NCBI GenBank assembly: GCA_944323335.1
Contig: CALUSB010000019.1
Coordinates: forward strand, 1 to 33,027
Direction: 5' to 3'
DNA from: Candidatus Gastranaerophilales bacterium
GTDB taxonomy: Bacteria > Cyanobacteriota > Vampirovibrionia > Gastranaerophilales > Gastranaerophilaceae
Length of the DNA: 33,027 nucleotides
The first letter of the stretch is position 1; every line of letters begins with the position of its first letter. A program made the translations under genes and the position numbers. Below, piece after piece: positions 1 to 33,027 of the stretch. The notes under the pieces are model-generated. The model was given only the letters and a program-made list of their open reading frames with translations, was not told where the DNA came from and did not search any database.

Positions 1-132
1 TTGAAAATTTAATAAGTTTGCCGCGTTAGCCTTTGTTGAGTGAAACGAAACAAAGAAAATATGAAAATTTCACCAACTGAGCTAACAAGAGAGTTGAAAA
101 TTTAATAAGTTTGCCGCGTTAGCTCAGTTGGT
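1..132. repeat. Duplicated and inverted 5' fragments of the tRNA-Phe gene
   Basis: The 30 bases at 1-30 recur exactly at 94-123. They consist of about 19 nt of upstream flank plus the first 11 nt of the tRNA (GCCGCGTTAGC), so a truncated tRNA 5' end precedes the intact gene. In addition, ACCAACTGAGCTAAC at 72-86 is the exact reverse complement of tRNA positions 118-132, a 15-bp inverted repeat with a 31-nt loop. A further 7-bp hairpin (CTTTGTT at 31-37, AACAAAG at 49-55) lies between the copies. This looks like rearrangement debris or a regulatory leader; which one cannot be told from sequence. Confidence 0.8.
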
Positions 133-185
133 AGAGCAAGGGACTGAAAATCCCTGTGTCCTTGGTTCGATTCCGAGACGCGGCA
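113..185 (+). tRNA. tRNA-Phe (anticodon GAA)
   Basis: The cloverleaf is complete over 73 nt. The 7-bp acceptor stem pairs GCCGCGT with ACGCGGC. The D arm reads GCTC-AGTTGGTA-GAGC. The anticodon stem AGGGA/TCCCT encloses the loop CTGAAAA, giving anticodon GAA for phenylalanine. The T arm pairs CTTGG with CCGAG around TTCGATT. The discriminator is A185. The 3' CCA is not encoded (AAT follows), so it must be added after transcription. Copies of its 5' end lie upstream and decayed copies of its 3' half lie downstream. Confidence 0.97.
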
Positions 186-496
186 AATTTTTTGTTTTAA
201 ACCAAGGACAATTTTGTCCACAAGGGACTTGCACGTTCCTTGCGTTCCGTGCAGTCGATTCCTCAAGACGCGGCAATTTTTTGTTTTAAAATGACGGACA
301 AATCATGTCCACAAGGGACTTGCACGCTCCTTACGTCCCGTGCAGTCGATTCCTTAAGACGCGGCAAATTTTTTGTTTTAAACCAAGGACAATTTTGTCC
401 ACAAGGGACTTGCACGTTCCTTACGTCCCGTGCAGTCGATTCCTTAAGACGCGGCAAATTTTTTGTTTTAAACCAAGGACAATTTTGTCCACAAGA
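177..496. repeat. 90-bp tandem repeats derived from the tRNA-Phe 3' half
   Basis: The end of the tRNA (GACGCGGCA at 177-185) recurs at 267-275, 358-366 and 448-456, giving periods of 90, 91 and 90 bases. The last unit is partial and stops near 496. Each unit carries GACGCGGCA, then AATTTTTTGTTTTAAA, then a hairpin-forming GGACAATTTTGTCC (one copy is altered). This is followed by CAAGGGACT, shared with the tRNA anticodon arm, and TCGATTCC, shared with the T loop. Between these two anchors the tRNA bases are replaced by a segment beginning TGCACG and ending CGTGCA, which folds on itself. The units cannot form a functional tRNA. Open frames across the repeats are repeat artefacts. Confidence 0.85.
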
Positions 497-507
497 TTTT
501 TTAAAGT

Positions 508-1029
508 TTAAATATATTTTATAACCTTGGCAGGATTCCCAGCAACAATTGCGTTATCGGGTACATCCTTTGTCACAACGGAACCTGCTCCAACTACTGA
601 GTTTTCACCTATCGTCACCCCGCGCAAAATTGTTGCTCCTGCGCCTATCCAGCAGTTTTTCTTGATGTGAATGGGTTTACAGGTAATTATTGCTCTTTTA
701 TCTAAGTCATGATTATTTGATATAAGCTGGACATTTGCTGCAAGCATAGTGTTATCTTCAATGGTTATCGTTCCTGATGCCATCATAAGGGAACCGTTCA
801 TAACAACTACGTTGTTGCCTATTTTTACCTTGTCTAAATGTACTCCGCAAAGAGGTGTTCTGATGTCGGTATTTTCGCCCCTGTTTGGCATAAGCTTATC
901 TAAAATTTCCGTATATTCCTTTGTGTAGGGCATTGTATGATTTAAACGAAAGACATCTTGGACTTCCTGCTTTAATTTGTCGGCATCTTCTTTGCTTAAC
1001 TTGCTCATATCAATTCTAAGTTCTTCCAT
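508..1029 (-). CDS. Hexapeptide-repeat sugar O-acetyltransferase (maltose/galactoside acetyltransferase-like)
   Basis: The 173-aa protein is probably an acetyl-CoA-dependent O-acetyltransferase acting on a sugar or glycan precursor in the cytoplasm. A helical N-terminus (about 1-50) precedes a left-handed beta-helix made of hexapeptide repeats. The C-terminal block GAGSVVTKDVPDNAIVAGNP is the family signature, and the His in NNHDLD (about residue 107) fits the catalytic position. The start is supported by GGAGGA just upstream of ATG 1029. It stands alone on the minus strand, and its stop codon lies next to the tRNA-derived repeats. It is distinct from the second acetyltransferase at 9250. The family is secure; the acceptor sugar is unknown. 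Confidence 0.85.
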   Translation of the reverse strand: MEELRIDMSKLSKEDADKLKQEVQDVFRLNHTMPYTKEYTEILDKLMPNRGENTDIRTPLCGVHLDKVKIGNNVVVMNGSLMMASGTITIEDNTMLAANVQLISNNHDLDKRAIITCKPIHIKKNCWIGAGATILRGVTIGENSVVGAGSVVTKDVPDNAIVAGNPAKVIKYI

Positions 1030-1106
1030 TTTTCCTCCGCATTGCTTTGCTAATTAAAATATCAGTAAATGGCGCTATTTTCAACAAGTTTAAAATTATT
1101 GCTTCC

Positions 1107-1134
1107 TTGACACAAACTATAATGCAAATATAAT
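1107..1134 (+). promoter_or_regulatory. Sigma-70-type promoter of the small secreted protein gene
   Basis: Consensus TTGACA (1107-1112) and consensus TATAAT (1129-1134) are separated by 16 nt. They lie 27 nt upstream of ATG 1162, which itself follows a GAGGAG ribosome site. Confidence 0.75.
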
Positions 1135-1161
1135 AATTTAATACGATGTTGAGGAGTTGTT

Positions 1162-1434
1162 ATGCGCAGAAACATTTTTAGCTTATTTATATGCTTTGCG
1201 TTTTTAGGCTCGCTTTCAACGCTTAGTGCAAGTGCTTTTAGCTGGTTTGGTTTTGGAAATGACAATTCGCAAGTGATTATAAATACAGGCGGACATCCTG
1301 ACCCTGCCTGCTATCATGACTGCGGTCACAAAAAGCCTCCAAAACCGCCAAAAGGCCCAAAACATAAGCCAAAACATAAACACCATAAAAAACCTCCGGA
1401 ACCTCACAAATGCTGTTTTTGGTGGTGTAAGTAG
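1162..1434 (+). CDS. Small secreted Lys/Pro/His-rich protein
   Basis: The 90-aa protein has a clear Sec signal peptide: MRR, a hydrophobic core of about 15 residues, then LSASA/F with likely cleavage near residue 25. The mature part has a short Gly/Asn segment, two cysteines in ACYHDC, then a low-complexity stretch of KPPKPP and HKPKHKHHKKPP type, and ends in CCFWWCK. It is strongly basic, and the His/Cys content could bind metal ions or anionic cell-surface polymers. I do not recognise a family. A consensus promoter, a GAGGAG ribosome site and a terminator bracket it, so it is a complete single-gene unit and not a spurious frame. Confidence 0.75.
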   Translation: MRRNIFSLFICFAFLGSLSTLSASAFSWFGFGNDNSQVIINTGGHPDPACYHDCGHKKPPKPPKGPKHKPKHKHHKKPPEPHKCCFWWCK

Positions 1435-1439
1435 TTTTA

Positions 1440-1478
1440 AAAACCTCTGAGTTATTGCTTGGAGGTTTTATTTTTTTA
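1440..1478 (+). terminator. Rho-independent terminator after the small secreted protein gene
   Basis: AAAACCTC (1440-1447) pairs with GAGGTTTT (1462-1469) around a 14-nt loop, followed by ATTTTTTTA. Confidence 0.8.
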
Positions 1479-1482
1479 TCTT

Positions 1483-1539
1483 TGTTTCTATTGACAAGAA
1501 CAAAAATTTTGTTTATAATGTTTCTATCAATAAGAACAA
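1483..1539 (+). promoter_or_regulatory. trpR-trpB promoter with two tandem operator-like palindromes
   Basis: TTGACA (1491-1496) and TATAAT (1514-1519), 17 nt apart, form a perfect consensus promoter. Two near-identical 21-bp elements overlap it. TGTTTCTATTGACAAGAACAA (1483-1503) covers the -35 box. TGTTTCTATCAATAAGAACAA (1519-1539) touches the -10 box and the expected start of transcription. Each is an imperfect palindrome (TGTTTCTAT against ATAAGAACA in the second), and they start 36 bp apart. Position and duplication suggest operators for the TrpR protein encoded next. They do not match the E. coli trp operator, so this is inference. Confidence 0.72.
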
Positions 1540-1548
1540 GGGATAAAA

Positions 1549-1821
1549 ATGCAAAGTATAGAAGAGCTTTCAGCATTGCTCAGTAAAATGACACAGAAAG
1601 AAATAAATAACTTTTTGCATGAAATCTTAACAGACAGTGAAATTTCCGACTTATCAAAACGATGGCGTATTTTGAAGTTATTAGATAGGAATTTTACCCA
1701 AAGAGATGTTGCAAAAGAGCTTGGCGTAAGTCTTTGCAAGGTTACAAGAGGGGCAAAAATTCTTAAAAACTCAAATGCGATTACAAGAAAAATGATAAAG
1801 GAAATGAAAGATGAACACTAA
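1549..1821 (+). CDS. trpR: TrpR-family transcriptional repressor
   Basis: The 90-aa all-helical protein is about the length of the Trp repressor family. The segment [19 protein letters not shown] followed by [20 protein letters not shown] (residues about 28-68) matches the TrpR helix-turn-helix, including the characteristic VTRG...LK turn. Arginines at 38 and 40 fall in the region that contacts L-tryptophan in E. coli TrpR. It sits directly behind a promoter bearing two palindromes and overlaps trpB by 11 nt, so it probably autoregulates and controls trpB in response to tryptophan. A YerC-type homologue of unknown ligand is the alternative, but the trpB linkage favours TrpR. Confidence 0.83.
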
Positions 1822-3010
1822 CTTAAAAATAAATGTTTTACCTGATAAAGAAGGATTTTTTGGCAGCTACGGCGGTCAGTTTTTAGACGAAGATTTAAAA
1901 AAAGAATTTCAAAAAATTGCCGACGAATTTTTAAAAATAAAAGATGACAAAGAATTTAATGACGAGCTGAATTATCTTTTAAAACACTATGTGGGTCGTC
2001 CAAGCCCTGTTTACTATGCAAAAAATCTATCAGAAAAATACGGTGCAGATATTTATCTTAAAAGAGAAGACTTAAATCACACGGGCGCACACAAGATTAA
2101 CCACTCTTTAGGTGAAGCACTGCTTGCAAAAAAATTGGGCAAAGAAAAAATAATCGCTGAAACAGGCGCCGGTCAGCACGGCGTTGCAACGGCAACAGCT
2201 GCTGCTCTAATGGGTCTAAAGTGCGATATTTACATGGGTGAAGTTGATATTGAAAAAGAAAAGCCCAATGTTGATAAAATGAAAATTTTAGGTGCTAATG
2301 TCGTGTGTGTAAAAAGCGGAAATCGCACTCTAAAAGAGGCGGTTGATGAGGCATTTTGCGCTTATTTAAAAGAGTATAAAACTGCAATTTATGCTATAGG
2401 TTCGGTTGTCGGCCCCCATCCTTTTCCTATGATAGTTGAACATTTTCAATCTGTTATAGGAAGAGAAGCAAGAGAGCAGTTTTTAGACTTAACGGGTTCA
2501 CTGCCCGATTGCGTTATGGCATGTGTTGGCGGCGGGTCAAATGCTATCGGTATATTTAGAGGCTTTTTGGATGATGATAGTGTTTCGCTCTTTGGTGTTG
2601 AGCCTCTGGGCAAAGGTGAAAAAATAGGTCAAAACGCTGCAAGCATGACATATGGCAAAGACGGTTTAATCCACGGGTTTAAATGCAAGCTCTTGCAAGA
2701 TGAAAACGGAAATGTAGCTGACGCTTACTCTATAGCAAGCGGTCTTGATTACCCGGGCGTTGGGCCAAAGCACTGCTATCTAAATCAAATAGGCAGAGCA
2801 AAATACGTTACTGTTAATGATGAAGAGGCTCTAAATGCGTTTTTTGAACTCTCAAAAGTTGAGGGCATTATTCCTGCACTAGAAAGCTCTCATGCTGTTG
2901 CTTATGCAATTAAGTATGCTAAAGAAAACAAGGGTAAAAAAATTCTTGTAAACCTCTCAGGCAGAGGGGATAAGGATGTTGAATTTGTATTAAATAAAAC
3001 CCGTGTATAA
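1811..3010 (+). CDS. trpB: Tryptophan synthase beta chain
   Basis: This 399-aa PLP enzyme condenses indole with L-serine to make tryptophan. The PLP lysine is K95 in [12 protein letters not shown], and the phosphate-binding loop is GGGSNAIG (240-247). The N-terminal GSYGGQF and the length match canonical TrpB1, not the longer TrpB2. The start overlaps the end of trpR by 11 nt, which suggests translational coupling. No trpA or other trp gene follows: a strong terminator comes 9 nt after the stop. The cell may therefore use this enzyme for indole salvage, as in genital Chlamydia, or trpA may lie elsewhere in the genome. Confidence 0.95.
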
Positions 3011-3018
3011 AAACTTTT

Positions 3019-3044
3019 GCGCCCCATTATCGGGGCGCTTTTTA
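3019..3044 (+). terminator. Rho-independent terminator of the trpR-trpB operon
   Basis: The GC-rich stem GCGCCCC (3019-3025) pairs with GGGGCGC (3032-3038) around a 6-nt loop and is followed by a run of five T. Confidence 0.9.
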
Positions 3045-3059
3045 ATCTTTACAATTTGA

Positions 3060-3174
3060 TATATATGTAAAAAAATATCCGCTCTTGTGTTATTATAGTT
3101 AAGATTGAATTATCTTGCTTTTTTAAAGCAGGCGCTAGGGACTTAAATACTTTTTGAAAAGGTAAAATTCAAGA
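3060..3174 (+). promoter_or_regulatory. Leader region of the surface-polysaccharide operon
   Basis: This 115-nt stretch holds a candidate -10 (TATTAT at 3091-3096, or TATAGT at 3094-3099) without a convincing -35. Downstream are two small hairpins, AAGAT/ATCTT (about 3101-3117) and GCTTT/AAAGC (3118-3130). The ribosome site is weak. I see no known riboswitch. It must contain the operon promoter, because a terminator lies just upstream. Confidence 0.35.
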
Positions 3175-3780
3175 ATGATTCTTGCACACAGGGGTTATTG
3201 GAAAAAAGAAGAAGAAAAAAACACAAAAGAGGCGTTTAAAAGAGCCTTTGACTGCGGTTTTGGTGTTGAAACGGATTTGCGCGACATTAAGGGAGAAATT
3301 GTAATCTCTCATGATATGCCAAAAGGTAATGAAATGACTTTTGAAGAGGTTCTTGTGTTGTTGGGCGGCAGAAATCTTCCCCTTGCGCTTAATATAAAAG
3401 CTGACGGTATGGCTTTTAAAACAAAAAAACTTCTTGAAAAATACAATCATACTAACTACTTTACTTTTGATATGAGTATTCCAGAGATGGTAGTTCAGCA
3501 TAAAATGGGCTTAAATGTTTTTACGGGAATAAGCGATATTGTCCCTAATCCCATTATGTACAAAGAAGCCCAAGGGGTTTGGCTGGATTGTTTTTATTCG
3601 GATTGGTTTTCAAAAAAAGAGATAAAAGAAATTTTAGATGCAGGCAAAAAGGTTTGTATAGTTTCGCCGGATTTGCACAAAAGAGAATATAAAAACGTAT
3701 GGGCAAAGTACAAAGATGTTAAAGGCATAATGCTTTGCACGGATTTTCCCGATGAGGCCAAGGAGTATTTTAATGACTAA
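3175..3780 (+). CDS. Glycerophosphodiester phosphodiesterase-like protein (PI-PLC/GDPD superfamily)
   Basis: The 201-aa TIM-barrel protein carries the GDPD catalytic pattern: H5-R6-G in AHRGYW, E32-T-D34 and H46-D in VISHDMP. These ligate the metal and perform acid-base catalysis in GDPD enzymes. It is shorter than typical GDPDs (about 240-250 aa) and has no signal peptide, so it should act in the cytoplasm. It is the first gene of the polysaccharide operon and overlaps the next gene by 8 nt (ATGACTAA). A role releasing or remodelling a glycerol-phosphate-linked or cyclic sugar phosphate is suggested by context only. Confidence 0.8.
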   Translation: MILAHRGYWKKEEEKNTKEAFKRAFDCGFGVETDLRDIKGEIVISHDMPKGNEMTFEEVLVLLGGRNLPLALNIKADGMAFKTKKLLEKYNHTNYFTFDMSIPEMVVQHKMGLNVFTGISDIVPNPIMYKEAQGVWLDCFYSDWFSKKEIKEILDAGKKVCIVSPDLHKREYKNVWAKYKDVKGIMLCTDFPDEAKEYFND

Positions 3781-4432
3781 AATAAAAGCGGTTATCTTTG
3801 ATATGGACGGTGTTTTAATAGATGCCAAAGACTGGCACTATGAAGCACTCAATCAGGCTCTTGAATTATTCGGATACAAAATCTCGCGCTATGACCACCT
3901 TGTAACTTTTGACGGTTTGCCGACAAAGAAAAAACTTGAAATGCTCTCTATGGAAAAAGGTCTACCCAAGGGTCTGCATAAATTCATAAACCATATGAAA
4001 CAAATTTACACTATGGAATATGTCTATATGAAGTGTAAGCCTATGTTTTGCCACCAATATGCTCTATCAAGACTAAAAGCGGAAGGGTACTCTCTGGCTC
4101 TTGCTTCTAATTCGGTGAGAATTACAATTGATATGATGATGGAAAAAGCCGACCTGCAAAAATATCTTGATTTTACCCTGTCTAATCAGGATGTTACAAA
4201 GTCAAAACCTGACCCTGAAATTTATCAAACTGCAATTAAAAGACTAGGGCTCGCTCCTCAAGAGTGCTTAATTGTTGAAGATAATCCAAACGGAGTTAAG
4301 GCGGCTCTAGCCAGCGGAGCAAATCTCCTAAGGGTTGAAACGGTTCATGATGTAACTTATCAGAACATCAAAAACAGAATTAAAGAAATAGAAAGCGGAC
4401 AAGCAAAAGTCGGTATGGGAGGTAAGCTGTAA
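3773..4432 (+). CDS. HAD-superfamily hydrolase, beta-phosphoglucomutase-like
   Basis: The 219-aa phosphatase or phosphomutase has all four HAD motifs: D10-M-D12 in VIFDMDGVLID, S112 in LASNS, K145 in KSKPDP, and E169-D170 in IVEDNPNG. The helical cap between motifs I and II makes it subfamily IA. I chose the ATG at 3773, after AAGGAG, over an in-frame ATG at 3752, because motif I then lies ten residues in as usual. Its position just ahead of two sugar nucleotidyltransferases suggests that it prepares or dephosphorylates a sugar phosphate for activation. Confidence 0.85.
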   Translation: MTKIKAVIFDMDGVLIDAKDWHYEALNQALELFGYKISRYDHLVTFDGLPTKKKLEMLSMEKGLPKGLHKFINHMKQIYTMEYVYMKCKPMFCHQYALSRLKAEGYSLALASNSVRITIDMMMEKADLQKYLDFTLSNQDVTKSKPDPEIYQTAIKRLGLAPQECLIVEDNPNGVKAALASGANLLRVETVHDVTYQNIKNRIKEIESGQAKVGMGGKL

Positions 4433-5155
4433 GTGAATATTTTAATTTTAATGGCGGGCTCTGACAGCGATTTTTGTGAAAAAGGTTATCCTAAATATCT
4501 TCTTGAAATTCAAAATAAGCCTATGATTCAAAGGACAATTGAACTTCTTGAGCACGTTGGCGACAATATAACCTGCATTATAAGAAAAGAAGACCAGGAC
4601 AGATATTTTTTAGGTGATACTTTAAAAATATTGTCTCCAAAAAGCAAGGTTATAGAGGTAGCAGGCGATACAAGAGGTGCTGTTTGCAGTGCGCTTTTTG
4701 CAATAGATGAAATTAACAACGACTCAGAGCTGCTTATTTTAAACGGCAGCCAGCTTATAAAAACAGATATTGCCCCTGCAATAAAAGATTTTAGAGACAG
4801 AAATTTAGACGGCGGTATTGTTGTGATAAATGCGGTACACCCCAAATACAGTTCAATTCTGCTTGATGAAGACGGCTATGTTGTTCAAACAAGTGAAAAA
4901 CGCCCCATTTCAAATCTTGCTTCAACGGGCTGCTGCTATTACAAAAAAGGTTCTGACTTTGTTGAGGCGGCTTTTAGTGTTATAGAAAAGGACGTAAACA
5001 CACAAGGCAAGTACTATATAAGTTCAACATTTAACGAAATGATACTTAATCAAAAGAAAATAAGTACATATGAAATTCCAAAGAAAGACTACTTAACTTT
5101 TGCAAGCTATCAAATGTATGAAAATTACCTAACAAACAGGAGGAGTAATGATTAA
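4433..5155 (+). CDS. Nucleotidyltransferase-fold protein with a divergent nucleotide-binding signature
   Basis: The 240-aa protein starts at GTG, right after the HAD gene stop. It has the GT-A fold of sugar-phosphate nucleotidyltransferases and is clearly paralogous to the next gene (shared NLDG block and SxxATxG/LASTGCCYY-type motif). The usual GxGxR signature is altered: MAGSDSDFCEKGYPKYLLEI has no arginine where the paralogue has AGSRF, although the downstream Lys is kept. The acidic residue expected for metal binding is also replaced (LNGSQL against ANSDQI). It may be a regulatory or structural partner of the next gene product, or an enzyme with a different substrate. It overlaps the next gene by 8 nt. 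Confidence 0.8.
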   Translation: MNILILMAGSDSDFCEKGYPKYLLEIQNKPMIQRTIELLEHVGDNITCIIRKEDQDRYFLGDTLKILSPKSKVIEVAGDTRGAVCSALFAIDEINNDSELLILNGSQLIKTDIAPAIKDFRDRNLDGGIVVINAVHPKYSSILLDEDGYVVQTSEKRPISNLASTGCCYYKKGSDFVEAAFSVIEKDVNTQGKYYISSTFNEMILNQKKISTYEIPKKDYLTFASYQMYENYLTNRRSND

Positions 5156-5882
5156 TATTGTTATACCAATGGCAGGCGCAGGCTCAAGGTTTGCAAAAGC
5201 AGGATATTTAAAACCAAAACCTTTTATAGATGTTCTTGGAAAGCCTATGATTTGTCATGTTCTTGACAATTTAAACATTAAAGATGCAAAGTTTATCCTC
5301 CTTGCTCGTGCAGAGCATTATAAAAACGAGCAGGAAACTGTTAATTGGATTAGAAAAAACTACAATGTTGAGTTTGTTCTGATTGATAAGTTAACCGAAG
5401 GTGCTGCTTGCACCGTACTGCATGCACACAGACTGATAAACAATGACACCCCTCTTTTAATTGCAAATTCTGACCAGATTGTAGATATGGACATAAAAGA
5501 CTATATAAACGATTCGGATAAAAGAAACCTCGACGGCTCGGTACTTTGTTTTGAAGATAATGACCCTAAGTGGTCTTATGCAAAGCTTGATGAAAATAAT
5601 TTCATTACAATGATTAGAGAAAAAGAAGTAATATCAGAACATGCAACCGTTGGAATATACTACTTCAGACGCGGTCGTGATTTTGTAGAAAATGCAATTG
5701 ATATGTTTGTCAGAAACGAACGTGTGAATAATGAGTTTTACGTTGCACCTGTTTATAATTATTCAATTGAAAAAGGCGGCAGATACGGTATTTACTCAAT
5801 TGACAAAACTCAAATGCATGGCACGGGTACGCCTGAAGATTTAGATAAATATATTGATTTAAGACAAGGAGCTCTGGCGTAG
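5148..5882 (+). CDS. Sugar-phosphate nucleotidyltransferase
   Basis: The 244-aa member of the NTP_transferase family forms NDP-sugars from NTP and sugar 1-phosphate. The nucleotide-binding loop is intact (PMAGAGSRFAKAGYLKPKPF), with the catalytic Lys in the KPKPF segment and an Asp in ANSDQIVDMD at the metal site. The HGTGTPEDLDKYI tail is typical of capsule-locus family members. The start has AGGAG immediately upstream. It is followed with no gap by the cupin gene. The nucleobase and sugar specificity cannot be read from sequence. Confidence 0.87.
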   Translation: MINIVIPMAGAGSRFAKAGYLKPKPFIDVLGKPMICHVLDNLNIKDAKFILLARAEHYKNEQETVNWIRKNYNVEFVLIDKLTEGAACTVLHAHRLINNDTPLLIANSDQIVDMDIKDYINDSDKRNLDGSVLCFEDNDPKWSYAKLDENNFITMIREKEVISEHATVGIYYFRRGRDFVENAIDMFVRNERVNNEFYVAPVYNYSIEKGGRYGIYSIDKTQMHGTGTPEDLDKYIDLRQGALA

Positions 5883-6218
5883 ATGAAAACGGCAAAACTA
5901 GAGGATATGATAAAGGGCTGGTTTGTAGGTAATTTTGACCCTACGTTAATCAGAACAAATGATGTTGAAGTTGCCGTTAAAGAGTACAAAAAAGGCGACT
6001 ATGAAGAAAAACACTACCATAAAATCGCAACCGAAATAACGGTGATTACCCAAGGCAGAGTTAAAATGAACGGTATTGAGTATAAAAAGGGCGATATTAT
6101 TGTAATGGAGCCAAATGAGGCTACTGATTTTGAGTGTCTTGAAGACGGTACTCAAAATGTCGTTGTTAAATACCCCGGAGTGAATAATGATAAATACCTT
6201 GGTGAAGTTGTAAAATAG
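5883..6218 (+). CDS. Cupin-domain protein
   Basis: The 111-aa single-domain beta-barrel has a cupin motif 1 with metal ligands H44 and H46 plus E51 (EEKHYHKIATEITVITQG), and the second motif around GDIIVMEPNEATDFE. Small cupins in polysaccharide operons usually act as sugar epimerases, isomerases or metal-dependent binding proteins. The start lies directly at the stop of the nucleotidyltransferase gene, so the two are probably translationally coupled. The substrate is not known. Confidence 0.8.
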   Translation: MKTAKLEDMIKGWFVGNFDPTLIRTNDVEVAVKEYKKGDYEEKHYHKIATEITVITQGRVKMNGIEYKKGDIIVMEPNEATDFECLEDGTQNVVVKYPGVNNDKYLGEVVK

Positions 6219-6239
6219 GGCGGCGCTGCAGAGGAATTT

Positions 6240-8129
6240 ATGAACTACGCTGAAATGTCTGTTGCAATACCTTATCACGGGAGAGCTGATTTTTTTAAAG
6301 TGACTCTGGAAACTCTTTTAAATCAAACTTGTAAAAATTTTGAAATAGTCATAAGTGACGATTCAAACAATGAAAACGATTTAGCGGCTCTTGATGCTCT
6401 TGTTAAAGAGTATGCCTCATATGGTCTTAAAATCAGAGTTGTAAGGACAAAGCCAAATTTAGGTGCGATTTTAAATACAAAACAGGCAGTCGATGCTTGC
6501 AAAAACGACATAGTAAGAATTTTGCACACGGATGACTGTCTTGCACCAAAAACAATAGAGCTTGAGCTTGAAATTTTTAATAAATTTCCTGATACTTTCT
6601 TTGCTTTTCATAATTTAACCGTTTTTAGAGAAAAATTTATTCCTAATGAAAACAACAGATGGTCTGATAAAACTTGGGTTGATAATTGGCTCAAGGATAA
6701 AAACTATATAAATTCAATAATTCCCTCATGCCTTGTTATTAACAAAAAAGTTCTTGCCGAAGTTGGCTTTTTTAATACGGAATTTGAGTTTATGTACGAT
6801 TGGGAGTATCAGATAAGGCTTTTTGAATACGCTTATCTTAATAACAAAAGAGTTGTAGAAATCGAGGCGGGGTATGTGGGCTGGAGAATTTCAAAAATGT
6901 CTGAGTCATATACTAAAAGTATGCTCTGCTACAGGGATTCTCGAAACATAATTAAGCTTATGAAAAAAAGCTATGCTAAAATCGGCAAAAGATTAAATAT
7001 AAGCAAAAAAGGTATAAAAAGATTTAAGAGAATATTTGATAACAGAATTGAACAGGAGGCAAGCTGCAGTGGTGCAAATTCAAGGCTGCCTTTAAGGTTG
7101 TATCCGAGAAAAATATTTCACTTTCTAAGCGGCAGTATTAAATCTCTTTGTGATTTTATTAAAAAAACACAAGCCAAAAATGCCGCTAAGTCCGCTCTAA
7201 AGGCTCAAGCACCCCTGGTTTTTGATGATAATTATCTGTCTTATTCAAAATTTCCAATGTATGCAAAAGATGTAAAAATTGCCCCTAATTTTGATGATGT
7301 TGAAAAGACAGCTATTGTCATCTGCGGGCCGATTGTTAAAGAAAATAATTTCACATATGAAACCGCTCTTTTGTATAAAAAATTTTATAAAAATAAAAAT
7401 GTAGGCATTATTTTATCTACATATGCCGACACCGATGAAGCTTTGCTTAATGACTTTAGAGCTCTTGGCGTGGAAGTTGTTTTGTCGGATAAAATAAGGG
7501 CAAACGGGGTTGATGATATAAACCATAAAATAACTCTTGCAAAGTTTGGAATTGAAAAAGCGGATAACCTTAAATGCAAGTATGTCCTAAAAACTGCTGC
7601 CGACGAGAGATTTTACAATCCCGATACTGTTGCGTTTTTAATTAATTTACTGAAACAATACCCGAAAAATGCTAAATACGAGCTTAAAAACAGGATTATT
7701 GCCTGCTCAAAAGACAGTTTTGTCTATCGCGTCTATGGCATTTGTTCTAAGTTTTTGTTTGGCGAGCTTGCTGATATTAAAAAATACTGGAGCGTTGAAT
7801 TTGACAATTCAGACCCCGGTGAACTAAAAGCTATTTCAAAAAAAGAGCGTTTTATAAGACACTCGGGCGACAGTTATGTTTTAAGGAATTTTTTAAAAAA
7901 TATTAAACATAATCTAAAAGATGATATCGACGATTCGCTTGAGGTATATGCAAATTATTTTGTTATAATTGATAAAGAACAAATCAATCTTTATCGGTTA
8001 AAAAACTCAAATAAAACTTCTCAATATGATTTTTATTTTCCAAATTTGATGAAAGAATGTTTATTTTTGGATTGGTTTAATTTATACTCTAATAAGAATA
8101 AAGTGAAGTACTCCCTGTCGGATTTATAA
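6240..8129 (+). CDS. Bifunctional glycosyltransferase: GT2 domain fused to a WavE-like domain
   Basis: In this 629-aa cytoplasmic protein, residues about 5-230 form a family 2 glycosyltransferase: MSVAIPYHGR start, VISDDSNN, a TDD metal-binding motif in LHTDDCLAP, and a YDWEYQ acceptor-site region. A basic linker (230-340) leads to a C-terminal WavE-like domain (about 345-600) with TAIVICGPI, IILSTYAD, YVLKTAADERFYNP and the KYWS segment. WavE takes part in LPS core synthesis in Vibrio cholerae. The next gene encodes a free-standing WavE protein, so two WavE-type transfers probably act in series. The ribosome site GAGGAA precedes the ATG. No transmembrane segments are evident. Confidence 0.85.
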   Translation: MNYAEMSVAIPYHGRADFFKVTLETLLNQTCKNFEIVISDDSNNENDLAALDALVKEYASYGLKIRVVRTKPNLGAILNTKQAVDACKNDIVRILHTDDCLAPKTIELELEIFNKFPDTFFAFHNLTVFREKFIPNENNRWSDKTWVDNWLKDKNYINSIIPSCLVINKKVLAEVGFFNTEFEFMYDWEYQIRLFEYAYLNNKRVVEIEAGYVGWRISKMSESYTKSMLCYRDSRNIIKLMKKSYAKIGKRLNISKKGIKRFKRIFDNRIEQEASCSGANSRLPLRLYPRKIFHFLSGSIKSLCDFIKKTQAKNAAKSALKAQAPLVFDDNYLSYSKFPMYAKDVKIAPNFDDVEKTAIVICGPIVKENNFTYETALLYKKFYKNKNVGIILSTYADTDEALLNDFRALGVEVVLSDKIRANGVDDINHKITLAKFGIEKADNLKCKYVLKTAADERFYNPDTVAFLINLLKQYPKNAKYELKNRIIACSKDSFVYRVYGICSKFLFGELADIKKYWSVEFDNSDPGELKAISKKERFIRHSGDSYVLRNFLKNIKHNLKDDIDDSLEVYANYFVIIDKEQINLYRLKNSNKTSQYDFYFPNLMKECLFLDWFNLYSNKNKVKYSLSDL

Positions 8130-8147
8130 TAGCTATAAAGAGGAAAA

Positions 8148-9236
8148 ATGATAGATAGCAAAGATATAAGCGTTGTAGTGCAAGGTGCTATAAACAAAAA
8201 AGAAACCCCAAAGTGCCTAAAAAGCATAAGAAAATTTCTTCCCGATGCTCAGATAATACTGTCTACTTGGGAAGGCAGCAATGTGGATGGACTTGACTAT
8301 GATGTTTTAATCTTAAATAAAGACCCGGGTGCTGTTTTTATTGGTGAAATGGCAGGAAGTAAATTATACAATAATGTTAATCGTCAGCTTTTATCTACAA
8401 AAGAAGGGCTAAAAAAGGCTGAGCGCAAGTATGCAATGAAATTAAGAAGCGACTTAATTTTAACTGGCGATAAATTTTTAGACTACTTTGATAAATTTCA
8501 AAAAAGAGGCGCTAACTACAACTTGTTTGAAAGAAAGCTTCTCGCTTCTGCGGTATTTACCCGCTACAGTATTGAATACATAAAAGAAAACAGAAGAGAT
8601 TTAATACCCTTTCATATTTCAGACTGGTGGTTCTTTGGTTTAAAAAGCGACTTAGATAAGTATTTTATGGATACTCCGCTTGTTGAAGAACCAAATTTTA
8701 CAAACTATTTTGCACTTGAAGAAAATAAAAATAAATATACACCGTATTATTTTGCAAGGTTTAAGTTTGCACCCGAGCAATATTTCGGGTATGAATGTTT
8801 TTCAAGGAATTTTGCTGACATACACATGGAAGATGCTTCATCCGTCAATGATGAAATAATGAATAAATACAGACAGTGCCTTGTAAATAATTTTATTATC
8901 CTTGAATATAAACAATCGGGAATATATCTGAACAAATACACATACAGCAGGAGAGAAAAGTTCATTGGTGAACAGTATTTTGGACTGTATAATACGTTTA
9001 GATACGAAAGCGAGTACAAAGAGTTTTGTGATAGTGATTACAAAGTTTGTACAAACGATATTTGTTTCAAGAGTCCCGAGTATGGCATAGATTTTTCAAG
9101 AATATGCAAACACTTATATATGCTCTCTGTCCCGACGCTTCCTTTGCGTGTGAGACTGGAGCAGTTGTTTATAAGCATACCTGTAACTACGTTTTTGTTC
9201 TTTGTAAAACATTTTAAGGAAATAATTAAAAAATAG
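8148..9236 (+). CDS. WavE-family LPS/capsule biosynthesis glycosyltransferase
   Basis: The 362-aa protein has the family hallmarks in order: ISVVVQGAI at the N-terminus, then LKSIRKFLPDAQIILSTWEG, VLILNKDPGA, RQLLSTKEGLKKA and YAMKLRSDLIL. The last two are the proposed nucleotide-sugar and metal-binding stretches. The C-terminal 40 residues are hydrophobic and basic (about 335-362) and could associate with the membrane. The start has GAGGAAAA. It is the seventh gene of the operon and is paired with the GT2-WavE fusion. The sugar donor is unknown. Confidence 0.86.
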   Translation: MIDSKDISVVVQGAINKKETPKCLKSIRKFLPDAQIILSTWEGSNVDGLDYDVLILNKDPGAVFIGEMAGSKLYNNVNRQLLSTKEGLKKAERKYAMKLRSDLILTGDKFLDYFDKFQKRGANYNLFERKLLASAVFTRYSIEYIKENRRDLIPFHISDWWFFGLKSDLDKYFMDTPLVEEPNFTNYFALEENKNKYTPYYFARFKFAPEQYFGYECFSRNFADIHMEDASSVNDEIMNKYRQCLVNNFIILEYKQSGIYLNKYTYSRREKFIGEQYFGLYNTFRYESEYKEFCDSDYKVCTNDICFKSPEYGIDFSRICKHLYMLSVPTLPLRVRLEQLFISIPVTTFLFFVKHFKEIIKK

Positions 9237-9249
9237 CGCGGGTGTTAGT

Positions 9250-9831
9250 ATGAATGAAAAAGAAAAAATGTTAAACGGTTACTTATACCTTGCAACCGGT
9301 GAGTCTTTGTATAAAGAAAGACTAAGAGCAAAGGACTTGTGTTTTGAATTTAATAACACAAAGCCTTCTGACGCTGAAAAAAGAAATTCAATCATAAAAG
9401 AACTCTTTGGCAAGGCGGGTGAGAAATTTAACATAGAGTCTGATTTTTGGTGTGACTACGGTTATAATATCGAAGTCGGTGAAAATTTTTATGTTAATCA
9501 TAACTGTGTAATGCTTGATTGTAATAAAATCAAGTTTGGCGATAATGTCTTAATTGCACCAAACTGTGGTTTTTATACTGCAGGACACCCCTTAGATGTT
9601 GAATCAAGAGTTAAATGGATAGAGTACGCATACCCTATAACTGTCGGCAACAATGTTTGGTTCGGTGCCAATGTTTCTGTTATGCCCAATGTAACTATTG
9701 GCGATAATACGGTAATCGGTGCGGGCAGTGTTGTTACAAAAGATATTCCCTCAAATGTTTTAGCATACGGAAATCCTTGCAGGGTGATAAGAGAAATCAC
9801 CGAAGAGGATAAGCTAAAATATATTAAATAG
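9250..9831 (+). CDS. Maltose O-acetyltransferase-like protein
   Basis: The 193-aa hexapeptide acetyltransferase has the complete Maa architecture. An N-terminal Mac domain (KEKMLNGYLYLATGESL, about 4-60) is followed by the beta-helix and the tail GAGSVVTKDIPSNVLAYGNP. The catalytic His is in TAGHPLD (about residue 117). It is the last gene of the polysaccharide operon, so it probably O-acetylates a sugar of the surface glycan, although free-sugar acetylation as in E. coli Maa is possible. No terminator is visible before the promoter of the next gene. Confidence 0.86.
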   Translation: MNEKEKMLNGYLYLATGESLYKERLRAKDLCFEFNNTKPSDAEKRNSIIKELFGKAGEKFNIESDFWCDYGYNIEVGENFYVNHNCVMLDCNKIKFGDNVLIAPNCGFYTAGHPLDVESRVKWIEYAYPITVGNNVWFGANVSVMPNVTIGDNTVIGAGSVVTKDIPSNVLAYGNPCRVIREITEEDKLKYIK

Positions 9832-9840
9832 CCCTTTGTA

Positions 9841-9892
9841 TTGACAAAAATTAGTTAATGTGTTAATATTATACTATACCCCCGTGGGGTAT
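9841..9892 (+). promoter_or_regulatory. Promoter with a CsoR-type operator upstream of the CDF exporter
   Basis: TTGACA (9841-9846) and a -10-like TAATAT (9864-9869) are spaced 17 nt apart. The palindrome ATACCCC-CGT-GGGGTAT (9876-9892) lies over the expected transcription start. C-run/G-run inverted repeats of this type are the known recognition sites of CsoR/RcnR-family repressors, and such a repressor is encoded just beyond the exporter. Confidence 0.8.
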
Positions 9893-9913
9893 TAATAAAA
9901 GGATTGAAACATT

Positions 9914-10555
9914 ATGCATACAAAGGCCAAAGAAAAAACTTTAGCAGTTATAATACTTACTCTTATTACAATGGCGGCAGAGATATTTTTTGGGCTTATA
10001 ACTCACTCTATGGCTCTGACTGCAGACGGCTGGCATATGGGAACACATGCTTTTGCTTTATCTATCACTTTTTTTGCCTATGTTCTTGTGCAAAAATTTT
10101 CAAACAATGAAAAATTTACAATTTCAACGGACAAAATCCAAACACTTGCGGGATTTGTAAGTTCTATTTTGCTTGGCATAACGGGTATTTGGATTTTGTT
10201 TGAATCGTTTATGAGGTTTTTAAACCCTCTTGTTATAGATTTTAACGACGCTATAGTTGTGGCTGTTATCGGCCTTGTTGTTAATCTTGCTTGCATTTTA
10301 ATTATGGGTGTACATTCCCATAGCCATTCTCATCACGGGCACAAAGATTACAATTTTATAGCTGCATATATGCATATACTCGCTGATGCACTGACTTCGT
10401 TTTTTGCAATTTTTGCTCTTCTTGCAGGTAAATATTTTAACCTTGCTTTTCTTGACCCTATTGTAGGGGTCTTAGGCGGTATTATGATTTGCATATGGGC
10501 TTACAATCTTATAAAGTCTACAAGTCTTATATTGCTTGACTATAAGGAAAAATAA
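9914..10555 (+). CDS. Cation diffusion facilitator, DmeF-like (divalent metal exporter)
   Basis: The 213-aa inner-membrane protein has about six hydrophobic segments. TM2 carries TADGWHMGTHA (D38, H41, H45), the form seen in DmeF-type Co/Ni exporters. TM5 carries H154-xxx-D158. The loop between TM4 and TM5 is His-rich (HSHSHSHHGH, 134-143). The C-terminal cytoplasmic domain of longer CDF proteins is absent. It exports metal ions in exchange for protons. The CsoR-type operator in its promoter implies metal-induced expression. Metal identity is uncertain, because the DmeF-like motif and the copper-type ligands of the neighbouring repressor point in different directions. Confidence 0.86.
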   Translation: MHTKAKEKTLAVIILTLITMAAEIFFGLITHSMALTADGWHMGTHAFALSITFFAYVLVQKFSNNEKFTISTDKIQTLAGFVSSILLGITGIWILFESFMRFLNPLVIDFNDAIVVAVIGLVVNLACILIMGVHSHSHSHHGHKDYNFIAAYMHILADALTSFFAIFALLAGKYFNLAFLDPIVGVLGGIMICIWAYNLIKSTSLILLDYKEK

Positions 10556-10822
10556 TTATTTTAAAATTTTATCCAAAAGTTTTGCCATCTCGTCGATTTT
10601 TTCTTGTTTTTCTTTTTCGTTTGAGCTTTCAAAACTTTCTTTCAGACAGTGATTGAGGTGTGATTTTAGTATTTCCACATTTACCTTTTTAAGAATAGAC
10701 TGAGTTGCAAGCAGCTGCGCGCTGATTTCTGTGCATTCTCTTTCTTGTTCCATCATCTTTAATATGCCTTCAAGCTGCCCTTGGGCTGTTTTTATAAGTC
10801 TGTTTATATTCTTTGTTTGCAT
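10556..10822 (-). CDS. CsoR/RcnR-family metal-sensing repressor
   Basis: The 88-aa helical repressor has the family core INRLIKTAQGQLEGILKMME and the metal-binding helix KSHLNHC. The ligand positions read C30, H55 and C59, with the same 25- and 29-residue spacings as C36-H61-C65 of Cu(I)-sensing CsoR. RcnR would have His at the last site and an N-terminal His, which is lacking here. It is transcribed towards the exporter, with stop codons directly adjacent. A TGATATTAT extended -10 lies only 6 nt before the ATG, so the transcript may be leaderless. The CCCC/GGGG palindrome before the exporter is its probable target. Confidence 0.88.
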   Translation of the reverse strand: MQTKNINRLIKTAQGQLEGILKMMEQERECTEISAQLLATQSILKKVNVEILKSHLNHCLKESFESSNEKEKQEKIDEMAKLLDKILK

Positions 10823-10828
10823 ACAAAA

Positions 10829-10837
10829 ATAATATCA
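10829..10837 (-). promoter_or_regulatory. Extended -10 promoter of the CsoR-family gene, possibly leaderless
   Basis: On the minus strand TGATATTAT ends 6 nt before the start codon. No ribosome site lies at normal distance (the nearest, AGGAG, is about 17 nt away), and the -35 is weak. Confidence 0.4.
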
Positions 10838-10883
10838 CAGCTCCTGTTTTAATCATATTTCGTTAATATTTTTAATAAAGAGG

Positions 10884-10918
10884 CAATTTTTAATAAGATA
10901 TATACTTTATATATATAA
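10884..10918 (+). promoter_or_regulatory. Promoter-like module shared with the CHAP gene
   Basis: CAATTTTT (10884-10891), 7 nt of unrelated sequence, then TATATACTTTATATATATAA (10899-10918). The same two blocks at the same spacing lie before the EF-hand/CHAP gene at 30076-30110. This suggests a common promoter, possibly read by an alternative sigma factor. Confidence 0.6.
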
Positions 10919-10933
10919 ATAAACGAGGTTATT

Positions 10934-11656
10934 ATGACGCTAAACCCACTTGAATATACATCAATTGCAAACGGCACAATTCATCTTGGTTCTACTAAAT
11001 CATCAGGTAGTGAAAAAACTGAGGATGAAAACAAAGAAACAAAAAAAGAAACAAAAAATACAAACGAAGATTCATATACTGATGTTGATTTTTCAGACTC
11101 TATTGATAGTGCCATTGATTCTCTAAAACAAACCCAAGAATCAATTATGTCTGCCATAAAGTCATTTTTAAGCACTTCGGTGTCCTCTGTATCTTCGCTA
11201 TCCTCAACTACAGCATCCGGCAGTTCTTCAATTGCTCCTGTTAGCGGAGATTTTGCAAATAAATTAAACCAAAAATTTAAAGGTGCACTTGCAGGCAAGG
11301 GTGATATTATAGTTGGTGCTGCGCAAAAATACGGTTTAGACCCTGCACTTTTGGCGGCTATAATGGCACTTGAGACAGGCTGGGGCACATCAAGCGCGGT
11401 TAATAATAAAAACAACCCCGGCGGACTTATGGACCCTGCTTCTAATTGGATGAAACTTAAAAGCTATTCAAGCATTGAAGAGGGAATAGACGCTATGGCA
11501 AAAAACCTTAAAACAGGATACATAGATAAAGGTCTTACTACAATTTCTCAAATAGGAAACAAATATTGTCCGGTTGGTGCTGCAAATGACCCCAACGGTA
11601 CAAACTCGGGCTGGATACCCTCTGTTACATCTATTTATAACCAACTAAAAGCCTAG
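10934..11656 (+). CDS. Glucosaminidase-domain peptidoglycan hydrolase without a signal peptide
   Basis: In this 240-aa protein the first 105 residues are low-complexity and Ser/Thr/Glu/Lys-rich with no signal peptide. Residues about 108-238 form a FlgJ/AcmA-type endo-beta-N-acetylglucosaminidase domain: AQKYGLDPALLAAIMALETGWGTS with catalytic E147, then NNKNNPGGLM. It should cleave the glycan strands of peptidoglycan. The missing Sec signal implies export by another route, cytoplasmic storage until lysis, or a phage- or secretion-system-like role. GAGG precedes the start. Its promoter region matches that of the CHAP gene 19 kb away. Its stop codon abuts the convergent hypothetical gene. Confidence 0.82.
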   Translation: MTLNPLEYTSIANGTIHLGSTKSSGSEKTEDENKETKKETKNTNEDSYTDVDFSDSIDSAIDSLKQTQESIMSAIKSFLSTSVSSVSSLSSTTASGSSSIAPVSGDFANKLNQKFKGALAGKGDIIVGAAQKYGLDPALLAAIMALETGWGTSSAVNNKNNPGGLMDPASNWMKLKSYSSIEEGIDAMAKNLKTGYIDKGLTTISQIGNKYCPVGAANDPNGTNSGWIPSVTSIYNQLKA

Positions 11657-12139
11657 TTATTTTCCAAGCGATAATCTTGCCATTTCATCCGAGGAAAATC
11701 CGGCATGGACTTTGTTTATCTTCTGTTTTATGTTTTTTGGGGGATTTTCGAGTTGTTTTTTTAATGCCCAATAAAGAGCTTTCGAGAGCCCTTGTGATAG
11801 TTCTTTTGTCCTTTTGGCGCAAAGTTTTCCGCTAATGGGGTTAAAAAGCAGAATTGTTATGTAATACCCGTCTTTGTAAGAGTTTAATTTTATGTTTTTA
11901 TCCGGGACAAATGGCATATCAAGCCACTTAAATCCCTCAAATTTCATAAGTAAAAATACAATTTCTTCTCTTAAGAAAAGCTGAAAAAATACTTCTTCTT
12001 TCTCAACGGTTTTAGTAATATCTTCGTCAATATTTTTGCGCAAAACAACAACTTCGATGTGCTCGCCATCAAAGCTTAAAAACTGCCCTTCTCTTTGGTT
12101 TATTTTATCCTTATAAATATTGCCCTTAATGTATTTCAC
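11657..12139 (-). CDS. Hypothetical protein
   Basis: The 160-aa soluble protein belongs to no family I recognise. The N-terminal half is rich in beta-strand-like segments (GQFLSFDGEHIEVVVL and similar). The C-terminal half is helical and basic (KALYWALKKQLENPPKNIKQK). It starts at GTG, with no clear ribosome site. It lies 23 nt downstream of another small minus-strand gene and may share its transcript. Base composition is like its neighbours. Confidence 0.6.
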   Translation of the reverse strand: MKYIKGNIYKDKINQREGQFLSFDGEHIEVVVLRKNIDEDITKTVEKEEVFFQLFLREEIVFLLMKFEGFKWLDMPFVPDKNIKLNSYKDGYYITILLFNPISGKLCAKRTKELSQGLSKALYWALKKQLENPPKNIKQKINKVHAGFSSDEMARLSLGK

Positions 12140-12162
12140 GGCAACATTTTAACATAAGCTAT

Positions 12163-12441
12163 CTAGACATGCATTGTTTTCATAACAATTGCTGCAGGGT
12201 CTTTGTGAGACGGTACATTTGTATTTTTGCTTATTTTTGACACCGCGTTTTCAGGGTTTGATATCTTTTTTAAAATCGCTTTAAAGATATCAATAACAGT
12301 GCCCACAATTCCTCTTGTAGCTTTTGAGGGCTTATTCTCACTTACGTAATTTGCCGCAACAGGCAGAGTCTTTGCGGCTTTTGTTTTAACCGTATTGTAA
12401 GTTTGAGAAACTTTTGGTGTAATTGTTAATGCTTTAGTCAT
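12163..12441 (-). CDS. Small hypothetical protein, possibly lineage-specific
   Basis: The 92-aa protein has no signal peptide. It is rich in Lys, Thr, Ala and Val, with an amphipathic, hydrophobic middle (RGIVGTVIDIFKAILKKIS, about 43-61) that could contact membrane. The Thr/Lys-rich disordered N-terminus resembles that of other small proteins in gut Melainabacteria, but I cannot assign a function. The ATG follows AGGAT at 7 nt. A minus-strand TATAAT lies at 12498-12503, with a 7-5-7 palindrome at its -35 region, so expression is probably regulated. Confidence 0.55.
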   Translation of the reverse strand: MTKALTITPKVSQTYNTVKTKAAKTLPVAANYVSENKPSKATRGIVGTVIDIFKAILKKISNPENAVSKISKNTNVPSHKDPAAIVMKTMHV

Positions 12442-12497
12442 TTTCTATCCTGTTGTTAACTCAATTTTATTAAACCATCTAAAACATATAAATTGTT

Positions 12498-12532
12498 ATT
12501 ATATTAAGAAACTTTTACACAAATCGTGTAAA
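12498..12532 (-). promoter_or_regulatory. Minus-strand promoter with a palindromic operator candidate
   Basis: The minus-strand -10 TATAAT (12498-12503) is preceded by the palindrome TTTACAC-AAATC-GTGTAAA (12514-12532), which covers the -35 region. The site also lies about 16 bp before the arg operon -35, so it might act on both divergent units. Confidence 0.45.
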
Positions 12533-12547
12533 TTATACAATTAATTA

Positions 12548-12576
12548 TTGACATTTGTTGAAAAAAATGATGTAAT
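12548..12576 (+). promoter_or_regulatory. Promoter of the arginine operon
   Basis: TTGACA (12548-12553), a 17-nt spacer and TGTAAT (12571-12576), a five-of-six match to the -10 consensus. Transcription should start near 12583, just before the leader peptide. I see no ArgR-type box around it. Confidence 0.8.
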
Positions 12577-12599
12577 AAATCAAAAGAAAAGGAAAACAA

Positions 12600-12662
12600 A
12601 TGATTTTAAACAAACAAGAAAGAACTTTGCGCCGCCGCTTAATAAGATTGGAGTCTTATTAA
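12600..12662 (+). CDS. Arginine-rich leader peptide of the arg operon attenuator
   Basis: This 20-codon frame reads MILNKQERTLRRRLIRLESY and stop. It contains five arginines, including three consecutive CGC codons (12630-12638). CGC appears uncommon in the surrounding genes, which mostly use AGA. AAGGA precedes the ATG at a suitable distance. The stop codon lies inside the 3' arm of a perfect 10-bp hairpin, and a terminator follows 35 nt later. The layout is that of classic amino-acid-operon leader peptides: a ribosome short of charged tRNA-Arg stalls at the CGC run and changes the folding of the leader RNA. Confidence 0.85.
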   Translation: MILNKQERTLRRRLIRLESY

Positions 12663-12736
12663 GTTTATTTGTTTGTTAAAAATTAGATAAATTTACTAAG
12701 CCTCCCTAAAGGAATGTCCCTGCGGGAGGCTTTTTT
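12638..12736 (+). promoter_or_regulatory. Arginine-operon transcription attenuator
   Basis: Three competing structures can be drawn. The first is a perfect hairpin, CTTAATAAGA (12638-12647) with TCTTATTAAG (12654-12663). The second is an antiterminator, GGAG-T-CTTA (12650-12658) with TAAG-C-CTCC (12697-12705), 8 of 9 paired. The third is the terminator, AAGCCTCCC (12698-12706) with GGGAGGCTT (12724-12732), followed by six T from 12731. A ribosome stalled on the CGC run would mask the 5' arm of the hairpin and favour the antiterminator. A ribosome reaching the leader stop would mask 12650-12658 and favour termination. Confidence 0.82.
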
Positions 12737-12754
12737 GTAGCAGAAAGGTAAAAA

Positions 12755-13795
12755 ATGATAAAAGCAGCAATAATAGGAGCAACGGGATACTCAGGAGCGG
12801 TATTGGCAGGAATATTGTCTTCTCATAGCGATGTTGAGATTGTTTCTCTTACAAGTAAATCATACACGGGTGAAAAATTTAGTGATATTTATAAAAACTT
12901 CAAAGGTATTTTAGATGTTGAGCTTGAGGAGCAGAATGTATTAAAAATTTCAAAAAAAGCTGATGTTATCTTTCTTGCCTTGCCCCATGGGATAGCATCC
13001 GGCGAAATAAATGAGGAAGTCCTATCAAATACAAAAGTAATAGACCTTGGAGCGGACTTTAGATTAAAAGAAAAAGACGTTTATGAAACTTGGTACAAAA
13101 CTCAACATCTGGGTGCAGACTTGCTAAATAAAGCGGTATACGGGCTTTGTGAGTGGGAAAGAGAAAAAATAAAAAATGCAAATCTTGTTGCAAACCCCGG
13201 CTGCTACGCTACTGCTTCAATTTTAACCGTTGCTCCGCTTTTAAAAGAGGGTGTTATTGATGCTAATGATATTATAATTGACGCTAAATCAGGTGTTTCA
13301 GGTGCAGGCAGAAGTTTGGATATAGGTGTTCATTACTGTGAGTGCTCTGAATCAATCAAAGCTTACAAGGTTGCATCTCACAGACATACGCCTGAAATTG
13401 AGCAGGAGTTGTCTTTTATTTCAAACAAAAATGCTCTTATTAACTTTACTCCTCACCTAATCCCGATGAAAAGAGGAATACTGGTAAGCGCTTACTTAAA
13501 ACCGCTTGTTGATATTTCATTAGACGAAATTAAAAACATTTATAAAAAATACTATCAAAATGAGCATTTTATAAGACTCCTGGATGGCCTGGAAGTTCCT
13601 GAAACCCGATGGACAAAAGGCTCTAACTTCTGCGATATTAATGTCTTTAAAGATGACAGAACAGGCAAAATAATAGCATTCGGCGCTATAGATAACCTTG
13701 TAAAAGGCGCATCGGGTCAAGCGGTGCAGAATATGAACATTATGTTTAACATAGATGAGAAAAAATCACTGGAAAATGTTGCAGTATTTCCTTAA
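12755..13795 (+). CDS. argC: N-acetyl-gamma-glutamyl-phosphate reductase
   Basis: The 346-aa enzyme catalyses the NADPH-dependent third step of arginine synthesis, making N-acetylglutamate semialdehyde. The dinucleotide-binding loop GATGYSGA is at residues 9-16. The catalytic Cys lies in NPGCYAT (about residue 149), and SHRHTPEI carries the active-site His. Length is normal for the family. It is the first structural gene behind the attenuator, 18 nt past the terminator T-run, with AAGG upstream of ATG 12755. argJ follows after 9 nt. Confidence 0.97.
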   Translation: MIKAAIIGATGYSGAVLAGILSSHSDVEIVSLTSKSYTGEKFSDIYKNFKGILDVELEEQNVLKISKKADVIFLALPHGIASGEINEEVLSNTKVIDLGADFRLKEKDVYETWYKTQHLGADLLNKAVYGLCEWEREKIKNANLVANPGCYATASILTVAPLLKEGVIDANDIIIDAKSGVSGAGRSLDIGVHYCECSESIKAYKVASHRHTPEIEQELSFISNKNALINFTPHLIPMKRGILVSAYLKPLVDISLDEIKNIYKKYYQNEHFIRLLDGLEVPETRWTKGSNFCDINVFKDDRTGKIIAFGAIDNLVKGASGQAVQNMNIMFNIDEKKSLENVAVFP

Positions 13796-13804
13796 GGAGA
13801 AGAA

Positions 13805-15049
13805 ATGACAGAAACAATGACAAAATTTAATAAAATAAACGGGGCAATAATTGCTCCGCAAGGTTTTGAAGCCGCAGGAATAAGAACGGGTGTAAAAAGA
13901 AGAAGAAAAGACCTTGCTATTATCTATACCAAAAAACCCGCCGTTGCAGCCGGTGTTTACACGACTAATGTTGTAAAAGCAGCCCCTTTGCTTGTGACAA
14001 AAGACATTGTAGAGAAAGCAACACCCATTAATGCGGTTATTATAAACAGCGGTAACGCTAACGCCTGCACGGGTGCTCAAGGTCTGACAAACGCTTGGGA
14101 AATGGTTGAAAAAACTCAAAAAGTTTTAAATCTTCCTGCAAGAAGTGTTCTTGTAGCTTCAACAGGCGTTATAGGCGTTCAGCTTCAGATGGATAAAATC
14201 CTTGACGGTATAGAAGAAATTGTTACTCAGCTCGGTACTTGTGAGCAGTCTGCGCTAAATGCTGCCGAGGGAATTATGACAACAGATACTTTTGTAAAAG
14301 GCGTGGCTTATGAGTTTGAAATAAGCGGTAAAACCGTTAAAATCGGCGCAATTGCAAAGGGTTCAGGCATGATTCATCCAAACATGGGCACAATGCTTGG
14401 TTTTGTTACAACAGATGCGGTTATATCAAAAGAACTTTTGCAAAAAGCGCTCAGCGAAAGCACTAAAAACACCTATAATATGATATCTGTTGACGGTGAC
14501 ACTTCAACAAATGACATGGTTGTGGTTCTGGCTAACGGATGTGCGCAAAATAAACCTATTGAGTCTGAGGATTCATCAGACTATAAAACTTTTGCACAAG
14601 CCCTTGATATGGTTAACAAGCACCTTGCAAAACAGATTGTACTTGACGGTGAGGGTGCTACGAAATTTCTTGAAGTAAATATCAAAGGCGCTAAAGATGA
14701 AAAATCTGCTAAAATCCTTGCAAAATCAGTTATTACTTCAAATCTTGTAAAAACTGCATTTTTCGGCGAAGATGCAAACTGGGGCAGAATACTTGCAGCT
14801 CTTGGCTATAGCGGTGTTGAGTTTAATCCTGAGGGAGTTTCTATAGAATTTTTTGCTCAGGATAAAACCTTGTTGCTTATGAAAGACGGCACACCTCTTG
14901 AGTTTGATGAAGATGAAGCCCATGAGCTTTTAAAAAACAAAGAAATAACCATAAATGTTTACATGTCTGACGGCGAGAGCACAGCAAGTGCTTGGGGTTG
15001 TGATTTAAGTTACGAATACGTCAGAATTAACGGCGAGTATAGAACATAG
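13805..15049 (+). CDS. argJ: Ornithine acetyltransferase / N-acetylglutamate synthase
   Basis: The 414-aa enzyme transfers the acetyl group from N-acetylornithine to glutamate, so the acetylated pathway recycles and a separate argE is not needed. ArgJ is made as one chain that cuts itself before a catalytic Thr. The site here is KGSGMIHPNMGTMLGF, with T196 as nucleophile and Gly, not the usual Ala, just before it. Whether it is mono- or bifunctional cannot be read from sequence, but no argA is in the operon. AAGGAGAAG precedes the ATG. Confidence 0.97.
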   Translation: MTETMTKFNKINGAIIAPQGFEAAGIRTGVKRRRKDLAIIYTKKPAVAAGVYTTNVVKAAPLLVTKDIVEKATPINAVIINSGNANACTGAQGLTNAWEMVEKTQKVLNLPARSVLVASTGVIGVQLQMDKILDGIEEIVTQLGTCEQSALNAAEGIMTTDTFVKGVAYEFEISGKTVKIGAIAKGSGMIHPNMGTMLGFVTTDAVISKELLQKALSESTKNTYNMISVDGDTSTNDMVVVLANGCAQNKPIESEDSSDYKTFAQALDMVNKHLAKQIVLDGEGATKFLEVNIKGAKDEKSAKILAKSVITSNLVKTAFFGEDANWGRILAALGYSGVEFNPEGVSIEFFAQDKTLLLMKDGTPLEFDEDEAHELLKNKEITINVYMSDGESTASAWGCDLSYEYVRINGEYRT

Positions 15050-15059
15050 AGAGGGAATA

Positions 15060-15920
15060 ATGAAAGAGTTTGTACAAAAAGTAAGAATTTTAACCGAGTC
15101 GCTTCCTTATATTAAGGAATTTGCAAATAAAACGGTCGTTATAAAATACGGCGGTGAGGCGCTTAAAGACGAAGTTGTTTCAAAAACCATAATAGAAGAC
15201 ATTGCCCTTATGAAATATATTGGAATAAAACCCGTAATAGTTCACGGCGGCGGTGTTGAGATAACTGAGCTTTTAAATAAAATGAATGTAAAAACCGAGT
15301 TTGTAGGCGGTTTAAGAAAAACAGACAAACAAACCTCGCAAGCTGTCGAGATGGTTCTGGGTGCAAAAATAAATAAAAAAATCGTGCACGACATTCAAAC
15401 CCATGGCGTTGAGGCAGTCGGTATTTGCGGTTGTGATGCTAATTTATTTGAAGTGCAAAAGATTTTTCCAAACGGCGAGGACTTAGGTTTTATCGGCGAA
15501 GTTAAAAAAGTAAACGAAAAACTTTTAAATATCTTAATTGATAACTCATATATCCCTGTCATTGCACCTGTTTCAAGGGATGTTGAGGGCAATATTTATA
15601 ACATAAACGCTGATTACGCCGCTTTAGCTGTTGCCTGTGCTCTTAAGGCTCAAAAGCTTGTATTTTTAACGGATATTGAGGGTGTTATGCGTGACAGATT
15701 TGACCCGACATCTGTTATATCAACTCTAAAAATAGGCGAGATTGATAAATACATCGCAGATAAAGTAATTGAGGGCGGTATGATACCTAAAGTCCAAAGC
15801 TGCAAATACGCTATTGAAAACGGCGTTAACACTGTTCATATATTAGACGGCAGACTGGAACATTCTCTTTTACTTGAAATATTCACTCATCATGGAATAG
15901 GAACAATGGTGGAAAAATAA
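15060..15920 (+). CDS. argB: Acetylglutamate kinase
   Basis: The 286-aa amino-acid-kinase-family enzyme phosphorylates N-acetylglutamate. Motifs are VIKYGGEAL near residue 28, HGGG in VIVHGGGVEI, and NINADYAA near the substrate site. The N-terminal extension (about 1-24, ahead of the first strand) forms the helix found in hexameric, arginine-inhibited kinases, so feedback inhibition is likely. The same type binds PII in cyanobacteria. Its stop overlaps the start of argD (TAATG). Confidence 0.97.
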   Translation: MKEFVQKVRILTESLPYIKEFANKTVVIKYGGEALKDEVVSKTIIEDIALMKYIGIKPVIVHGGGVEITELLNKMNVKTEFVGGLRKTDKQTSQAVEMVLGAKINKKIVHDIQTHGVEAVGICGCDANLFEVQKIFPNGEDLGFIGEVKKVNEKLLNILIDNSYIPVIAPVSRDVEGNIYNINADYAALAVACALKAQKLVFLTDIEGVMRDRFDPTSVISTLKIGEIDKYIADKVIEGGMIPKVQSCKYAIENGVNTVHILDGRLEHSLLLEIFTHHGIGTMVEK

Positions 15921-17095
15921 TGAAAAATAACTGTTTAATGAATACATATTCAAGATTTGACGTGGTTTTTGACCATGGTGAAAATTGCTATTTGTACGAT
16001 ACAAATAACAAAAAATATATTGACTTTGTCGGCGGTATAGCGGTTAATTCACTTGGTTACAGTTCTGATAAGCTAAAAAAAGCTATCGCAAATCAAGCCG
16101 ATAAAATGCTTCATTGTTCAAATCTTTACTATAATGAGCCTCAAATTGAGCTTGCGCAAAAACTCTGTGACAACAGCTGCTTTGATAAAGCTTTCTTTTG
16201 TAACAGTGGTGCTGAAGCAAACGAGGCGGCGCTTAAACTTGCAAAAATTTACGCCAAGAAAAATAAAAGCAAAGACTGCTTTGAAATAATTGCTTTTAAA
16301 AATTCCTTTCACGGCAGAACAACAGGCGCTCTGAGCCTAACGGGGCAAGATAAATATCAAAAAAACTTCACCCCGCTTATGGATGGGGTAAAATTTGCAA
16401 CCTATAATGATATAGATTCTCTTAAAAATCTTGTAAGCAAAAACACTTGCGCTATTGTGCTTGAGCCGATTCAGGGCGAGGGTGGTATAATCCCTGCCGA
16501 TATTGAATTTTTAAAAGAAGTAAGAAATATATGCGATAAAAATGATATAGCTCTTATTTTTGATGAAGTTCAATGCGGCATAGGCAGATGCGGTAAGCTT
16601 TTTACTCATCAGGTGTATGGAGTTAACCCTGATATTATTGTTCTTGCTAAAGCATTAGCCGGCGGTGTACCCATAGGCGCTATGCTTGCGGTGGAAAAAT
16701 TTGCCCTTGCTTTTGAGCCGGGCGACCATGCCAGTACTTTTGGCGGAAATCCCCTTGCTTGTGCTGCTGCAAATGTTGTAATTGATGAGATATTAAACTC
16801 TGATATTCTTGAAAATGTTAAAAATATGAGTGCTTATTTTGTTGAAAAAATGAACGCACTAAAGAATAAATACAATTTTATTAAAGATGTCAGAGGCCTT
16901 GGCTTAATGCTTGGTATGGAAGTTGGTATTTTACCTAAAGATATTGTGTCTTTGGCTTATAAAGAGGGGCTTTTGCTATTATCTGCAGGAGCTAATGTCG
17001 TGCGATTTGTGCCCCCGCTTGTGATTGATAAAGTCACGACAGATGAGGGCTTTAAGATTTTGGATAAGGTTTTAGAAAATATAAAAGGAGAATAA
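15920..17095 (+). CDS. argD: Acetylornithine aminotransferase
   Basis: The 391-aa class III PLP aminotransferase converts N-acetylglutamate semialdehyde to N-acetylornithine. Visible motifs are [30 protein letters not shown], the cofactor-contacting [11 protein letters not shown], and the PLP lysine in [13 protein letters not shown]. Length is typical. Translation is coupled to argB through the one-base overlap, and argG starts 1 nt after its stop. Confidence 0.97.
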
Positions 17096-17096
17096 T

Positions 17097-18308
17097 ATGA
17101 AAGAAAAAGTTATCTTAGCATACTCGGGCGGTCTTGATACTACGGTTTTAATTCCCTGGTTAAAAGAAACATATGACTACGACATTATCGCAGTTTGTAT
17201 TGATGTAGGACAAGGCAAAGAAACGGACGGACTTGAGCAAAAAGCTCTAAAAACAGGCGCTTCAAAGTTTTATTTGCTTGATGTAACGGAAGAATTTTTA
17301 ACTCAATACGCTTGGCCTACCCTAAAAGCAGGTGCGGTGTATGAGAGCAAATATTTGCTCGGTACATCAATAGCAAGACCAATAATCGGAAAATGTCTTG
17401 TAGATATTGCAAAAAAAGAGGGCGCGGTTGCAATTTGTCACGGTGCAACTGGCAAGGGAAATGACCAAGTCAGATTTGAACTTGCTATAAAAGCTCTTGC
17501 TCCCGAGCTTAAAATTATTGCTCCTTGGAGAATATGGGATATTCAATCAAGAGAAGATGAAATCAAATACCTTGAAGACAGAGGCATTGAAGTACCCATG
17601 AAAAAAGATGACTCTTACTCAAGGGATAAAAACCTCTGGCACTTAAGCCATGAGGGTTTAGAGCTTGAAGACCCCGCACTTGAGCCTAATTTTGACAAAC
17701 TTCTTCAAATGTCTGTTACACCTGAGAAAGCTCCTGATAAAGACACATATGTTGAAATAGAATTTGAAAAAGGTGTTCCTGTGGCAATTGACGGTAAAAA
17801 AATGAGTGCAAAAGATTTGCTTGCAGAGGCAAATAAGCTTGCAGGCGAAAACGGTATCGGTATAGCAGACATTGTAGAGAACAGACTTGTCGGTATGAAA
17901 TCAAGAGGAGTTTATGAAACCCCCGGCGGTACGCTTTTATACCAAGCACATGAATACCTTGAGCACTTGTGTCTGGATAGGGATACTTATCAATACAAAC
18001 TAAATGTTGCAAACGAGTTTGCAAAACTTGTATACAACGGTCTTTGGTTTTCTCCCCTGCGCAAGGCGCTGAGTGCTTTTGTTGATGAAACTCAAAAAAC
18101 AGTTACGGGCAAAGTAAAACTAAAACTTTATAAAGGCAATATAATCTATGCCGGCGCAACTTCTGAGTATTCTCTTTATTGTGAATCTCTTGCAAGCTTT
18201 ACAACAGGGGATTTATACAACCATAAAGACGCAGAAGGCTTCATCAACCTGTTTGGCTTACCCCTAAAAGTCGGTGCTATGCTTCTTGGAGATAAAATAA
18301 ATGGCTAA
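17097..18308 (+). CDS. argG: Argininosuccinate synthase
   Basis: The 403-aa ATP-dependent ligase joins citrulline and aspartate. The PP-loop AYSGGLDT (8-15) and [13 protein letters not shown] are diagnostic. AAAGGAGAA precedes the ATG. The last 8 nt overlap argH, as is common in coupled argGH pairs. Confidence 0.98.
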
Positions 18309-19695
18309 TGATAAACTCTGGGGCGGCAGATTTTGTGTTCAAACAGATAATCTTACGGATGATTTTAATTCATCCGTAAGGTTTGATAAAAGGCTTTATA
18401 AGCAAGATATCAAAGGTTCTGTTGCCCATGTAAAAATGCTTGCAAAGCAAGGTATTATATCAAATGATGATGCGCTAAAAATTAAAGACGGATTAGAAAA
18501 AATCCTGCTTGAAATTGAATCCGGTGAGTTTGAATTTGATGTAGCACTTGAAGATGTTCATATGAATATTGAAAAGCGCTTAATCGAGCTTATTGGTGAA
18601 GCCGGAAAAAGACTTCACAGTGCAAGGAGCAGAAATGACCAAGTTGCCCTTGATACTAAAATGTACACAAAAGAGGAAATACTAAACATAAAAAATCTTC
18701 TGCTTGAGCTTTTGGAGGCGATTTTAGCCAAGGCAAAAGAAAATATCAATACTATTATGCCCGGCTTTACTCATATGCAAAAGGCTCAACCTGTTACTTT
18801 TGCTCATCATCTTTGTGCTTATTTTGAAATGTTTAAAAGAGATATTTCGCGTCTTGATGATGCCCACAAGAGAATGAACACCTCTCCTTTGGGCGCGTGC
18901 GCTTTAGCAGGTACTACGTATAATATCGACAGATATTATACATCAGAGCTTTTGGGTTTTGATTCACCTATGCTAAATTCAATTGATGCTGTGTCGGATA
19001 GAGATTTTGCAATTGAAACAATAAGCTGCATTTCTTTTGTTATGTTGCATTTAAGCCGCTTTTGCGAAGAGATTATTATGTGGTGCTCAAAAGAATATGA
19101 CTTTATCGAGCTTGATGACGCGTATTCAACGGGCTCAAGCATTATGCCTCAGAAGAAAAACCCCGACATTGCTGAGCTTGTAAGGGGTAAATGCGGCAGG
19201 GTGTATGGGGATTTGATGTCAATTTTAACCGTTATGAAATCTCTTCCGCTTGCCTATAACAAGGATATGCAGGAAGATAAAGAACCCCTGTTTGACTCGA
19301 TTGACACTGTTAAAATGTGCCTTAATATTTTTACAAAGATGTTCTCAACTTCCAAAGTTAACAAGGATAATATGTACAAATCCGCAAAAACAGGCTTTTT
19401 AAACGCTACAGATGTTGCAGATTACCTTGTTAAAAAAGGTCTTGCCTTCAGAGATACTCATAAAATCGCAGGTGAGCTTGTATATTACTGTATTGAAAAC
19501 TCAAAGTGCCTTGAAGAGCTTAGCTTAGATGAGTTTAAAAAATTCTGCGAGCTTTTTGATGAGGATATTTATGAGGCAATTTCTCTTAAGACCTGTGTAG
19601 AAAAGAGAACTTCAACAGGTGCACCCTCGCCTTGTGCTATGAGTGAAGTGATTAAAACATATGAAAAATATATTTTAGAGCAGAAAAAGGAGTAA
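18301..19695 (+). CDS. argH: Argininosuccinate lyase
   Basis: The 464-aa fumarase/aspartase-superfamily enzyme splits argininosuccinate to arginine and fumarate. It shows LWGGRF at the N-terminus, [19 protein letters not shown]-like [13 protein letters not shown], and the family signature [13 protein letters not shown] carrying the catalytic Ser. Length is typical. argF starts after 2 nt. Confidence 0.98.
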
Positions 19696-19697
19696 AA

Positions 19698-20624
19698 ATG
19701 AACTTAAAAGGAAGAGATTTTATATCGTTGATGGACTTTAGTACTCAAGAACTTGGTTATCTTCTTGATTTGGCATCAGAAATTAAAGCAAAGACAAAAA
19801 GCGGAGTTTTAGAGCCTCTTTTAAAAGACAAAAATCTTGTTTTAATATTTTCTAAACCCTCTCTAAGAACAAGAGTCAGCTTCGAAACAGGCATAAGACA
19901 GCTTGGCGGAAACTCTCTTACCCTTAAGCAGGATGAAATAAATCTTGGTGTCAGAGAAACAATAGCAGACACTGCAAGGGTTTTATCAAGATACGCAGAT
20001 TGCGTTATGATAAGAACTTTTGCCCACAGTGACGTTGAAGAGTTTGCAAAATATGCAAGTGTCCCTACGATTAACGGTCTTACTGATGATTCTCACCCGT
20101 GCCAGATTATGGCTGATTTGTTGACTATTAAAGAGCATTTTAAAAAACTTAAAGGGCTAAAGCTTGTGTACTCGGGTGATGGCAACAATGTTGCAAACAG
20201 TCTTTTGGTTGGTTGTGCTCTTATGGGTTTAGATGTAACCATAGCTTGCCCTAAGGGGTATGAGCCAATGGAAAAATATGTTGAGTTTGCAAAAAATGCG
20301 GCACTAAAAACAGGTTCAAAAGTATCAATTGAACATGACCCTAAAAAAGCCGTAGAAGGTGCAAATATTATCTATACGGATGTTTGGGCAAGTATGGGGC
20401 AAGAAAGTGAAGCAAGCATAAGAAAAGAGATTTTTAAATCTTATCAGGTAAATGATGAGTTGTGCTCTTGCGCTAGCGATGATGTTATTGTGCTTCACTG
20501 CTTACCTGCACACAGAGAGGAAGAAATCACTCACAGTGTGCTTGAGAAAAACGCAGAAGTTATTTTTGAGCAGGCAGAAAACAGAATGCATGCTCAAAAA
20601 GCAATTATGGCGGCTATTGTTTAA
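19698..20624 (+). CDS. argF: Ornithine carbamoyltransferase
   Basis: The 308-aa enzyme makes citrulline from ornithine and carbamoyl phosphate. The carbamoyl-phosphate loop reads FSKPSLRTRVSFETG (S55-R59; the usual STRTR has Leu at the second position). HSDVEE-type contacts, DDSHPCQIMAD and HCLPAHR (catalytic Cys) are present. It is the last gene of the arginine operon, and the 5' arm of the operon terminator overlaps its last codons. Confidence 0.97.
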   Translation: MNLKGRDFISLMDFSTQELGYLLDLASEIKAKTKSGVLEPLLKDKNLVLIFSKPSLRTRVSFETGIRQLGGNSLTLKQDEINLGVRETIADTARVLSRYADCVMIRTFAHSDVEEFAKYASVPTINGLTDDSHPCQIMADLLTIKEHFKKLKGLKLVYSGDGNNVANSLLVGCALMGLDVTIACPKGYEPMEKYVEFAKNAALKTGSKVSIEHDPKKAVEGANIIYTDVWASMGQESEASIRKEIFKSYQVNDELCSCASDDVIVLHCLPAHREEEITHSVLEKNAEVIFEQAENRMHAQKAIMAAIV

Positions 20625-20635
20625 TAGCCGCTTTT
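20610..20635 (+). terminator. Rho-independent terminator of the arginine operon
   Basis: GCGGCTATT (20610-20618) pairs with AATAGCCGC (20623-20631) around GTTT, followed by TTTT. It overlaps the argF stop codon. Confidence 0.85.
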
Positions 20636-20639
20636 AACT

Positions 20640-21014
20640 TTATTTGCAAGCTATAACTTCAACCTCAACTAAGGCATCTTTTGGTAATTGTGCTGCTGCA
20701 ACACAAGAGCGAGCGGGTCTTGAGGTAAAATATTTTCCGTAAATTTCATTAAATTTTTGAAAATCACCCATGTTTTTTAGAAAACAAGTGGTTTTAACAA
20801 CATCTTCAAAGTCAAATCCTGCTTCATTTAGAACAGCTTTTAAGTTTTTCATAACTCTTTGAGTTTGCTCTTCAATGTCCCCGCCGATAAATTCATTATT
20901 CTCAGGGTTAATTGCAATTTGACCAGAGGTATATAAAGTGTTTTTGCAAAGATACGCCTGAGAATATGGCCCTATCGCATCGGGTGCGTTTTTTGTATAG
21001 ATAATTTTATTCAT
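20640..21014 (-). CDS. ridA: RidA family reactive intermediate (enamine/imine) deaminase
   Basis: The 124-aa trimeric protein hydrolyses the reactive 2-aminoacrylate and 2-aminocrotonate enamines released by PLP dehydratases. GPYSQA near the N-terminus, the SGQI strand, and the conserved Arg in RPARSCVAAAQLPKDALVEVE (which binds the substrate carboxylate) identify it. It lies 9 nt downstream of the threonine ammonia-lyase gene, the very enzyme whose product it detoxifies, so the two form a functional operon. Confidence 0.95.
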   Translation of the reverse strand: MNKIIYTKNAPDAIGPYSQAYLCKNTLYTSGQIAINPENNEFIGGDIEEQTQRVMKNLKAVLNEAGFDFEDVVKTTCFLKNMGDFQKFNEIYGKYFTSRPARSCVAAAQLPKDALVEVEVIACK

Positions 21015-21023
21015 TTTTTCTCC

Positions 21024-22226
21024 TTAAAAGCTTGAAGATATTTTGTAGCCTTTTTCTATGAATGTTTTTTTAATTTCTTCAAGGTGCTGAGCGTTTTTGG
21101 TTTCAAGGGTAACGCTCAGGTAGCATTCGTTAATCTCCATACCTTTTCCGCCTTGGTTGTGCCTTACTCTTACAACATTTGCACCTGATTGAGCAATAAT
21201 TGTCGAAACATCCCTTAATTGCCCCGGTTTATCCAAAAGTTCGACAGTTAAGTCGCTTAGCCGGCCCTCTTTCATAAGGCCTCTGTTAATGACACGCGAT
21301 AAGATGTTTACATCAATATTGCCGCCCGATACAAGGCAGACAGTTTTTTTGTTTTCGATAGGTAATTTATCAAACATAGCAGCTGCAACACTTAGTGCAC
21401 CTGCGCCCTCTGCTATGAGTTTTTGTTTTTCAATAAGTGATAAAACAGCACTTGCAATTTCATCTTCGCTTACGGTTACTATGTCATCCACGTATTTTTC
21501 GCATATTTCAAAAGTATGTTCGCCGGGGAGTTTTACTGCCGTACCGTCTGCAAAGGTTGATACTGTAGCAAGCTCAAGTCTTTCATGTTTTAAGTGAGAT
21601 TCAAACATACTCGGAGCGCCTGATGCTTGAACGCCATAGACTTTGCACTTGGGGTTAAGCATTTTAATAGTGTATGCTACGCCTGAAATCAAGCCGCCTC
21701 CGCCTATAGGAACAATAATCGCTTCCATATCGCTCAATTGTTCCATAAGTTCAAGTGCTATTGTGCCTTGTCCTGCTATAACATCTATATCATCAAAGGG
21801 GTGAATAAACTCGCCCTGTGTTTCTTTTTGATATTTAATGGCTTCATTGTACGCATCGTCATACACGCCGTCTATGAGCATAATTTTTGCGCCGTACTTT
21901 CTTGTAGCTTCAATTTTTGAAATAGGTGCGGTGCTGGGGATAAAAATGGCTGATTCAATGCCGTTTTTTTGAGCACTTAATGCTACACCCTGAGCGTGAT
22001 TACCTGCTGAGCAGGCTATAATCCCGCGCTTTTTTTGTTCGTCACTTAGTCTTGAGATTTTATAATAAGCGCCCCTTACCTTAAAAGAGCCTGTAGTTTG
22101 CAGGTTTTCCGCTTTAAGGTAAATGTTTGTTTTATCGTTAAGTGATGGTGCGAAGATTAAATCCGTTTTTCTTATGTTGTCTTTTAAAACTCTTGCCGCG
22201 TCGTATACTTTATCAAGTGTAAGCAT
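21024..22226 (-). CDS. ilvA: Threonine ammonia-lyase with C-terminal ACT domain
   Basis: The 400-aa PLP fold-type II enzyme deaminates threonine to 2-oxobutyrate. The PLP lysine is K49 in TTGSFKVRGA, and the phosphate loop is GGGGLISG. Residues about 325-400 form a single ACT domain (LTVELLDKPGQLRDVSTIIAQ). This matches the shorter IlvA/TdcB form of about 400 residues, not the 500-residue enzyme with two ACT-like repeats. It may serve isoleucine synthesis or threonine catabolism. GAGAGG precedes the ATG, and a minus-strand TATACT lies at 22248-22253. Confidence 0.93.
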   Translation of the reverse strand: MLTLDKVYDAARVLKDNIRKTDLIFAPSLNDKTNIYLKAENLQTTGSFKVRGAYYKISRLSDEQKKRGIIACSAGNHAQGVALSAQKNGIESAIFIPSTAPISKIEATRKYGAKIMLIDGVYDDAYNEAIKYQKETQGEFIHPFDDIDVIAGQGTIALELMEQLSDMEAIIVPIGGGGLISGVAYTIKMLNPKCKVYGVQASGAPSMFESHLKHERLELATVSTFADGTAVKLPGEHTFEICEKYVDDIVTVSEDEIASAVLSLIEKQKLIAEGAGALSVAAAMFDKLPIENKKTVCLVSGGNIDVNILSRVINRGLMKEGRLSDLTVELLDKPGQLRDVSTIIAQSGANVVRVRHNQGGKGMEINECYLSVTLETKNAQHLEEIKKTFIEKGYKISSSF

Positions 22227-22282
22227 ATTTCATCCTCTCTCTTGATAAGTATAGCACTAATGAGAGCTAGTGAAAAGTTAAT

Positions 22283-22627
22283 TTAGGCGCTAAATTCAAT
22301 TGAGCTTATAAGAGCGCCCAGGAATGATATTATAATTGAGCCTAAAAATGCGCTTAAAAAACCGTCAACTTCAAAACCGGGAGCAACTTTTGCCAAAAGA
22401 AGCAACAGTAGCGCGTTTATAACAAATATAAACAATCCCAAGGTCAGGAAATTTATAGGCAGGGTTAAAATTACTACTAATGGTTTTATAAATATATTTA
22501 TAAGTGCCATTATTACAACAACAAGAAGTGCGCTTTTAAAACCGTCAACTTCAATACCGGGGACAAGCCAAGCAGTAAACATAATAGTTAGAGCAAAAAG
22601 CACCCATTTAACAATAAGCAGTATCAT
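22283..22627 (-). CDS. YvlD-like small membrane protein (phage holin family 4 / DUF360 type)
   Basis: The 114-aa, very hydrophobic protein has about four transmembrane segments. It contains the internal repeat typical of the family, in which VPGIEVDGFKSALLVVVIMALIN is echoed by APGFEVDGFLSAFLGSIIISFLG. The PGFEVDGF motif is diagnostic. Function is unknown; despite the family name there is no sign of phage here. AAGGAGA precedes the ATG. Confidence 0.85.
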   Translation of the reverse strand: MILLIVKWVLFALTIMFTAWLVPGIEVDGFKSALLVVVIMALINIFIKPLVVILTLPINFLTLGLFIFVINALLLLLLAKVAPGFEVDGFLSAFLGSIIISFLGALISSIEFSA

Positions 22628-22691
22628 ATAAATCTCCTTTGTTCTACTGCATATAGTATATTAGATATTTCTGCCGACATCATTGCAGTAT

Positions 22692-23687
22692 TTATTGATA
22701 TTTATAGTTTTTGCTTACTCCAAAGTCGTCTGAAATGCTATCACCCAAAGAGGCAATTTCTTTTTTTAACTTGTCTAATTCTGAAGCTCTATGAGCATCG
22801 ACACCTTTTTTGTCAGGGTATATGGAGTAGTTTTCTTTTATGTTTTCGGGCGTTACATTTGGCATAACAACATTTGCCCCGCTCTTTAGGGCTTTTATTC
22901 TGCCGTTTTTTTCAATTGTCTCCATAGCTGTTGTGGCGGGGATATTTATTTTTGGCATAATAATTCTTGTAAGCGCCATAACCTTAAGTGCAAGAGTTAA
23001 ATCGCCGTTTTTTGCTTCCTTGAGCTCTGTTTGATTATGCGCTATAAAAGGCCCGAGGCCTATCATATCGGCATTTAATTTTTTAAAAAATAAAATATCA
23101 TCAGCGTAAGAGTCAATTTCTTGATAAGGCAAGCCCACAAGTACTCCCGTTCCTGTTTCAAAGCCAAGTTCTTTTAAGGTGTAGAGGCAGTTTACTCTGT
23201 TTTTAAAATCGCCGTCAGGGTGCATTTTTTTGTAGAGTCTTTCATCTGTTGTTTCTATTCTCAAAAGATATCTGTCTGCACCTGAGTCTTTATAGGCTTT
23301 GTACTCTTCTTTTGTCTTTTCGCCAAGACTCAGTGTCAGTGCGATATTTAGCTCTTTAATTTTTTCAATTATTGAACACATCTTATCTAGTGAAACATTA
23401 TCCCCCTCGCCGCTTTGCAGAACAATTGTCTTAAAGCCAAGCTCAGTAGCGTTTTTGGCACAAGATAGTATCTCGTCTTCATTCATTGTGTAGCGAACAA
23501 CATTTTTATTTTTGCAATTTATACCGCAGTAGAGGCAATTTCTCCCGCATACATTGGAAAATTCAATAAGCCCTCTTAGGTGTACTATATTTCCGCACTC
23601 TTTTCTTCTTATTTTATCGGCTTTATCAAAAAGAGCGCTGTTTATCGAGTCATCTTTTAAAATTTTCAGTATTTCTTTTTTGTTCAT
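22692..23687 (-). CDS. hydE: [FeFe]-hydrogenase H-cluster maturase HydE (radical SAM)
   Basis: In this 331-aa radical SAM enzyme the cluster-binding motif is C47-xxx-C51-xx-C54 in FSNVCGRNCLYCGIN. It is preceded by the HydE-typical HLRGLIEFSN and followed by RYTMNEDEIL, GFKTIVLQSGE and PATTAMET. HydE helps build the dithiolate-bridged diiron subcluster together with HydF and HydG, which are not in this window. A minus-strand TCGACT-17-TATAAT promoter ends 6 nt before the ATG, so the transcript may be leaderless. Some HydE-like proteins act outside hydrogenase assembly, so the role depends on the rest of the genome. Confidence 0.87.
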   Translation of the reverse strand: MNKKEILKILKDDSINSALFDKADKIRRKECGNIVHLRGLIEFSNVCGRNCLYCGINCKNKNVVRYTMNEDEILSCAKNATELGFKTIVLQSGEGDNVSLDKMCSIIEKIKELNIALTLSLGEKTKEEYKAYKDSGADRYLLRIETTDERLYKKMHPDGDFKNRVNCLYTLKELGFETGTGVLVGLPYQEIDSYADDILFFKKLNADMIGLGPFIAHNQTELKEAKNGDLTLALKVMALTRIIMPKINIPATTAMETIEKNGRIKALKSGANVVMPNVTPENIKENYSIYPDKKGVDAHRASELDKLKKEIASLGDSISDDFGVSKNYKYQ

Positions 23688-23693
23688 AAAATA

Positions 23694-23722
23694 ATTATAG
23701 ATTTTTTTTATTCCTTAGTCGA
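23694..23722 (-). promoter_or_regulatory. hydE promoter, possibly giving a leaderless mRNA
   Basis: On the minus strand, TCGACT (23717-23722), a 17-nt spacer and consensus TATAAT (23694-23699). The -10 box ends 6 nt before the ATG, so transcription would begin at or near the start codon. Confidence 0.5.
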
Positions 23723-23733
23723 TAATAAATTTT

Positions 23734-24456
23734 ATGGGAAGATATGACAGAAATATTTTATTAAAAAGTGTCGGTGAATCGGGCCAGAGAAAACTTAACT
23801 CTTCTCGCATCCTTGTTTGCGGTGCGGGCGGGTTAGGCTCAACTGTTATAGCAAACCTCGCATCTTTGGGTGTCGGGCACATTGGAATAGTTGATAATGA
23901 TAAGGTTGAACTGTCAAATCTAAACAGGCAATTTATACACAAAGTGACAACCCTTGGCATGGATAAGGTTGAAAGTGCTAAAGAGTGGATAAAGCTTTAT
24001 AATCCTGATATTGAGGTTATGCCTTATAAAATAAGACTGGATAAAAATAATACCGTAGAGCTTTTTGCAAATTATGACGTCATAATTGATTGCTTTGATA
24101 ATTACTATTCAAAATTTGTATTGTCAGATGCCATAATAAAAACGGATAAAACACTTGTACATGGCGGCGTTGAAGAGTTTTCGGGACAAGTTTGTACTAT
24201 AGATAAAAACAGCGCATGTCTTGCATGTTTTATTCCCGAGTTATACAATTGCTCCTGCGACATAGTTCAAAGACATGGAATAATCAGCCCTGTTGTCTCG
24301 ACTGTCGCATCCATACAAGCAATGGAAGCATTTAAAGTTATTTTAAATATGGATGGTGTTTTGAGAAACACTCTTCTTATTTATGATGGCGTAAGGCAGG
24401 ATTTTAGAAAAATTCACCTTGAAAAAAATAAAAAATGCCCATCTTGTGCAAAATAA
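23734..24456 (+). CDS. ThiF/MoeB/HesA-family E1-like adenylyltransferase
   Basis: The 240-aa enzyme adenylates the C-terminal Gly of a ubiquitin-like sulfur carrier (ThiS, MoaD or similar). The nucleotide loop is GAGGLGS (30-36), and D54 and NRQF (64-67) are catalytic-site residues. A four-cysteine zinc site is formed by CLAC and the C-terminal CPSC. The usual MoeB crossover-loop Cys is possibly one of those in NCSCDIV. No sulfur-carrier gene is adjacent. It is divergent from hydE with only 46 nt between them. The start lacks a ribosome site; GATAAT lies 7 nt upstream. Thiamine, molybdopterin or tRNA thiolation roles are all possible. Confidence 0.87.
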   Translation: MGRYDRNILLKSVGESGQRKLNSSRILVCGAGGLGSTVIANLASLGVGHIGIVDNDKVELSNLNRQFIHKVTTLGMDKVESAKEWIKLYNPDIEVMPYKIRLDKNNTVELFANYDVIIDCFDNYYSKFVLSDAIIKTDKTLVHGGVEEFSGQVCTIDKNSACLACFIPELYNCSCDIVQRHGIISPVVSTVASIQAMEAFKVILNMDGVLRNTLLIYDGVRQDFRKIHLEKNKKCPSCAK

Positions 24457-24483
24457 TGTATTGATAAGTTTTATATAAAAGCC

Positions 24484-25395
24484 ATGAAAATTAGTCCGAT
24501 TAGCATAACAACACAAAGGCGCGATTTTTCGCTCCTAAATTCACATTCTTTTCCCTTGAGGAAAATACAAAATGATGTTTTTATAAGTTCTAAAAAACAA
24601 AATGATATCTCTTTTGCTTCAAGAGGCAGCTTTGGGGTAAAGAAATCCGAAAAGTTTATACAAAGAGCGGCAAATTTTGTCTTAAGAAAGTATAAAAAAT
24701 TCACTCCCCAAGATTTTAAATCGTTAAACAAAGTAGAGCGAGGCATTTTAGAAAGGGCATCAAGCGAATACTATGATGATGCTTATGTTGCGGTAGTTGA
24801 TGCGTCAAAGCTTATGAAAAAGTATTTTGATACAAAATACGGCAGTGATGGGTATGTTTTTGTGTCAATCGGGCGCTCGCTTGAAGCTTTTGCAAATGCA
24901 ATGGGCTATATGGGTGTACAATCAAAGGTGCTCCCAATATCAGGATTGCACGGCTATAGTGGCGGCTATAGAAAAATTATCTCCCAAGAGGGCTTTAGCA
25001 ACTATAGTGACTATATGAAACAAATAGGAATTGATGCTCAAGTTATTAAAGAAAGCGGCAAGAAATACATTTTTAGTGACTATTCTTACTACGGCGATAC
25101 CATGAGAGTCGTGAAAGATATTTTAAAAAGCCAAGGCATAAAGGGTTCTCAAGTTGAGTTTGTGGATTTTGAGCCCTTGTATCAAAAACTCTATAGCAGG
25201 TCGAAAAAGCAGCCTAAGACTTCCCCTGAACTTATGCATCTGCACTTGGGTTATGAGTACCTTAAAAAGTTTTCACAAACAGAGCCCTTGTGTTACTACA
25301 GACTTGGCGATGTGCAAGATATAGTTGATGCTCCTCAAAGCTATGCGTCAAAACTATTTAACTACAGATTAATGAGAAAGTTTATTAAGAAATAA
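24484..25395 (+). CDS. Lineage-type protein with a phosphoribosyltransferase-like core
   Basis: This 303-aa protein has a polar N-terminus of about 50 residues ending in ISFASRGSFG, a style common in Gastranaerophilales proteins. There is no signal peptide. The core (about 95-260) has VFVSIGRSLEAFANAMGYMG, then KKYIFSDYSYYGDTMRVVKDIL. The second resembles the PRPP-binding loop of type I phosphoribosyltransferases (hydrophobic strand, acidic residue, then a G-D/x-T turn). This is pattern recognition only; the loop is not canonical. The start lacks a ribosome site, and a TATATA lies 6 nt upstream. Its last 11 bp overlap the convergent pgeF gene. Confidence 0.65.
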   Translation: MKISPISITTQRRDFSLLNSHSFPLRKIQNDVFISSKKQNDISFASRGSFGVKKSEKFIQRAANFVLRKYKKFTPQDFKSLNKVERGILERASSEYYDDAYVAVVDASKLMKKYFDTKYGSDGYVFVSIGRSLEAFANAMGYMGVQSKVLPISGLHGYSGGYRKIISQEGFSNYSDYMKQIGIDAQVIKESGKKYIFSDYSYYGDTMRVVKDILKSQGIKGSQVEFVDFEPLYQKLYSRSKKQPKTSPELMHLHLGYEYLKKFSQTEPLCYYRLGDVQDIVDAPQSYASKLFNYRLMRKFIKK

Positions 25396-26110
25396 GTTTT
25401 AAAACAGCACTTATTCTGTTTGTTGTTTTGTTTTCTTTTCTGTATGAAAAAAATAAGTCATTATTGCAAAATGTGCAAAATGGGCATATATCAATATCTG
25501 TAACACCTTTTTCTTTTAGTTGTTGAGCATTTATTCCTTTTAGGTCTGCAAAGAGTTTTTCTTCTTTTTTACAAAAGAGTCCTTCTTTTTTCTCTATTGT
25601 TTCTTCAAGTGCTTTTATTGCTTCCGCTCCTGTTTCAAAACAATTAAAACAAATACAAGGGCCGATAAGTGCTTGAACATCTTTTGGGTTTGAGTTCATT
25701 TTATCAAGAGTTTTTGCTGCAATGCTTTTTGCACTTCCTCTCCAGCCTGCGTGTATAACTGCACCTATATTGTTTTTTTTGTCATATAAAACAACAGGTG
25801 TACAGTCTGCATAATTCAGATAAATTGCAAAATTTGGATTTTCTAAAATAAGAGCGTCAGTGTCAGGGTACTCTCCTAAAGTATTTGCAAATGCAATATT
25901 GTCGCTGTGTGTTTGTTTTGGTGATATCAGATATTCTTCTTTTATTTTAAGATAGCTGCAAATATCAGACTTATTTTCTTTTGTAATATCTTTATAGTTG
26001 TTATCTTTTGTTTTTATAAAACTTTCTTTTGTTGTAAAAAAAACTTCCGCACCTTGAATCAGTGTAGATTTTAGAATTTTTTTAGATTTTATTTTGTCTA
26101 TATAAAACAT
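25385..26110 (-). CDS. pgeF: Peptidoglycan editing factor, multicopper-oxidase-fold (YfiH/PgeF)
   Basis: The 241-aa protein is of the laccase-domain DUF152 family, which removes misincorporated serine from peptidoglycan precursors (UDP-MurNAc-L-Ser) in E. coli. The three metal ligands are visible: His in KQTHSDN, Cys in YADCTPVVL and His in VIHAGWRGS. GPCICFNCFE is the family's C-terminal motif. The start ATG at 26110 has no clear ribosome site and falls in the 3' arm of a 9-bp hairpin (26109-26144). The gene is convergent with the PRTase-like gene and overlaps it by 11 bp. Confidence 0.9.
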   Translation of the reverse strand: MFYIDKIKSKKILKSTLIQGAEVFFTTKESFIKTKDNNYKDITKENKSDICSYLKIKEEYLISPKQTHSDNIAFANTLGEYPDTDALILENPNFAIYLNYADCTPVVLYDKKNNIGAVIHAGWRGSAKSIAAKTLDKMNSNPKDVQALIGPCICFNCFETGAEAIKALEETIEKKEGLFCKKEEKLFADLKGINAQQLKEKGVTDIDICPFCTFCNNDLFFSYRKENKTTNRISAVLKLIS

Positions 26111-26144
26111 ATAAGGGCCAAGAAAATCATCTCAACCCTTATAT
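26109..26144 (-). promoter_or_regulatory. Hairpin over the pgeF start codon
   Basis: ATATAAGGG and CCCTTATAT form a perfect 9-bp inverted repeat with an 18-nt loop. The 3' arm on the minus strand runs into the ATG. It could weaken initiation or work as a poor terminator for the upstream gene; no T-run of useful length follows. Confidence 0.4.
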
Positions 26145-26160
26145 ATTATCACATTATTTT

Positions 26161-26961
26161 CTAATAGTTTTCATCATAGATTTGTTTTGCTATTTCTTGC
26201 AAATCGCCGTTTTTGAATTCTTTTGTGGCTTCGGAGTTTTCTTTGCTTATCAGGCCGTCAACCGCATTGGGGTCAAATTTAGGGCCATCTTCTGTTTGAA
26301 TCATGCCGTCGGCTGCAATAAGATAGCTTGCGTATTCTTGTGCGGTTATATCTTTTTTGCTTCCTGTAAGATTCATTTGTTCAAGCGCTTCTTTTGCGTC
26401 TCCGTCATAGTCCATATACGAATGTAATTCGTGTAGTTGGAGTTTACCGTTTTTGTCACATTCAATATCTGCCATTTGGTATGCTTTTTCAATTGCACCG
26501 ATGTCTGCTTTTGCAAAGTTTAGTGCTGATTCATAAACATCATCTCCATCTTTTGCATATTGTATGCCGTCGTATTTTGTAAGCGCACTGTTAAAGATGT
26601 CGTTTTGATATATTTTTCCGTTTTTTGTTACAAGCTCTTGTCCTTCTTTGTCTTTGAACATATTGTTGTTCTCTTTGCCAAAGAATTGACCAATTTTTTC
26701 AAAAAATGTCAAATCTGTATCATCAGGGGTAATATTGCTTGAATTTGAACCGTGGAAGCCGGTTGTTGTTTTTGCAAAGTCTTCAAGAGCAACTGTAATA
26801 CCTGATTTATTTTCAGTATTTTGTGCTTTTTTATCAGCCAAGTCCATAATAGAAGTGTCTTTTTGTTCTTCTGTCCAGAAGGTTTTATCTGCTTTATTTA
26901 TGCCGCGCATAATTTGATATGCACCTGAATCGTTGTAATCGTTAATGCTAAAATCTGACAT
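26161..26961 (-). CDS. EF-hand-like acidic protein without a signal peptide
   Basis: The 266-aa acidic protein has a calcium-loop candidate at residues 167-178 (ECDKNGKLQLHE). The first ligand is Glu, not Asp, while D169, N171, G172, L174 and E178 fit the EF-hand pattern. A second half-motif (KKDITAQEYASYL, about 202-214) is consistent with a paired EF-hand domain. The N-terminal 90 residues are polar and probably disordered. No signal peptide or membrane segment is seen. GGGAG precedes the ATG. The style, with a disordered N-terminus and an EF-hand, is shared with the CHAP protein at 30131. Function unknown; calcium binding is inferred. Confidence 0.7.
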   Translation of the reverse strand: MSDFSINDYNDSGAYQIMRGINKADKTFWTEEQKDTSIMDLADKKAQNTENKSGITVALEDFAKTTTGFHGSNSSNITPDDTDLTFFEKIGQFFGKENNNMFKDKEGQELVTKNGKIYQNDIFNSALTKYDGIQYAKDGDDVYESALNFAKADIGAIEKAYQMADIECDKNGKLQLHELHSYMDYDGDAKEALEQMNLTGSKKDITAQEYASYLIAADGMIQTEDGPKFDPNAVDGLISKENSEATKEFKNGDLQEIAKQIYDENY

Positions 26962-27041
26962 TATTTTCTCCCTTTTTAAAAATCCTCTTGCAATAATAAA
27001 AACTTTTGTTCTTAAAAAATTGCCCCAAGGGAGAAAATATT

Positions 27042-27731
27042 TTATACTGCCTCTTTTTTGGTGCTGCCTGCAAGATTTAAAACTATTTCATAAAGTTCAT
27101 CTGTTGTATCTGCACTGTAGTGTGCAAAATTTAGATGTTCACCGTATCCGTAATTTGCAGCAATGCTTGTAATATTGTTTTTATGTGCCGCTTCTATGTC
27201 TGTTATGGCATCCCCTGCCATAAAGCATTTGTCGGTATCTATTGAATATTTATCTACAAGGAACTTAACAATGTCGGTTTTTGTACAGTTATTATGCACG
27301 GTATTATTCCAGCTTGGTAATTCGGTAGGTGTTATTACATCTATATAGAGCCCCTTGAAATACTTTTCAAGAATTTTTGAAGAAAAAACTTTTGGCTTAT
27401 ATGTTGCAATGTAGGTTTTTATGCCATATTCTCTAAGTTCGCTTAAAAGCTCTACAGTTCTTGGAAAAGGTTTTGAGACAGGCAGGTCAAAGCGATGATA
27501 GGCTTCCCTAAAAGCTTGAGCTATTTTTTCCACAAGTTCTTCTGTGGCATCAGGAAAAACAGAAAGTACGGTATCGTATAATGGCGGGCCGACAGGAATA
27601 GTTTTCCCCTCAGGCATATTTAGACCGCATTTTAAAAACGCATCCTTAAGACCGTTTATAATTCCCGTTCTTGAATCAATTAATGTACCGTCCAAGTCAA
27701 ATATTGCCGATGTTATATTGCTAATGCTCAT
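27042..27731 (-). CDS. HAD-superfamily hydrolase, phosphoglycolate-phosphatase-like
   Basis: The 229-aa subfamily IA phosphatase carries DxD motif I in AIFDLDGTLIDS (D14, D16 of the chosen start), motif II T in YIATYKP, motif III Lys in that segment, and motif IV in MAGDAITDIEAA. The ATG at 27731, behind AAGGGG, was chosen over an in-frame ATG 132 nt upstream. The longer version would overlap the start of uxs and adds residues unlike the family. The substrate is unknown; Gph and pyrophosphatase PpaX are the closest named relatives by pattern. Confidence 0.85.
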   Translation of the reverse strand: MSISNITSAIFDLDGTLIDSRTGIINGLKDAFLKCGLNMPEGKTIPVGPPLYDTVLSVFPDATEELVEKIAQAFREAYHRFDLPVSKPFPRTVELLSELREYGIKTYIATYKPKVFSSKILEKYFKGLYIDVITPTELPSWNNTVHNNCTKTDIVKFLVDKYSIDTDKCFMAGDAITDIEAAHKNNITSIAANYGYGEHLNFAHYSADTTDELYEIVLNLAGSTKKEAV

Positions 27732-27792
27732 AATCCCCTTATCTGTTTTATAAAATAATAGCATAATTTTAAATAAAAATGTAATTTTATAG

Positions 27793-27798
27793 TATAAT
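27793..27798 (+). promoter_or_regulatory. Candidate -10 box of the uxs-ugd operon
   Basis: Consensus TATAAT lies 17 nt before the uxs start, ahead of GGAGG. No convincing -35 is seen. Confidence 0.45.
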
Positions 27799-27815
27799 TT
27801 TTGTAACGGAGGGTT

Positions 27816-28748
27816 ATGAAAAAAATACTTATAACAGGAGGGGCAGGTTTTATAGGTTCTCATTTGGCAAAAAGATTGCTTGATGAGGGCAATTTTGTCA
27901 TATGTCTTGATAACCTATACACGGGCGATTTAAAAAACTTAACGCCCTGTTTGGAAAATAAAAATTTTAAGTTTGTTGAAGCAAGCGTTATTGACCCTTA
28001 TTTTTTTGAAGTTGATGAAATATATAACCTTGCATGTCCCGCTTCACCCCCGCATTATCAAAAAGACCCGATATTTACCTTTAAAACCTCTGTTTTTGGT
28101 ATTTTAAACGCACTTGAACTTGCAAAAAAAACAGGGGCAAAACTGCTTCAGGCCTCAACCAGCGAAGTATACGGGGATGCCAAAGAATATCCGCAAAAAG
28201 AATCTTACTTTGGCAACGTAAATCCAAACGGTATAAGAGCTTGTTATGATGAGGGTAAAAGGGCAGCAGAGACTCTGATTTGTGATTATATCAGAAAACA
28301 TGATATTAATGCTAAAATAGCACGAATTTTCAATACATACGGCCCCAATATGCGTCTTGATGATGGTCGTGTGGTTTCAAATTTCATTATTCAGGCGCTT
28401 TCAAATAATGACATAACAATATACGGCGATGGTACTCAAAGCAGGTCTTTTTGTTATATAAGCGATTTGGTTGAGGGTTTAATATTGCTTATGCAAAGCA
28501 ATTATCAAGGGCCTTTTAACCTTGGCAATCCTGACGAATTTAAAATAATAGACTTTGCAAAATATGTAATAGAACTGCTTAATTCAAATTCAAAACTCGT
28601 GTTTTTACCGCTGCCGTCAGATGACCCGACAAAAAGAAAACCGGATATTTCTTTTGCAAAAGAAAAACTTGGCTTTAATCCAAGAGTAACAATACAAGAG
28701 GGGCTTAAAAAAACTGCCGAATATTTTACGGAGTTACAAAAGGCATGA
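27816..28748 (+). CDS. uxs: UDP-glucuronate decarboxylase (UDP-xylose synthase)
   Basis: The 310-aa extended SDR enzyme converts UDP-glucuronate to UDP-xylose with bound NAD. Motifs are the nucleotide loop GGAGFIG (8-14), NLACPASPPHYQ typical of this enzyme, STSEVYGD with E117, and the catalytic Y144-xxx-K148 in CYDEGKR. These are followed by RIFNTYGPNM and DGRVVSNFI. These blocks distinguish it from UDP-glucose 4-epimerases. GGAGG precedes the ATG. It overlaps ugd by 4 nt (ATGA), and Ugd supplies its substrate. Confidence 0.92.
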   Translation: MKKILITGGAGFIGSHLAKRLLDEGNFVICLDNLYTGDLKNLTPCLENKNFKFVEASVIDPYFFEVDEIYNLACPASPPHYQKDPIFTFKTSVFGILNALELAKKTGAKLLQASTSEVYGDAKEYPQKESYFGNVNPNGIRACYDEGKRAAETLICDYIRKHDINAKIARIFNTYGPNMRLDDGRVVSNFIIQALSNNDITIYGDGTQSRSFCYISDLVEGLILLMQSNYQGPFNLGNPDEFKIIDFAKYVIELLNSNSKLVFLPLPSDDPTKRKPDISFAKEKLGFNPRVTIQEGLKKTAEYFTELQKA

Positions 28749-30043
28749 GAGTTTGTGTTATAGGAACGGGTTATGTTGGTTTAGTTGCGGGCACTTGTCT
28801 TGCAGATATGGGTAATGATGTAGTCTGTGTCGATAAAGACAAAAGCAAGATAGAAAATTTAAAAAATGGAATAGCGCCAATATATGAGCCGCTTTTAGAC
28901 GATTTGCTTTCTGAAAACATAAAAAGAGGAAGGCTGGAGTTTAGTTGTGACATTTCATACGCAGTTAAAAAATCTTCAATATGCTTTATAGCCGTCGGAA
29001 CTCCTGAGGGGGAAAACGGTAGTGCGGATTTATCTGCGCTGTGGCAGGTGGTAGAAGAGATAGCTAAAGCGCTTGATGAATACAAAGTAATTGTTAATAA
29101 ATCAACAGTGCCTGTCGGTACGGGGCATAAGTTAATTGAATATATTAAATCAATTACAGATGTTGATTTTGATATTGTTTCAAATCCCGAGTTTTTAAAG
29201 CAGGGGGCAGCAGTTGAGGATTTTATGAAACCTGACAGAGTTGTTATAGGCTCTGATTCAAAAAAGGCAATAAATGTAATGCAAGAGCTATATGCACCTC
29301 ACATTTTAAACGGAAATCCTGTTATGATAATGGATTTAAAATCTGCAGAGATGACAAAATATGCGGCGAATTGCTTTTTGGCATTAAAGATTTCATATGC
29401 CAATGAAATGGCAAATATTTGCGAGAAAGTCGGTGCTGATGCCTTAATGGTAAAGAATGCGGTTTGTGCAGATAAAAGAATAGGCTCCAAGTTCTTTTAC
29501 TCCGGTATTGGCTTTGGCGGCAGCTGTTTTCCTAAGGATTTAAGAGCACTTATAAATACCGCTAAAGAAAACAATCTTGAACCCTTAATGCTCAGTGCTG
29601 CTTATGATACTAATTTAAAACAAAGAAAAATATTTACGGATAAAGTTTTGAACCGATTTGACAATAATATTCAGGGTAAGACTTTTGCACTATGGGGACT
29701 TTCTTTTAAGCCGCAAACAAATGATATGCGCGAAGCGCCCTCTATTACTGTTATAAAGACACTTCTTGAATGCGGTGCAATTATTAGAGCCTTTGACCCG
29801 CGCGCTATTAGCGAGGCTAAAAAAATATTTGGGGATAAAATTTATTATGCAACAGATGGCTATGATGCACTTAATAATGCTGATGCTATGCTGCTTTTAA
29901 CCGAGTGGCATGAGTTTCGAATGCCTGATTTTAAAAAGATGAAAAAGCTTATGAATAATCCTGTTATTTTTGACGGCAGAAATCAATATGACCCTGCTGC
30001 ACTTAATAAAGAGGGCTTTGAATATTATTCAATAGGCAGGTAA
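28745..30043 (+). CDS. ugd: UDP-glucose 6-dehydrogenase
   Basis: The 432-aa NAD-dependent enzyme oxidises UDP-glucose to UDP-glucuronate in two steps. The N-terminal Rossmann loop is GTGYVGL (7-13). The catalytic Cys is C261 in GFGGSCFPKD, and K214 and NKSTVPVGT are conserved. The C-terminal UDP-binding domain has WGLSFKPQTNDMREAPS. It is translationally coupled to uxs. Together they supply acidic and pentose sugars for surface polysaccharide. Confidence 0.96.
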   Translation: MRVCVIGTGYVGLVAGTCLADMGNDVVCVDKDKSKIENLKNGIAPIYEPLLDDLLSENIKRGRLEFSCDISYAVKKSSICFIAVGTPEGENGSADLSALWQVVEEIAKALDEYKVIVNKSTVPVGTGHKLIEYIKSITDVDFDIVSNPEFLKQGAAVEDFMKPDRVVIGSDSKKAINVMQELYAPHILNGNPVMIMDLKSAEMTKYAANCFLALKISYANEMANICEKVGADALMVKNAVCADKRIGSKFFYSGIGFGGSCFPKDLRALINTAKENNLEPLMLSAAYDTNLKQRKIFTDKVLNRFDNNIQGKTFALWGLSFKPQTNDMREAPSITVIKTLLECGAIIRAFDPRAISEAKKIFGDKIYYATDGYDALNNADAMLLLTEWHEFRMPDFKKMKKLMNNPVIFDGRNQYDPAALNKEGFEYYSIGR

Positions 30044-30075
30044 TGTTAACAATTGTAAAAAAATAATAAAAATGT

Positions 30076-30110
30076 CAATTTTTGCTTGAGTATATACTTT
30101 ATATATATAA
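30076..30110 (+). promoter_or_regulatory. Promoter-like module shared with the glucosaminidase gene
   Basis: CAATTTTT (30076-30083), 7 nt, then TATATACTTTATATATATAA (30091-30110): the same two blocks at the same spacing as at 10884-10918. The intervening 7 nt differ, so the similarity is not from recent duplication of the whole stretch. Confidence 0.6.
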
Positions 30111-30130
30111 GGTAGATATTGGATGCAAAA

Positions 30131-31006
30131 ATGTCAGTAGGACTTTCGACAGATTTATTGAATAATCAAAATACTCAGACATCATCTGCGACAAAATCAA
30201 AGGATTGTGCAATTGATACTCGCTTTATGGCGGGTTGTGATTTGGAGCAGTTCAGACAAAAAGTAGAAGAAGGTCTTCAAGGTGAAGATAAAGAGTTTTT
30301 TGAAAGAATAAAAAACAGAGGTATAGAAACAACTTTTGAAGCTTACGATACTGATGCAAACGGTAAACTTTCAGGAGAAGAGGCAATAGGTGTAAGCGCT
30401 GTCGGAATAGACCAGAGAAAATTTTCTAAAGCAATAAACGGCGGCGGACTGGATGAATATCTTCAAAAATTACTCTCAAAAATGAGTACAATGAATACAT
30501 CAGGAGCATATTCGGGTGTATTGTCTTCCCTGGCAGGTTCATTGACAGGCGCTGCGGCAGGAACGGGAACATCATCTGCTGCTGCAAATTTTGGTTTACA
30601 ATACAGCGGCAAAAGTGCTGCTGAAATGTCAAGTTTAATGAGCTCAACAGGTTTCCACTCGGGTGCTTGGTGTGCTGACTTTGTGTATTACTGTTTAGTT
30701 AATGCAGGAGTAGTTCCTGAGGGATATGATTCAATTAATCATGCATACTGCCCCTCAATTGCCTCTTGGGCAAGACAGACAGGTAGGGCATTTAGTGACC
30801 CCAGTCAGGCAAAACCCGGTGATTTGCTGATTATGAACTCAGAAGGTCATATTGGTATTGTTACAAAAGTGGATTCAGAGGGCATACATACTATAGAAGG
30901 TAATACTTCAAACGCAAGCGGTGCATACAACGGCCCCGGAGGAGGCGGTTGGGTATGCGAAAAAGTTCGAGATTTTAGTTGCGTTTCAACATTTGTAAGA
31001 ATATAA
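30131..31006 (+). CDS. EF-hand and CHAP-domain peptidoglycan hydrolase without a signal peptide
   Basis: The protein is 291 aa from the ATG; a TTG at 30119 would add MDAK, and neither start has an ideal ribosome site. Positions are given on the longer form. A Ser/Thr/Asn-rich N-terminus precedes a canonical EF-hand loop at 77-88 (DTDANGKLSGEE). An Ala/Gly/Ser-rich linker follows (about 125-160), then a CHAP cysteine peptidase or amidase domain with C185 in GAWCADFV, H244 in EGHIGIV and the polar residue in EGNTSN. It should cut peptidoglycan peptide bridges or amides, perhaps with calcium. There is no Sec signal, as in the glucosaminidase that shares its promoter. Confidence 0.8.
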   Translation: MSVGLSTDLLNNQNTQTSSATKSKDCAIDTRFMAGCDLEQFRQKVEEGLQGEDKEFFERIKNRGIETTFEAYDTDANGKLSGEEAIGVSAVGIDQRKFSKAINGGGLDEYLQKLLSKMSTMNTSGAYSGVLSSLAGSLTGAAAGTGTSSAAANFGLQYSGKSAAEMSSLMSSTGFHSGAWCADFVYYCLVNAGVVPEGYDSINHAYCPSIASWARQTGRAFSDPSQAKPGDLLIMNSEGHIGIVTKVDSEGIHTIEGNTSNASGAYNGPGGGGWVCEKVRDFSCVSTFVRI

Positions 31007-31037
31007 AAAAATTTATTTTTTGTCTTTTAAAAAAAGA

Positions 31038-31060
31038 AAGGGGCGATGAGCCCCTTATTT
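31038..31060. terminator. Terminator between convergent CHAP and rubrerythrin genes
   Basis: AAGGGGC (31038-31044) pairs with GCCCCTT (31050-31056) around GATGA. A-rich sequence lies on the left and T-rich on the right, so it can serve both strands. Confidence 0.8.
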
Positions 31061-31618
31061 TTATTCATATTTTTGTTCAACAACAAAGAAGTATGACTTA
31101 GGGTGTGAGCACACAGGGCATATCTCTGCCGCATTTTCTCCGTCAAATCTAAAACCGCAATTTGCGCATTCCCATGTAACTTTTTCTTCTTTTTTAAATA
31201 CTTTATCTTCTTCTATGTTTGATAAGAGCTTTTTGTATCTTTCTTCATGATGTTTTTCAATGCTTGCAACTTTTTCAAAAAGGAAAGCAATTTTGTCAAA
31301 ACCTTCTTCTTTTGCTTCTTTTGCAAATTGAGCATACATCTGTGTCCACTCGTAATTTTCACCCGATGCTGCTTCTTTTAAGTTGCTGAGAGTATCTCCT
31401 ATAGAACCCCCGTTTAATAGTTTAAACCAAATTTTAGCATGCTCTTTTTCGTTGTTTGCTGTCTCTTCAAAAACTTTTGAAATCTGTACGTAGCCGTCTT
31501 TTTTTGCAGCCGAGGCAAAATATGTGTATTTATTTCTTGCCCCTGATTCTCCTAAAAATGCCTCTAAAAGATTTTTTTCGGTCTTTGTGCCTTTGAGTTC
31601 TTTTTCGGTGTTTGACAT
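31061..31618 (-). CDS. rbr: Rubrerythrin
   Basis: The 185-aa non-heme diiron peroxidase protects anaerobes from hydrogen peroxide. A ferritin-like four-helix domain (about 10-140) carries the diiron ligands, including ExxH in NNEKEHAK and IEKHHEE. The C-terminal rubredoxin domain has CANC and CPVC ([12 protein letters not shown]...[13 protein letters not shown]). The ATG at 31618, behind AAGGAG, was chosen over an in-frame ATG 39 nt upstream that falls in the promoter. It fits an obligate anaerobe. Confidence 0.95.
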
Positions 31619-31637
31619 GGTATAGCTCCTTTTTAAG

Positions 31638-31677
31638 TGTATTAAATAAGAATACATTTTTAAGTCATACTTGTCAA
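31638..31677 (-). promoter_or_regulatory. Rubrerythrin promoter with palindrome
   Basis: On the minus strand, TTGACA (31672-31677), a 17-nt spacer and TATTCT (31649-31654). The inverted repeat TGTATT/AATACA (31638-31643 and 31651-31656) overlaps the -10 box and may be a stress-regulator site. It does not match the PerR consensus. Confidence 0.55.
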
Positions 31678-31734
31678 AAAAAATATTGTTTACTTTTTAT
31701 AGTGTTATATAATTATAAAAACAAACGGATGCTC

Positions 31735-32877
31735 ATGAAAAAGATTTTAATTTCTCAAATCGATGTTAAAAAACCGGATTATAAGACGTCTATATTGTCT
31801 AAGGAAAAAACTGTCCTAAAGTGGCTTATAGACTATATTGGCTCATCTCTTAAAAAGGGCAGTATTTCATATGGAATGTTATTGCCCGCTAAAGCCGAGC
31901 TTGCAAGCTATCTTGGTGTAAGCATAGGTACTGTTCAAAACGCCATAAGGCAGGCTGAGGATATGGGATACTTTGAGTCCAAGCAATCTGTCGGTACGGC
32001 GGTTAAAAATCCTGATTCAACCAGCACTAAATTTGAAAAAATGCTCTCCAAAAAAGACGTTGCGGTTGCTGAGCTTAAAAAATATATAATTGATAATAAA
32101 ATTAAAACCGGCTCTCAACTTCCTAATGTGGCTGTGCTTTCTTCGATTATAAATTCACATCAAAATACACTGCGCCTTGCGCTTGAGTGTTTGGTGCGCG
32201 AAGGAATTTTATTAAGGGTTGAACTGAAGGGCAATAAAGTTTGCTGGATTTATCAAAATAAAATTGAACAAAAAACACAAAACCCAAAACATGATAATAC
32301 TGTCACCACTCTTATTGATAAAACAGTTGAAAGAATAAAAAAATATATCGAGGACAACTGTGTTTTAGGAGAGCGTATACCATCGAATGAAGACTTTTCA
32401 AAAATGCTTAATGTTAGCATAAGGACGGTAAACGAGGCGACTCGTATACTAAACGAGCAATGTATAATTCTCTCAAGACGCGGTAGATACGGGACAATTT
32501 ATCTTAACGACCCGCAAAAAATAAAAAGACAAAAAGAAAGAGAAGAGAAATCTCTTTTTATGAGCAGAGGTCAGAAAGAAAGTCTTAAAACAACTTATTT
32601 GTATAGTTGGGAAAAAACACTGGATGCTCTTAAAAAATACATAATTCAAAACCATGAATCAGGGGATAAAATTCCCCCTATGAAAAAACTGGCGGATGTA
32701 TTATCAGTGAGCACGAATACAATTAAAAAAGCGGTTACAATGCTTTGCGATGAGGGATATCTTATTACCCAAAGGGGCAAATACGGAGGAATTTTCGTTC
32801 TTGAAGTTCCGCAAAAAGAAGCAGAAGCATTTACTTGGCTTGCGCTTAATCCTAATGTAGTAAAGGTTAAAAAATAA
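31735..32877 (+). CDS. Regulator built of four tandem GntR-type winged helix-turn-helix domains
   Basis: The 380-aa protein contains four copies of the GntR DNA-binding fold at about residues 25-92, 107-174, 193-258 and 294-356. Each has a leading helix, a P-turn (LLPAKAELASYLGVS, QLPNVAVLSSIIN, RIPSNEDFSKMLNVS, KIPPMKKLADVLSVS), a recognition helix (TVQNAIRQ, TLRLALEC, TVNEATRI, TIKKAVTM), and a wing ending GTAV, VCWI, GTIYL or GGIFVL. No FCD, UTRA or aminotransferase effector domain is present, unlike usual GntR proteins. Another ATG at 31729 is possible. TATAAT lies at 31708-31713. It is divergent from rubrerythrin, but a link to peroxide stress is unproven. Confidence 0.8.
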   Translation: MKKILISQIDVKKPDYKTSILSKEKTVLKWLIDYIGSSLKKGSISYGMLLPAKAELASYLGVSIGTVQNAIRQAEDMGYFESKQSVGTAVKNPDSTSTKFEKMLSKKDVAVAELKKYIIDNKIKTGSQLPNVAVLSSIINSHQNTLRLALECLVREGILLRVELKGNKVCWIYQNKIEQKTQNPKHDNTVTTLIDKTVERIKKYIEDNCVLGERIPSNEDFSKMLNVSIRTVNEATRILNEQCIILSRRGRYGTIYLNDPQKIKRQKEREEKSLFMSRGQKESLKTTYLYSWEKTLDALKKYIIQNHESGDKIPPMKKLADVLSVSTNTIKKAVTMLCDEGYLITQRGKYGGIFVLEVPQKEAEAFTWLALNPNVVKVKK

Positions 32878-32882
32878 TAAAT

Positions 32883-32906
32883 AAAGGGGCATAAGCCCCT
32901 TTATTT
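32883..32906. terminator. Terminator between the four-winged-helix gene and the Gly-rich gene
   Basis: AAAGGGGC (32883-32890) pairs with GCCCCTTT (32895-32902) around a 4-nt loop. It lies between converging genes and can act on both strands. Confidence 0.82.
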
Positions 32907-33027
32907 ACTCCTGCTCACTTGCATCCCACCTTATCCTTAAATAACCACTTGAGCCGTTACCACCTGAGCCTTGTTCAAAGGAGTCACCTACTACTCCTCC
33001 GCCTCCGCCTCCGCTTCCTCCAAATTC
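32905..33027 (-). CDS. C-terminal end of a Gly-rich protein (partial, continues beyond the window)
   Basis: An open minus-strand frame of 40 codons enters from the right edge and stops at 32905-32907. It reads through a Gly-rich run (GGSGGGGGGVVG), then GSGGNGSSGYLRIRWD and an acidic end. Gly-rich tails ending in Y-x-R-I-R-W are common at the C-termini of tail-fibre-like, adhesin-like and pilin-like surface proteins in gut bacteria. The terminator just after the stop supports a real gene. Function cannot be assigned from the fragment. Confidence 0.6.
   Translation of the reverse strand, partial: EFGGSGGGGGGVVGDSFEQGSGGNGSSGYLRIRWDASEQE

Follow-up and report, generated by a model that had tools for sequence, protein, structure and literature searches.

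Bacterial arginine synthesis is the textbook example of control by the repressor ArgR, and attenuation through leader peptides has been described for other amino acids; the question raised by the locus described here is whether an arginine operon may be governed by attenuation. The window, a stretch of 33,027 nucleotides from a Candidatus Gastranaerophilales bacterium with a genome of 1.67 Mb, contains the gene row argCJBDGHF (12755 to 20624, + strand), in which argC (12755-13795; TIGR01850) opens the operon and argJ, argB, argD, argG, argH and argF follow (13805-20624), all on one strand and with gaps of at most 10 nt. A divergent ORF of 92 aa (12163-12441, - strand), with zero matches to NCBIfam, starts approximately 100 nt from the arg promoter. 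Directly 5' of argC, with which the cognate biosynthetic operon opens, a first-pass annotation had placed a promoter, a 20-codon frame, a hairpin and a terminator, and had read them as a ribosome-mediated attenuator. All of these elements are present where it had located them. Based on the sequence, on comparison with relatives and on folding models, we consider it very probable that the leader acts as a classical ribosome-mediated transcription attenuator sensing the supply of charged arginyl-tRNA.

The leader, whose features all lie on the + strand, begins with a sigma-70-like promoter (12548-12576), in which TTGACA (12548-12553) and TGTAAT (12571-12576) are separated by a spacer of 17 nt; the TTGACA is kept in all 11 genomes of the genus set, which comprises the genomes, the window's included, in which the region upstream of argC is readable on the contig. 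A Shine-Dalgarno sequence, AAGGA (12589-12593; AGGA or AAGG in genus-mates), precedes the leader frame MILNKQERTLRRRLIRLESY* (12600-12662), which has 20 codons in 11/11 genus-mates and here contains five Arg codons (AGA, three CGC and AGA). As had been claimed, the three consecutive CGC codons that form the putative sensor (12630-12638) lie in an AGA-rich region: the 24 ORFs of the window use AGA 152 times, AGG 45, CGC 21, CGT 15, CGA 7 and CGG 3, so that AGA and AGG make up 197 of 243 Arg codons (81%) and CGC-CGC-CGC is unusual. Among the short ORFs of the window that contain RRR, this frame is the sole one with a Shine-Dalgarno sequence. The 1:2 hairpin is, as described, a perfect 10-bp stem (12638-12647 with 12654-12663), and the UAA stop codon of the leader (12660-12662) sits inside its second arm. 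The antiterminator pairing proposed between 12650-12658 and 12697-12705 is present with 8 of 9 pairs (mismatch U12654-C12701), but the helix is really longer: the 2:3 pairing joins 12650-12667 to 12688-12705 through 16 of 18 pairs, and forms in the predicted fold with a stalled ribosome. The 3:4 intrinsic terminator (12698-12736) is built from the arms AAGCCTCCC (12698-12706) and GGGAGGCTT (12724-12732) and a T-run to 12736, and ends 18 nt before argC; it was not flagged by a consensus scan because its loop is 17 nt. The leader combines a short frame, which has a start, a ribosome site and neighbouring codons for the amino acid that the operon produces, with an intrinsic terminator, and the antiterminator and the 1:2 stem exclude each other.

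We propose that control of the operon would proceed as follows. Transcription would start near 12583, and a ribosome would then enter the 20-codon leader. When arginine is low, the ribosome would stall on CGC-CGC-CGC and cover arm 1 of the hairpin, so that arm 2 could base-pair with arm 3, tying up the terminator's 5' arm, and the polymerase would continue into argCJBDGHF. When arginine is ample, the ribosome would reach the UAA in arm 2 and mask this arm, allowing the terminator to form, and termination would release a leader transcript of approximately 150 nt. If the leader were not translated, the 1:2 hairpin would form and the terminator would again be left free. The CGC codons would be decoded by tRNA-Arg(ACG), ACG being among the Arg tRNA anticodons recovered from the window's genome (ACG, CCG, TCT and CCT, one gene each).

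Folding of the switch was modelled for two ribosome positions, on the Arg run and on the stop codon, assuming that the ribosome covers 12 nt past its A-site codon and with the RNA extending to the end of the terminator 5' arm; the readout was the extent to which this arm is paired upstream. For the window's leader, the predicted sequestration of the arm was 0.87 with a stalled ribosome, 0.05 with a ribosome at the stop codon and 0.08 without a ribosome. Over 15 leaders, sequestration averaged 0.755 in the stalled state versus 0.284 at the stop codon, a mean difference of 0.470 compared with 0.083 in 200 shuffle sets (sd 0.065, maximum 0.244); for nine leaders of family f8, which belongs to the same class but lies outside the order, the difference was 0.458 versus 0.154 in shuffles (sd 0.083, maximum 0.393). 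Predicted folds in which stalling frees arm 2 and a ribosome at the stop codon masks it therefore surpass shuffles for the set and not for each leader singly: taken one by one, only about one in three of the 15 leaders gives a clear result, and in L111 the stalled and stop folds show no difference. At equilibrium, full-length leaders of the genus are predicted to form the terminator at any ribosome position (0.90-0.96). Read-through must therefore be kinetic, with the switch acting during transcription, which is when switching occurs in the trp and his attenuators.

Homologous upstream regions without the Arg codons or the alternative pairings, which the first-pass annotation had named as evidence against attenuation, did not appear in the genus: both are kept in 11/11 genus-mates, as are the promoter, the frame, the stems and the terminator, and the middle sensor codon alternates between CGC and CGA. 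The annotation had also called for an argC-upstream comparison in search of a conserved Arg-rich frame and covarying stems. The frame proved to be conserved, but the stems do not covary within the genus; they are sequence-conserved, and informative covariation is lacking there because the sequence hardly changes, the changes falling between genera. A search for the core DNA pattern of the leader in 192 genomes of the order recovered genus members only, because the sequence is unshared outside the genus.

Beyond the genus, the architecture recurs with unrelated sequence, which together with the conserved Arg codons and alternative pairings supports ribosome-mediated attenuation. Within Gastranaerophilales, a leader precedes the arg gene that opens the operon (argC or argF) in 24 genomes from four families; leader sequences differ across these families, and close-set Arg codons (CGN in 49 of 51 cases, a bias whose p-value is only indicative because the species are related), the hairpin and the terminator persist. 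In the other genera of the window's family and in family f7, argF opens the operon and is preceded by the leader, as exemplified by the TTG-initiated frames (M)NNKIIFTTELRRRNLF (L111) and (M)KTITFTIQARRSIPYIECGIVL (L135), and in families f2 and f4 the leader precedes argC (L015, L113, L011). The distance from terminator to gene is 20-37 nt, with the exception of L113 (193 nt). The weakest frame is that of L128 (RQSR, ribosome site unclear); the terminators, weak in L134 and L136, are kept in leader-bearing relatives. In family f8, 13 of 24 genomes have, upstream of argC, RRR or RRRR leaders with strong, GC-rich terminators (L145, L146, L160-L163, L165-L168, L171, L172 and L174), the leaders being of the RRRR[DE]FLENSG-like and QVISRRRPGL types, with one ARSRRRAVKRL. 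None of 20 upstream regions from genomes of other classes in the phylum contained an Arg-run leader with a ribosome site and a terminator.

The signal could in principle be read from the peptide: free arginine or ornithine might bind the RRRLIRxESY chain in the ribosome and cause arrest, without a shortage of charged tRNA. SpeFL, TnaC and the fungal arginine attenuator peptide are ligand-dependent arrest peptides of this type. Such a role would fit the near-invariance of the last ten leader residues in the 11 genus-mates (RRRLIR[LQC]ESY, the first ten being variable), the length of exactly 20 codons in every leader of the genus and the fact that f8 genera, too, retain locally conserved stretches (QVISRRRPGL and RRRR[DE]FLENSG, for example). 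However, the invariant residues coincide with or adjoin the RNA stems, which alone could explain their conservation, and these residues are not common to other families, between which only close-set Arg codons are shared; moreover, arrest by abundant arginine would here switch the operon on in arginine plenty. We consider peptide sensing improbable.

Direct binding of arginine or of a regulator by the leader RNA, with the short frame being incidental, would account for a leader structure that is strong and conserved (its folding beats 200 of 200 shuffles, z -3.77), and arginine is plausible as an RNA ligand. Nevertheless, the Arg-codon frame survives where the stem sequence changes, and the leader has zero matches in Rfam, which makes an RNA switch or a protein-binding leader very unlikely. 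The association of such frames with arginine genes is also specific: in a control scan of 63 upstream regions in Gastranaerophilales loci, with a match defined as a frame with a ribosome site, RR and a terminator, all 12 matches lay before argC or argF, and RR occurred 12 times as compared with at most 3 for any other doubled residue. Although terminators commonly precede genes, it is scarcely credible that the structure simply serves to terminate an upstream transcript, alongside a chance short frame and with argC unregulated, given the conservation of the frame, the presence of a separate conserved promoter that lies between the leader and the divergent ORF, the retention of the Arg-run frame and terminator in 24 and 13 genomes, and the absence of any such frame elsewhere in the 63 regions.

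A further question is how attenuation relates to ArgR. ArgR (PF01316) was found in none of 58 relatives, with a positive control of 9 of 14. In family f8, ArgR is present in 8 of 24 genomes, all of them without a leader before argC, and is absent from the 13 leader genomes; by simple arithmetic this exclusion has a chance probability of 0.0002 by genome, and by genus it amounts to four with the leader versus four with ArgR (three have neither), and therefore to few independent events. In the f8 locus L176, ArgR heads the arg row itself, the gene names being assigned by reading the sequence. The chances appear about even that the leader attenuator is ancient and shared throughout the class of non-photosynthetic Cyanobacteriota, where it stands in for ArgR, one or the other serving each genome, and that rare CGN sensors were kept in AT-rich members while general usage shifted to AGA; the groups behind the class-wide reading are at least Gastranaerophilales and the f8 family. 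Theory holds that attenuators favour the codon whose tRNA first loses its charge (PMC1183508), and in Salmonella speF rare and frequent Arg codons are both functional (PMC6386406). A conserved arginine attenuator that is exclusive with ArgR in one family would represent a clean case of one regulator replacing another.

With regard to known systems, the argC leader shares with the proteobacterial attenuators adjacent cognate codons in the leader, mutually exclusive stems and an intrinsic terminator before the first gene, and it differs from them in its amino acid (arginine), its occurrence in non-photosynthetic Cyanobacteriota, the stop codon within arm 2 and its unrelated sequence. Those leader-peptide attenuators (trp, his, leu, ilv, thr and pheA) are well established. 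The kind of device is classical; what is new, as far as checked, is the amino acid, the operon and the phylum. The argC T-box of Firmicutes controls a terminator before the same gene through a sensor of tRNA charging, but binds uncharged tRNA directly and has no leader peptide; no match to the T-box family RF00230 was found in the window or in 21 relatives' genomes. Published precedents for leaders with Arg codons are Salmonella speF and Staphylococcus aureus rbf, both of which have other outputs. In Salmonella orf34-speF, a short upstream frame senses the arginine supply through a pair of adjacent Arg codons, and changing Arg to Lys abolishes the response (PMC6386406); unlike the argC leader, it has no intrinsic terminator before a biosynthetic operon, and its output, ornithine decarboxylase, is controlled via Rho-dependent termination, occlusion of the ribosome site and RNase G (PMC6386406). 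In S. aureus rbfL, ribosomes pause at the Arg codons of a short upstream frame under arginine shortage, but the codons are AGA/AGG and translation of a biofilm regulator is controlled (PMC13009471). As far as the account cited in PMC4997734 goes, a leader peptide also precedes Pseudomonas aeruginosa carAB, which serves both arginine and pyrimidine synthesis; any attenuation there is ascribed to pyrimidines, and arginine acts at the transcriptional level. For cyanobacteria, one survey states that reliable data on attenuation are lacking (PMC4833913); for actinobacteria, another found no RNA control of arginine operons (PMC1262725). In the freely accessible papers searched, we found no published leader attenuator of an arginine-biosynthesis operon or in the phylum; subscription literature, such as the 2010 attenuator survey cited in PMC4833913, may contain an earlier prediction.

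Several observations concern the wider distribution of these genes. In the window's genome, carA lies 3' of pyr genes and outside the control of the arg leader, and no trpE was found. A match to argC occurs in only 39 of 383 genomes of Gastranaerophilales, and the arginine pathway seems to be missing from most genera of family f1. No leader was found upstream of argC in nine genomes of family f3 or in G037, where ArgR is missing as well (L014, L016, L017, L019, L021, L022, L024-L026 and L012). Among argC upstream regions of other phyla, matches in Gallionellaceae were rejected, as the peptide looks like the C-terminal end of rpsU. A further match, in a firmicute (L040, a MAG labelled Thomasclavelia), was also rejected because, judged by eye, it looks like a T-box; the T-box-like sequence (approximately 7830-8000) lies directly upstream of argC, and the ArgC encoded there is 53% identical to that of the window.
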